A stretch of DNA of 44,103 nucleotides. Source: Planctomycetaceae bacterium. GTDB lineage: Bacteria; Planctomycetota; Planctomycetia; Planctomycetales; Planctomycetaceae. Below are positions 1-44,103 of the stretch, in pieces. The notes under the pieces are model-generated. The model was given only the letters and a program-made list of their open reading frames with translations. It ran no database searches and was not told the DNA's origin. Made by a program: the position numbers and the translations under genes. The number at the start of each line of letters is the position of its first letter. The first letter of the stretch is position 1. Where the stretch lies: the NCBI GenBank assembly GCA_028284885.1, contig JANQQW010000320.1, positions 1 to 44,103 of the forward strand. The letters run 5' to 3'.

Positions 1-128
1 AAACCGACGTGCCACGCCACCGTCGGCTCGCGGATCCCGACCGGCCCGGAACCGAGTGATTCCGTCCCCCGGCCGCCGGGCGTAGAATCGAAGTTCGTCC
101 TCCGATCAACCGACCCCGAGGTGCAGTG

Positions 129-1283
129 ATGAAACCCGGAACCATTCTCGCCGTCGTGGGCGGCATCGCGATCGCCACCGGCGGAGCGATCTGGGTCGCC
201 AACCTCGACGGTGCGACGGCCGACTCCGAGACGACGGACGGCTCCGGGAAGGAGCTGCCCGAGGGGCCGCACCCGAAGGCCGTCACGCCCGACTCGGTGT
301 TCGACTTCGGTTCGATGACTGTCATCCCGAAGGAGAGCGCCCGCGTCCACGAGTTCGTCGTCCGCAACGAGGGCGACGCCCCGCTCGTTCTGGAGAACGG
401 GGGAACCTCGTGTTCGTTCTGCACGCGGAACGACTTCGAGAACACGACCCTCGACCCCGGCGAGGAGGCGAAGGTTCCCTGCGCCTACTTCCCGGACGAG
501 GAGCAGGAAGAGTTCCGCAAGCGGTTCTTCCTCAACACCAACGACCCGCTGCGGCCGCGGATCGAGTTCACCGTCGAGGGGCGCGTCGACGACCAGTTCC
601 ACATCGAGCCGCGGAGCTGGGAGCAGGGGCTCGTCGAGCGGGACGCCGAGATCACCGTGAAGGGCAAGATCTACTCGCGCGTGATGGAGACGATGGACCC
701 GCCGACCTTCACCTACGACATGGAGGACGAGAACATCCTCTCCGTGGAGGCCGTGCCGCTCGACCAGGAGACGCTCGACGAGTTCGAGGCGATCTCCGGC
801 TACGAGATTCGCGCGCAGGTGCGGAGCGGCAAGTCGGGCGGGTTCACCCGCCGGATCACGATGTTCGTCCCCAACTCGGACGGCAAGAGCGAGTACGCCA
901 TTGGCGTCACGGGACGCGTGACCGGCCCGGTGACCGTCCAGCCGCTCGACGGCGTGGAGTACTACCCGAAGTCGGACGGTCTGGACTTCGGCACGTTCGA
1001 CGGTGCCGTCGGCAAGACGTTCGAGGTGGGGATTCTGTTCAAGGGGGTCGAGGAGCCGATCGCGCTCGAGGTCACCTCGCCCGAAGGCGTGAACGTGAGC
1101 ACGCGGAAGGACGAGCGGTACGTCCTCCCGAAACGCGAGCGGCACCTCGTGACGTTCGAGTTCCCGGCCGGCACGCCGCCGCAGGCACGCCTGGAGACGG
1201 GCCAGTTCCTCGACGTGACCGTCAAGACCTCGCACCCCGAGGTCGAGGAGATCAAGTTGCGTCTGAAGTTCGTCGTCCGGTGA
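129..1283 (+). CDS. DUF1573-domain envelope protein
   Basis: A 384-residue protein starting at ATG 129; a GAGG ribosome site at 118-121 sits 7 bases before it, better placed than the overlapping GTG at 126. Residues about 4-24 form a hydrophobic signal or anchor segment, followed by an acidic, low-complexity spacer. The next 100 residues (FDFGSM, EFVVRNEGDAPL, TSCSFC, DPLRPRIEFTVEG) match the DUF1573 pattern, an Ig-like fold common in planctomycete and Bacteroidetes envelope proteins. The rest looks like further beta-sandwich repeats. It probably faces the periplasm. It precedes a heme lipoprotein on the same strand, so the two may be co-transcribed. Biochemical role unknown. Confidence 0.85.
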   Translation: MKPGTILAVVGGIAIATGGAIWVANLDGATADSETTDGSGKELPEGPHPKAVTPDSVFDFGSMTVIPKESARVHEFVVRNEGDAPLVLENGGTSCSFCTRNDFENTTLDPGEEAKVPCAYFPDEEQEEFRKRFFLNTNDPLRPRIEFTVEGRVDDQFHIEPRSWEQGLVERDAEITVKGKIYSRVMETMDPPTFTYDMEDENILSVEAVPLDQETLDEFEAISGYEIRAQVRSGKSGGFTRRITMFVPNSDGKSEYAIGVTGRVTGPVTVQPLDGVEYYPKSDGLDFGTFDGAVGKTFEVGILFKGVEEPIALEVTSPEGVNVSTRKDERYVLPKRERHLVTFEFPAGTPPQARLETGQFLDVTVKTSHPEVEEIKLRLKFVVR

Positions 1284-1413
1284 ACGACGGCCCCGCCGGA
1301 CCGCCGTTCCCGTGACCCGACCCCGTGCACTAGACTCGACGCGCCGCCCGTCCGCCCGACGGGCCGTTCCTGCCGGTGGAGTCCGGCGGACGCGATCCAA
1401 GGAGAGGACTGAC

Positions 1414-3063
1414 GTGACGAACCGACGATGGCCGTCTGCAATCGCCGCCCCGGCCGGGCTGCTCTGCTGCGTGGTTCTCGGCTGCGGTTGGTGGTCGAAC
1501 TCGAACGACCCTGACCCGAACGGTGTGGGCGAGACGCCCGTCGAGAAGCCGTTCGAGCCGCCGCCGCCACCGTTCCGAGGCTGGGAGACGCCCGGAGCCG
1601 TGCTCGTCGTCAGCGGGGAGCAACTCGGGCACTTGGAGCCGTGCGGGTGCGCTCCGGAGACGCTCGCCGGCGGAATCGCCCGACGACACGACCTGTTGGA
1701 GGAGATCCGAGAGCGGGGCTGGCCGATGACGGCCGTCGACCTCGGCAGCACCGTCCGGCGGGCCCGCCGGCAGAGCGCGATCAAGTTCGAGACGATCCAC
1801 GCGGCCTACGAGGAGATGGGGTACGCCGCCATCGGGCTCGGGACGCGGGAGATCAACCTCGGGCCGGACTACCTGCTCGCGCAGGGGTCGTCCGCGGCCG
1901 AGAGCGAGACCGGCGTGCCGCTCGTCTCGGCGAACGTCACGTTGTTCGGCGTGCCCGACCTGCCCGGCGGCCCGGTTCCCTTGGTGACGAAGCAGGTGGG
2001 CGACGCGACGGTCGCGATCACGTCGGTCGTCGTCGACTCCAAGACGAGCCCGGAGATCATCTCGCTGCGGGACACCGAGCTGGGCGACGCCGAGGAGGCG
2101 CTGCGCGCGGTCGCTCCGAAGATCGAGGAGGCGGAGGCGAACGTGAACGTGCTGCTCGCCCACGCCCGTGAGAAGGAGGCTCGTCGACTCGCCGAGGCGT
2201 TCCCCCTGTTCGACGTCGTCGTCTGCACCGGACCGGAGGAGCCCGCCAGCGAGCCGGTCCTCGTCGGCGAGACGATGCTGATCCAGGTCGGCGAGAAGGG
2301 GAAGTACGTCGGCGTCGTCGGCTGGTTCCCGGAAGCGGACGTGCCGCTGAGGTACGAACTCGTCCACCTCGACCGGCACCGCTTCGACGAGACCGCCGCC
2401 ATGCACGACCGGATGGCCGCCTACCAGAAGCGACTGTTCGAGGAGCGTGTCCCCGCGCTCGGCGAGCCGGCGACGCACCCGCGGCAGACGCACTACGTCG
2501 GTGCGAAGGCGTGCGGCGAGTGTCATCAGAACGCCTACGCGAAGTGGAGTACGTCGCGGCACTCACACGCCTTCGAGAGCCTCGCCAAGGGGCACGACCC
2601 GGAGCACGGCGACTACCCCGAGAGCGAGCACGACTGGATCGACCGAAGTTTCGACCCCGAGTGTCTCGTCTGCCACGTGACCGGCTGGGACCCCGAGAAC
2701 GTCCTGCGGTACGAAGGCGGCTTCCTGAACGAGGCGTTCGCGACGACGGACGACGAGAAGAAGCTGGAAGCCCTGCTGGGTGCCCAGCAGTGCGAGAACT
2801 GCCACGGCCCCGCCGGCGACCACGCGGAGATCGAGTGGACCTACAAGGACGACCCGACGTCGATCGACGAGAAGAAAGTCGAGGAGGCCCGCGCAGCCGT
2901 CCGGCTGATGGTGGTCAAGGACCCGGTCACGGGCCAACCGCAGAAGGCCGTTCGCAACGAAGGGGACGACAACCTCTGCAAGAAGTGCCACGACGCCGAC
3001 AACAGCCCGAAGTTCGACTTTCCCTCGTACTGGGAAAAGGTGAAGCACCCCGGTAAACCGTAG
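1414..3063 (+). CDS. Lipoprotein: metallophosphatase-like domain fused to tetraheme cytochrome c
   Basis: The frame is open from 1312, but the start is placed at GTG 1414, six bases after a strong AAGGAGAGG site (1399-1407). From there the protein begins with a lipoprotein leader whose lipobox is VLGC. The N-terminal 300 residues contain LEPCGC followed by GGIARR, a pattern of 5'-nucleotidase/UshA-like calcineurin-fold proteins. The C-terminal third has four CxxCH heme sites (CGECH, CLVCH, CENCH, CKKCH) plus the SRHSHAF histidines, as in cytochrome c-554-like multiheme proteins. Likely an envelope electron carrier; whether the phosphatase-like part is catalytic is unclear because a full metal-binding set is not obvious by eye. 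Confidence 0.85.
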   Translation: MTNRRWPSAIAAPAGLLCCVVLGCGWWSNSNDPDPNGVGETPVEKPFEPPPPPFRGWETPGAVLVVSGEQLGHLEPCGCAPETLAGGIARRHDLLEEIRERGWPMTAVDLGSTVRRARRQSAIKFETIHAAYEEMGYAAIGLGTREINLGPDYLLAQGSSAAESETGVPLVSANVTLFGVPDLPGGPVPLVTKQVGDATVAITSVVVDSKTSPEIISLRDTELGDAEEALRAVAPKIEEAEANVNVLLAHAREKEARRLAEAFPLFDVVVCTGPEEPASEPVLVGETMLIQVGEKGKYVGVVGWFPEADVPLRYELVHLDRHRFDETAAMHDRMAAYQKRLFEERVPALGEPATHPRQTHYVGAKACGECHQNAYAKWSTSRHSHAFESLAKGHDPEHGDYPESEHDWIDRSFDPECLVCHVTGWDPENVLRYEGGFLNEAFATTDDEKKLEALLGAQQCENCHGPAGDHAEIEWTYKDDPTSIDEKKVEEARAAVRLMVVKDPVTGQPQKAVRNEGDDNLCKKCHDADNSPKFDFPSYWEKVKHPGKP

Positions 3064-3083
3064 GTCAGGAGTCCGGGGGCAGG
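3064..3083. repeat. Dispersed GTCAGGAGTC-type intergenic repeat
   Basis: Directly after the cytochrome stop codon lies a GTCAGGAGTC..GGGGCAGG block. It is the reverse complement of the CTGACCCCTGACTCCTG blocks found at 4062-4131, 6653-6678 and 8366-8392. A second simple motif, CAACC/TCAACC, is repeated at 3129-3153, just before the next start codon. No gene is seen in this gap. Confidence 0.6.
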
Positions 3084-3157
3084 AGGCAGTGGCCCGCCAG
3101 TCGGTCGAGGGCGAGCGGGATCGTCCTCAACCGTGAACCTTCAACCCTCAACCACCC

Positions 3158-3493
3158 ATGCTCGCACCAACCAGCATTCGCGGCCTCAAGGAGTTCGGCG
3201 TCTTCCAGATCGACTGGCCTGACGGCCTGCGGGGCCAGTACCCGTTTCGGCTGCTGCGGCAGCTCTGCCCGTGTGCCGCCTGCGTCGACGAGTTCACCGG
3301 CGTCCGCACACTGGACCCCGAGTCGGTCGACGAGGGGATCGAGCCGGTGGAGATCGGCATGGTCGGCAACTACGCCCTCCGCATCCGCTGGACCGACGGG
3401 CACGACACCGGACTGTTCACGTGGGAGTACCTGCGTGAACTCCGCGACCACGAGGGCGTCGTCACGAAGTCGCTCGACGAAGTGAACGCGTGA
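3158..3493 (+). CDS. DUF971 / GBBH-like N-terminal domain protein
   Basis: A 111-residue protein with the features of the DUF971 family, the domain at the N-terminus of gamma-butyrobetaine hydroxylase that also occurs alone in bacteria: IDWPDG near residue 19, a CPCAAC cysteine cluster near residue 37, and GNYALRIRWTDGHDTGLFTW in the second half. Length is typical for the stand-alone form. In bacteria such proteins are often linked to Fe-S or Mrp-type ATPase genes, but no such gene is next to it here. The ATG has no clear Shine-Dalgarno sequence; a TCAACC-type repeat abuts it. A CYTH gene follows 22 bases later. Confidence 0.9.
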   Translation: MLAPTSIRGLKEFGVFQIDWPDGLRGQYPFRLLRQLCPCAACVDEFTGVRTLDPESVDEGIEPVEIGMVGNYALRIRWTDGHDTGLFTWEYLRELRDHEGVVTKSLDEVNA

Positions 3494-3515
3494 CGGTCCG
3501 AACCGGGAGACCGGC

Positions 3516-4061
3516 GTGTACGAAGTCGAGATGAAGTTCCCACTCGCCGACCCCGCTCGGCTGCGGGCGGCGCTCGCGGAACTGGGGGCGACGGCCGAGG
3601 AGCCGCTCGAGCAGCGGGACGTCTACTTCGCTCACCCGGCCCGGGACTTCGGCGAGACCGACGAGGCGTTCCGCGTGCGGGTCGTCGGCGAGCAGAACGT
3701 CGTCACGTACAAGGGGCCGGTCGTCGGCGACCGCACGAAGACCCGCCGCGAGATCGAAATCCCCTTCGCCGACGGCCGGGCGGACGAGTTCGAGGCGATG
3801 CTGTCGCTGCTCGGCTTTCGCGAGGTCCGAGCCGTCCGCAAGCGACGAACGCCCTACCACTTCACCTGGGAGGCCAGACCGGCCGAGTGCGTCGTCGACG
3901 AGGTGGACGGGCTCGGGACGTTCGCCGAAGTCGAGGCGACCGCCGACGAGGCGACCCGCGAAGCGGTTCAGGACGCCCTGCTCCGGCTGGCCGAACGACT
4001 GGGCCTCGAAGGACAGGAACGGCGGTCCTACCTCGTGATGCTGCTGGAGACGGATGACTGA
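3516..4061 (+). CDS. cyaB: Class IV adenylate cyclase / CYTH-domain protein
   Basis: A 181-residue protein starting at GTG 3516. It opens with the CYTH signature ExExK (EVEMKF, residues 3-8) and continues with the charged strands of a triphosphate tunnel fold: FRVRVV, VVTYKGP, KTRREIEIPF, KRRTPYHF, VVDEVDGLGTFAEVEA. The length and pattern fit the CyaB class, which includes cAMP-forming and thiamine-triphosphatase-like enzymes acting on organic triphosphates in the cytoplasm. The substrate cannot be told from sequence alone. It is 22 bases after the DUF971 gene, so co-transcription is likely. An inverted repeat begins right after its stop. Confidence 0.87.
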   Translation: MYEVEMKFPLADPARLRAALAELGATAEEPLEQRDVYFAHPARDFGETDEAFRVRVVGEQNVVTYKGPVVGDRTKTRREIEIPFADGRADEFEAMLSLLGFREVRAVRKRRTPYHFTWEARPAECVVDEVDGLGTFAEVEATADEATREAVQDALLRLAERLGLEGQERRSYLVMLLETDD

Positions 4062-4131
4062 GGAGTCAGGAGGCAGGGATCAGGGAGCCGGGTCGCGATG
4101 ACGTGACACCTGACCCCTGCCCCCTGACTCC
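4062..4131. repeat. Inverted repeat of the CTGACCCCTGACTCCTG family
   Basis: The 17 bases at 4062-4078 (GGAGTCAGGAGGCAGGG) pair with 4115-4131 with one mismatch, leaving a 36-base loop. The left arm starts at the base after the CYTH stop codon. It could form an RNA hairpin that ends or protects the upstream transcript. It belongs to a repeat family seen several times in the first 9 kb. Confidence 0.7.
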
Positions 4132-4207
4132 CTGCCCCGGTGGATTCTTGGCCTCGTTCGCGTTTCTCCGTTACCGTGGGGGCGGGAACCGAACCGGAGA
4201 ACCGACG

Positions 4208-5332
4208 ATGTCGTTCCGATCCTTTGCCGTGAACAGCTTCTGTGTCGTCTTCTGCACGGCGTCTCTCGCGACCGCCGCGGACGAGCCGAAGCTCGGAAAG
4301 GCGTTCGACGCCGCCCTCGGACGTGTCGCCGAGCGGTGCGAGCAGGCAGAGGTCGGGAAGCTGCTCGTCGTCGTGCGACTCGACGCCGCCGTCCGAAACG
4401 CCCCGGCCGGGCTCGAGGACACGATCTTCGACGCCGCCGAGACCGTGCTGAAGTCGGCCGCGGAGAAGGTCGAGGTGGAGCGTTGCCCGGTGGCCGCGAC
4501 GATGGCCGTCGCCGACCGGGCGAGACGCTTGCTCTCGGTTCGCGAGGTCCACGAGCTGGGCGAGGCGTTCGAGTTCGACGGTGTCCTCGCCGCGACGTTT
4601 CGTGTGAGCCGCGGATCGCCGTCCGTCCGTCTCGCGTTGTTCGACACGGACCGGCGGCTGTCGCTCGAACACGTCACCGTCGGCGAGAAGACGGTGGTCG
4701 CGGCGATCGACCGGTTCCGCCGGTCCGACCCCAGGCCTTCGACACGCCCGACCGGCGGAACGCTCCGCCCCGGTCCGACGGCTCCGAACGGACGCCCCAC
4801 GACTCCCGCCGGCCGACCGACCGCGGGCCCCACGCCCCGTCCGAACTCCCCCGGTGCGGGTCCGGGCACCACGCCGGGACCCGGAGGCGGCGGCAACGGC
4901 GACCCGGGTATGGACTCCGGACCGACACCGCCCCCCGGTGGTGAGGCGGTCGGTCTGAACAAAGGCGTGCTCGAGTTCGCCCAGCGGAATTTCGGCCGGC
5001 AGGTCGGGAACGGCGAGTGCTGGACGCTCGCCAACGAAGCCCTCATCGCCGCCGGGGCCCGCAAGGCGAACGGCTACACCTTCGGCCGTGGCATTCCCCG
5101 CGGCGACCTCACGCCGGGCGACGTCCTCCAGTTCAAGAGCGTCCGCCTCGAACGGGGCAACCGGTTCTGGACGCTCGGTGCCCCTCACCACACCGCGGTC
5201 GTCGAGGCGGTTGCGGGGAACGTCGTGACCGTCCTGCACCAGAACTTCGGCACCCGGAACGTCACCCGGTTCACCTTCGACTTCGGCGACCAGGTCCAGG
5301 GCGAGGTGCACGCCTTCCGGCCGGTCAGATAG
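4208..5332 (+). CDS. Secreted protein with papain-fold-like (CHAP/BBC1-type) C-terminal domain
   Basis: The start is placed at ATG 4208, after a GGAG site, because it opens a clean signal peptide ending near AxA (SLATAADE); the reading frame upstream runs through repeat DNA. The mature protein (374 residues in total) has three parts: an N-terminal alpha/beta region of about 150 residues; a Pro/Gly/Thr-rich linker of about 80 residues; and a C-terminal domain of about 125 residues with GECWTLANEAL near the start and PHHTAVVEA later. A Cys in the first helix and a His in a beta strand are the arrangement of papain-fold CHAP/NlpC-like domains. A peptidase or amidase role at the cell surface is inferred only. 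A convergent esterase gene ends 8 bases away. Confidence 0.7.
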   Translation: MSFRSFAVNSFCVVFCTASLATAADEPKLGKAFDAALGRVAERCEQAEVGKLLVVVRLDAAVRNAPAGLEDTIFDAAETVLKSAAEKVEVERCPVAATMAVADRARRLLSVREVHELGEAFEFDGVLAATFRVSRGSPSVRLALFDTDRRLSLEHVTVGEKTVVAAIDRFRRSDPRPSTRPTGGTLRPGPTAPNGRPTTPAGRPTAGPTPRPNSPGAGPGTTPGPGGGGNGDPGMDSGPTPPPGGEAVGLNKGVLEFAQRNFGRQVGNGECWTLANEALIAAGARKANGYTFGRGIPRGDLTPGDVLQFKSVRLERGNRFWTLGAPHHTAVVEAVAGNVVTVLHQNFGTRNVTRFTFDFGDQVQGEVHAFRPVR

Positions 5333-5340
5333 CCCCGCCG

Positions 5341-6297
5341 TCAACGCCGGCGGCGTGGTTCCACCGTGATCGGCTCGGCCGAGACCGTGTTCTTCTCGCC
5401 GTGCAGGTGGTTGCCGAGGAACGCGGCCACGCGTCGGTCGAGTTCCTCACTGCGGAAACCGTGGCCGCCGTTCTCAATGCGGATCAGCGTGCAGTCGACC
5501 CCGGCAGCCTTCAACGCCTTCGCGAAGACGGCCGACTGCGGGAACGGCACGAGCGGGTCCTCAGAGCCGTGGGCGACGAGGATCGGCGCGTCGTCCTTCG
5601 TGACGTACGTCAGCGGGGCGGCGGCGCGGGCCTTCTCCTTGTTCTGCTGGATGGCCCCGCCGACGAGCAGCGACTCGGGCGAGTTGTCCGCGTCGTGGTC
5701 GATGCGGCCGGGGTGGTCGTTCATCGTGAGGAAGTCGGTCGGCCCGAAGTAGTCGACGACGCACGTCACGCGGCTCGACTGGTCGAGGTGCGGGCCGAGC
5801 GTCCCTTCGAGCGACTCGACGTCGCCGGTCGTCCCGAGCATGGCGACGAGGTGCCCGCCGGCGGACGTGCCCCAGACGGCGATCCTGTCGCCGTCGAGGC
5901 CGTGCTTCTCGGCGTTCGCCCGAATCCAGCGGACGGCCGCCTTGCAGTCGTGGATCTGGGCCGGCCAGACCGCCTCGCCGCTGAGCCGGTAGCCGATGCT
6001 GACCCCCGCGTACCTTCCCGTGGCGACGAGCTTGGCGAGCCGGCCGATCCCGGTCCGCTTGTCGCCGTTCCGCCAGCCGCCGCCGTGCACGAAGGCGACC
6101 ACTGGCAGCGGCCCCTTCGACGTCCGCGTCTTCGGGAGCAGAAGGTCGAGCCGTTGCCGTGGGTTGTCGGTCCCGGCGTAGGGGACGTCGGTCTGCAGGT
6201 CGAACTTGTCACGAAACCCGCCGGACTGGGCGGAAGCAGGATCGGTCGAGATGGCGAGGGCCGCGACGGCGGCAGCGGCGAGGGCGAGTCGTGTCAT
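5341..6297 (-). CDS. Secreted alpha/beta-hydrolase esterase
   Basis: A 318-residue protein. The ATG at 6297 is chosen because GGAGAA lies 8 bases upstream and it opens a signal peptide (LALAAAAVAALAIS, ending near SAQS). Features are those of BD-FAE/carboxylesterase-like hydrolases: oxyanion-hole motif HGGGWRNGD, nucleophile motif WGTSAGGH, acid residue in HGSEDPLVP, and catalytic His in NGGHGF. These enzymes cleave acyl or feruloyl/acetyl esters, often on plant or algal polysaccharides, which suits a planctomycete with sulfatases. The C-terminal tail is short and arginine-rich. It stands alone and converges on the preceding gene. Confidence 0.88.
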   Translation of the reverse strand: MTRLALAAAAVAALAISTDPASAQSGGFRDKFDLQTDVPYAGTDNPRQRLDLLLPKTRTSKGPLPVVAFVHGGGWRNGDKRTGIGRLAKLVATGRYAGVSIGYRLSGEAVWPAQIHDCKAAVRWIRANAEKHGLDGDRIAVWGTSAGGHLVAMLGTTGDVESLEGTLGPHLDQSSRVTCVVDYFGPTDFLTMNDHPGRIDHDADNSPESLLVGGAIQQNKEKARAAAPLTYVTKDDAPILVAHGSEDPLVPFPQSAVFAKALKAAGVDCTLIRIENGGHGFRSEELDRRVAAFLGNHLHGEKNTVSAEPITVEPRRRR

Positions 6298-6416
6298 CGA
6301 GGTTCTCCGTTGTCGGGGCACCTTCGATTCAACCCGATTCCAGGCCTGAAGTCTCGGTGGTCAAGGGGCATCCGAGATCCGGTGGCGTTCTCGTCGAAGC
6401 GCGCAGCGGGCAGTTC

Positions 6417-6544
6417 TCGACGCAAAGCCGCGAAGACGCCAAGGATCGCGAAGAAGAACGACTGTCGGTGCCGTGCTCTGCCGATCCCGAGATTCGCCGT
6501 GGGAACTCTCTGCGGAACTTCGCGCCTCTGCGGCTTTGCGTCGA
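6417..6544. repeat. REP-like inverted repeat in a 646-bp gene-free stretch
   Basis: TCGACGCAAAGCCGC at 6417-6431 pairs perfectly with 6530-6544 (15 bp). The flanking bases are further copies of the GCAAAGCCGCGAAGACGC theme typical of dispersed intergenic repeats. The rest of 6298-6943 has no convincing gene. It holds a small hairpin, TGACCCC/GGGGTCA, near 6613-6629, the CTGACCCC block at 6653-6678, and an ATTCGCGTCGATTCGCGTG tract just after. Confidence 0.75.
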
Positions 6545-6652
6545 AGCCGTGATTGTCGAACCCGCTTCCGGGTACGCGGGTTGGGCCGATCCGAGCCCTG
6601 GGCTTCGTTCCGTGACCCCGTTGGGGTCATCCGCCCGAGGACGCGAACGCGA

Positions 6653-6678
6653 CTGACCCCTGACCCCTGACTCCTGCC
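6653..6678. repeat. CTGACCCC tandem block
   Basis: Three near-copies of CTGACCCC/CTGACTCC in tandem. It belongs to the same family as the blocks at 3064-3083, 4062-4131 and 8366-8392 and lies in the gene-free stretch before the phosphofructokinase gene. Confidence 0.65.
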
Positions 6679-6943
6679 ATTCGCGTCGATTCGCGTGATT
6701 CGTGGTCCACCTCTTCGCCGGGTTGCCGGGCAACGCCCGCGCCGCGCCCTCCGTCGTTTCTCCGAAGTTCGCCACCCGACCGCGGATGCACCTCGGTGGT
6801 CTCGTTCGGCGGACGACGGTCCTCCGGTTTGATACAATCCCGCCGCCCGAGATTTCCCTGCGGAATCGGTTCGCGCCACGCGGCCTGCGGAACGCCGGAG
6901 ACGGCCGGGCCGAGACCTTCCCTGCCAGCCGAGACGAAGCACC

Positions 6944-8269
6944 GTGAGCACCCCGAGAAACATGATCGTCGCCCAGTCGGGCGGTCCCTCCTGTGCCATC
7001 AACAGCACCCTCCGCGGCCTCGTCGAGACGGCCCGCGACATGTCCGAGATCGGCACCGTCTACGGCGGCTGGCACGGCATCGAGGGGGTCCTCAAGGAGG
7101 AGCTGATCGACCTCTCCGCCCAGTGCCCGCAGGAGATCGCCCTGCTCCGCACCACGCCCGCCGCCGGGTCGATCGGCACCTGCCGGTACAAGCTGAAGGA
7201 CTGGCAGAACGAGGACTTCGACCGGCTGATGGAGGTCTTCAAGGCCCACAACGTCGGGTACTTCTGCTACATCGGCGGCAACGACTCGATGCACACCGCC
7301 TACACCGTCGCCAACCTCGCCCGCGAGCGGGGGCTCGACATGGTCGGCATCGGCGGGCCGAAGACGATCGACAACGACGTCGGCGACAGCGAGTTCAAGC
7401 TCGTCGACCACACGCCCGGCTACGGCAGCACGGCTCGCTACTGGGCCCACTACGTGCAGATGGCGAACGAGGAGAACAACGGCAGCTGCCCGGCCGACCC
7501 CGTCCTCGTGCTGCAGGCGATGGGCCGAAAGATCGGCTACATCCCGGCCGCTGCCCGCCTCGCCGATCCCAACCGCGAGCTGCCGCTGCAGATCTACCTC
7601 GCCGAGCGGAAGGTCACGCTCGAGCAGATTCGCGAAAACGTGAACACGACTCTGAAGGAGCACGGCCGGGCGATCGTCGTCGTCAGCGAGGGGCTCGAGA
7701 TCGAGGGGCTCGAGATTCCCGAGGAGTTCGTCGTCCGCGACAGCTTCGGCCACGCGATGCTCTCCTCCAGCAAGATCACCATCGCCCAGATGCTGGTGAA
7801 CGCCCTGAACGACAAGGAGAAGTTCAAGCTGGCCGTGAAGGGCTCGGCCCGCTGCAACGTGCCGGGGACCGACCAGCGGAACTGCATGGCGCTCGCCTCG
7901 CACGTCGACCTCGACGAGAGCTACTACGTCGGCCAGAAGGCGGCCCTGCTCGCCGCGAAGGGGGAGCACGGCTACATGTCGACGATCCTGCGGGCCGACT
8001 GGGACAACTACGCCCCGGTCTACGACAAGGCCCCGCTCGCCGAGGTCGCCGAGAAGGACCGCAAGTTCCCCGCGAACTGGATCAGCGAGGACGGCACGGA
8101 CGTGACCGACGAGTACGTCAAGTACGCCCGCCCCCTCATCGGCGACGACGCCGTCTCCCTGCCGATCGTCGACGGCCGCGTCCGCCTCGCGAAACTCGAG
8201 AAGATCTTCGCCGACCAGAAGCTGGAGAGCTACGTCCCCCAAGCCGACCGCATGAAGGCGCCCGAATAG
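6944..8269 (+). CDS. pfp: PPi-type 6-phosphofructokinase
   Basis: A 441-residue PfkA-family enzyme that phosphorylates fructose 6-phosphate in the cytoplasm. Visible motifs are the GGPSCAINS glycine loop (13-21), GGNDS (111-115) and PKTIDND (139-145). In ATP enzymes these read GGDGS and PGTIDND; the Asp in GGND and the Lys in PKTIDND are the residues associated with pyrophosphate as donor, so the reversible PPi enzyme (EC 2.7.1.90) is favoured. MGRKIGYIPAAAR and GSARCNVPG are further family landmarks. GTG 6944 is used; ATG 6962 is an alternative. A HAD phosphatase gene follows, suggesting linked sugar-phosphate metabolism. Confidence 0.9.
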   Translation: MSTPRNMIVAQSGGPSCAINSTLRGLVETARDMSEIGTVYGGWHGIEGVLKEELIDLSAQCPQEIALLRTTPAAGSIGTCRYKLKDWQNEDFDRLMEVFKAHNVGYFCYIGGNDSMHTAYTVANLARERGLDMVGIGGPKTIDNDVGDSEFKLVDHTPGYGSTARYWAHYVQMANEENNGSCPADPVLVLQAMGRKIGYIPAAARLADPNRELPLQIYLAERKVTLEQIRENVNTTLKEHGRAIVVVSEGLEIEGLEIPEEFVVRDSFGHAMLSSSKITIAQMLVNALNDKEKFKLAVKGSARCNVPGTDQRNCMALASHVDLDESYYVGQKAALLAAKGEHGYMSTILRADWDNYAPVYDKAPLAEVAEKDRKFPANWISEDGTDVTDEYVKYARPLIGDDAVSLPIVDGRVRLAKLEKIFADQKLESYVPQADRMKAPE

Positions 8270-8291
8270 CTGCGTTGCCACCGCAACGCAG
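8270..8291. terminator. Hairpin after pfp
   Basis: CTGCGTTG (8270-8277) pairs with CAACGCAG (8284-8291) over a 6-base loop, starting at the base after the pfp stop codon. There is no T-tract, so it may end or protect the transcript only weakly. Confidence 0.5.
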
Positions 8292-8341
8292 TCGCAGGCT
8301 GTCGGCGCCCTTCTCGCGAACGACCGCCACTCGACATTCGC

Positions 8342-8362
8342 CTGCACTGCGTGGCAGTGCAG
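8342..8362. repeat. 9-bp perfect palindromic hairpin
   Basis: CTGCACTGC (8342-8350), loop GTG, then GCAGTGCAG (8354-8362). It resembles the CTGCGTTG hairpin 70 bases upstream in size and ends, as if the two were related repeat units. No T-tract follows. Confidence 0.6.
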
Positions 8363-8365
8363 CTA

Positions 8366-8392
8366 CTGACACCTGACTTCTGACACATGACC
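8366..8392. repeat. CTGACACCTGACTTCTGAC block before HAD gene
   Basis: A degenerate member of the CTGACCCC family, in the position where the next gene's ribosome-binding site would be expected; only 8 bases separate it from the ATG. Confidence 0.55.
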
Positions 8393-8400
8393 GCTGGCCC

Positions 8401-9285
8401 ATGTCCCACAACCCGCTCGACACCGACTTCTCCAAGCAGCACGACTTCCTGATCGGCATCGACTCGGACGGCTGTGCCTTCGACTCGATGGAGATCAAGC
8501 ACAAGGAGTGCTTCATCCCCAACTTCATCAAGTACCTCGGGCTGCAGCCGGTCTCGAAGTACGCCCGCGAGGCGTGCGAGTTCACGAACCTCTACTCCAA
8601 GACCCGCGGGGCGAACCGCTTCAAGGCGTACCTGCTCGCCCTCGACCTGCTCCGCGAGTGGGACGTCGTGCAGGCCCGGAACGTCGCGATCCCGGAGTGG
8701 AACGAGATCCGCAGCTGGATCGAGCGCGAGGACAAGCTCGGCAACCCGGCTCTCAAGGCGGAGGTCGAGAAGACCGGGAACGAGGAGCTGAAGAACGCGC
8801 TCGCGTGGTCGGTCGCCGTGAACGACACCGTGGCCGACCTCGTCACCGGCGTCCCGCCGTTCCCCGGCGTGCGGGCCGCTCTCGAGAAGCTCGCCCCGCA
8901 GGCCGACATGATCGTCTGCTCGGCGACGCCGAACGCGGCCCTCAACACGGAGTGGGAGGAGCACGGCATTCGGCCGTTCGTGCAGTGCATCTGCGGCCAG
9001 GAGGCGGGCAGCAAGAAGGAGACCCTCGGCCAGGCCCAGGGCTTCGGCTACGAGGAGGGGAAGGTCCTCATGATCGGCGACGCCCCCGGCGACATGGCGG
9101 CCGCGAAGGCGGTCGGCGCCCTCTTCTACCCGATCAACCCGGGCCACGAAGAGGAGAGCTGGGCCCGCTTCAACGCCGAGAGCTGCGACAAGTTCCTGGG
9201 CGGCGAGTACGCCGGCGAGTACGAGGCCAAGGTCATCGCCGAGTTCGAGACGTACCTCCCCGAGCTGCCGCCCTGGAAGTCGTAG
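8401..9285 (+). CDS. HAD-superfamily phosphatase
   Basis: A 294-residue protein with the haloacid-dehalogenase motifs: IDSDG (20-24), with nucleophile D21 and acid D23; CSATPN as motif II; KKETLG with the motif III lysine; and IGDAPGD near residues 225-231 as the metal-binding motif IV. A long helical insert after motif I is a C1-type cap. Likely a cytoplasmic phosphomonoesterase. Its place 131 bases after the phosphofructokinase gene hints at a sugar-phosphate substrate, but this is inference. The ATG is preceded by a repeat rather than a clear Shine-Dalgarno sequence. Confidence 0.85.
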   Translation: MSHNPLDTDFSKQHDFLIGIDSDGCAFDSMEIKHKECFIPNFIKYLGLQPVSKYAREACEFTNLYSKTRGANRFKAYLLALDLLREWDVVQARNVAIPEWNEIRSWIEREDKLGNPALKAEVEKTGNEELKNALAWSVAVNDTVADLVTGVPPFPGVRAALEKLAPQADMIVCSATPNAALNTEWEEHGIRPFVQCICGQEAGSKKETLGQAQGFGYEEGKVLMIGDAPGDMAAAKAVGALFYPINPGHEEESWARFNAESCDKFLGGEYAGEYEAKVIAEFETYLPELPPWKS

Positions 9286-9304
9286 TTCTCGGGCCGCGCG
9301 GTCG

Positions 9305-9640
9305 TCAGCCGAGGAACACGATGCGGAAGATCAGGACGCACATCGCGGCGACGAGCACGAGTACGGAGACCAGCTTGCCGAGATCGACGTACGGGGCGAG
9401 ACGCTCGACGTGACTCCAGAAGTAGTGCACGTGCAGCAGCGCGGCCCCGGCGAGGACCGCCACGCCGAAGGCGATCGCGTCGGCATCGTGCAGACTCATC
9501 GCGCGACCGACCCGACGTCCGGGTAGCCAAGCCCTCTCCGTCGCGATGCACCACAGCCCGTGCGTCGCCAGGAGCAGCGACACGGCCGTTCCCAGCACCC
9601 ACTTCGACCACCAGTCGTCTGGCGGAGCCTCGTCGAACAT
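9305..9640 (-). CDS. Small three-TM membrane protein
   Basis: A 111-residue protein. ATG 9640 is used because GAGGG sits a suitable distance upstream; the frame is open further but that part looks non-coding. Three hydrophobic stretches are visible: WVLGTAVSLLLATHGLW, IAFGVAVLAGAALLHVHYFW and LVSVLVLVAAMCVLIF. The N-terminus is acidic (MFDEAPPDD) and probably cytoplasmic. I do not recognise the family and propose no function. It converges on the HAD gene, 19 bases apart. The 256 bases upstream (9641-9896) show nothing I can name. Confidence 0.7.
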   Translation of the reverse strand: MFDEAPPDDWWSKWVLGTAVSLLLATHGLWCIATERAWLPGRRVGRAMSLHDADAIAFGVAVLAGAALLHVHYFWSHVERLAPYVDLGKLVSVLVLVAAMCVLIFRIVFLG

Positions 9641-9896
9641 CGGCGCACCCTCGCGGACTCGTTGACCAGTAGAACGGCGACGAACGAGCGCGGATCTCGG
9701 GAAGTCGAGGATTCCGTGTCCGTCCCGCACCTTTGTCCCGCGGCCTCGGCTTCGCGACGAGTACGACGCATTGGCTGTCGCCGAGACCGAGACCGCCTTG
9801 CCGTCCCCGAAGTCGTGACGTTCGAATCGTTCCGACCGGACCGCTGAACCCGAGCTACGCTTTCACGTCGCGTTTCCCGAACTTCGGAGTCGCCTC

Positions 9897-10562
9897 GTGA
9901 AGCCACTGCTCGTTGCGTTCGCCGTGTTGTTGGTTCCGTCCGCACTCTTTGCGGCCGATCCACCGAAACCCGGGTCGGCCGAGTGGAAGCGGCGGTTCCG
10001 CGAGCACGAGCGGAAGCTCCAGGAGATGCGACGGCGGTCTGGTTCGACCTCTTCGACGCGTCGCGGCGGCACGAAGCCAACAGCGCTCAAGAAGCTCCCG
10101 AACGCCGAGGAGCGGCTGCGGGCCAACATGTCGGCCTCGGAGAAGCGGCTCTACGACGCCGCCTCGAAGCCGCAGCCGTTCGACGAGAAGAACGCCCCGA
10201 GCGCCGACAAGTGCCTGTTGATGTTCCGCGACGCGCTCAGAAAGCCGGAGCCGTTCTCGGTCTTGATCCAGTGCCTCGACGCGGAGCACCGCAAGGAGTT
10301 CGTTCGTCGACGGGCCGACCCGAACCACTTCAAGCACGGCCAGTCCGAGCAGGACTTCATGGCGAGCTGGCGACGCGTCGTCGGGCACGTCACCAAGATC
10401 GAGTCCGTCCGCAGAGTGAGTGGCGTCGAGGGCTGGGTGGACGTGTGGGCGTGGGTGCAGGCCCCCGGCCTGAGCACGGGCCTCTACCGCTTCCGCATGG
10501 CGGGCGAGGGCCGCTTCTACCGTGTGCGAGAATTCCGAGCCGACGTGATTCGCGTCAAGTAG
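9897..10562 (+). CDS. Hypothetical secreted protein
   Basis: A 221-residue protein starting at GTG 9897 with CGGAG about 7 bases upstream. The first 20 residues are a signal peptide (LLVAFAVLLVPSALFAAD). A basic, charged helix follows (WKRRFREHERKLQEMRRR), then a Ser/Thr/Gly-rich spacer, then a folded region of about 120 residues containing ADKCLLMFRDAL, FSVLIQCLDAEHRKEF and GVEGWVDVWAWV. The C-terminal half has the feel of a small alpha+beta domain, but I cannot assign a family. It stands alone and converges on an AAA ATPase gene. Confidence 0.7.
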   Translation: MKPLLVAFAVLLVPSALFAADPPKPGSAEWKRRFREHERKLQEMRRRSGSTSSTRRGGTKPTALKKLPNAEERLRANMSASEKRLYDAASKPQPFDEKNAPSADKCLLMFRDALRKPEPFSVLIQCLDAEHRKEFVRRRADPNHFKHGQSEQDFMASWRRVVGHVTKIESVRRVSGVEGWVDVWAWVQAPGLSTGLYRFRMAGEGRFYRVREFRADVIRVK

Positions 10563-10582
10563 GCGGGTGCGTCGAGTGTCGT

Positions 10583-10601
10583 CGGATCACTCCGTGATCC
10601 G
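10583..10601. terminator. Hairpin in convergent gap
   Basis: CGGATCAC (10583-10590), loop TCC, then GTGATCCG (10594-10601), 20 bases after the stop of the secreted protein. The stem is perfect but there is no T-tract. It could act on transcripts from either side of the convergent pair. The remainder of 10602-10770 is featureless. Confidence 0.45.
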
Positions 10602-10770
10602 AATCCTCAGCGGGATTCGCCGACGAACCGCACCAGCCGTGCACGGCTCCGCTGCCGCGCCTTCCGGTCGGTCGGCCCAACACGACGACGGTCTCGCCGA
10701 CGGTTCGGCCCACGGAGTGGCCCGACGACGTTGCCGCCTCCCGAGTACGACACGGAACGCATTCGCCGCG

Positions 10771-11640
10771 TCACGTCGCCTCGGCGAACTCGAGCGACGA
10801 CGGCTGGTGCACGTCGAGTTTCCGCAGGCGATCGATCGACTCGTCGAAGTCGTCACCGAGACACTCGACGGCGATGATCAACTCCGAGATCGCCGCGAAG
10901 GTGAATCCGTCCGTCGCCTCGACCCAGCGTTCGATCTCCTCCGACGGCCGGTCGGCGAGCTTCCGCTGGAGGTAGGCAGTGCGGAGCACTTCACAGGGGG
11001 AGTCGATTCGCAGGATGCGGTCGAACCGTCGCGGTCGCGCGATGATCCGTCGGTCGAGCTTCTCCGGGTAGTTCGTGCTCGCCAGGTTCACGGCCCGGTC
11101 GACCTGGTGGTTCCCGTCGAGCCACTGCAGCAGCAGGTTGTCGCCATAGTCCTCGATGATCGAGTCGACGTCCTCGAACACGCAAACGAGCGGGCGGTCC
11201 GGTTCGACCTTGCGGAACTGCGTGAGGCAGCTGACGAAGTGGTAGGGATGCTGGCAGAAGAACGCGACGTTCCCGTCGCCGATGACACGCGTCACGAGTT
11301 GGTGGATCAGCGACGACTTTCCGCCCCCCTGCTTGCCGTAGAACAGATAGCCACGTCGGTGCAGGAACCCGAACTCGCGGTAGCGGTCCCGCAGCGTCCA
11401 GAACCGCTCGACCTCCTCGACGACCTGCCCGGCGACGCTCCCGGGCACTTGGAGGAGGTCGTCGCTCTCCAGCCGCCGCTGCGAGAGCAACGGTTTGCCG
11501 TGACAGTCCGACGTGCAGGAGTAGCCCCCGGCCGGCAGTCGTTGCACGGTGCGACCGCAGGCCTGGTAGGCACCTTCCTGGCCCACGCTCCACTGAATGC
11601 CCTCGTCGTTGCCGCAACCGGCTGCGAATTCGTCGTACAC
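10771..11640 (-). CDS. AAA-family ATPase
   Basis: A 289-residue protein. GTG 11640 is chosen because AAGGAGA lies exactly 6 bases upstream; the longer open frame reads antisense through the serine dehydratase gene. The N-terminal 50 residues carry scattered cysteines (C9, C28, C42, C46) that might bind metal. The AAA core follows: Walker A GKQGGGKSS, Walker B VCVFEDVD, sensor-1 LASTN, and the RRIIARPRRFDR arginine-finger region as in BCS1/FtsH-like modules. The C-terminal helices (FTFAAISELI) form the AAA lid. No protease or other effector domain is attached, so its substrate is unknown; a remodelling role is inferred. Confidence 0.85.
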   Translation of the reverse strand: MYDEFAAGCGNDEGIQWSVGQEGAYQACGRTVQRLPAGGYSCTSDCHGKPLLSQRRLESDDLLQVPGSVAGQVVEEVERFWTLRDRYREFGFLHRRGYLFYGKQGGGKSSLIHQLVTRVIGDGNVAFFCQHPYHFVSCLTQFRKVEPDRPLVCVFEDVDSIIEDYGDNLLLQWLDGNHQVDRAVNLASTNYPEKLDRRIIARPRRFDRILRIDSPCEVLRTAYLQRKLADRPSEEIERWVEATDGFTFAAISELIIAVECLGDDFDESIDRLRKLDVHQPSSLEFAEAT

Positions 11641-11732
11641 GCGTGATCTCCTTCTCATGAAGTCACGGACACGAAAACGCAGTATCGGTTCGCGGATCCA
11701 CGGCGCGCAGGTGCAGTTGCGAACGCCGGGCG

Positions 11733-13109
11733 TCAGCACTCCGTGTAGTTCACCGCCAAACCGCCGCGGGACGTTTCCTTGTACTTGTGGCTCATGTCGG
11801 CCCCGGTGCGGCGCATCACGCGGATGACGCGGTCGAGGGAGACGAAGTGCTTGCCGTCGCCGCGGAGGGCGAGGCGGGCGGCGTTGATCGCCTTCACGGC
11901 CCCCATCGCGTTCCGTTCGATGCACGGCACCTGGACCAGCCCCTTGATCGGGTCGCAGGTGAGGCCGAGGTTGTGTTCCATGCCGATCTCGGCTGCCTCC
12001 TCCACCTGGCGGGGCGTGCCGCCGAGCACCTCGGCGAGGGCTCCGGCCGCCATCGAGCAGGCGACGCCGACCTCTCCCTGGCAGCCGACCTCGGCCCCGC
12101 TGATGCTGGCGTTCTTCTTGTAGAGCATGGCGATGCCGCCGGCGACGAGCAGGAAGCGGACGACGCCCGCGTCCGCCGCCTCGGCCCGGAACCGCGTGTA
12201 GTAGTGCAGCACGGCCGGGACGATGCCGGCCGCCCCGTTGGTGGGGGCCGTCACCACGCGACCGCCGGCCGCGTTCTCCTCGTTGACGGCGAGCGCCCAG
12301 AGATCGACCCAGTCGAGCACGGCGAGCGGGTCGACGTCGTGCCCCTTCTCCGTCAGGCAGCGAAGGAGCTCGGGGGCCCGGCGTTCGATCTCCAACCCGC
12401 CCGGCAGCACGCCCTGCGTCCGGCAGCCCCGTTCGACGCACGACTGCATGACCGACCAGATCCGCATCAGGCCGACCTCGATCTCGGCGTCGGACCGGAG
12501 CGCCCGTTCGTTCGCGTGGATCACCTCGCCGATGGAGAGTCCTCCCGCCTCGGCGTGCTCGAGCAGTTCGGCCGCCGAGTCGAAGGGGTAGGGGATCTCG
12601 GGGCCGCTGTCGTCGCCGATCGGGTGCTCGGTGTCGTCCTCGGCCGTGACGACGAACCCGCCGCCGATCGAGAAGTACTCGCGAGCGTGCAGCGTCTCGC
12701 CGACGTCGTCGCTCGCCGTGATCCGCATGCCGTTCGGGTGCAACGGCAGCGACTCGCGGCGGTTGAAGACGAGGTGCGCGTCGACGTCGAACGGGACGAC
12801 GCGTTCCCCGCCGAGCCGCAGTTCCGCGGACTCCCGGATGGCCGCGTCTCGCGTGACGACGTGCTCCGGATCGACGTCCTCCGGCCGTTCGCCTTCGAGC
12901 CCCAGCAGGACGGCCCGGTCCGTTCCGTGCCCGATGCCGGTGAGCGCGAGCGAGCCGAACAGCTCGACCGTGACACCGGCCACGCGGTCGAAGTGGCCGG
13001 CGTCTCGCAGTTCCCCGATGAACCGCGCGGCCGCCCGCATGGGGCCGACCGAGTGCGAACTCGACGGACCGATGCCGACGTTGAAGAAGTCGAAGACGGA
13101 GAGAGTCAA
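11733..13109 (-). CDS. sdaA: L-serine ammonia-lyase (single chain, 4Fe-4S)
   Basis: A 458-residue enzyme converting L-serine to pyruvate and ammonia in the cytoplasm. It has both halves of the single-chain form: the N-terminal beta-type domain with [14 protein letters not shown] (11-24), and the alpha-type catalytic domain with [29 protein letters not shown] and [15 protein letters not shown]. The cysteines in the last segments are those that hold the [4Fe-4S] cluster that binds the serine hydroxyl. Length is as expected and no key region is missing. It stands between an AAA ATPase and a sulfatase gene on the same strand but with gaps of 92 and 151 bases, so it is likely transcribed alone. 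Confidence 0.95.
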
Positions 13110-13181
13110 GGGCCGAGAGTCCAGAGTCTAGAGCCGGAGCAGGTCGTGGGGGGCGTCCGACACGTTTGGGGGCGTGCGCTC

Positions 13182-13256
13182 GTAGGGTGGGCATTGCCCA
13201 CCACGAGTGGTGTGTTCGCGACCAACACCGGGGCTGGTGGGCAAAGCCCACCCTAC
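13182..13256. repeat. GTAGGGTGGGC inverted repeat
   Basis: GTAGGGTGGGC (13182-13192) pairs with GCCCACCCTAC (13246-13256). Each arm also folds on itself: GGTGGGC-ATT-GCCCACC at 13186-13202 and GGTGGGC-AAA-GCCCACC at 13236-13252. This nested layout, ending 5 bases from the sulfatase stop codon, resembles dispersed REP-type elements and may work as a terminator between the two minus-strand genes. Confidence 0.75.
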
Positions 13257-13260
13257 CGTG

Positions 13261-15018
13261 TCAGTCGGAGTCGGGGGACTCGGGAGCGCGGCCGAGCGTG
13301 ATGCGGGGCTGGTCGGCCCGCATCGTCAGGGTTTCGTGGTAACGACCGTCGAGGCTCTCGGCAACGAAGACGTGGCCGACGAACGTCCGCGTGTGACGTT
13401 TCTCGCCCTCGCCGAAGTCGATGACGTTCGCCCGGGCTCCGTTCGGTCGGATCCACGTCAGGCGGATGGTGCCAGGGTGGCGGTTCTCCCAGTCGACCTC
13501 GACGGCAGCACCCCCCGCAGCGGAACGGACCTGCGGGAGAAGCTTCACGTCCTGAACGGGAAGGACCTCTCGCAATCGGCCCTGCAACCGCTCGGCCACC
13601 GCCGCGTGCTCGCCGACGACGTTCTCGTTCTCCAGGTGATCGGTCCGGTGGTCGTACAGTTCGCGATGCCTGACGGCTCCGCCCTTCATCTCCCGCCACT
13701 CGACGTACCGCCAGTCGTCGGTCCGGATGGCGTTCCCCATCAGGCCGTCCCGTAGGTACTGGCTGAACGCGGCCCCCGTGTGCTGGCCGTTGGGGTCGTC
13801 GAGCAGGTGGGCGGCGCTCCTGCCGTCGACGAAGTCGGGAGCGGGGACGCCGATTCGCTCGCAGATGGTGGGGAACAGGTCGAGGCTCTCGACGAGTTGC
13901 CCGCACCGCCGGCCGTTCGCCCTGGCACGGGGATCGCGGACGATCATCGGGACGCGGGTGTCGATCTCGAAGTTCGTCATCTTGCCCCAGCCGTTGTGCT
14001 CGCCGAGCTTCCAGCCGTGGTCGCTCCACAGCACGACGACCGTGTCGTCCGCGAGTCCCTGCTTATCGAGGGCATCGAGGAGGACGCCGACCTGGGCGTC
14101 GACGAACGAGATGGCCGCGCAGTACGCGTGGAGGAACCGCCGGGCCCGTTTCTCGCCGACCTTGCCCTCCAGCGGGGGCGGCAGGTCGATCGTGTCGGCG
14201 TAGTGCGTGAGTTCGTAGTTCGTCCCGAGTGCGACGGCCGGGGCGTTCTTCGGAACGTCGGGATTCACGGCGAGCGACAGGTCGTCGCGGTCGTACAGGT
14301 CCCAGTACCGCTTCGGTGGGCACCACGGGAGGTGCGGCAGCGTGAACCCGACCGCCAGGAAGAACGGCTCGCCCGCCTCGCCGAGGGCCTTCATCCGCTC
14401 GACCGCCATCCGCGACAGCGCCCCGTCGGAGTGTTCCTCGTCCGGGACGTCCGGGGCGTTCGTGATCGGCCCGCGGAGGTTCCTCTTCTGCCACGCGTCG
14501 TTCGGCAGCCCGGCCTGCACGCTCTCGACGAACGCCTGCTGCTCGGCCGTGTAGTGTGTGTAGCTCTTGCCGCCCCAGGCGTGCGGCCGGGACCACGACC
14601 GCGGGTCCGGCCAGGGGTTGTGGAAGATCTTGCCGTACCCCTCGCAGGTGTAGCCGTGCCTTCGCAGGTACTGCGGCAGCGTGACGGCTTCGGGCCGCGT
14701 CTCGCGGAAGTGGAACCGCAGCGTCCAGCACCCCAGCCGGTCGGGCCGCAACCCGGTCATCAGGCTGGCTCGCGACGGATTGCAGACGGCCACCTGCACG
14801 TGACACTGGTCGAACACGACCCCGCTCTCGGCGAGCCCGTCGATGTTCGGCGACCGCACGTGCTCCGCCCCGTAGCAACCGAGGTCGGGCCGGAGGTCGT
14901 CGACGCAGATCAGGAGGACGTTCCGCGGCTCGCTCGCCGCCGAGACGCTCGTCGGCCGAGACAGTCCGAAGGAAAGCACAAGGGCGAAGCACAGTCCAAG
15001 TCGAGCAGAAGTGCCCAC
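13261..15018 (-). CDS. Secreted sulfatase, iduronate-2-sulfatase-like
   Basis: A 585-residue sulfatase with a signal peptide (FALVLSFGLSRPTSVSA). Metal and active-site features are ICVDDLRPDLGCYG near residue 38, the CNPSRASLMTG box whose Cys becomes formylglycine, GKIFHNP, HLPWCPP, and LWSDHGWKLGEHNGWGK, which holds the second Asp/His set. The order and spacing resemble iduronate-2-sulfatase-type (S1_7-like) enzymes, which remove sulfate from polysaccharides outside the cytoplasm. About 100 residues beyond the usual end form a beta-rich extension (IRLTWIRPNGARANV..) of unknown role. No FGly-generating enzyme or polysaccharide lyase gene is beside it. Confidence 0.93.
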   Translation of the reverse strand: MGTSARLGLCFALVLSFGLSRPTSVSAASEPRNVLLICVDDLRPDLGCYGAEHVRSPNIDGLAESGVVFDQCHVQVAVCNPSRASLMTGLRPDRLGCWTLRFHFRETRPEAVTLPQYLRRHGYTCEGYGKIFHNPWPDPRSWSRPHAWGGKSYTHYTAEQQAFVESVQAGLPNDAWQKRNLRGPITNAPDVPDEEHSDGALSRMAVERMKALGEAGEPFFLAVGFTLPHLPWCPPKRYWDLYDRDDLSLAVNPDVPKNAPAVALGTNYELTHYADTIDLPPPLEGKVGEKRARRFLHAYCAAISFVDAQVGVLLDALDKQGLADDTVVVLWSDHGWKLGEHNGWGKMTNFEIDTRVPMIVRDPRARANGRRCGQLVESLDLFPTICERIGVPAPDFVDGRSAAHLLDDPNGQHTGAAFSQYLRDGLMGNAIRTDDWRYVEWREMKGGAVRHRELYDHRTDHLENENVVGEHAAVAERLQGRLREVLPVQDVKLLPQVRSAAGGAAVEVDWENRHPGTIRLTWIRPNGARANVIDFGEGEKRHTRTFVGHVFVAESLDGRYHETLTMRADQPRITLGRAPESPDSD

Positions 15019-15055
15019 GTTGTTCTCCGTCTACCTTGGCATCGACGACGCTTGG

Positions 15056-15085
15056 CTCGATCACCTCACCCGCGACATCCGTCAG
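15056..15085 (-). pseudogene. Relic of a DUF1501 gene 3' end
   Basis: On the minus strand these bases encode LTDVAGEVIE, identical to the C-terminal LTDVAGEVIE of the intact DUF1501 gene at 16427-17899. The nucleotides match in 27 of 30 positions, and all three differences are silent third-codon changes. No stop follows in place and no other part of a DUF1501 gene is visible. The rest of this 306-base gap (15019-15324) shows nothing else I can name. Confidence 0.6.
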
Positions 15086-15324
15086 GTGGTTCGGCCGATC
15101 GTTGTGTCGGTCCGTCGGCGACCGTCGTGGCGACCTGCTGATCGTACCACGGCCGGCTCGGTTGCGGCTCTTTCCGCCCGGATTCACGGCTCCGCTGTGG
15201 CGAGGGTTCGCGACACCGGGCTCGTCTTCGTACGCTCGGTCTTGGTGAGTTCGCTCACAGACCGGGGCCGTGTCGTCGGGTGTGATCGACGTCCTCGGCA
15301 TCGTGTCGTTCTCGGGACGGTTGA

Positions 15325-15825
15325 ATGCAGTTCGGGTTGGGGAGATCGACTCTGTTCTTCGCCGGGGTCGCGTGCGTCTGGACGCTCGCGATCTGGGCGG
15401 TGTTGCAGATCGGTCGGCTGCCGGACCCGGAGGTGGACGTCGTCTGCGGTCCGTGGGGCTGCGGCCCGACGTTGCCGGACCTCGCCGCCTACCACGCGTT
15501 CTGGGCGGTCGTCCTCTCCGTCCCGACCGCCGCGGCGGCGCGTCGGCTCTCCGTCCGAACGGCCCGGCGTCTCGGTGCGGCTCTGGTCGTGGTCGGCGTG
15601 CTCGCCGTCGCGGCGATCGGCGTGCACGAGGCCGTCTACTGGTCGGGGGACTCGGAGTGGCGACAGGGCTACCTGCTGCAACGCTGGGCGTTCGCCGTCG
15701 GCACGAACGTCGATCTGCCGGTCGTCCAACTCGCAGCAGCCGGTGCGTTGCTGTTCTGCCTCTCGCCGTTCGTCCACCGCCGCGTCACGGTGGATCTGGT
15801 CGAGCCGGCGACGGCCGTCGAGTAG
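15325..15825 (+). CDS. Four-TM membrane protein, family unknown
   Basis: A 166-residue protein with four hydrophobic segments: LFFAGVACVWTLAIWAVL, HAFWAVVLSVPTAAAA, GAALVVVGVLAVAAIGVHEAVYW and LPVVQLAAAGALLFCLSPFV. The first loop contains VDVVCGPWGCGPTLPD, with a pair of cysteines that could form a disulfide outside the membrane. I do not recognise a family. It may form a pair with the next gene, another small membrane protein 87 bases downstream on the same strand. Confidence 0.7.
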   Translation: MQFGLGRSTLFFAGVACVWTLAIWAVLQIGRLPDPEVDVVCGPWGCGPTLPDLAAYHAFWAVVLSVPTAAAARRLSVRTARRLGAALVVVGVLAVAAIGVHEAVYWSGDSEWRQGYLLQRWAFAVGTNVDLPVVQLAAAGALLFCLSPFVHRRVTVDLVEPATAVE

Positions 15826-15912
15826 CAGTCTTTCGGGCGGGCTCGCCCGAGAGTCCGAGAACTCCAGCGAGTCGTTCCGTTCCATCGCGTCGTGAAACAC
15901 GTCCCGTGGAGC

Positions 15913-16413
15913 ATGACCGACTCGAAGAAACACGAGGCGTTCGACGACACGGTTCGTGCCGCGGGAGTGCTCGCGCGGTCGGTGGCGGCTTGGTGTGTGA
16001 TCGCTTGTCTGGTCACCGGACTGTGTGCCCTCGTGGCTGACGAGCAGACGTGGACCAAGCCTCTCGGCCCGATCGGGTTCTTCCTGCTTCCGTTGGCTGC
16101 CCCGGGGGTGTTCGCGTTCGCCTTCTTGCTCGTCTGGCCACCGCTCGCTCTCGCCACGGCATGGCGGTACCGGTCGGAACTCCTGGGAGCCGAACGCGTC
16201 CGGTCCATGGTCGTCACCAGAGCGGTCTTTCCGGCGACGGTCTTCGTCCTGACGGTTCGCAGGGTCTACCTCATCGTCCGCGGGCCGGACGAGCCGCCTC
16301 CAGCGCGCGAGCCGTGGAGCGATTTGGCCGCCTTGGTCCTGATCACGCCGATGGTCTTCGTCGTTGCAATGGTCGTGGTGCGCCTTGCACCGCGTGTACC
16401 GAAGCGACGCTGA
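15913..16413 (+). CDS. Small multi-pass membrane protein, family unknown
   Basis: A 166-residue protein from ATG 15913; GTG 15892 in the same frame would add 7 residues. A GGAG sits only three bases before the ATG, so the start is uncertain. Hydrophobic segments are AAWCVIACLVTGLCALV, IGFFLLPLAAPGVFAFAFLLVWPPLALA, ARAVFPATVFVLTV and LAALVLITPMVFVVAMVVV. The N-terminus is charged and soluble. No function can be proposed. It converges on the DUF1501 gene, 13 bases apart. Confidence 0.65.
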   Translation: MTDSKKHEAFDDTVRAAGVLARSVAAWCVIACLVTGLCALVADEQTWTKPLGPIGFFLLPLAAPGVFAFAFLLVWPPLALATAWRYRSELLGAERVRSMVVTRAVFPATVFVLTVRRVYLIVRGPDEPPPAREPWSDLAALVLITPMVFVVAMVVVRLAPRVPKRR

Positions 16414-16426
16414 CCAGCCCGGACCA

Positions 16427-17899
16427 TCACGCCACGATCGACTCGATCACCTCGCCCGCGACGTCTGTCAGGCGGAACCGTCTTCCGTTGTAGCGGTAGG
16501 TCAGGCGTTCGTGGTCGAGGCCGAGGAGGTGGAGGATGGTGGCGTGGAGGTCGTTCACGTGGACCTTGTCGTCGGCCGCCTTGTAGCCGATCTCGTCGGA
16601 CGAGCCGTGGGTCACGCCCCCCTTCACGCCGCCACCCGCGAGCCAGGCGGTGAAGCAGTGCGGGTTGTGGTCGCGGCCCGGCTTCTTGGAGAGCTGGGCG
16701 ATCGGCAGCCGGCCGAACTCGCCGCACCAGACGACGAGCGTCTCGTCGAGCAGGCCGCGGGACTTCAGGTCGGCGAGCAGCCCGGCGACCGGCTTGTCGG
16801 TCTCGCCGGCGAACTGCGAGTGGTTCCCGGCGATGTCGTTGTGGCCGTCCCAGGACCGCTGGTTCTCCATGCCGCCGGAGTAGATCTGCACGAACCGCAC
16901 GCCCCGCTCGACGAGCCTTCGGGCGGTGAGGCACTGCTTGGCGAAGTGGTCGCACTTGGGGTCGCCGATGCCGTAGGCGTCCTGCATGTGCTTCGGCTCG
17001 CTGGCGATGTCGATCGCCTCCGGGGCGGCCGACTGCATGCGGTAGGCGAGCTCGAAGCTCTCGATGCGGGCCGCGAGCTCGGCCTCGGCCGGGTGCTGGT
17101 TCGCGTACTCGGTGTTGAGTTCCTTCAGGAAGTCGAGCCCGGCCCGCTGGGTCGACTCGGCGACGCCGTTCGGCCGAGCGAGGTTGTCGATCGGCGGCCC
17201 TTTCGGCCGGAGGTGTGTTCCCTGATAGGCCCCGGGGAGGAACGCGGCCCCCCAGTTGGCGGCGTGCCCCTTCGGCAGTCCACGGCCCTTGGGGTCGCTC
17301 ATCACGACGAAGCCGGGGAGGTTCCGGCTCTCGCTGCCCAGGCCGTACGTGACCCACGACCCCACGCACGGGAAGCCCATCCGCGGCATGCCGCAGTTCA
17401 TCATGAACAGGGCGGGCGAGTGGTTGTTCGACTCCGTGTGGCCGGAGTGGACGAAGGCCATCTCGTCGACGTGCTCGCCAAGGTGGGGGAACAGGTCGCT
17501 GACCATCTTCCCGCTCTCGCCTCGGGGCCGGAACTCGAACGGCGACTTCATCAGGTTGCCGACGGCGTTCTTGAAGAAGCCGGTGGTGTTGGTGAAGGTC
17601 GAGTCGAACTCCTTGATCGACTTGCCGTTCCACTTCTCGAGGGCCGGCTTGTGGTCCCACGTGTCGACGTGGCTGGGCCCGCCGTTGACGAAGATCCAGA
17701 TGACCCGCGTCGCCTTGCCGGTGAAGTGCGGGTCGACGGGGGCCAACGGGTTCAGCGACCGGTCCGCGGCGTCCGCGGCGAGCAGGCCCTCGTCGTGGAG
17801 CAGCCCGGCAAGACCGAGCAACCCGGCCCCGCAACCGGCGCGGGCGAGAAGTTGACGGCGGGAGGCGAGGGGCGAGTGCAGTGGGGGATGTCCGAACAC
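16427..17899 (-). CDS. DUF1501 protein with Tat-type leader
   Basis: A 490-residue protein of the DUF1501 family, distantly related to sulfatases and alkaline phosphatases and very abundant in planctomycetes. The leader has SRRQLLARAG followed by GAGLLGLAGLL, a Tat-type export signal. Landmarks are FVNGGPSHVDTWDHKP, SNNHSPALFMMNCG, YSGGMENQRSWDGHNDIAGNH, VVWCGEFGRLP and the C-terminal RLTDVAGEVIE. In most planctomycetes such genes sit directly after a DUF1549/DUF1553 (PSD1) cytochrome gene; none is present here, so this copy is an orphan. A 10-codon relic of a second copy lies about 1.4 kb away. Confidence 0.93.
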   Translation of the reverse strand: MFGHPPLHSPLASRRQLLARAGCGAGLLGLAGLLHDEGLLAADAADRSLNPLAPVDPHFTGKATRVIWIFVNGGPSHVDTWDHKPALEKWNGKSIKEFDSTFTNTTGFFKNAVGNLMKSPFEFRPRGESGKMVSDLFPHLGEHVDEMAFVHSGHTESNNHSPALFMMNCGMPRMGFPCVGSWVTYGLGSESRNLPGFVVMSDPKGRGLPKGHAANWGAAFLPGAYQGTHLRPKGPPIDNLARPNGVAESTQRAGLDFLKELNTEYANQHPAEAELAARIESFELAYRMQSAAPEAIDIASEPKHMQDAYGIGDPKCDHFAKQCLTARRLVERGVRFVQIYSGGMENQRSWDGHNDIAGNHSQFAGETDKPVAGLLADLKSRGLLDETLVVWCGEFGRLPIAQLSKKPGRDHNPHCFTAWLAGGGVKGGVTHGSSDEIGYKAADDKVHVNDLHATILHLLGLDHERLTYRYNGRRFRLTDVAGEVIESIVA

Positions 17900-17960
17900 G
17901 GAGGACTCTCGTAGAATTCCGGTTGGTCGTGGACTTCAAGTCTACCAGCGGAGCAGAGCT

Positions 17961-18185
17961 GTGAACAAACCGATCACCGGGACGGTCGTGGACGGCAGGC
18001 TGTCGCTGGACGAGGCGATCGACCTCCCGAACCACACGCGCGTCGAGCTGACGATCACTTCGATCACGAACGGCGACCACGATCGACCCGCGGCGACGGC
18101 CGAGTTCCTCGAGTTCATCAAGTCGAACCCGATCGACTCGGGCGGCATTCGGTTCACGCGCGACGAGTTGCATGAACGGGATTGA
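17961..18185 (+). CDS. Antitoxin, AF2212-like (DUF104)
   Basis: A 74-residue protein from GTG 17961. The first 35 residues (ITGTVVDGRLSLDEAIDLP, then TRVELTI) are the short beta-rich AF2212/DUF104 antitoxin pattern. The second half is acidic and charged and should wrap the partner toxin. Its last 14 bases overlap the next gene, a PIN-domain toxin, so the pair is translationally coupled, the usual arrangement with the antitoxin first. It probably neutralises the toxin and represses its own promoter. Confidence 0.8.
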   Translation: MNKPITGTVVDGRLSLDEAIDLPNHTRVELTITSITNGDHDRPAATAEFLEFIKSNPIDSGGIRFTRDELHERD

Positions 18186-18582
18186 CACCAATGTGCTGCT
18201 GTACGCGCACGAACCGGTCAAGCGGTCGAAGGCGACGGCGCTGCTCGCCCGCCTCCACCAGACCGGTGCGAGTGTCGTGCTCCCGTGGCAGGTGATTGGC
18301 GAGTACCTCGCCGGTTTGCCGCGTTGGGAGAACTTCGGTCGACTGTCCTCGACCGACGTCGAGAGCAACGTGTCGCGACTGATCGCCGGTTACGCCGTCG
18401 CGTTTCCCACGATCGACCTCGTCTCACGGGCGATCGATCTCCATCGTCGCCACAGCCTCTCGCACTGGGACTCGATGTTGCTCGCCGCCTGCGTCGAGGC
18501 GGGGGTGACGACGCTGTACTCCGAGGACCTGCAGGACGGGGCCGTCTACGAAACCGTCACCGTCGTCGATCCGTTCGCCTGA
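18172..18582 (+). CDS. PIN-domain ribonuclease toxin (VapC-like)
   Basis: A 136-residue PIN protein. Acidic residues that hold Mg2+ are visible in order: GIDTNVLLYA (D5), IGEYLAGL, LSHWDSMLLAAC and LYSEDLQDG. Length and the C-terminal VVDPF are standard for VapC toxins, which cut RNA, often tRNA or rRNA, and halt growth. All expected active-site positions appear intact, so the toxin should be active when the upstream antitoxin is lost. ATG 18172 overlaps the antitoxin gene by 14 bases. Confidence 0.9.
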   Translation: MNGIDTNVLLYAHEPVKRSKATALLARLHQTGASVVLPWQVIGEYLAGLPRWENFGRLSSTDVESNVSRLIAGYAVAFPTIDLVSRAIDLHRRHSLSHWDSMLLAACVEAGVTTLYSEDLQDGAVYETVTVVDPFA

Positions 18583-18593
18583 GCGGCAGGCGG

Positions 18594-18968
18594 TCAGGAC
18601 TCGGTCGGGAGGCCGGCTTCCTTCCAGCCGCGGAAGCCGCCGTCCATGGAGATCACGTTTTCGTAGCCCATCTTCTGGAGGGCGTCGGCGGCTAGGGCGG
18701 AACGGTAGCCGCCGCCGCAGTAGAGGACGATCTCGTCGGACGGGTCGGGAATCGTCTTCTCGACGTCGCGTTCGATGACGCCTTTGCCCAGGTGGACCGA
18801 CCCCGGCACGTGGGCCGCGGCGTACTCGCTCTCCTCGCGGACGTCGACGAGGTGGAACGTCTCGCCGGCCTCGAGGCGGGCCTGCACGTCGGCGACGGTG
18901 CACTCGCGGACGCGGGTCTTCGTGTCGTTGACGATGTCCAGAAATCGTGGGGCGTGCTGCTTGGCCAT
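18594..18968 (-). CDS. Rhodanese-like sulfurtransferase
   Basis: A 124-residue single-domain rhodanese. It shows VDVREESEYAAAHVPGSVHLGKG in the first half and the active loop LYCGGGYRS, whose Cys carries the persulfide, followed by GYENVISMDGGFRGWKEAGLP. There is no signal peptide, so it is cytoplasmic. Such proteins move sulfur to acceptors such as cyanide or thiols; the partner is unknown. It converges on the toxin gene, 11 bases apart, and has a GGAGAG site before its ATG. Confidence 0.92.
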   Translation of the reverse strand: MAKQHAPRFLDIVNDTKTRVRECTVADVQARLEAGETFHLVDVREESEYAAAHVPGSVHLGKGVIERDVEKTIPDPSDEIVLYCGGGYRSALAADALQKMGYENVISMDGGFRGWKEAGLPTES

Positions 18969-19027
18969 GGGCTCTCCTCGTTGACCTCAATCGTACCGGG
19001 CTTGAGCGGACGGGGACAAACGGGGCG

Positions 19028-19825
19028 TCAGTCGAGGTCGGCGAGGAACGACCGGATCGCGGCGTTCGTCGCGGCGGGATCCTCGAGCGGCGTCATGTGC
19101 CCCATGCCGTCGATCTGGACGAACGTGGCGTTCGGCGTGGCTTCGGCCATCGCGGCCATCTCGTCGGGCGGGGTGATCTCGTCGTGCTCGCCGCAGAGGT
19201 AGAGGGTCGGCACGTCGATGTCGGGGAGGAGTGACGTCGAGTCGGGCCGGTTCGCCATGCCGCCGAGGGCGGCGGCGATCGCCCGCGGTTCGCTGGCCAG
19301 CATGACCTTCCGCAACCCGTTGACGACCGAGGGCTGCGTGGAGCGAGTCCGGTCGGCGAACAGCTTGGGGATCATCGCCTCGACGGCCGCCTCCGGGCCG
19401 TTCGCGAGCACGCTCTTCGCCATCTTCGCCCGGTTGGCCCGTCCCTCGTCGGTGTCGGCGGCGGCTCGGGAGTCGCAGACGATCAACGCACGCAGTCGGT
19501 CGGCGTGCCGTTCGACGAACGGCCAGGCGACGTACCCGCCCATCGACAGGCCGCAGTAGACCACGGGCTCGGTGACGTCGAGTTCGTCGAGCAGGCCGGC
19601 CAGGTCGTCCGCGAGGTCCGACATCTCGACGACGTCCCGCGTGCCGCCGCTTCGTCCGAAGCCGCGGAGATCGGGGGCGACGACACGGTGAGTCCTGCTG
19701 AAGAACGCGGTCTGCCCCCGCCACATGGAGTGGTCGAGCGGGAAGCCGTGGACGAACAGGACCGGCGGGCCGTCCCCCTCGTCGAGCACGGCGAACTCGG
19801 CTTCCCGAACGTGGACGGTCTTCAC
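19028..19825 (-). CDS. Alpha/beta-fold hydrolase
   Basis: A 265-residue cytoplasmic hydrolase. It has the HGFPLDHSMW oxyanion region, DLRGFGRS, the nucleophile elbow GLSMGGYVA, the acid in CGEHDEITPP and the catalytic His in GMGHMTPLE. These are the marks of the broad 3-oxoadipate enol-lactonase/haloperoxidase-like group; the substrate cannot be deduced. A cap of helices lies between the nucleophile and the acid. It is on the same strand as the rhodanese gene, 59 bases upstream of it, so the two could share a transcript. Confidence 0.9.
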   Translation of the reverse strand: MKTVHVREAEFAVLDEGDGPPVLFVHGFPLDHSMWRGQTAFFSRTHRVVAPDLRGFGRSGGTRDVVEMSDLADDLAGLLDELDVTEPVVYCGLSMGGYVAWPFVERHADRLRALIVCDSRAAADTDEGRANRAKMAKSVLANGPEAAVEAMIPKLFADRTRSTQPSVVNGLRKVMLASEPRAIAAALGGMANRPDSTSLLPDIDVPTLYLCGEHDEITPPDEMAAMAEATPNATFVQIDGMGHMTPLEDPAATNAAIRSFLADLD

Positions 19826-19908
19826 GGCTTCGCTCCCGAGTCGTTGACCTGCGGCATGACAACGGGGAACGTAGTCCGCGTCCCGCCCCCCGACAACGGG
19901 AGAGACCC

Positions 19909-20325
19909 GTGGTGCACCAGGAACGCCTTCGTGTCGAGACCTCTGGTCACGGCGACATGCACGACCTCACCGACGAGGTCCGAGCGGTCGTGCGACGGAG
20001 CGGACTGGCGACGGGAACGGTGCAGGTCTTCAACGTCGGCAGCACGGGCGTCGTCGGGACGATCGAGTTCGAGCCGGGTCTCGTCGAGGACCTGCCGGCG
20101 ATCCTCGACCGGCTGATGCCGCCGAGCCGCGAGTACGAACACGAACGGACGTGGGGCGACGGCAACGGGCACTCGCACCTGCAGGCGACGACGCTGGGTC
20201 CGTCGCTCGGCGTGCCGTTCGCGGACGGCGACCTCGTCCTCGGGACGTGGCAGCAGATCTTCCACCTCGAGTGCGACGTCCGCCCCCGCCAACGCGAGGT
20301 CGTCGTCACCGTTCAAGGCGAGTAG
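19909..20325 (+). CDS. YjbQ/UPF0047 family protein
   Basis: A 138-residue protein of the YjbQ family, starting at GTG 19909 after a GGGAGAG site. Landmarks are GTVQVFNVGSTGVVG, the histidine stretch DGNGHSHLQATTLGPSLGVPF, LGTWQQIFHLECD and the C-terminal VVVTVQGE. Members have been tied to a minor thiamine-phosphate synthase activity, but the physiological role is not settled. The HSHLQ histidines probably bind metal or phosphate. Length is normal. Confidence 0.92.
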   Translation: MVHQERLRVETSGHGDMHDLTDEVRAVVRRSGLATGTVQVFNVGSTGVVGTIEFEPGLVEDLPAILDRLMPPSREYEHERTWGDGNGHSHLQATTLGPSLGVPFADGDLVLGTWQQIFHLECDVRPRQREVVVTVQGE

Positions 20326-20337
20326 CGTCCCGGTTGG

Positions 20338-20790
20338 TCAGTAGACGGCCGTCATCAGCTCGATGCCCGGGCGGACGGCCTCGCGCCACGCGTCGCCGAG
20401 CCGCGGGTCGTACTCGGGGTCGAACTCGCGGACCGCCTCCAGCAGCGTCTCGACCCACGCCGGGTAGAGGTCCGGCTGGACGTCGAGGTTCTCGTGGGCG
20501 TGCAGTCGACCCAGTCGTTCGAGTTCGGGCCGGACCGTGCCGTCGAGTTCGGCGTAGTCGAGCAGCCGGCGAATTCCCTCGCGGACGAGGCTGTTCTGCT
20601 TCTCCATGTCCACGCCGTGGAACTTCGCGCCGACTCCGGGAATGCGGTCGGCCAGCGTGGCGTAGAAGTGGTCGAAGAACTCGTCCCCGTGCCGGCAGCA
20701 CCGCTCGAAACTGGGGCGCACGGCGAGCGCCACGAGCAGGGCGAGCGCCCTTGAATGCTCCCCGTGACGGTCGTCCGTGCGGTCGTCCAC
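20338..20790 (-). CDS. Single-domain globin
   Basis: A 150-residue protein, starting at GTG 20790 or slightly downstream. From residue 26 it follows the flavohemoglobin-type globin pattern: SFERCCRHGDEFFDHFYATL, VDMEKQNSLVREGIRRLLDY, then LERLGRLHAHENLDV, whose histidine is the likely proximal heme ligand, and LYPAWVETLLEAV. There is no reductase domain, so it is a stand-alone globin that could bind O2 or NO. Its neighbours are a VIT1/CCC1 transporter and a hemerythrin gene. It converges on the YjbQ gene, 12 bases apart. Confidence 0.85.
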   Translation of the reverse strand: MDDRTDDRHGEHSRALALLVALAVRPSFERCCRHGDEFFDHFYATLADRIPGVGAKFHGVDMEKQNSLVREGIRRLLDYAELDGTVRPELERLGRLHAHENLDVQPDLYPAWVETLLEAVREFDPEYDPRLGDAWREAVRPGIELMTAVY

Positions 20791-20944
20791 GTTGGTGCGA
20801 AGTCCGTTCGAGTGGTGGTCCCCGGAAGGGTACTTTGACGAGGGGCGGTGCCGGTGTCGACTGCGAGCCGTACGTCGGTGACTCGACGCGGCGGGCGGTG
20901 CCGGTCAGCATCGCTGGCGAACCGAACTCGTCGCGGAGCCGAAC

Positions 20945-21694
20945 GTGTCCGACCATGCCGCCGATCCCGCCTCCCACACTCCGACCGCCGTGCACCAGCG
21001 GATCGCCACGGAGTCGAGTCCGGGCTATCTGCGGGACTTCGTGTACGGGGCAATCGACGGCTGCGTGACGACGTTCGCCATCGTCGCCGGTGTCGTGGGG
21101 GCGGCGCAGTCCGCCTCGTTGATCGTGGTCCTCGGGCTCGCCAACCTGCTGGCCGACGGACTCAGCATGGCGGTCGGCAACTACCTCGGGACGAAGTCCG
21201 AGGGGGAACTGCTCGAACGAGCGAGGCGGATCGAGGAACGGCACATCGACGAGGTGCCCGAGGGAGAACGCGAGGAGATCCGCGAGATCTTCCGGCAGAA
21301 GGGGTTCGAGGGCGACCTGCTGGAGCAGGTCGTCGAGGTGATCACGGCCGACCGCCGGCAGTGGGTGAACACCATGCTCGTCGACGAGTGGGGGCTGTCT
21401 TTGACGCGCGTGCGACCGTTGCGGGCCGCGCTCGTCACGTTCGCCGCGTTCGTCGTGGTCGGGTTCGTGCCGTTGCTTGTCTACGTCGTGATCCCGACGG
21501 CGACGTTCTCCGCGTCGACGACGTTCGCCGCCAGCTCGCTGACGACGGCCGCCGTCTTCTTCGCGGTCGGCGCGCTGAAGTCGCGCATCACGGAGACGAC
21601 GTGGTGGCGGGGTGGACTGGAGACGCTGTTGATGGGCGGAGCCGCGGCGCTCGTCGCCTACGGCGTCGGCGCCGGGCTCGGCCATCTCGCGTAG
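20945..21694 (+). CDS. VIT1/CCC1 family Fe2+/Mn2+ transporter
   Basis: A 249-residue membrane protein of the vacuolar-iron-transporter family. TM1 starts at FVYGAIDGCVTTFAIVAGVVGA, a family signature; TM2 holds LGLANLLADGLSMAVGNYLGTKSE. A charged cytoplasmic domain follows (EEREEI-rich, about residues 90-150), which in homologues binds metal, and then three C-terminal TM segments. It moves divalent iron or manganese across the cytoplasmic membrane or into a compartment. The stop codon abuts that of the convergent hemerythrin gene with no spacer. Confidence 0.93.
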   Translation: MSDHAADPASHTPTAVHQRIATESSPGYLRDFVYGAIDGCVTTFAIVAGVVGAAQSASLIVVLGLANLLADGLSMAVGNYLGTKSEGELLERARRIEERHIDEVPEGEREEIREIFRQKGFEGDLLEQVVEVITADRRQWVNTMLVDEWGLSLTRVRPLRAALVTFAAFVVVGFVPLLVYVVIPTATFSASTTFAASSLTTAAVFFAVGALKSRITETTWWRGGLETLLMGGAAALVAYGVGAGLGHLA

Positions 21695-22129
21695 TCAGTC
21701 CTTCGTCCCCACGTCCGACTGCACGGCTTCGAGCACCAGCTCGGTCTCGGCGTGTTCGTGCTTGGAGAGCCGCTCCAGCAGCTCGTCGAGGTCGTGTCCC
21801 GCCTCGTCCCAGCCTGAGAACCGCGGTTCGTCGGAGTGCAGGTGCTCCACCAGTCCGGCGAACGCCTCCAGCAGGGTGTCGTGCTGACGTCGCAACGACT
21901 CGCCACGCTTCACCAGGTGCGGGGCGTCCTCGAGCACGTCGCTGAGGTACCCGTCTTCCTCCTCCCACGCGAAGTGCTCTCGCAGCCGCGTGCGGAGGGC
22001 GTCGACGCGGTCCCCCATCTCGTCGAAGCGCGGGCTGCCGATCTCGCGGCACTCCTGCCACCACGCTCGCAGGGCGTCGATCTCCTCGTGGAGCTTCTCG
22101 TGCTCCTGGTCGATGCCGTGTCCACTCAT
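21695..22129 (-). CDS. Hemerythrin-domain protein
   Basis: A 144-residue four-helix protein starting at ATG 22129 with a GGAGGTG site just upstream. The di-iron ligands are visible in order: EHEKLHEEI, REHFAWEEEDG, LRRQHDTLLEAF and KHEHAETELVLEAV. This is the HHE/hemerythrin pattern; such proteins bind O2 or NO or store iron. It sits tail-to-tail with the VIT1/CCC1 gene and near a globin, suggesting a shared theme of iron and O2/NO handling. No second domain is present. Confidence 0.9.
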   Translation of the reverse strand: MSGHGIDQEHEKLHEEIDALRAWWQECREIGSPRFDEMGDRVDALRTRLREHFAWEEEDGYLSDVLEDAPHLVKRGESLRRQHDTLLEAFAGLVEHLHSDEPRFSGWDEAGHDLDELLERLSKHEHAETELVLEAVQSDVGTKD

Positions 22130-22245
22130 CACACACCTCCCGTTCTTCGCCGCGCGAACGCGGCACCGTGAATGCGATGCGGGGACGCGAATGCGGCTCC
22201 CACATCGAAAAACGCCCGGCCGCCTGAGCGGACGGGCGGCAAACG

Positions 22246-22962
22246 TCACCACGGATTTCTGCCCTGATTGTACTGCTGATAGTTCGAGAACGCCAGAAGA
22301 CCGAAGAGGATCGACGGGTACTCCAGGCCGTCGTAGAGGTACAGGAAGCCGATGGCGACGAGGGCCCCGACGACGAACCCCACCTTGAGCGCCGTCACGT
22401 TCCCGCGGTGCCCCTGCTTCCACACCAGCAGCTCGCGGCAGATGTTCCCGCCGTCGAGCGGCAGCACCGGCAGCAGGTTCACGAGGCCCCACCACAGGTT
22501 GATGTACTCCAGCTGGCCGATCGCGTGCCAGATCTGCAGCGGCACCTGCACGGCGACCTCCGGAGAGAGGACCAGCAACTGCTTCACGCCGAAGACGACG
22601 CCGAACAGCACGAACCCGGCCCCCGGTCCGGCGAACGAGATCCAGATCGCCCGCCCGGTCGTGTACCGCTTCGCGAACCGGCTGCCGGAGCTCGGCTGGT
22701 AGATGGCCAGCCCGCCGAAGTGGTAGAGCACGATCTGCACCGGGTAGCCCGAGTGGTAGGCCGCCAACGCGTGTCCCAGCTCGTGGACGAGGATCGACAC
22801 GAACAGGCAGAGGATCCAGACGAGCAGGAACTCGATCCCCGCCTCGACGAGCCCCCAGCCCATGATCGCCCCCACCACCCAGAAGCCGGGGTGCACTCGG
22901 CAGGGGATGCCGAACAACGAGAAGTGGAGATCGAACGGCGTCTCGCCAACCTGACCGAACAC
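22246..22962 (-). CDS. Site-2 protease family (M50) membrane metalloprotease
   Basis: A 238-residue integral membrane protein. The zinc site is HELGH at residues 60-64 inside a TM helix (SILVHELGHALAAYHSGYP), and the third ligand lies in NLLPVLPLDGGNI near residue 170. Additional TM segments are WVVGAIMGWGLVEAGIEFLL, the glycine-rich FAGPGAGFVLFGVVFG and VGFVVGALVAIGFLYLY. No PDZ or CBS domain is attached, so it is the minimal form. Substrate unknown. It is transcribed away from the retron, 297 bases from the RT start. Confidence 0.92.
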   Translation of the reverse strand: MFGQVGETPFDLHFSLFGIPCRVHPGFWVVGAIMGWGLVEAGIEFLLVWILCLFVSILVHELGHALAAYHSGYPVQIVLYHFGGLAIYQPSSGSRFAKRYTTGRAIWISFAGPGAGFVLFGVVFGVKQLLVLSPEVAVQVPLQIWHAIGQLEYINLWWGLVNLLPVLPLDGGNICRELLVWKQGHRGNVTALKVGFVVGALVAIGFLYLYDGLEYPSILFGLLAFSNYQQYNQGRNPW

Positions 22963-23056
22963 AGTCGTCCTCGCGGGAAAGGGCGCGGCGACTCTACCGC
23001 ACGTCGTTCCCCACCGCCAAGGCGCGGCCCCGGTCGTCGGCTACACTCCTCGGGAC

Positions 23057-23231
23057 GGCTCGTGGGTCGCACGAGATTCCTTCCCGTCACGCCTGACCGC
23101 GCGACGCGAAGCCTGCGGGGGTACCCCGTGGGAGAAGCGTTGTTCGACACTCGACGGTTCGGCGTTCGTTCGTTGCGACCCTGCAACGCAACGAACGCCG
23201 GGCACGGGACCAGTCGTGCGACCCACGAGCC
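23057..23231 (+). ncRNA. Candidate retron msr-msd RNA
   Basis: This 175-base segment has the layout of a retron template RNA. The outer arms a1 (23057-23074) and a2 (23214-23231) are an 18-bp perfect inverted repeat, GGCTCGTGGGTCGCACGA and its complement. Just inside a1 is an unpaired G (23075) that could be the branching guanosine. An msr-like hairpin lies at 23112-23132 (9 bp with two G-U pairs, loop GTA). The msd-like part is a long hairpin: 23160-23176 pairs with 23183-23200 with one bulged base and loop GACCCT. The a2 arm ends 27 bases before the reverse transcriptase start, on the same strand. Branch site and cDNA ends are inferred. Confidence 0.8.
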
Positions 23232-23258
23232 CGGTTTCCGACCTTCGACCCCCGTGCC

Positions 23259-24521
23259 GTGACCTACGCATTCCTGGCTCTCGTCGTCGTGGTGCTCGTG
23301 CTGCTCGCGACGTCGCTCTCCGGCTCGAAAGCGGGCGAGTCCCGTCGCCGTCGCGAGCCGGTCCGGCTCGTGCCGCTCCGCCGACGGAGGCAACCGCGTC
23401 GACTCTCGGCCCGCGCGGTGACGGAGCAGAAGCCGTACGCGTTCGCCCGCAGGATCACGTCGCCCAGCGGATACCTCGACGACTCCCGGGACGGCAGCGA
23501 GACGAAGCTCCGCAGCCTCGGTCTGCCGGTTCTCCGCACGCCGGCCGACGTCGCCGACTGGCTGGAGCTCCGCGTCGGCCAGCTCGCCTGGCTGGTCCAC
23601 TTCGACCTGCCCGGCCAGGCCCCCACGACCGAGCGAACGGCCCACTACGTCTTCCGTTGGAAGGCGAAGCGGTCCGGCGGGCACCGGCTGATCGAGAGCC
23701 CCAAGCCGCTCACCCGACGGGCCCAGGTCCGCATCCTCGACGAGATCCTCCGACGCGTTCCGACGCACCCGGACGCACACGGTTTCGTTCCGGGCCGGTC
23801 GATCGTGACGAACGCGCGGCCACACGTCGGCCGCCGCGTCGTGCTGAAGCTCGACCTCGAGAACTTCTACGCCTCCGTCCGGTTCAACCGCGTGGTCGCC
23901 CTGTTCCGGTCGCTCGGCTACGCACGGGAGGCGGCCGTCTGGCTCGCCCGTCTCTGCACGTCGGCCGCGCCGTCGAGTCTGCGGTTCCCCGACAACCAGA
24001 CCGACGCCCTGCGGCCCTACCTCGGCCGGCACCTCCCGCAAGGAGCACCGACCTCCCCCGCACTCGCGAACCTCTCCGCCTTCTCGCTCGACGTGCGGCT
24101 CGCGGGGCTCGCCCGCTCCTTCCACGCGAACTACACCCGCTACGCGGACGACCTCACGTTCTCCGGCGACCGTCCGTTCCTGCTGTCGCTGCGGACGTTC
24201 GTCCCGCTCGCCCAGCAGGTCGTCCGGCAGGAGCGCTTCGGCGTGAACCGCCGCAAGCGGAAGGTGCTTCGCGACAACCAGCGGCAGCAGGTGACCGGCG
24301 TCGTCGTCAACGAGCACCCGAACGTCGCCCGTGCCGACTACGACCGGCTGAAGGCGATCCTGCACAACTGCACGAAGCACGGACCCGCCTCGCAGAACCG
24401 GGACGCCCACCCGGACTTCGCCGCGCACCTCCGCGGCCGCGTGGCCCACGTCGCCCAGCTCAACCCGAGGCGCGGCGCGAAGCTGCTCGCCCTCTACGAG
24501 CAGGTCGACTGGCGCCGCTGA
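23259..24521 (+). CDS. Retron-type reverse transcriptase with N-terminal membrane anchor
   Basis: A 420-residue reverse transcriptase from GTG 23259. Motifs in order: HRLIESPKP (142 on), HGFVPGRSIVTNARPH with the retron region-X NAxxH at 185-189, LDLENFYASV (the first catalytic Asp), PQGAPTSPALANL, RYADDLTFSG with YADD at 295-298, and VTGVVVN at 345-351, the retron region-Y VTG. No maturase or HNH domain follows, arguing against a group II intron. The 100 residues before the RT core include ETKLRSLGLPVLRTPADVADWL, as in myxobacterial-type retron RTs. Odd: residues about 4-21 are a strong hydrophobic segment followed by an arginine-rich stretch, suggesting membrane anchoring. It should copy the upstream RNA into branched ssDNA. 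Confidence 0.9.
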   Translation: MTYAFLALVVVVLVLLATSLSGSKAGESRRRREPVRLVPLRRRRQPRRLSARAVTEQKPYAFARRITSPSGYLDDSRDGSETKLRSLGLPVLRTPADVADWLELRVGQLAWLVHFDLPGQAPTTERTAHYVFRWKAKRSGGHRLIESPKPLTRRAQVRILDEILRRVPTHPDAHGFVPGRSIVTNARPHVGRRVVLKLDLENFYASVRFNRVVALFRSLGYAREAAVWLARLCTSAAPSSLRFPDNQTDALRPYLGRHLPQGAPTSPALANLSAFSLDVRLAGLARSFHANYTRYADDLTFSGDRPFLLSLRTFVPLAQQVVRQERFGVNRRKRKVLRDNQRQQVTGVVVNEHPNVARADYDRLKAILHNCTKHGPASQNRDAHPDFAAHLRGRVAHVAQLNPRRGAKLLALYEQVDWRR

Positions 24522-24567
24522 CCAAAATTCCTCTTTGACCAGAGTCCCGCACCGGGAGTGCCTCGTC

Positions 24568-25257
24568 GTGAAGACCTTCGGATTCGCCCTGCTGCTCGCC
24601 GGCGTGGTCGGGCTGTGCACCACGCTCGGGGTCGTCGGCACGCTGGTCTGGGACGCCTGGTCGGTCCACAAGGCCTACCGCGGGCCGCTCGTCGTCGGCG
24701 AGGAACTCGTCACCGAGCCGTTCACCGTTCGCGACGACGCGATGCTGCAGGTCGGCGTGCGGGCCCGCATCGAAGCCAAAGCCGATCTCACCGGCCCGCG
24801 GGAGACGTTCGACGACACCGACTACGACCTGCTGTACGAGTTCCCGCTCGAATACGACGTCCTCTTCGCCGACGACGAACGGGACGGCGACCTCGTTGCG
24901 GAGGACGGCGCCGCGATCGACGGCGGCTTCCACACCGTCACCCACTCGCGGCAGTTCGTCCGCCGGGACGGCGGCTGGATCCACGGCACGTTCTGGTTCC
25001 GGAAGATCGAGCCGCCCGAGGGTCTCGAGCGGGTCCGCGTCCGCATCCGCGTCGATCCGGACACCACGACCCACGCGAGAATCGAGCAGACCGAGTTGAT
25101 CGTGGCGGACGACGCCAAGCCGGTCCTGATGCGGGTCGCGATCGCCGTCGTCGCCGGCGTGCTCGCCGTCCTCAGCTTCGTCGGCGGGGCGCTCTGCATC
25201 CTCTTCGGGTCGAACCCGCCGAGCCGCGACGACGAGTTCGAGCCGACTACGGCTTGA
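24568..25257 (+). CDS. Two-TM membrane protein downstream of the retron RT
   Basis: A 229-residue protein from GTG 24568 with GGGAG ten bases upstream, beginning 46 bases after the RT stop on the same strand. An N-terminal TM segment (FALLLAGVVGLCTTLGVVGTLVW) and a C-terminal one (MRVAIAVVAGVLAVLSFVGGALCILF) enclose a soluble region of about 150 residues, mostly beta-strand-like and rich in acidic residues (DDTDYDLLYEFPLEYDVLFADD). The C-tail is short and acidic. I do not recognise a family. It could be an ordinary envelope protein or, given its position, a membrane effector for the retron; the sequence alone cannot decide. It overlaps the convergent MazG gene by 11 bases. Confidence 0.7.
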   Translation: MKTFGFALLLAGVVGLCTTLGVVGTLVWDAWSVHKAYRGPLVVGEELVTEPFTVRDDAMLQVGVRARIEAKADLTGPRETFDDTDYDLLYEFPLEYDVLFADDERDGDLVAEDGAAIDGGFHTVTHSRQFVRRDGGWIHGTFWFRKIEPPEGLERVRVRIRVDPDTTTHARIEQTELIVADDAKPVLMRVAIAVVAGVLAVLSFVGGALCILFGSNPPSRDDEFEPTTA

Positions 25258-25555
25258 CCTCGCGGCCGCAGGTGCAGACCGGCTCGCCGCAGTCCGGGCA
25301 GCCGCCGCCGTACTTCTTCCGCATCGCCTCGTCGAGATCGACGTCCGCCACGTTGGCGAGCGTGACCAGCCACGCGGTCACGTCGGCGAACTCCAGTTCG
25401 AGCTCCTCCCGCGACCCCTCTCGCAGCGCCGTCGCCAACTCGCCGATCTCCTCGGCCAGCCACATGAACGTCCCCTCGACCCCGCGGGCGGCGTCCTTGT
25501 GCCCGAACATCTCGCGGATGAACGTCTGCAGTCGGCCGAGTTGGAAGTCGGTCAC
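25247..25555 (-). CDS. MazG-like nucleotide pyrophosphohydrolase
   Basis: A 102-residue protein. WLAEEIGELATAL and the later ELEFADVTAWLVTLAN supply the acidic ExxE and ExxD residues of the all-alpha NTP-PPase (MazG) fold, which cleaves NTPs to NMP and PPi. The C-terminus adds CPDCGEPVCTCG, a small zinc-ribbon-like tail not needed for catalysis and of unknown role. Length matches a minimal MazG unit plus tail. The final 11 bases overlap the end of the convergent membrane-protein gene. Confidence 0.85.
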   Translation of the reverse strand: MTDFQLGRLQTFIREMFGHKDAARGVEGTFMWLAEEIGELATALREGSREELELEFADVTAWLVTLANVADVDLDEAMRKKYGGGCPDCGEPVCTCGREVKP

Positions 25556-25694
25556 GTCGGTCGTCCTCTGCTCGGGTCGTCGGCGATCAGGTCTCGGTTG
25601 TAGGGAACTTCGCGGTGATCGTCACGCCGCGGGTACTGGAGAGGCGTTCCCGCGACTATCATCGACCCGGCCTCGTTCCGTTCGGTGAACCTCC

Positions 25695-28600
25695 GTGTCC
25701 CAGTCGCACGAACACGACCGAGTCGACGCGTCCGGAGCGGGTTCCGATCTCTCGGACCGGCTGCAGGCGTTCGTCGACGCGTGGGAGGCGGGGGACGAGC
25801 CGCCGTTGGCCGACCACCTCCCGTCGCTCGTCGAACCGGAGGCGCGTTGGCAGGCACTCTGCGAACTGGTGAAGGTCGACCTCGAGTACCGCTGGGGGGA
25901 CCGGAACCGGCCGAAGCGGCTCGAGGACTTCCGGGCGGAGCACGCGGAGCTCGGCAGCCGCGAGTTCCCGGCCGACGTCGTCTTCGAGGAGTTCCTGCTG
26001 CGGCGGGCGGCCGGCTTCGAGGTCCGCCCCGAGGACTACTACGAGCGGTTCCCCGAACGGGTCCGTGAGTTGCGGCCCATGTTCGGCGAGTCCGACGCGA
26101 CGCGGGTCGCCGGGCGGTCGCGGGCCCCGGAGGGCTCGTCGGTCGAGCCGGCCGCGTTCGTCGACCGACTCCACTCGGCCGGGCTGCTGACGGAGGACGA
26201 CCTCGAACGGTACTTCGGCGAGCCGGACGACGACGTGACGACGCTCGCGAACGGGCTCGTCGACGGCGGCCGGCTGACCCGCCTCCAGGCGGACCGACTC
26301 CTCCGCGACCGGCCGATCGTGCTGGGCGAGTACCTGCTCGTCGAACGGATCGGCGCGGGCGGCATGGGCGAGGTCTACCACGCCGTGCACCGCCGGATGG
26401 ACCGCGACGTCGCCCTGAAGATTCTCCCCGACCACCTCGTGCACACCGCGGCGGACGTCGCCCGCTTCGAACGCGAGGTCCGCGCGGCCGCCCAGCTCGT
26501 CCACCAGAACATCCTGACCGCCTACGACGCCGGCGAGCGGGAGGGGGTCCACTTCCTCGTCACCGAACTCGTCGACGGGCCGAACCTCAAGTCGCTCGTC
26601 GTTCGCGGCCGGCCGCTGACCGTCACCGAGGCGGTCGACGCGACGCTGCAGGTCGCCGCCGGGCTCGCCTACGCCCACGCCCGCGGCATCGTCCACCGCG
26701 ACGTGAAGCCCTCGAACCTGCTGATCGACTCGACCGGCTGCGTGAAGATCCTCGACATGGGACTCGCCCGGTTCGACTCGACCGAGATCGAGGAGACCAC
26801 GCTGACGAGTTCCGGAATGGTGATGGGGACCGTGGACTACATGGCACCGGAGCAGGCGATGGACGCCCGCCGGGCCGACGCCCGGGCCGACCTCTACTCG
26901 CTGGGCTGCTCGCTCTTCTTCCTGCTGACCGGCCGCCCGCCGTACCGCGGGGCGACGGCGATGCAGCGGGTCGTCGCCCACCGCGAGGAGCCGATCCCCC
27001 TGCTCTCCGACCGAGTGCCCGACGCGCCCGCGCGGCTCGAGGCGGTCTTCTCCAAACTGCTCGCCAAGTCGCCCGGGAAGCGGTTCCAGTCGGCCGACGA
27101 ACTGCTCGACGCCATGCGTGGCCTCCCCCAACGCCGGATCGACGTCGCCGCGATCACGGGGGACGAACCGACGGACGAACCCGACCCCACGCCCACGGAC
27201 CGCGACGTCGCCGACCCCGCCCAACGATCGACGTACATCGGCACCGCGAGCGCCGACGCGGCCACCGACGGCGAACGCCCGGACGACACCGTGCGAGCCA
27301 GCCGGGTCGGGGGCTCGACCAGAGAGGGAGACGGCCTCGCTCGGAACCGGATCGCGGTCGGCCTCGGGGCCCTGCTGCTGGTCCTCCTCGTCGCGATCGG
27401 CGTCCGCTCGTTCTTCACGCCGCCCGACGACCCGCCGACGCCCGAGCCAAGCGCCAACCGGGCGCTCCGGTTCGACGGTCGGTCTGCCCACGTCGTCGTC
27501 GAGTCCCTCGATCTCGCCGAGCACGACGCGTTCACGGTCGAGCTGTTCGCGACGATCGACCGCTCGCGACCGTCGAACCTCGTGAACTGGTTCGGCCGCA
27601 ACTGGTTCGTCGTCTACCACGTGAACTCCGCCTGGGGGGCGGGCGTCGAGGGGTCCCGGCCGGTCGAGCTGCTGCAGGTCGACGACCGAGCGGTCCCCGG
27701 CCGTCGCACGCACCTCGCCGTCACCTGGGACGGTCGCGAGAAGCGGATCTTCGTCGACGGCCAACCACTCCCGAGCGTCCCCAACGAGTACGACGTCCGG
27801 CCCGTCACGAGCCGCGGCCTGTACGTCGGCGGCGCCCCGGCCGACAAGCTCCCCGAGTGGGAGGAGGACCGTTGGTTCAGCGGCCTGATCGACGAGCTCC
27901 GCATCTCGTCCGGTGTCCGCTACACGGAGGCCTTCGAGCCGGCCGAACGTCCCGATGCCGACGAGACGACGATCGCTCTGTACCACTTCGACGAGGAGTC
28001 CGGCGACGTCGCCCTCGACTCCTCCGGAAACGACCACCACGGCCGAGTCGTCGGCGCCGAGCGGGTCGATGCGCGTGAACCGGTCGGCACGTTCCCCGAC
28101 CCCGTCGAACCGCCTCCCGCCGCCGAGGTCGATCCCCCGCCGGCCGCCGCGTCGATCACCCGCGACGACGGCTGGTTCGACGTGCTCGCCCTGCACGTCC
28201 CGAAGTACGACAGCCCGCCCGGCGGCGGAGAGTGGCGGCAGACCCCCGACTACCTCGAGAGCCCCGCCGCCGAGTTCGCCCGCGTCTCCTTCCCCGTCGT
28301 CCCGAACGACGAGTACCGGTTGCGCGTCGAGTTCGAGCGGGTCGAGGGGCATGACGCCGTCGACGTCTACCTGCCGGTCTACACACGGCAGGTGCTGTTC
28401 GTCTTCGACGGCTGGGGCGGCAGCGGGCTCAGCGGGCTGCAGGCGGTCGACGGCAAGAACAAGCCCGACCCCCGTCGCCGCGAGGGAGCCGCGAACACGC
28501 CGATCGAGAACGGCCGCCGCTACGTGGCCGAGTTCCGCGTCTCCGCGGCGGGTGAGGGACGGGTCACCATCGGCGTCCGGCTCGACGACTGGCCGCTGAT

Positions 28601-28766
28601 GTCCTGGACCGGGCCGGTCTCGTCGCTGCGGCTGATCGACCCGAAGTTCGAACTGTCCGACAAGCGGCGCCTCGGTGTGGCCGCGTGGGACTCCGTCGTC
28701 CGGTTCCACCGCGTCGAGTTGATGGTCAAGGACGGCCAGTCGGCCACCATCCTCCGCCCCCGTTAG
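25695..28766 (+). CDS. Transmembrane Ser/Thr protein kinase with LamG-like domain
   Basis: A 1023-residue protein from GTG 25695. Residues 1-200 are an acidic helical region common in planctomycete kinases (LVEPEARWQAL, DYYERFPE). The kinase domain starts near 209: IGAGGMGEVY glycine loop, VALKILP, HRDVKPSNLL near 334, DMGLARF, and APEQ; the catalytic set is complete. A TM helix (VGLGALLLVLLVAIGV) lies near 552-575. Outside the membrane comes a LamG/concanavalin-like domain (LRFDGRSAHVVVESLDL to ALYHFDEESGD), then a second beta-rich region to the end. The layout suggests a receptor kinase that senses a glycan or surface ligand. No partner phosphatase is adjacent. Confidence 0.93.
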   Translation: MSQSHEHDRVDASGAGSDLSDRLQAFVDAWEAGDEPPLADHLPSLVEPEARWQALCELVKVDLEYRWGDRNRPKRLEDFRAEHAELGSREFPADVVFEEFLLRRAAGFEVRPEDYYERFPERVRELRPMFGESDATRVAGRSRAPEGSSVEPAAFVDRLHSAGLLTEDDLERYFGEPDDDVTTLANGLVDGGRLTRLQADRLLRDRPIVLGEYLLVERIGAGGMGEVYHAVHRRMDRDVALKILPDHLVHTAADVARFEREVRAAAQLVHQNILTAYDAGEREGVHFLVTELVDGPNLKSLVVRGRPLTVTEAVDATLQVAAGLAYAHARGIVHRDVKPSNLLIDSTGCVKILDMGLARFDSTEIEETTLTSSGMVMGTVDYMAPEQAMDARRADARADLYSLGCSLFFLLTGRPPYRGATAMQRVVAHREEPIPLLSDRVPDAPARLEAVFSKLLAKSPGKRFQSADELLDAMRGLPQRRIDVAAITGDEPTDEPDPTPTDRDVADPAQRSTYIGTASADAATDGERPDDTVRASRVGGSTREGDGLARNRIAVGLGALLLVLLVAIGVRSFFTPPDDPPTPEPSANRALRFDGRSAHVVVESLDLAEHDAFTVELFATIDRSRPSNLVNWFGRNWFVVYHVNSAWGAGVEGSRPVELLQVDDRAVPGRRTHLAVTWDGREKRIFVDGQPLPSVPNEYDVRPVTSRGLYVGGAPADKLPEWEEDRWFSGLIDELRISSGVRYTEAFEPAERPDADETTIALYHFDEESGDVALDSSGNDHHGRVVGAERVDAREPVGTFPDPVEPPPAAEVDPPPAAASITRDDGWFDVLALHVPKYDSPPGGGEWRQTPDYLESPAAEFARVSFPVVPNDEYRLRVEFERVEGHDAVDVYLPVYTRQVLFVFDGWGGSGLSGLQAVDGKNKPDPRRREGAANTPIENGRRYVAEFRVSAAGEGRVTIGVRLDDWPLMSWTGPVSSLRLIDPKFELSDKRRLGVAAWDSVVRFHRVELMVKDGQSATILRPR

Positions 28767-28978
28767 AGCGCATCTCACGAACCTGTGGCGGTCGTCGTGC
28801 GGAATCTCGACGTCCAGAGAACGTTCGAGACTCGACACCTGAGCCCGGGGCGGGCCTAGGTCGTGTGGACAGTCATGTCATGCTGACCAACAGGCGGCGA
28901 GCTAGGTGAATCCGAGGTAGTTCTCGGGCTTCTCGTAACCCGTTGCGGGTCACGGAATTCGGCACAAGTACAAGAGAA

Positions 28979-29009
28979 AAGGCACCTTGCGAAGTTCGCA
29001 CGGTGCCTT
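28979..29009 (-). terminator. Intrinsic terminator, probably the original one of tRNA-Ala
   Basis: AAGGCACC (28979-28986) pairs with GGTGCCTT (29002-29009), and inside it TGCGAA (28988-28993) pairs with TTCGCA (28995-29000) across a single G. Read on the minus strand it is followed by TTTTCTCTTG, a U-rich tract. It lies 3 bases beyond the tRNA-Ala 3'-end fragment at 29012-29035, exactly where a terminator of the uninterrupted tRNA gene would be. The rest of 28767-28978 shows a small hairpin, ACCCG-TTG-CGGGT, near 28938-28950 and no gene. Confidence 0.75.
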
Positions 29010-29011
29010 CT

Positions 29012-29035
29012 GAGTGGAGGATAGGGCTCTCGAAC
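29012..29035. other. Left attachment site (tRNA-Ala 3' fragment)
   Basis: GAGTGGAGGATAGGG followed by CTCTCGAAC. It repeats the acceptor and T-arm end of the tRNA-Ala gene at 42512-42584, in the same orientation, with two mismatches in the T-loop region. It marks the left end of the island. Confidence 0.85.
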
Positions 29036-29076
29036 GAGTTGCCGCAACACCCAACCGTTACAGAGGGTTGGGAGAT

Positions 29077-29229
29077 ATGACAACTTTGAGCGCTGCAGAA
29101 TCCGATGCACCAGAGTCCGATTCGGGTGAGTCTGCCCCAGGCTTGGTCGTCATCGTTGAATCGTGGACCCAACTCCCGCCGGCGTTGCGGGAGAAGATCG
29201 TTGAGATGGTGGAAACGGCCAGAGGCTAA
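29077..29229 (+). CDS. Small conserved-looking protein at island left end
   Basis: A 50-residue frame from ATG 29077, with AGAGGG about 8 bases before the ATG. The first 20 residues are acidic and disordered (ESDAPESDSGES); the rest, VVIVESWTQLPPALREKIVEMVETA, should form two short helices. Short proteins of this kind are, to my recollection, frequent beside integration sites in planctomycetes, but I cannot name a family or function. It reads towards the convergent hsdR gene. Confidence 0.5.
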   Translation: MTTLSAAESDAPESDSGESAPGLVVIVESWTQLPPALREKIVEMVETARG

Positions 29230-29341
29230 CTGGGACGCCCAATTGGAGACCCTATGGGGGTGCTGGACACCCTATGAGCCTGCTAGCCGCTCCTCGCGCC
29301 GGCACGAATTCGGCGCGGAGCAACCGGGTGACGTGCTGTGA

Positions 29342-32300
29342 TCACGCTCCGCCGCTGACTGACTCGAAGATCGCCTTCGCGAGATACGGCAACGCGGTGG
29401 CCCGGAATTTCTCATCCTCGAGGTAGCGGGTGACGATCGCGTCGTTGTCGCTCATCCGTTCAATCATCAACGACTCCATCAGCTTCTCGATGCCGAGCTG
29501 GAACTTGTCGAGCGTGTTGGCCTTCGCCGTCGAGACGACCCGCTCATCGCTGGCGGCCTTGGCCCGGATCTGCTCGAAGAACAGCCGGTCCTCCTCGGCC
29601 AGTTCCGTCCCGAACCGATCGTTGAGCACCTTGATCAACTCGGAGAGCGGTACGTCCTCCTCCTTCGCCTTCCGTGAGCCGACATCCGTCGGCCCCTTCA
29701 CGCCGTCGGATTCACCGTCCGACAGGTCGATCTCCCCCGAAAACGTCTGCTGCGTGCGGATGTGGGAGAGTTCGACCTCGCCCTCAAGCCGCACGGCGGT
29801 GGTGTTCAGCCCGGTGGGGAGGTCGGGGAGAACGAACTTCCCAAAGCCGTAGAGCATCTCCAACTCCCGGTCCGGGTACGGCATGATCTGGCTGAGGAAC
29901 GAGTACAACTGGACGAAGGCCGAGAGCTTTTCACGAAACTCGATCCGCTCGTCGTCGTCCTCGATCCCCTTGAAACGGTCGACGCAGGGGGCGGTCCACC
30001 GCTTCAGGTCGGCGTGGTCCTTGCTCCGCTGGTGCTCGGGGCGTTTGAAGAAGACCTTGGCGAACGCCTCGACCTCGCTCCAGTGGTAGACCTGCTTCTC
30101 GCCGAGTTCGTGCTTCAGCGCCTCCAGCTTCTCCGGCTCCGAGACCTCCTGCAGGCTCGTCGCGTCGTAGTACGGCTTGAAGGCGTCGTACACGTCATCG
30201 GCCTCGTTCACGAAGTCGAGGACGAAGGGCTCCTCCTTGCCTGATATCTTCCGATTGAGCCGTGAGAGCGTCTGCACGGCCTGCACGCCGTCGAGCCGCT
30301 TGTCGACGTACATCGCCATCAGCAGCGGCTCATCGAAGCCGGTCTGGTACTTGTTGGCCGCGATGAGGACTTGGTAGTCGGACGACTCGAATCGCTCGGG
30401 GAGTTGCCGTTCGCTGATCGGCTTCCCGGTGACCACGTCCGGGTTCATCTGCGGCTCGGTGTACTCGGCCTCCGTGTCCGGGTCGACCACCTTTCCGCTG
30501 AACGCAATGAGGGCCCGCACGTCGTCGTAGCCGTGCTCCTGGACGTACTTGTCGAAGGCCAGCTTGTACTTCACCGCGTGCAGCCGAGAGGACGTAACCA
30601 CCATTGCCTTCGCCTTGCCCTCCAAGTGGCTCCGCACGGACCGGCGGTAGTGCTCGATGATGATCTCGATCTTCTGCTCGATGTTCGTCGGGTGGAGGAC
30701 AACGAACTTCGCCAACGCCCGTTGGCCCTTCCGCTTCGGAAGGTTGGGATCCTCCTCAATCTGCTTCACCAGCCGGAAGAAGGTCTTGTACGTCGTGTAG
30801 TTCTGAAGCACGTCGAGGATGAACCCCTCCTCGATCGCCTGCCGCATACTGTAGACGTGGAATGCCTCCGGCTTGCCGTCGGTCCCCGGCCGGCCGAACA
30901 GTTCGAGCGTCTTCCCTTTCGGCGTTGCCGTGAACGAGAAGAAGCTGACGTTCGGCTGCTTCTGCCGCGACTGCAGCACTCGGTTGATGCCATCCTCCCA
31001 GTCTTCGTCCTCGTTCGAGGACGCGACGTTCGCCCCGAGCAGCTGCTTCATTTCGCGGGCCGTGTCGCCAGTTTGGCTGGAGTGAGCCTCGTCGACGATC
31101 ACGGCGTATCGTCGCTTCGCAATCCGCTCCGCCCACTCCTTGGCCGCCTTCTTGGCATCTTCGTCCGGGTTGTCGATGTCGTCGGCCCCGGCGTGCTTCA
31201 GTAGTCCGCGAAGCACGAACGGAAACTTCTGCAGCGTGGTGACGACGATCTTCGTCTCGTCGACGAGCGCCTTGGCGAGCTGGGACGAGTCCTCGTCGAT
31301 CGCCTGGACGACGCCCTGCACGTGCTCAATCTGGTAGATCGCGTCCTGCAGCTGGTCGTCGAGGACTCGCCGGTCGGTGATCACGATCACCGTGTCGAAG
31401 ACCTTCTCGTCGGCGTCGTTGTGCAGACTCGCAAGGCGGTGCGACAGCCATGAGATGCTGTTCGTCTTGCCGCTGCCGGCGGAGTGCTGGACGAGGTAGG
31501 ACTCTCCCGACCCCTCGCCGCGTGCCCTTGCGACGAGCTCCCGCACGGCGTCCAGCTGGTGGTACCGCGGGAAGATCATCGTCTCCTTCTGGATCGTCTT
31601 CTTGCCGCCGTGGCCGTCGTCGATCTTCTCCTCGCTCCTTTCGACGAACATGAAGTGCCCGAGGATGTCGAGGAGGCTGTCTCGCTGGAGCACCTCCTCC
31701 CAGAAGTAGCCGGTGCGGTAGCCGCTGGCGTGGACAGGGTTGCCAGCCCCGCACTTCACGCTTCCGGGGTCGCTACCACGGTTGAAGGGGAGGAAGTAGG
31801 TCTTCTCCTTCCGCAGCCGTGTGGTCATGTAGACCTGCTCGGAGTCCGCGGCGAAGTGGACCAGCGCCCGCTGCTTGAACGCGAAGAGGGGGGCGGTCGG
31901 CTGACGATCGTGCCGGTACTGGTGGATCGCGTTCGCCCACGTCTGGCCGGTCTGCGGGTTCTTCAACTCGATGGTCGCGATCGGCAGCCCGTTGACGGCG
32001 AGCACGATGTCGACGGTACTCCCGTCGTTGGGATGGCAGGGCACCTGCCGCGTAACCGTCAACTCGTTCGCGGCGTACTTCTCCAGCACGTCGGGGGAGA
32101 GCCGGTGGGCCGGCTTGAACTGCGCCGCGCGGAACGTCTTGCCGTAGAACTTGAAGCCGTGCCGCAGGACGTGGAGCGTCCCCTTGAGGCCGAGCTCCTT
32201 CACCACAGCCTTGGTGAGCATCGCCTCCAGCCCCTTGCCGTGGAGCGTCCGCATCTCCTCCCACAGCTTCGGCTGCGTCGCTTGGAGGAACGAGAACAGC

Positions 32301-32425
32301 CGGGCCGGGAACAGGGCATGCTCCTTGTCCCATTCCCCGAGTTCGCCTGGCTTCCAGCCGGCCTTCGTGCGCAGGAGTTCCTCGACGTAGGACTCGAAGG
32401 CCTTCTCGGTGTGCATTCCGGGCAT
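29342..32425 (-). CDS. hsdR: Type I restriction endonuclease, R subunit
   Basis: A 1027-residue motor and nuclease subunit. ATG 32425 is chosen for the GGGAGGA site 6 bases upstream; the longer open frame only reads the AATCGTCAG repeats. The N-terminal nuclease domain shows VDIVLAVNG and TIELKNPQTGQ (D..ExK) near residue 150. The helicase follows: Walker A QHSAGSGKTNSI near 312, VDEAHSSQTG (DEAH box) near 443, FFSFTATPKGKTLELFG as motif III, and KYQTGFDEP and QTLSRLNR as later motifs. It should cut DNA away from unmethylated sites in complex with HsdM and HsdS. It is last in the minus-strand operon. All key motifs look intact, in contrast to hsdM. Confidence 0.95.
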   Translation of the reverse strand: MPGMHTEKAFESYVEELLRTKAGWKPGELGEWDKEHALFPARLFSFLQATQPKLWEEMRTLHGKGLEAMLTKAVVKELGLKGTLHVLRHGFKFYGKTFRAAQFKPAHRLSPDVLEKYAANELTVTRQVPCHPNDGSTVDIVLAVNGLPIATIELKNPQTGQTWANAIHQYRHDRQPTAPLFAFKQRALVHFAADSEQVYMTTRLRKEKTYFLPFNRGSDPGSVKCGAGNPVHASGYRTGYFWEEVLQRDSLLDILGHFMFVERSEEKIDDGHGGKKTIQKETMIFPRYHQLDAVRELVARARGEGSGESYLVQHSAGSGKTNSISWLSHRLASLHNDADEKVFDTVIVITDRRVLDDQLQDAIYQIEHVQGVVQAIDEDSSQLAKALVDETKIVVTTLQKFPFVLRGLLKHAGADDIDNPDEDAKKAAKEWAERIAKRRYAVIVDEAHSSQTGDTAREMKQLLGANVASSNEDEDWEDGINRVLQSRQKQPNVSFFSFTATPKGKTLELFGRPGTDGKPEAFHVYSMRQAIEEGFILDVLQNYTTYKTFFRLVKQIEEDPNLPKRKGQRALAKFVVLHPTNIEQKIEIIIEHYRRSVRSHLEGKAKAMVVTSSRLHAVKYKLAFDKYVQEHGYDDVRALIAFSGKVVDPDTEAEYTEPQMNPDVVTGKPISERQLPERFESSDYQVLIAANKYQTGFDEPLLMAMYVDKRLDGVQAVQTLSRLNRKISGKEEPFVLDFVNEADDVYDAFKPYYDATSLQEVSEPEKLEALKHELGEKQVYHWSEVEAFAKVFFKRPEHQRSKDHADLKRWTAPCVDRFKGIEDDDERIEFREKLSAFVQLYSFLSQIMPYPDRELEMLYGFGKFVLPDLPTGLNTTAVRLEGEVELSHIRTQQTFSGEIDLSDGESDGVKGPTDVGSRKAKEEDVPLSELIKVLNDRFGTELAEEDRLFFEQIRAKAASDERVVSTAKANTLDKFQLGIEKLMESLMIERMSDNDAIVTRYLEDEKFRATALPYLAKAIFESVSGGA

Positions 32426-32452
32426 CTCGATCCTCCCGCCGACGGCCGGCGT

Positions 32453-32551
32453 CTGACGATTCTCGATTTCGGCCTGACGATTGTCTGACGATTCCGGCCA
32501 CTGGCGGAATCTGACGATTTCACGATGCGGTCTGACGATTATCTGACGATT
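32453..32551 (-). repeat. Tandem 58-bp duplication built of AATCGTCAG units
   Basis: CTGACGATT (AATCGTCAG on the minus strand) occurs six times, beginning at 32453, 32474, 32485, 32511, 32532 and 32543. The spacings 21, 11, 26, 21, 11 show that three units form a block duplicated at a 58-base period. The block spans the end of the DUF4062 gene and the leader of hsdR. The repeats read SDNRQ in the upstream protein's tail. Confidence 0.85.
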
Positions 32552-34091
32552 CGCCCGCTCCACGCAGCACGTAGCGAGTCGACCGTCCCGCCCCTTTTCT
32601 CGCGGCGATCCCGAGCTTCACGAGTTCCTTCAAGTCCCTCGCCGACGTGTCCCGCGTCACGCCGAACGTCTCGATGCACCAGCCGCTCGTCACCGCCTCG
32701 CCCTGCAGCATCACCTCGACGATCTGTCGCTGACGGTCGTTGAGTTGCTCTTCGACCGACGGAGGCACGACGTTCGACGACACATCACCCGGAGTACGGA
32801 TCCGGTCGAGGTCATCGCCGGGGCCGGCCAGCGTGACCACGAAGTGCCCGCTGTCCGTCCCGAATCGCGGTGGGTCGAGACCGTGGTCGAGCATCTCGGC
32901 GTGCATCCGCCGGATCCCACTGCCGCGTTCCTCGATCTTCTCGAAGAACGACAGTCCGAAGGCAATCAGCGGGTTTCGCGAACTCGGGCGGTAGTTGCCG
33001 GACCGCAATTTCGACAGCGTCACCGGCTTCGGCGGCAGGCCCGGACTCGAGATGACGACCCGATCCTTGAACACCTCCACGCTGATCCGCTGTCCCTCCT
33101 GCTCGTAGTCCCGGTGGGCGACGGCGTTCACCAACGCCTCCCGCAGTGCCTCCTCCGGGTACTCGTTCAGCTTCACTTGGGTCAGCGCCACAACGCGGAT
33201 CGGGTGCCGCGTGTTCTTCCACACGAAGTCGACGATCTCGCCGATCGCGAGCGGCAGCGGCCCGTTCACCTGATGCGAGTCGTCCGGCCGGTGCGTCCGC
33301 TTCGTCCCCCGGTAGGCATCCAGCATGATGCGGCTCTGGGGAAGCACGGCTGCGGGGTCGCTTCCCAGCAGGAGCAGCGCGGCCGCGGTTGGGAAGTCCT
33401 CGTCGCGCGACGAGTCGTGCCACACGAGCCCTCGCCGGCGAAGCCGCTCCCGCACGTTCTCACGCGACATGCGGGCCGCACTCACGCCGTCCGCTCCCGA
33501 GATGAACCGCCGGCAGAGCTTCAGGTCGAGCGCCGTCCAGGGCACCTGATCGATCTGTCGCAGCCCGAACCCCGAGGCCGACTCGACGGCATCGGAGCCG
33601 AGCTGGTTCTCGTCGGAGGTCGGCTCGATCTGAAACTCGTCCCGGAAGACCTTCAGGAGCGACCGTCGCACCTCCTGCTGCATCTGGCCGATGTCGCCGA
33701 ATCGCTTGTACTTGAAGCCATCCTTCTTGATCTCGGCGAGCAGCTTCTCCCGGACGGACTTCTCACGTCCCGTGTCGCGGGCACCGCGGATGAAGATCAG
33801 GATCGGGAGTTCCCGCTCCTTCGCTCGGCGGTACTCGTGGTGCGTGATCGACAGCTCGTCGAACTCGTAGCCGTACTGGTCACCGACGATCAGCACGTAC
33901 GCCTCGCAGCCGTCGATCAGTTCGAGGCACTCCTTGACCGCCTTCTTCGGGGAGGCCGGCTCGACCTCGTAGAGGACCGCCTCTCCGTGCTCGTGCAGGA
34001 ACGGATCGATCGTGAACAGGTTGGCGATCGCGAGCCGGTGGTCCTGCAACTCGCTCTGGACGGAGCTGACGAAGACGCGACGACGCGACAT
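32520..34091 (-). CDS. DUF4062 + HATPase_c_4/AlbA-type regulator fused protein in RM operon
   Basis: A 523-residue protein from ATG 34091, whose A is also the last base of the hsdS stop (TGATG), so translation is coupled. Residues 1-150 are a DUF4062 domain, TIR/SLOG-like in character: RRVFVSSVQSELQDHR, CEAYVLIVGDQYGYEFDELSITHHEYRRA. The middle has the pattern of AlbA_2/HATPase_c_4 'RecG-related' regulators: YPEEALREALVNAVAHRDY, DRVVISSPGLPP, RNPLIAFGLSFFEKIEERGSGIRRM. Residues about 440-510 form a winged helix (NDRQRQIVEVML, TSARDLKELVKLGI). The last residues (SDNRQTAS) come from the repeat block. The role is not known; it may sense a signal and control or arm the RM system. Confidence 0.88.
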   Translation of the reverse strand: MSRRRVFVSSVQSELQDHRLAIANLFTIDPFLHEHGEAVLYEVEPASPKKAVKECLELIDGCEAYVLIVGDQYGYEFDELSITHHEYRRAKERELPILIFIRGARDTGREKSVREKLLAEIKKDGFKYKRFGDIGQMQQEVRRSLLKVFRDEFQIEPTSDENQLGSDAVESASGFGLRQIDQVPWTALDLKLCRRFISGADGVSAARMSRENVRERLRRRGLVWHDSSRDEDFPTAAALLLLGSDPAAVLPQSRIMLDAYRGTKRTHRPDDSHQVNGPLPLAIGEIVDFVWKNTRHPIRVVALTQVKLNEYPEEALREALVNAVAHRDYEQEGQRISVEVFKDRVVISSPGLPPKPVTLSKLRSGNYRPSSRNPLIAFGLSFFEKIEERGSGIRRMHAEMLDHGLDPPRFGTDSGHFVVTLAGPGDDLDRIRTPGDVSSNVVPPSVEEQLNDRQRQIVEVMLQGEAVTSGWCIETFGVTRDTSARDLKELVKLGIAARKGAGRSTRYVLRGAGESSDNRQTAS

Positions 34092-35452
34092 CACGCCTCC
34101 CCCCGCACGTCGATCTTGCCGGTCACGGCCGCGGTGATCAGGGCCGTGCGGAACTCCTGCAGGCGGTCGATCGCCTCCTCGACCTTCGCAGTCATCGCGT
34201 CCAGCTTCTCGGTTTCGATGTCCAAGAAGGATGCGATCGCCTCCTGTTCTGGTAGAGGCGGCCGTGGGAACCTGTAACGCCGCAGCTTCTCGCCGGGAAG
34301 GTGAGGAATCGTGTTCGGATTGCCCTCTGCCGTGAAGATCCCGAAGCCATTCGCCCATCGAAGCGTGTAGCAGAAGTATCGGGGTGATTCGGACTCCGTT
34401 CGCGGTCGGATTCGATGTAGGGCCTTCTGGTATCCGAGTCCCGCGGAATCCTCTCCTACGATGGCACAGCGACCAAGTTCCCTGCCCTCACACGCGAGGA
34501 TGTCACCCGGTTCGACGGTGAATCGCAATCGCTCCGCCGGGAGGATGTCCATCTCGGGCAGCCCGACTTTGTGAATCCGATCCCACCGAACGTCAGTGTT
34601 TCTCAGATAGCGGATTGGGTGCTCACCGGTGATCCGCTTCGCGTCCACCATCTTGCCCAAGTCCACTCGGAAACGGGCGTTGACGGGCGGTGTCTCCCAG
34701 TGTTTCGGCACCTCGCCGAGCCAGTCGATGCCGGAGTCCTTCATCGGGGGGTGGGGGTCGAGGCCGGCGGCGCGGGCGGCGTCGGGGGGGAGGCCGCGGG
34801 TGACGGTGCGGGAGATCAACGCCTGCCGCTTCTCCGCCAGCCGCTCGATCAACTCCCGCTTCTTCCCGATCAGCAGATCGACCTTTGCCGTCTCGCGATC
34901 GAGGAAAGCCGCGATCGAGCGTTGCTCGTCGATGCTCGGAACCGCGATGCGAAGTGACGCAGCATCTGCCTGATAGATCGTCTTGTGGGTCGAGCCTGAC
35001 ATGAGACGATCGAACTCACCGCGCATCGCGCGGAACGTGTGCAGGAGGTAATCGGGGACGAGCTTCGGCCCGCAGACCCAGTTCCAAAAGTCCTGCGAGG
35101 TCGCCATCGGTCGCGGCATGATGCCCGAGAACCCAACCGAGGCTGTTCGAGAGAACACCACCGTATTTGTGGGAAGCAACTCAGCAGCCGAGTTCGCCAG
35201 CCCCAACTTGCTGATCGTTTCGGCGGTCTCCCCCAAGAGCTTCTGGCGGCCGTCTCGAAGCTGCCAGATGTCCTTCAGCGTGAACCACGGGATCTCGCAG
35301 TCTTCCCAATACGCGCCTTCGGTCCGAGAGGGCGTGTGCCCGGTCCGCATCATCGCGAACCGACGGATGTTGCCGACCTCCCAGTGCTCCGGCACCTCGC
35401 CGAGCCACTCGACACCGCTTGCCTTGTAGCTCGGGTAAGCTGCGCGACTCAC
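34091..35452 (-). CDS. hsdS: Type I restriction specificity subunit
   Basis: A 453-residue specificity protein from GTG 35452, overlapping the hsdM stop by four bases (GTGA). It has the expected two halves. Each opens with a WLGEVPEHW/WLGEVPKHW-type motif (near residues 15 and 230), continues with a target-recognition domain, and closes with a helical spacer: FLDRETAKVDLLIGKKRELI and FLDIETEKLDAMTAKVEEAI. The two recognition domains differ, so the site should be bipartite and asymmetric. It positions HsdM and HsdR on DNA. No frameshift is seen. Confidence 0.93.
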   Translation of the reverse strand: MSRAAYPSYKASGVEWLGEVPEHWEVGNIRRFAMMRTGHTPSRTEGAYWEDCEIPWFTLKDIWQLRDGRQKLLGETAETISKLGLANSAAELLPTNTVVFSRTASVGFSGIMPRPMATSQDFWNWVCGPKLVPDYLLHTFRAMRGEFDRLMSGSTHKTIYQADAASLRIAVPSIDEQRSIAAFLDRETAKVDLLIGKKRELIERLAEKRQALISRTVTRGLPPDAARAAGLDPHPPMKDSGIDWLGEVPKHWETPPVNARFRVDLGKMVDAKRITGEHPIRYLRNTDVRWDRIHKVGLPEMDILPAERLRFTVEPGDILACEGRELGRCAIVGEDSAGLGYQKALHRIRPRTESESPRYFCYTLRWANGFGIFTAEGNPNTIPHLPGEKLRRYRFPRPPLPEQEAIASFLDIETEKLDAMTAKVEEAIDRLQEFRTALITAAVTGKIDVRGEA

Positions 35453-37580
35453 GCCGTCACCTCCCGCAGCAGGCCGAGGATCTCCTCCTCCAGCTGCTTG
35501 ATGTCGCCCTCGATTTCCTCCAGCGGCCGCGGCGGCTCGTAGCGGTAGAAGTGCCGGTTCAGCGGAAACTCGTAGCCGACCTTCGTCTTCGACTCGTCGA
35601 CCCACGCATCCGGGACGTGCGGCAGCACCTCGCGGGCGAGGTAGTCGGCGATCCTCTCCTTGAGCGGCACCGTCTCCGTGTCCCGCAGCTGCGAGTCCGG
35701 CTCCGGGTTCCCCTTCTTGTCCCGGCAGATCTCCGCCGCCTCGTCCCGTTCGGAGAGGGCCGAGAGGATCGCCTTCCGCTCCACCGCGACGAGCTTCTCA
35801 CCCGCCGATTTCTCGTGGGCCTTGAGGGCCTTCTCGAACGCCGTCCGATCCCGGTACAGTTGCCCCTCGGTCGTCGTTGCCAACCTCGCGAGGAAGTCGC
35901 GAAGCTCCTGCTGCCGCTGCTCCCCGGCCGCGATCTCCTTCCGCCGCGCGGCCTCCTGCTTCTTTTTGCTCTTCGCGAGGTTCACGAACGTCGTCTCGTC
36001 CTCGATGCGGGCGATCCGTTCCTCGCTCGCCTGGAAGTTCAGTCGCAGCGGTCGTTCGACCGTGATCTTGTGGAAGCCGAAGTCTTCGTTGTCGAAGACC
36101 TTGCTGACGACGAGTTCCTTCGTGACCGGCTGTCCCTTCTTGTCGGTCAGCGTGAACTCGTGAGTCTCGCCGTCGGAGAAGTTGCCGCGGAGGCGGGTGA
36201 TCTCACCGACGTGGTCCGGGTCGTTCGGCGAGCCGGGGTCGCTGGGGTCGCCGATCTTCCTTCGCTTGTTCCCGAGGCTCTTCTTCATCGGGATCCAGAA
36301 GTTGCGGGCGTCGACGAGCTGGACCTTCCCTTTCCGCTCGTCCTCCTTGCGGTTGGTGAGCACCCAGACGTAGGTGGCGATGCCGGTGTTGTAGAAGAGC
36401 TGCTCGGGCAGGGCGACGATCGCCTCCAGCCAGTCGTTCTCGATGATCCAGCGGCGAATCTCGGACTCGCCGCTCCCGGCATCCCCGGTGAAGAGCGGCG
36501 AGCCGTTGAACACGATCGCGACACGGCTGCCGCCGTCGTCCGGGCTCCGCATCTTCGAGAGCATGTGCAGCAGGAACAGCAGGGCTCCGTCGTTGATCCG
36601 CGGAAGGCCGGGGCCGAAGCGGCCATCGAAGCCGAGCTTCGCGTGCTCGTCCTCGATGGTCTTCTTCTGCTTCTTCCACTCCACGCCGAAAGGCGGATTG
36701 GCCAGCATGTAATCGAAGCGAAATCGCTCGCCATTCGCGTTTCTGTCGAATCCATCGCCATGAACGTGTCACCGAGGATGATGTTCTCGGCCGAGTCCCC
36801 CTTGATGAGCATGTCCGCCCTGCACACGGCCCAAGCCTCGTCGTTGTCGTCTTGCCCGTAGAGGTGCGGATTCGCGTCGGCGTTGAGTTGGCGGATGTAC
36901 TTCTCGGATTCCGAGAGCATCCCACCCGTCCCGCAGGCCGGGTCGTAGATTGTCTTCACGACGTGGCTGCGTCGCAGGTCCTGCTCAGGCGCAAGCAGAA
37001 GGTTGACCATCAGCCGGATCACCTCTCTCGGAGTGAAGTGATGCCCGGCCTCCTCATTAGATTGTTCCGCCCCAATTCGGATGAGTTCCTCGAAGGCGTA
37101 GCCCATCTGGATGTTGTCGACCCGCTCTGCCGAGAGGTCGATCTCCGGCTTGCAGAAGGCCTTCACGACCTCGAAGAGCAGGTTCTTCTCGGCCATGCGG
37201 GCGATGTGCGTGTCGAAGCCGAAGCGGTCGATGATGTCCCGCACGTTCGGCGAGAAGCCCGCGATGTAACTGTTGAAGTTCGGTGCGAGCTGGTTCGGAT
37301 CGTCCAGCAGCCGCGGCATGTCGAGCTTTGAAGTGTTGTAGAACGCTGCCCCAGAGACTTGCTGCAGCTTGTGCCGCACCACGGAGTCCGGCTTCCCCTT
37401 CAGCTTCTCAGCCTCGTCGAGCACAGCCTGCTTCGTGGGCGCGAGCAGGCAGTCGAATCGCCGGAGGACGGTCATCGGCAGAATGACCTTGCGGTATTCG
37501 TTCCGCTTGTACGGCCCGCGGAGCAGGTTGCAGATGCTCCAGATGAAGTTGGCGATCTCGCGGTGGGACAACGGCGGCAT
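35449..37580 (-). pseudogene. hsdM: hsdM, type I DNA methyltransferase, frameshifted
   Basis: Two frames together make one HsdM. The first, from ATG 37580 (MPPLSHREIANFIWSICNLL; ATG 37619 is an alternative), holds HHFTPREVIRLMV and the SAM-binding motif YDPACGTGGM, and reads homologously to IILGDTFM. The second resumes as DGFDRNANGERFRFDY and carries the catalytic NPPFGVEW and the C-terminal half down to 35449. The shift lies at about 36751-36765 and fits the loss of one base (or gain of two). It separates the two catalytic motifs, so no active methylase is made unless ribosomes change frame or the base is a sequence error. HsdM would methylate adenine in the HsdS target. Confidence 0.88.
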
Positions 37581-37842
37581 GCGTGTGACCGGGCGCTCTG
37601 GCGGATAGTGGATCCGCATCACACGAGACTCGAGGGCGTCGCACAAGGGTTCACGCCGGAGGCACTGGGGAAACCCCATGCACCAGAACCAGCCGAACAG
37701 TGCGTCGGCTGGACGATCGTGATCGAAGCCGGAAGACTGGTCGTGCGACGCGGGATAGGGTCGCTCCCGAACGCCGGCCGTCCTACCCGGCTTCCCGCGT
37801 TCGCTCCTCGCTCCGTAGGACGCCGCGAGTAGGGCCGGGGCG

Positions 37843-38598
37843 ATGGCAGATGACCAGTGGGGCAGTGTTGAGGGTCGCCTCGAACGCGAGGCGGCTGAGC
37901 GCGCTGAGGGGGCGGGCCATGCGGCTCGCATCACCGACTTGCGGAATGCTCTCGACGCCGCGAATCCGTGGAGCGGTGCGGCGTACCCACGGCTCTGCGA
38001 AGCGGCTGGGATCGCCACACGACAAGCACCCGACGGCAAGTACCAGCTTGATCCACCGGAGCAGGAGGCGCGTCGGTTGCGAGACGTGTGGATCGATCGA
38101 CTTCGCCGACTGGCCGGCGTCATCGAAGATCAAGGACTGTGGGAGTGTGTCGGACACGTTCCCGAGGACAACGCTGCGGCGGTCATCGTGCGCATGATCC
38201 TCTCCGGCTGCAACGAAACAGAGTTGCATGACGCGATCCGGCGCTACGGCGGCCCGATCGCGCGAGATTGGACAACACTTGAAGACCGGCTCATGCGCGA
38301 TGGAGAAGCCGATCCGCAGGCCGTCTCGATGGTCGAGAAAGCTCTGGACGAGTCATCTGCTGGCGGTGACGAGGTTCACCAGTATGTCACGCTCGACCAG
38401 CTTGCCGCGATCATCGGGAGGAGCAAGAGAACCCTTGAACGGTGGCAACGGGAGAAGACGGGGTTCCCAATGCCTGACATCGAGGGCGGCGGCGGCAAGG
38501 CACACGAATGGCGGTGGGATCGTGTTCGCCCTTGGCTCATCAAGGAAGCAAAACGTGATCTCCCCGAGCGCTTCCCGGCAGATCGTGTTGTGAAGTGA
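37843..38598 (+). CDS. Island protein with C-terminal helix-turn-helix, function unknown
   Basis: A 251-residue protein, divergent from hsdM with a 262-base gap likely to hold both promoters. The N-terminal 180 residues are helical and charged (LEREAAERAEGAGHAARI, EQEARRLRDVWIDRLRRLAG) and match nothing I know. The C-terminal 65 residues (VTLDQLAAIIGRSKRTLERWQ, then HEWRWDRVRPWLIKEA) look like a MerR/excisionase-type winged HTH. It may regulate the island or bind its origin. First gene of the rightward mobility module. Confidence 0.7.
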   Translation: MADDQWGSVEGRLEREAAERAEGAGHAARITDLRNALDAANPWSGAAYPRLCEAAGIATRQAPDGKYQLDPPEQEARRLRDVWIDRLRRLAGVIEDQGLWECVGHVPEDNAAAVIVRMILSGCNETELHDAIRRYGGPIARDWTTLEDRLMRDGEADPQAVSMVEKALDESSAGGDEVHQYVTLDQLAAIIGRSKRTLERWQREKTGFPMPDIEGGGGKAHEWRWDRVRPWLIKEAKRDLPERFPADRVVK

Positions 38599-38704
38599 GC
38601 GAGGCGGACCGACGCAAACCGCCAAGCCCCGCCAACCGCGCCCATCCGCCGACACACCCAGTAGGTTCGCTCCGAAACGCATTCACGCGATCGGAGGGCG
38701 AATA

Positions 38705-38920
38705 ATGGACATCTGGGGCCGGCTGATCGAACCGGATGCCATCTACACGGATGGCGACATTCGGCTTGCACTGGGCCTGACCACCGCGACGCTGAGCCGT
38801 GCCCGACGCGATGGACGACTGCGCTACTCGAGACAGGGCCGAACGCTGCTCTATCGCGGGTCGTGGTTGCTGGACTGGCTCGAACGCGATGCCTCCGAAA
38901 GAGACGGAGGCGAGCGATGA
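38705..38920 (+). CDS. Small HTH DNA-binding protein
   Basis: A 71-residue protein with GGAGGGCG shortly before its ATG. TDGDIRLALGLTTATLSRARRDGRLRYSR is a helix-turn-helix and LLYRGSWLLDWLERD the following wing and helix, as in excisionase/AlpA-like regulators of mobile elements. Its stop overlaps the primase-helicase start (ATGA), so the two are translationally coupled. It could be a regulator or a recombination directionality factor. Confidence 0.8.
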   Translation: MDIWGRLIEPDAIYTDGDIRLALGLTTATLSRARRDGRLRYSRQGRTLLYRGSWLLDWLERDASERDGGER

Positions 38921-40836
38921 AGCTGCAGGAGATCGTCGCGAAGCTGAGCGGAGTGCGCGAAGTCGAAGGCGGCTACGTCGCTTGCTGTCCGGCGCACACA
39001 GACAAGCGGCCGAGTCTCAGTGTCTCCGCTGGGGACGAAGGTGGGGTGTTGCTGTACTGCCACGCTGGCTGTTCGACCTCAGAAGTGGTCGAGGCCCTCG
39101 GGTTGAAAATGTCCGACTTGATGCCAGACGACGATCGGCAGCCGGTCGCAACGAAGTCACACGGCACAAGTAAAGTACACAGGTCGAGGACATTCCCCAC
39201 AGCCGAGTTGGCGCTCACAGCGCTCGATCAACTCGGCAAGCGTACGGGAGTGTGGGTCTACCGAGACGCAAATGGGGATGTGGTGGGAGTCGTCGGGCGT
39301 TGGGATACGGATGTCGGCAAGACGATACGCCCGGTCTCCCGAAACGGGAAGGGCTGGAAGATCGCGTTCTTGGGTTCGCCGTGGCCGCTCTACCGGCTGC
39401 CGAAACTGGCTGACTACCAAGGGCTGGTCTACGTCGTCGAGGGAGAGAAGGCAGCCGATGCTGGTGTGACCATTGGGCTGAACACGACGACATCTGTTGG
39501 CGGCAGTAGAGCAGCGAGCAAGACGGACTGGTCGCCGCTCGCCGGACGCGATGTCGTGATCCTCCCCGACAACGATGACGCTGGGGAGGCATATGCATCT
39601 GACACGATTGCTCTGCTGCACGCACTCGAGCCGCCAGCACATGTCCGCATCGTCAAGCTGCCACATTTGCCGGACAAGGGGGACATCGCGGACTGGGTTG
39701 ATATGCACGATGCGGTGGAGTCGGAACAACTGCGAGGAAACGTCGAGACTCTGGTTGAGGCTGCTCCGATCATTCTGCCGACCGATGGCGGCGGGACGCA
39801 GTCCGGCGAAGGAGAACGCAAGAACGGCGTCGTCCGGTGCATGGCCGATGTGGAGCCGCGAAGAGTCTTGTGGCTCTGGCCAGGGCGCATTCCACGCGGG
39901 CGTTTGACGCTGATTGTGGGGCGGCCTGGCGAGGGGAAGTCGTTGGTCACGCTGGACCTCGCAGCCAGGGTCTCCGCCGGACGCGATTTCCCTGACGGGA
40001 GGCCCTGCGAACCGGGGGCCGTCCTGCTCCTCTCCGCCGAGGACGACCCACATGACACGCTGCGACCGCGTCTCGATGCAGCACTGGCGGATGTGAGCCG
40101 AGTGCATCTGTTGTCGGCGGTACGTACTGACGGGGGCGAACGGTGCGTCACTCTGTTCGATCTCGGCGTGATCGAAGAGTCGCTCCGAATGATCAGCGAC
40201 TGTCGTGTCGTAATCGTCGATCCGATTGGAAGCTATTTGGGGCGTACGGACGCCCATCGCGACAATGAAGTGCGGGCCGTCTTGGCCCCGTTGGCGTCGC
40301 TGGCTGAACGGTTCGGGGTAGCAGTGCTTGTTGTTGCCCACCGTCGGAAGGCGAACGCCGAACACGCTGACGACACGACAATCGGCAGCAGGGCGTTCAC
40401 GGGAATCGCAAGAGCGGTCTGGCACGTCTCCCGCGAACGCGCCGACCCTGACCTCCGCTACTTTCTGGCGGGCAAGAGCAACATCGCACCCGAGTCGACG
40501 GGACTGGCGTTTCGCATCGGAGGCGACCCTCCTCGGATCGACTGGCAACGTCAAGCCGTGACGATGAGTGCTGACGACGCACTGCGCGCGGAGAGCGTGA
40601 TCCGGCAACGCGGACCAAAGCCGCGCGAGCGCGAGGAGGTCGCCGAGTGGCTGCGCGAGGCGCTTTCCGATGGTCCCCGACGAGCGACTGACATGCAACA
40701 AGATTGGGAGGAGCAGGGGTTCAAGAGACGCACTGTTGACAGGGCGAAGCGGGCGATTGGCGTCCAAAGCGTCAAGGATGCCAACGAGTGGTGGTGGCAA
40801 CTGCCCGGAGATGATGAACGCAGCGAACAGCCCTAG
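38917..40836 (+). CDS. Primase-helicase (CHC2 zinc ribbon, TOPRIM, RepA-like ATPase)
   Basis: A 639-residue replication protein from ATG 38917. It has three modules. The zinc ribbon is CCPAHTDKRPSLSV with YCHAGC (residues 23-53). The TOPRIM primase part has VYVVEGEKAADAG and ILPDNDDAGEAYA. The RecA-like AAA ATPase has GRPGEGKSLVTLDLAARV as Walker A, LLLSAEDDP, and VVIVDPIGSYLG as Walker B. A C-terminal winged-helix-like region follows (EVAEWLREALSDG, RRTVDRAKRAIG). Such proteins prime and unwind DNA for autonomous replication of excised islands and satellites. The reading frame after the TAG continues open for 47 codons to a TGA that overlaps the next gene's ATG, suggesting the present stop is premature. 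Confidence 0.9.
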   Translation: MKLQEIVAKLSGVREVEGGYVACCPAHTDKRPSLSVSAGDEGGVLLYCHAGCSTSEVVEALGLKMSDLMPDDDRQPVATKSHGTSKVHRSRTFPTAELALTALDQLGKRTGVWVYRDANGDVVGVVGRWDTDVGKTIRPVSRNGKGWKIAFLGSPWPLYRLPKLADYQGLVYVVEGEKAADAGVTIGLNTTTSVGGSRAASKTDWSPLAGRDVVILPDNDDAGEAYASDTIALLHALEPPAHVRIVKLPHLPDKGDIADWVDMHDAVESEQLRGNVETLVEAAPIILPTDGGGTQSGEGERKNGVVRCMADVEPRRVLWLWPGRIPRGRLTLIVGRPGEGKSLVTLDLAARVSAGRDFPDGRPCEPGAVLLLSAEDDPHDTLRPRLDAALADVSRVHLLSAVRTDGGERCVTLFDLGVIEESLRMISDCRVVIVDPIGSYLGRTDAHRDNEVRAVLAPLASLAERFGVAVLVVAHRRKANAEHADDTTIGSRAFTGIARAVWHVSRERADPDLRYFLAGKSNIAPESTGLAFRIGGDPPRIDWQRQAVTMSADDALRAESVIRQRGPKPREREEVAEWLREALSDGPRRATDMQQDWEEQGFKRRTVDRAKRAIGVQSVKDANEWWWQLPGDDERSEQP

Positions 40837-40980
40837 AACGATCATCTTGGCGATCTTGGCGATGTTCCCCGTTTTGGAAGGGGCTCCGCGCCATCAGGTG
40901 GAAAGGCCGCCAAGTCCCTTCCTCTTGGCGTTCTCGATGGAAAAAACCCGCGCAACCCGAACGAGGACTCGCCTTCATGA
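40837..40980 (+). other. Open tail after the primase stop
   Basis: In frame with the primase gene, these bases read on without a stop for 47 codons (NDHLGDLGDVPRFGRG..NPNEDSPS) and end in TGA at 40978-40980. That TGA overlaps the next ATG as ATGA. The sequence carries a 10-base direct repeat, TCTTGGCGAT TCTTGGCGAT-like. It is either a former C-terminus cut off by TAG 40834-40836 or chance. Confidence 0.45.
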
Positions 40981-41216
40981 CGAGCGACGGAGCGACACAG
41001 ATGCCAACCGATCTTCAGCCAATCTTGCTCACCGCACGCGAAGCAGCGCAGGCGCTCGCCTGTGGGGAGCGGACCTTGTGGAGCCTCACCAGCCCGCGGG
41101 GGCCGATCCCGGTCGTGAAGCTGGGGCGGCTTGTGCGCTACCGCCCGAGCGACCTGGCCGCGTTCGTCGAACGACGGCTAGAGCACTCGACGAGTACGGA
41201 AGACGGACACACTTGA
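40977..41216 (+). CDS. Excisionase-like HTH protein
   Basis: A 79-residue protein. ILLTAREAAQALACGERTLWSLTSPRGPIPVVKLGRLVRYRPSDLAAFVE is the excisionase/MerR-type winged HTH typical of Xis and AlpA proteins. ATG 40977 forms an ATGA overlap with the open tail of the primase frame, favouring this start; ATG 41001, with ACGGAG upstream, is the alternative. It lies directly before the integrase gene, the classical place for a directionality factor that favours excision. Confidence 0.85.
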   Translation: MTSDGATQMPTDLQPILLTAREAAQALACGERTLWSLTSPRGPIPVVKLGRLVRYRPSDLAAFVERRLEHSTSTEDGHT

Positions 41217-41268
41217 TCCGTACTTGTCGGTACGGTCGGGTAGGAACGCGGCGACAGGGAGCGAGCAG

Positions 41269-42573
41269 ATGGCGAGTATCAGCACCTCGAAGCAGTCCGG
41301 CCGCCGGATGATTCAGTTTGTCGGCAGCGATGGACGGCGTCGGACCCTCCGATTGGGCAAGGTGCCCATGAAGCTTGCAGAGTCGGTGAAGCTACGGGTC
41401 GAGCGGTTGAATGCGGCAAAGCTCGCAGGGCACGCCGTCGACGACGACACGGCCCGCTGGGTCGGCACGCTCGACGACACGCTGCACGCCAAACTCGCTG
41501 CGGTGGGGCTTGTGGAGGCTCGTGGGACGACGACGCTGGCGGCGTTCGTCGATGGCTACATACGTAAGCGGGTCGACGTGAAGCCGGCGACGCTGACGGT
41601 CTGGGGGCACACCCGACGCAATCTTGTGGAGTTCTTCGGCGAGCACAGGTCGCTGCGGTCGATCACTCGCGGTGATGCCGAATCGTGGCGGCTCCATCTT
41701 GTGGGAGAGGGGTTGGCGGAAGCGACGGTCCGAAAACGGTGTGGCTTTGCCAAGCAATTCCTTGAAGCGGCCGTCCAGCAGGGCTTGCTCCAGACCAATC
41801 CGCTCCGAGAGCTCAAGTCCGCCTCTCAGACCAACACCAGACGGCAGAGGTTCATCACGCAGGACGGCATCGCCAAGGTCATTGCGCATGCCCCAGACGC
41901 TGAGTGGGCTCTGATCTTCGCCCTAGCCCGGTTCGGCGGCCTTCGCATCCCATCAGAGGTGCTGCCCCTCCGCTGGCAAGACGTGAACTGGGCAGAGGGA
42001 ACGATCCTCGTGCACTCGCCGAAGACCGAGCACCATGCCGGTGGCGAGACCCGGCTTGTGCCGCTGTTCAGCGAACTACGGCCGTTCGTTGAGGCGGCAT
42101 TCGACCAAGCCGACGAGGGGGCCAACCACCTGATCGAGCGGCATCGTGGGTCGGCGAAGAACTGGCGGACTCACGCCAATCGGATCATTACCCGGGCAGG
42201 GATGGAACCGTGGCCAAAGACGTTCGTGAACCTCCGAGCATCGCGTGCGACTGAGCTGGCTGAACGATTCCCCGCCCACGTCGCCGCAGCTTGGATGGGT
42301 CACACACAGGCGGTCGCCGAACGGCACTACTGGCAGACGACGGAATCGCACTTCAGGCAGGCCACAAGTGCACCGACCGCGCTGCAGAATCCGATGCAGT
42401 CAGGAGCGGAATCAGCTCGCATCGACTCGCAAGCCGACGGGACCGCGCAAGAAGAACCCCGCGAATTGCGGGGTTTTGCGACTGCTCGCGAGGCGATGCA
42501 GTGTACGCGAGTGGAGGATAGGGGACTCGAACCCCTGACCTTCTGGCTGCCAGCCAGACGCTCTCCCAACTGA
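41269..42573 (+). CDS. int: Tyrosine recombinase / integrase of the island
   Basis: A 434-residue integrase from ATG 41269 with GGGAG 8 bases upstream. A SAM-like core-binding domain (TLAAFVDGYIRKRVDVKPATL, TVRKRCGFAKQFLEAAV) precedes the catalytic domain. Catalytic features are the first Arg in FGGLRIPSEVLPLRW, a Lys in SPKTEHH, the second Arg in VNLRASRATEL (the usual box-II His is not His), WMGHTQAVAERHYWQ with GH and the nucleophile Tyr nine residues later. The reading frame continues past residue 400 through a terminator hairpin and into the tRNA-Ala gene, ending RVEDRGLEPLTFWLPARRSPN. Those last residues are therefore encoded by the attachment site and tRNA antisense strand, and would differ in the excised circle. 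Confidence 0.93.
   Translation: MASISTSKQSGRRMIQFVGSDGRRRTLRLGKVPMKLAESVKLRVERLNAAKLAGHAVDDDTARWVGTLDDTLHAKLAAVGLVEARGTTTLAAFVDGYIRKRVDVKPATLTVWGHTRRNLVEFFGEHRSLRSITRGDAESWRLHLVGEGLAEATVRKRCGFAKQFLEAAVQQGLLQTNPLRELKSASQTNTRRQRFITQDGIAKVIAHAPDAEWALIFALARFGGLRIPSEVLPLRWQDVNWAEGTILVHSPKTEHHAGGETRLVPLFSELRPFVEAAFDQADEGANHLIERHRGSAKNWRTHANRIITRAGMEPWPKTFVNLRASRATELAERFPAHVAAAWMGHTQAVAERHYWQTTESHFRQATSAPTALQNPMQSGAESARIDSQADGTAQEEPRELRGFATAREAMQCTRVEDRGLEPLTFWLPARRSPN
42455..42475. terminator. Island-supplied terminator for tRNA-Ala (inside int frame)
   Basis: AACCCCGC (42455-42462), loop GAATT, GCGGGGTT (42468-42475), then TT on the + strand. On the minus strand it is followed by CTTCTT, 37 bases beyond the tRNA 3' end, so it can stop tRNA transcription. 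It lies within the element and inside the integrase reading frame. Confidence 0.75.
42509..42532. other. Right attachment site
   Basis: GAGTGGAGGATAGGG then GACTCGAAC. It covers the discriminator base, acceptor 3' strand and part of the T arm of tRNA-Ala and is repeated at 29012-29035. Confidence 0.87.
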
Positions 42574-42584
42574 GCTAATCCCCC
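42512..42584 (-). tRNA. tRNA-Ala (anticodon GGC)
   Basis: A 73-base tRNA. Acceptor GGGGGAT pairs with ATCCTCC and includes the G3-U70 pair that marks alanine tRNAs, with discriminator A73. D arm GCTC/GAGC; anticodon stem TCTGG/CCAGA around loop CTGGCAG, giving anticodon GGC for GCC codons. T arm AGGGG-TTCGAGT-CCCCT. CCA is not encoded. It is intact despite the island in its 3' end. Confidence 0.96.
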
Positions 42585-42788
42585 GGTGGGTCGGTCGGCG
42601 ACCGAGCGGGTGAAGCTATCAGTGCCGCCGAAACGTGTCAAGCTGCGGCCTCGCCCGCTCCAACTGGGACACGTCTCCCTTCGATCGGTTCGCGTTCGCC
42701 CCCTTCGCCAGTGGGATTCGGGGATCACGAAGGCGAATTCGCCTCGTCGTCTCGGTATCTTCGGGGAGCACCGTACGAGGAGTCCCGG

Positions 42789-44103
42789 ATGATTCGCCTG
42801 CTGAGTTTCGCCGCCGTCGCCTGTCTCGCGCTGACCCACCTCCCGACGGCGGCGGCCGACCAGCCGAACGTCGTGCTGATCTTCGTCGACGACCTCGGTT
42901 ACGGGGACGTCGGCTTCAACGGGGCGGAGGGGCCGGAGACGCCGCACCTCGACCGGATGGCGAAGGAGGGCCGTGTCTTCGACGACTTCTACGTCGGGTG
43001 TGCCGTCTGCTCCGGTTCGCGGACGGCCCTGCTCACCGGCTGTCACTACCGCCGGCTCAGCATGGCCCCGGTCCTCTTCCCCAACAGCAAGAACGGCTTG
43101 CACCCGGACGAGGTCACGCTCGCCGAGATGCTGAAGGGGGCCGGCTACCGGACCACGTGCGTCGGCAAGTGGCACCTCGGCCACCTGCACCCCTGCCTGC
43201 CCACCGACCAGGGCTTCGACAGCTACTTCGGCATCCCCTACAGCAACGACATGTGGATCGACCCCGCGAACGTCCTCGCCGAGAACGCCGTGATCCGCAA
43301 CGGCCTCACCCGCGAGCAGGTGCTCGCCGGCCACAAGAGGCGGAACGACGTGCCGCTGATGCGGGGCGACGAGATCGTCGAGTACCCCGCCGACCAGAAG
43401 ACGCTGACGAAGCGGTACACGGAGGAGTCGATCGCCTTCATCAAGAAGGACGACGACCGGCCGTTCTTCCTGTACCTGCCGCACACCATGGTCCACCTGC
43501 CGCTCGCCGTCTCGAAGGAGTTCGAGAACCGCAAGCCGAAGCTGATCTGGAACGCCATCGAGGAGGTCGACTGGTCGGTCGGCGAGATCCTCGAGACGCT
43601 TCGCGAGACGGGCCTCGCCGAGAACACGCTGGTCGTCTTCACCAGCGACAACGGGGCGGCCGTGGGGAGTTCGCTGCCGCTGCGGGCCAAGAAGGCGAGC
43701 GTGTACGACGGCGGCATCCGCGAGCCGACCGTCATGTGGTGGCCCGGCCGGATTCCGGCGGGCACCGTCTGCCACGAGGTGGCCGCGACCATCGACATGA
43801 TGCCGACGCTCGCCAGGATCTGCGGCGGCGAACTGCCCGAGCGGAAGATCGACGGCAAGGACGTCTGGCCGTTGATGGCCGGCGAGGAGGGGGCGAAGAG
43901 CCCGCACGAGGCGTACGTCCTCGCCCACGGGCCGGGGTGTGTTCGCTCCGGCAAGTGGAAGTTCTACCCGTGGAAGGAGGGCAAGGGAGGCCGACGGGAT
44001 GCGGCGGTCGGCGAGCCCTCGCCGCACCCCGTGCAGCTGTACGACACCGGCGCCGACGTCGGCGAGCGGAAGAACCTCGCGGCCGAGCATCCCGACGTCG
44101 TCG
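42789..44103 (+). CDS. Secreted sulfatase (partial, runs off window)
   Basis: Starts at ATG 42789 with GAGGAGT five bases upstream; 438 codons are present and no stop occurs before the window edge. A signal peptide (LLSFAAVACLALTHLPTAAA) leads to VLIFVDDLGYGDVG, the first metal-binding set. The formylglycine box reads CSGSRTALLTG, so the third position is Gly where sulfatases normally have Pro or Ala. Then GKWHLGHLHP, LPHTMVHLP, VVFTSDNGAAVG and YDGGIREPTVMWWPG follow the arylsulfatase A-like order. It lies just beyond tRNA-Ala on the chromosome side of the island. Expected to desulfate polysaccharide outside the cytoplasm. Confidence 0.92.
   Translation, partial: MIRLLSFAAVACLALTHLPTAAADQPNVVLIFVDDLGYGDVGFNGAEGPETPHLDRMAKEGRVFDDFYVGCAVCSGSRTALLTGCHYRRLSMAPVLFPNSKNGLHPDEVTLAEMLKGAGYRTTCVGKWHLGHLHPCLPTDQGFDSYFGIPYSNDMWIDPANVLAENAVIRNGLTREQVLAGHKRRNDVPLMRGDEIVEYPADQKTLTKRYTEESIAFIKKDDDRPFFLYLPHTMVHLPLAVSKEFENRKPKLIWNAIEEVDWSVGEILETLRETGLAENTLVVFTSDNGAAVGSSLPLRAKKASVYDGGIREPTVMWWPGRIPAGTVCHEVAATIDMMPTLARICGGELPERKIDGKDVWPLMAGEEGAKSPHEAYVLAHGPGCVRSGKWKFYPWKEGKGGRRDAAVGEPSPHPVQLYDTGADVGERKNLAAEHPDVV

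What the first reader, a model, noticed from the sequence alone, without database searches (positions are those of the whole stretch)
23057..24521. Complete retron with a membrane-anchored reverse transcriptase
Seen: an 18-bp perfect inverted repeat (23057-23074 / 23214-23231) encloses an msr-like hairpin and a 17-bp msd-like hairpin, 27 bases before an RT carrying NAxxH, YADD and VTG. Known: retron RTs are marked by these region X and Y motifs and copy an adjacent msr-msd RNA from a1/a2 arms into branched ssDNA. Odd: residues about 4-21 of the RT are a hydrophobic helix followed by arginines, so the RT-msDNA complex may sit at the membrane. No standard retron effector gene is adjacent. A membrane-tethered retron would be a new way to link msDNA sensing to membrane damage.
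Basis: partly seen in the sequence, partly recalled or inferred. Interest (0 to 1): 0.88.

Follow-up and report, generated by a model that had tools for sequence, protein, structure and literature searches.

The report
Family-wide retron with membrane-anchor-like reverse transcriptase
This is a complete retron (a bacterial machine that copies its own RNA into a small DNA) that a family of planctomycete bacteria has passed down as a single resident copy, and its enzyme carries a conserved membrane-binding-type helix at its front end, suggesting that the DNA is made at the cell membrane.

Summary
The 18-bp a1/a2 arms, msr and msd hairpins and RT are where stated, and residues 4-22 of the RT are a TM-like helix followed by arginines. 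Folding gives z = -7. An alignment of 32 homologous loci shows two-sided changes at 30 of 39 pairs (0/500 shuffles). A covariance model finds the same RNA beside about 86 of 89 readable orthologues.

The retron is resident in the bacterial family (Planctomycetaceae by named relatives): one copy in 102 of 170 genomes and 40 of 58 genera. RT sequences of 15 of 16 genera are monophyletic, and the neighbours are chromosomal housekeeping genes with no shared effector.

The anchor is general. Nearly all orthologues start with a short amphipathic helix (MGLFDFLRRLFG...) under purifying selection. The window and one other genus have a TM-like helix in the same place. Similar N-termini recur in two other clades of retron RTs.

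In one genus the RNA and RT lie at separate loci, so the RNA is an independent gene there.

I file it as a new variant of a known kind: a myxobacterial-type, stand-alone retron with an N-terminal membrane-targeting helix. Membrane location and function are inferred, not shown; the link to membrane damage is untested.

The parts
23041..23046 (+). approximate place of a possible -10 element (TACACT) of the ncRNA promoter; no clear -35 in this genome
   Evidence: 34 of 45 ncRNA loci have a TTGAC-N15-19-TAcgAT-type promoter here (chance rate about 1%); the window is one of the 11 without a match to that pattern
23050..23243 (+). retron ncRNA (msr-msd), extent of the covariance-model match
   Evidence: model R1, E 3e-36 in the own genome; the window was one of the sequences used to build R1
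23057..23074 (+). arm a1
   Evidence: 18-nt perfect inverted repeat; the helix has two-sided changes at 15 of 19 pairs in 32 loci
23075..23075 (+). candidate priming (branching) guanosine directly 3' of a1
   Evidence: G is invariant at this column in the 32-sequence alignment; position as in known retrons (PMC6868368); assignment inferred
23112..23132 (+). msr hairpin, the most conserved element (consensus cTGCGGGGnTACCCCGyGG)
   Evidence: helix 2: 100% of cells paired in 32 loci
23160..23200 (+). msd hairpin (template of the RT-DNA)
   Evidence: helices 3 and 4: all 12 pairs show two-sided changes
23214..23231 (+). arm a2; in relatives a short T-run follows (terminator-like)
   Evidence: run of at least three T after a2 in 39 of 45 loci, no chance rate computed
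23259..24521 (+). retron reverse transcriptase, 420 aa, GTG start
   Evidence: PADLOC RT_other 1.7e-132, RT_outgroup 6e-125, RT_XIII 1e-107; fold match to retron Ec86 RT, E 1e-22
23268..23324 (+). codons 4-22: TM-like N-terminal helix of the RT
   Evidence: KD19 2.59; AF2 helix 2-20
23325..23432 (+). Arg-rich, low-confidence linker between helix and folded part
   Evidence: pLDDT under 50 at residues 20-44 and 46-49; pooled pN/pS of residues 15-75 in other genera 0.49 against 0.25 for residues 1-14
22246..22962 (-). M50-type peptidase gene, divergent neighbour; shared locus with other genera, not an effector
   Evidence: PF02163 2e-16; directly beside the RT in 18 of 48 loci

Best explanation
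A complete, functional-looking retron resident in a planctomycete family. Steps supported by sequence: an independently conserved ncRNA folds so that a1/a2 pair and expose a G just after a1; the adjacent RT is an intact retron RT with region X/Y motifs; the unit is single-copy and mostly inherited vertically; it has no dedicated neighbouring effector; and the RT starts with a conserved membrane-binding-type helix (amphipathic in most relatives, TM-like here) joined by a disordered, Arg-rich linker. Inferred: the RT primes from the 2'-OH of G23075 and copies the msd hairpin into branched msDNA; the helix holds the RT-msDNA particle on the inner face of the cytoplasmic membrane, with the positive linker and RT inside. 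There it serves a resident function that we cannot name. Most likely it is sensing or restraint of a partner encoded elsewhere in the genome.
For: Retron. The ncRNA is beside the RT in 33 of 34 family loci and 47 of 53 loci, where the absences are contig ends (for one of them) or the split genus; sampled genomes without this RT lack a strong ncRNA match. Vertical: one copy in 102/170 genomes; 15/16 genera monophyletic; three RpoB splits shared, P = 0.013; shared chromosomal neighbours from M50 to mutL, aroK and hisH. Selection: RT dN/dS mostly 0.03-0.16. Anchor: all 41 aligned orthologues have an amphipathic (39) or TM-like (2) N-terminus, repeated in about 40 more loci; residues 1-14 are more constrained than the linker; TM-like forms arise in at least three places among amphipathic ones.
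Against: No RNA, msDNA or localisation data. Helix and disorder are predictions. Short N-terminal amphipathic helices can also bind proteins. The amphipathicity score alone is not specific: the same test fires on 12% of shuffled N-termini and on other helical RT N-domains. The matrix test of RT against RpoB was weak (r = 0.22, P = 0.085). 68 of 170 family genomes lack a match at E 1e-100.
Confidence: 0.68

Rival explanations
1. Ordinary anti-phage retron whose toxic effector is encoded away from the RT: the RT-msDNA complex restrains a membrane-acting partner until a phage disturbs the msDNA. (Compatible with the anchor; it differs in function.)
For: Retron defence systems typically comprise RT, ncRNA and a toxic effector (PMC12548924 abstract); absence of an adjacent effector does not exclude a distant one; a type I restriction cluster lies 5-14 kb downstream.
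Against: No shared neighbour across 48 loci apart from housekeeping genes; the downstream membrane protein found in 20 loci also occurs in genomes without the RT and elsewhere in this genome; vertical, single-copy inheritance is unlike mobile defence genes.
Confidence: 0.35
2. The N-terminal helix is the effector: a fused membrane-damaging peptide held in check by msDNA, a counterpart of the RT-Toprim, RT-TIR and RT-protease fusions.
For: Effector domains fused to RTs are known retron layouts (PADLOC model names); no other effector is found; the MGLFDFLRRLFG type resembles membrane-active amphipathic peptides (from memory).
Against: The helix is very short, and TM-like forms replace it; the long, variable linker looks like a tether; no toxicity data.
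Confidence: 0.13
3. The N-terminal helix is a protein-protein or oligomerisation element and the RT is cytosolic.
For: Some retron complexes form higher-order assemblies (Retron-Eco2 oligomerisation, PMC12405507); short amphipathic helices can do this.
Against: Replacement by a 19-residue all-hydrophobic helix in at least three lineages fits a membrane better; the linker is predicted disordered and is positively charged.
Confidence: 0.17
4. Mis-called start: the real RT begins downstream of the hydrophobic stretch.
For: The start is GTG, and further GTG codons lie inside and just after the hydrophobic stretch.
Against: GC3 of codons 1-20 is 0.90 with GC2 0.30; relatives have an ATG start followed directly by the helix; purifying selection on residues 1-14 in other genera.
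Confidence: 0.04

Closest known systems
Myxobacterial retrons Mx162 / Sa163 / Mx65 (Retron-Mxa1, -Sau1, -Mxa2)
   Same: Long msr-msd with a1/a2 arms; RT with an N-terminal extension; described as vertically inherited with host-like codon use (PMC6868368, PMC8867640); Mx162-like RTs (L171, L172, recognised from memory of the Mx162 N-terminus) fall in the same wider RT tree.
   Different: A different RT clade; the N-terminus is a short membrane-type helix plus linker, not the Mx162 extension; RNA model R1 does not detect the Mx162-like loci.
PADLOC RT_other / RT_outgroup / RT_XIII retron RT groups
   Same: Match all 31 aligned orthologues, best in the window's RT.
   Different: RT_other carries no effector type in its name; RT_XIII systems have partner genes (from memory), which are absent here.
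Retron Ec86 (Eco1)
   Same: Nearest solved structure (7v9x, E 1e-22, 28% identity).
   Different: Ec86 is solved in complex with a separate effector (entry title) and has no anchor; here no effector is adjacent.
Single-gene fused retrons (RT-Toprim, RT-TIR, RT-protease)
   Same: Extra module fused to a retron RT.
   Different: Those are enzymatic domains; here it is a helix of about 12-20 residues at the N-terminus.

Membership tests
Retron | RT of the retron clade with region X (NAxxH), YADD and region Y (VTG) | tested here: met
   (profiles, motifs, fold; no tree with curated retron types was built)
Retron | Adjacent ncRNA with paired a1/a2 arms, msr and msd hairpins, conserved by covariation | tested here: met
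   30 of 39 pairs with two-sided changes; score 0.465 against 0.168 in shuffles
Retron | Unpaired priming G directly after a1 | tested here: met
   Invariant G in 32 sequences; use as primer not shown
Retron | Branched msDNA made in cells | not testable with these tools
   Needs nucleic acid from the strain
Tripartite anti-phage retron system | Effector gene or fused effector domain with the RT | tested here: not met
   No conserved neighbour except housekeeping genes and no known effector domain in the RT
Tripartite anti-phage retron system | Protection against phage | not testable with these tools
   Needs phage challenge of a deletion or a transplanted retron
Myxobacterial-type vertically inherited retron | Inheritance with the host lineage | tested here: met
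   15 of 16 genera monophyletic, shared synteny; RpoB congruence partial
Mx162 ncRNA type | ncRNA recognised by a common model | tested here: inconclusive
   R1 finds no match in L171/L172, but R1 was built from planctomycete RNAs only
Known Rfam RNA families | Match to a curated family | tested here: not met
   No match up to E 1

The most novel reading that the evidence does not exclude
Several lineages of retron RTs are membrane proteins whose N-terminal helix is the working end: msDNA-bound RT sits on the membrane and, when its msDNA is attacked or altered, the released helices insert or cluster and depolarise the membrane, so that sensor, signal carrier and effector are one polypeptide.
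Probability: 0.12. Interest if true: 0.88.

Novelty: new variant of a known kind. Interest (0 to 1): 0.64.

Why it matters
Retrons are now mostly seen as anti-phage suicide systems with a nearby toxin. Here is one that a bacterial family keeps as a single resident gene pair, without a neighbouring toxin and with a membrane-type anchor. It makes the old question of what stand-alone (myxobacterial-type) retrons do testable in culturable relatives, and it suggests that the membrane is part of retron biology in several lineages. The genus with RNA and RT at separate loci offers a natural two-gene system for such tests. I found no paper in the held library describing a planctomycete or membrane-anchored retron; most subscription papers and bioRxiv preprints are not held.

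Tried and rejected
(1) The membrane protein found directly downstream of the RT in 20 of 48 loci looked like an effector. It was rejected: it is a family core gene, present in genomes without the RT and elsewhere in this genome. (2) The M50 peptidase as a partner was rejected as synteny only: it is directly beside the RT in 18 of 48 loci. (3) Rfam search: no match. (4) The first RpoB comparison used wrong antisense frames for two genomes. It was redone: only partial congruence. The IQ-TREE AU test failed to run. (5) The amphipathicity score as a stand-alone classifier was rejected as unspecific (12% background); motif, position and linker were used instead, partly by eye. (6) R1 against Mx162-like loci: nothing. 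(7) A missing ncRNA at L237 was traced to a contig end. (8) The Mestre 2020 classification paper and a review cited as PMC8632793 were not held.

Full report
WHAT IS THERE. The RNA 23050-23240 folds at -116.8 kcal/mol, z = -6.97. The RT matches retron models first: PADLOC RT_other 1.7e-132, RT_outgroup 6e-125, RT_XIII 1e-107. Group II intron and DRT2 models are far behind. In the PDB by sequence the best match is retron Ec86. The AlphaFold2 model (mean pLDDT 89.9) is closest to Ec86 RT, and its first 18 matches are all retron RTs. It is the only RVT_1 match found in the genome.

THE RNA IS REAL AND CONSERVED. Upstream of orthologous RTs lies the same RNA. In 32 loci (A1), 93.5% of cells at 39 pairs form standard pairs, 30 pairs change on both sides, and the covariation score is 0.465 against 0.168 in shuffles and about 0.10 when slid. 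The a1/a2 helix ends ...GCACAA/TTGTGC..., is followed at once by an invariant G, then the msr hairpin CTGCGGGGnTACCCCGYGG, then a long, strongly covarying msd hairpin. Priming Gs of known retrons sit in TAGC, CAGC, CAGA or GAGC (PMC6868368); the window reads CGAGA. The covariance model R1 finds the RNA beside the RT in 33 of 34 family loci (this count leaves out the f53 loci L161-L164, the two detached RNAs L203 and L204, and L063) and in 47 of 53. Adding the window and the seven loci recognised by motif only, and counting genomes once, my tally is about 86 of 89 orthologues with readable upstream sequence; the three exceptions are the split genus below. Most of these RNAs carry a sigma-70-type promoter (TTGAC-N15-19-TACGAT-like) just before a1: 34 of 45 against 1% in shuffles. 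A short T-run follows a2 in 39 of 45, for which no chance rate was computed. The RNA is therefore probably its own transcription unit. The window itself has only a -10-like TACACT.

RESIDENT, NOT MOBILE. The orthologue occurs once per genome in 102 of 170 genomes and 40 of 58 genera of the window's family. RT fragments of 15 of 16 genera with two or more members are monophyletic. Against RpoB, 3 of 8 splits agree (P = 0.013), but distance matrices agree only weakly (r = 0.22, P = 0.085), so deep branching is unresolved or includes some transfer. Many genera share the chromosomal order M50 peptidase (divergent) - retron - membrane protein - mutL - aroD-like - aroK - prepilin peptidase - hisH (gene names other than M50 read by eye from the sequences); the window keeps the M50 neighbour. 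Several genomes without this RT lack a strong ncRNA match. Pairwise dN/dS of the RT domain is 0.03-0.25.

NO EFFECTOR NEARBY. The two flanking genes have no PADLOC or NCBIfam hit. Among 48 loci the only widely shared neighbours are housekeeping genes, plus a membrane protein that is also present in genomes without the RT and, in this genome, on another contig.

THE N-TERMINUS. All 41 aligned orthologues begin with a hydrophobic segment directly after the start: 39 amphipathic (typical MGLFDFLRRLFG), 2 TM-like (window KD19 2.59, G024 2.12). About 40 further loci repeat this, with variants such as MNLLVRILKWLFG and MPLWKFLKQLFFG; the second genome of G024's genus is TM-like as well (MEWLLLLVGAGLLSGFAVL, KD19 1.94). 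The window (genus g1) and genus g25 are not sisters in the family tree, so TM-like forms arose at least twice in the family. In the wider tree of 109 RTs similar N-termini, assigned by eye, occur in the window's clade (with a second planctomycete family, L046-L049, and L082), in a clade of planctomycete, verrucomicrobial and deltaproteobacterial RTs (L103, L112, L211, L214-L217, L225, L226), and in a small clade with Myxococcus L169, L213 and L227. L227 has a strongly hydrophobic TM-type helix (KD19 3.1). Most other RTs of the tree have a helical N-domain of about 100 residues or other N-termini. In other genera residues 1-14 are more constrained (pooled pN/pS 0.25) than the linker (0.49). Exchange of an amphipathic helix for a TM helix at the same place is what a membrane anchor would allow; I take this as the best evidence for membrane binding, but it is inference. 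The arginines after the helix would keep the RT on the cytoplasmic side (positive-inside rule, general knowledge).

SPLIT RETRON. In genus g4 (G003, G466, G467) the RT has no ncRNA upstream, while one complete ncRNA lies on another contig. In the two inspected it has a promoter-like sequence and a T-run, and the genes around it look alike, so the arrangement is probably old. One other genome (G035) has two ncRNAs in tandem before the RT.

MECHANISM. Supported by sequence: intact RT, intact RNA, vertical maintenance, anchor-type N-terminus, no neighbouring effector. Inferred: msDNA synthesis at the membrane. Unknown: purpose. I rank (i) a resident membrane-bound retron with partner(s) elsewhere or a cellular role, (ii) a classical defence retron with a distant effector (compatible with i), (iii) cytosolic RT with an interaction helix, (iv) the helix itself as effector.

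COMPARISON. By RT sequence and by its vertical, stand-alone habit it resembles, and is probably related to, the myxobacterial retrons, whose N-terminal extensions are of unknown function (PMC6868368). It meets the retron tests that could be run; it does not meet the test 'effector present' of tripartite defence systems. Hence: new variant of a known kind.

Noticed in passing
L131/L206 (G003), L063/L204 (G466), L264/L282 (G467): Genus with a trans-encoded retron: RT and ncRNA lie on different contigs in three of three genomes.
   Followed up: partly
L152:3923-4086 and 4242-4405 (-): Two retron ncRNAs in tandem upstream of one RT (G035).
   Followed up: no
window 29342-38123 (-): Type I restriction-modification cluster: HsdR, a DUF4062/HATPase_c_4 protein, HsdS, and HsdM in two overlapping frames (36285-38123 and 35449-36708), so hsdM looks frameshifted or split.
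   Followed up: partly
L227 (G338:C1), N-terminus of a second retron RT: A different retron RT with a long N-terminal TM-type region (RWAKIPIWIVLAILMVLVLVIGGLLATVFGLI).
   Followed up: partly
window 25695-28766 (+): Ser/Thr kinase with a laminin-G domain; it hits PADLOC PD-T4-6 kinase models, probably because of the generic kinase domain.
   Followed up: no
L156, L157, L165 and 17 other loci, directly downstream of the RT: Family-specific membrane protein of about 250 aa (conserved MPDQELFxIIHPGPPK and SSPVFAI stretches) at the same locus, present also in genomes without the retron; function not looked up.
   Followed up: partly

Follow-up and report, generated by a model that had tools for sequence, protein, structure and literature searches.

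The gene that lies between hsdS and hsdR in the type I restriction-modification (RM) operon of the window, i.e., the whole stretch of 44,103 nucleotides analyzed here, probably encodes a DNA-anchored abortive-infection NADase, carried as cargo by methylation-based defense operons. It joins a DUF4062 domain to a GHKL-type ATPase module and a C-terminal winged helix, and it is accompanied at its own 3' end by an array of phased direct repeats, the unit of which co-varies between loci with the recognition helix of the encoded protein.

Gene Architecture

All gene calls were our own ORF picks, and the features are collected in Table 1. A sequence-only reading of this DNA had located the gene correctly and given no strand; the minus strand encodes it, from an ATG at 34091 to a stop that ends at 32520, and the genome of the window has a single copy. 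Its ATG overlaps the hsdS stop codon by one base (TGATG), as that reading had noticed, and its position ahead of hsdR was likewise confirmed by Pfam (Methylase_S on one side, HSDR_N and SWI2_SNF2 on the other), with hsdS and hsdM upstream and hsdR downstream, in the order hsdM-hsdS-gene-hsdR. The later start proposed for hsdR is based on its relatives, which could be aligned only from residue 42–50 on.

The three-part architecture that had been proposed also held. In the 523-residue protein, Pfam recognized DUF4062 at residues 5–90 (E 1.8e-17; profile PF13271, 63.8 bits vs. a cut-off of 24.7) and HATPase_c_4 at residues 333–421 (E 5.2e-23). The Pfam HTH match at residues 453–498 was weak (E 0.0022, below the cut-off), and in the AlphaFold model residues 452–509 clearly form a winged helix (pLDDT of 89.5 for the entire protein and 92.7 for the isolated N-terminal domain).

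Table 1. Features of the RM operon and of the nested gene, in window coordinates.
Feature	Position	Strand	Basis
DUF4062 - HATPase_c_4 - wHTH gene, 523 aa	32520..34091	-	ORF and Pfam
N-terminal DUF4062 / TIR-like domain, residues 1-160	33612..34091	-	Pfam 5-90 and model fold
E86 codon (putative catalytic Glu, equivalent to KpSwz E97 in the alignment)	33834..33836	-	Alignment
HATPase_c_4 (GHKL-type) domain, residues 333-421	32829..33095	-	Pfam; E318 and N322 conserved
Winged helix, residues 450-512	32556..32744	-	Weak Pfam HTH and AlphaFold model
Recognition helix region, residues 479-493, co-varying with repeat unit	32613..32657	-	Covariation test
Direct-repeat array, six AATCGTCAGA copies, two triads	32452..32551	-	Unit search
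hsdS open frame, true start unsettled	34091..35605	-	Methylase_S, E 4e-21
hsdM C-terminal half, own frame	35449..36708	-	N6_Mtase
hsdM N-terminal half, in an open frame that exceeds the gene	36285..38123	-	HsdM_N, N6_Mtase
hsdR open frame; ATG near 32425, past array, is its likely start	29342..32563	-	HSDR_N, SWI2_SNF2

The reading frame of hsdM in the window breaks near 36.7 kb, just before the NPPF motif, so that its two halves stand in different frames, and this may reflect either a real pseudogene or an assembly error; in view of the frameshift, the present copy of the nested gene may guard a broken system. A primase-like gene (38863–40836) and a tyrosine integrase (41224–42573), which overlaps a tRNA-Ala (42511–42584), lie beside the RM operon, which is therefore likely to sit on an integrated element or genomic island.

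Family Sample and Conservation

Relatives were collected by a genome-collection scan with the DUF4062 half of eight relatives, which found at least 529; the best 80, ranked by similarity to the DUF4062 domain of the window, were kept, and counts out of 80 below refer to this sample. For context counts, the 80 loci were the window, L031 and L038–L117 minus L040 and L106, the latter having given no ORF match. Two branches were distinguished, namely group A (the window and 80 loci) and group B (L027, L028, L032–L037). Both the DUF4062 and HATPase halves were found in one ORF at 75 of the 80 loci. In L074 (6674–10459) and L078 (6968–10459), the DUF4062 match stands at the end of a frame of 1163–1261 aa and the HATPase half lies outside this frame, perhaps by fusion or read-through.

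Some relatives are themselves frameshifted or cut. The alignment of 65 full-length group A proteins accordingly omits those that are cut, short or frameshifted (L043, L044, L046, L054, L066, L071, L074, L076, L078, L081, L105, L106, L107, L110, L112, L117), together with L040, which equals L031 as a second copy of one contig, and L032–L037 of the other DUF4062 branch. In these 65 proteins, drawn from the best 80, F7, S9, S10, Q12, E14, R19 and E86 are invariant, as are E318, N322, H326, R327, Y329, G351 and G392; E318 and N322, which are N-box-like, were thus kept in 65/65. A tblastn search of viral contigs found no relative, and a plasmid search with the DUF4062 part (Legionella query) matched two Legionella records only, on which grounds a virus or plasmid origin was rejected.

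Association With Defense Operons

The recurring association with type I RM operons that the sequence-only reading had set as a test was found: hsd genes were present within 7 kb and on the same strand at 19 of the best 80 of at least 529 loci, and never on the opposite strand. A DUF1156 methyltransferase (BREX-related) was the neighbor at 12 further loci and an SNF2 or PLD helicase at 4 further loci, while L047, with BrxC and an Eco57I methylase, raises the partnered loci to 36/80. The profiles for hsd, DUF1156 and helicase genes were built from these loci, and ten representatives were verified by Pfam. None of the 80 loci had an opposite-strand partner of any of these three kinds, vs. a same-strand share of 413/640 for all neighboring ORFs. 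At the other 44 of these best-ranked 80, no methyltransferase or helicase partner was recognized within 7 kb, nor did any family recur among those of their neighbors that were scanned with Pfam, so that dependence on RM is not general.

Among the 19 type I loci of this sample, 13 had hsd genes on both sides, and five of these 13 nested loci had the order hsdS-gene-hsdR. The start codon overlapped the end of an hsdM, hsdS or SNF2 helicase gene at 20 of the 72 testable loci among the best 80. The interval between hsdS and hsdR was also inspected at 20 loci of hsdR relatives, where it held a Schlafen-HATPase_c_4 gene in four (L147, L149, L152, L154), broken into pieces in L149, and IrrE, AAA/OLD-like or DUF5655 genes in five that were checked (L143, L144, L146, L148, L159); at others, hsdS directly adjoins hsdR. 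Such variety of genes points to a cargo slot between hsdS and hsdR.

A TIR-Like N-Terminal Domain

A 2026 preprint on Swarozyc describes DUF4062 as a TIR-like NADase. According to this preprint, KpSwz of K. pneumoniae depletes NAD+ in abortive infection and requires E97, its auxiliary domain has an HTH/winged fold, and TIR activation requires oligomers (PMC13174449). The profile of the window family matches the deposited KpSwz chain 10wc (E 5.5e-8), and E86 aligns with residue 84 of this chain, an Ala, which by its numbering would be the E97A site if the construct starts at residue 15. The earlier reading had made its interpretation depend on conserved putative active-site residues in DUF4062, and one was indeed identified, a Glu being present at the E86 position in 65/65 relatives from the best 80.

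That reading had also called this domain "TIR/SLOG-like" and proposed to compare its modeled structure with both folds. The TIR part stands: with VIA-align, the model of the N-terminal domain gave TIRs as top matches (SPARTA, MAL, plant TIRs, SARM1; Z about 11–13.6). The SLOG part found no support in profile or fold matches: Pfam gave no SLOG match, and no SLOG protein appears among the listed fold matches, a listing which does not in itself exclude SLOG. Model and alignment together show a predicted TIR-like fold with a conserved putative catalytic Glu; from this fold, the conserved Glu and the published family, we infer that the DUF4062 domain of the window protein acts as an NADase.

A Chassis in Common With Schlafen-HATPase Proteins

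Residues 166–514 of the model match DIP2311 (3lmm_A) with a Z of 22.1 over 289 residues (rmsd 5.9), and the sequence profile also matches 3lmm_A in its HATPase and wHTH parts (E 3.1e-20). SLFN_AlbA_2 was found in 21 of the 29 other HATPase_c_4 proteins compared; Pfam gave no match to it in the window protein. Proteins of the Schlafen(AlbA_2)-HATPase_c_4-wHTH type are described as effectors with a backup role next to BREX and BREX-related loci (PMC12839542). In line with the C-terminal match, the window protein looks like this chassis carrying another effector, the effector having been swapped, as judged from sequence and model. A chassis tree (57 rows, long branches) requires at least 1–2 effector changes and does not fix the number of independent swaps. 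On a Vibrio plasmid, a TIR-domain gene (L168, 4236–5399) was observed two genes past a HATPase_c_4 gene.

A Phased Direct-Repeat Array at the 3' End

In the window, AATCGTCAGA is repeated six times within 100 bp, once with 1 mismatch. The copies form two triads in which the unit starts are spaced by 11 and 21 bp; the last codons of the gene contain two of them, and the other four lie between its stop and the likely hsdR start. Six matches anywhere in the window were reached in 5/100 shuffles, so that it is their clustering that matters: all window matches (up to 1 mismatch) fall inside the array, and a pair of closely placed copies occurs nowhere else in the genome.

Such arrays are a property of the family. 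In a test that looked for three 8-mers with starts 10–12 and 20–23 bp apart and did not require AATC, applied to the 68 loci from the best 80 in which the stop was complete and followed by 100 bp or more, an array was detected near the stop at 57/68, vs. 9/3509 background windows and 0/68 shuffled regions; the misses (L043, L062, L081, L086, L096, L102, L103, L107, L111, L115, L116) include some loci with looser arrays. Near the stop, the units of 62 loci (from the best 80) gave 221 sense and 4 antisense matches, and the distances between units peak at 11, 21–22 and 32–33, i.e., about one, two and three helical turns. An RNA element was rejected (folding z of 0.05 vs. shuffles for the array region; Rfam finds only the tRNA).

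Comparable repeats were also found outside group A. In 8/9 of the group B genes plus L022, at least three phased copies lie within the gene itself, ahead of the wHTH (with 12-nt steps in group B), a count in which one locus figures twice, L028 and L033 being the same. Other HATPase_c_4 genes had phased copies near their 3' part in 8/29 vs. 13/731 background windows, and nine plasmid relatives had three or more in 4/9. From the stop codon of a HATPase_c_4 gene on a Streptococcus plasmid onward, a 10-nt repeat recurs 15 times or more (L166, 3349–3500). In L027, L028 and L032–L037, 12-nt DNA repeats encode the TPEV, VTGQ, LPTQ or APQV peptide repeats that precede the wHTH; these peptides may be by-products of in-gene DNA sites.

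Covariation of the Repeat Unit and the Recognition Helix

The unit consists of AATC and five further bases, and it is these five that are alike within a locus and different between loci. The unit search used for covariation required AATC (up to 1 mismatch), so that the constancy of AATC is partly by construction here, which is not the case in the array test above (57/68). For 61 of the 62 loci with a unit, namely those also in the 65-sequence alignment (from the best 80), we asked how far similarity of the five bases follows that of a sliding 15-residue window of the protein, rest-of-protein similarity being held constant. The best of 496 windows was residues 479–493 (partial r 0.585), which coincides with the recognition helix of the model (480–492), while the best window clear of 468–495 reached 0.278. 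The window maximum was reached in 0/300 permutations, for the 61 sequences as well as for reduced sets of 32, 21 and 15; permutation ignores phylogeny, a limit that the window control and the reduced non-redundant sets answer in part. Of the 25 most associated single columns, 8 fall in 478–493.

Individual loci illustrate this relationship. Proteins that are 38–40% identical and have the AATCATCCG unit share RDTAHRDL- or RDTAFRDL-like helices, whereas proteins that are 74% identical and have other units differ in the recognition helix. As exceptions, L057/L073 and L108 have AATCGTAAA in common but unlike helices; L108 carries several arrays, and its unit may thus be wrongly assigned. Supported by this covariation, the winged helix appears to recognize the 3' repeat array of its own gene.

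Proposed Mechanism and Alternatives

The DNA-anchored reading that we favor runs as follows. The DUF4062 domain would be a TIR-like NADase effector and the central GHKL-type module its switch, while the C-terminal winged helix, as covariation suggests, would bind the 3' array of its own gene, each protomer reading one AATC-N5 unit. The spacing of the units is close to one and two helical turns, and all of them have the same direction, which would align protomers on one face of the DNA, where several of them could stand side by side, poised or held silent. Phage attack, probably through breach or inhibition of the restriction system, would then switch the complex on, and the depletion of NAD+ would lead to the death of the infected cell. 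The observed overlap of the start codon with the stop of hsdS, hsdM or a helicase gene may couple the supply of the protein to its host operon. This mechanism is favored because TIR activation requires oligomers, as stated in the Swarozyc preprint (PMC13174449), and phased direct repeats would align protomers; the position of the array at the 3' end counts against it, as do the several different arrays of some loci (e.g., L108, L083, L039).

The sequence-only reading had left open an abortive back-up arm or a regulator of RM expression. The abortive arm fits the NADase activity published for DUF4062 (PMC13174449), while a plain RM regulator is less favored: the region upstream of the gene shows no excess of units (4 matches in 62 loci × 300 bp, from the best 80), which led us to reject promoter-type autoregulation through upstream sites, and the array is present even where the next gene is convergent (e.g., L053, L055, L056, L067), which indicates that it belongs to the DUF4062-HATPase gene. 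The array does lie between the gene and hsdR in the window, and this point is retained in favor of RM regulation.

The chief rival, which we consider rather unlikely and which could be true together with the DNA-anchored NADase, is an autoregulatory roadblock, in which the winged helix on the array would block RNA polymerase and limit transcription of its own mRNA and of hsdR, with DUF4062 acting only as a sensor or dimerization part. The placement of the window array ahead of the likely hsdR start would suit such a role, as would the overlap of many arrays with the stop codon and the 12-nt arrays inside the genes of the second DUF4062 branch, before the wHTH. It accords poorly with the invariance of the putative catalytic Glu (65/65, from the best 80), with the convergent next genes and the lack of upstream enrichment just mentioned, and with the variety of genes that follow the array (hsdR, hsdS, hsdM, DUF1156).

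The nature of the effector was also considered. The nucleoside hydrolases DNPH1 and MilB rank close behind the TIRs (Z about 12), a near-equal match by which the substrate is not fixed by the fold, and DUF4062 might be a nucleotide N-glycosidase or deoxyribosyltransferase-like enzyme of this type, which would deplete or change nucleotides rather than NAD+; its closest characterized sequence homologue is, however, an NADase, which makes this improbable. A role of the array as a recombination or cassette boundary by which such genes hop between operons, rather than as a regulatory or tethering site, is very improbable. The gene is indeed found in unlike operons, and at L039, L083, L084, L089 and L108 several differing AATC-type arrays follow one gene in series, as if the arrays of earlier genes remained; but covariation with its own recognition helix would be needless for a bare recombination site, no recombinase is fused and the 11/21 spacing is strict. 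Least probable of all is a Swarozyc proper, in which the winged region would detect a phage protein (e.g., the portal, as KpSwz does) and the repeats would be incidental: despite the DUF4062 homology and the HTH/winged auxiliary fold of KpSwz (PMC13174449), the profile aligns solely with the DUF4062 part of this 326-aa protein, window-type proteins contain a GHKL module and their recognition helix co-varies with DNA units.

On a broader scale, and only tentatively, since we regard it as somewhat doubtful, a modular class may be envisaged, in which several suicide enzymes (TIR-like NADase, Schlafen RNase) would be mounted on a GHKL-wHTH DNA-reading chassis, each with its own cognate phased array at or in the 3' part of its gene and a helix code reading AATC-N5. 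The array would be an anchor and assembly scaffold on which effector protomers stand ready in one orientation, to be released or fired by phage attack or restriction failure, and the odd TPEVTPEV or VTGQVTGQ peptides of related proteins would be by-products of in-gene arrays of this kind.

Comparison With Known Systems

These results link three subjects that are not joined in the literature searched, namely NADases of the DUF4062 type, the backup effectors with a Schlafen-HATPase-wHTH architecture at BREX-type loci, and type I RM operons, and they add to the chassis an effector of a second kind. In that literature, the DUF4062-HATPase-wHTH protein in RM operons and the array are unreported; Figure S1 of the preprint may show the fusion or its operon context. 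Through the array and its covariation, the winged-helix tail becomes a testable candidate DNA-reading module, the code of which can be read. Should the array serve as an anchor or scaffold, this would represent a new way of keeping a suicide enzyme silent yet ready, and the cognate sites of related proteins would be predictable from sequence alone.

With Swarozyc (KpSwz; PDB 10wc, 11cq, 11cv; PMC13174449), the window protein shares DUF4062, a Glu at the matching place and a C-terminal winged part. It differs in its length (523 aa vs. 326 aa), in the addition of a GHKL-type HATPase_c_4 and a linker, in its nesting within an RM operon and in its cognate DNA repeats; no portal-binding part was recognized in it, the profile aligning with the DUF4062 of KpSwz only. 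With Schlafen-HATPase_c_4-wHTH proteins (PMC12839542; DIP2311, PDB 3lmm), the chassis is held in common, as is the hsdS-hsdR slot at the four loci named above, and repeats lie near the gene in a minority of them; the effector of the window protein is DUF4062 and not the Schlafen RNase domain. The type-1 BREX-related (BR) systems consist of an SNF2 helicase-nuclease, a DUF1156 methyltransferase and a DUF499 ATPase, as described in the available part of the same source, the text of which mentions neither DUF4062 nor HATPase (PMC12839542). Genes for DUF1156 methyltransferases adjoin 12 of the best 80 relatives, whereas the operon of the window is a type I RM operon.

The arrangement of this operon has its own precedent. 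PrrC and RloC are accessory suicide-type genes embedded among hsd genes, and both are anticodon nucleases; the gene of the window is likewise an accessory gene among hsd genes, but is a predicted NADase with a DNA array of its own.
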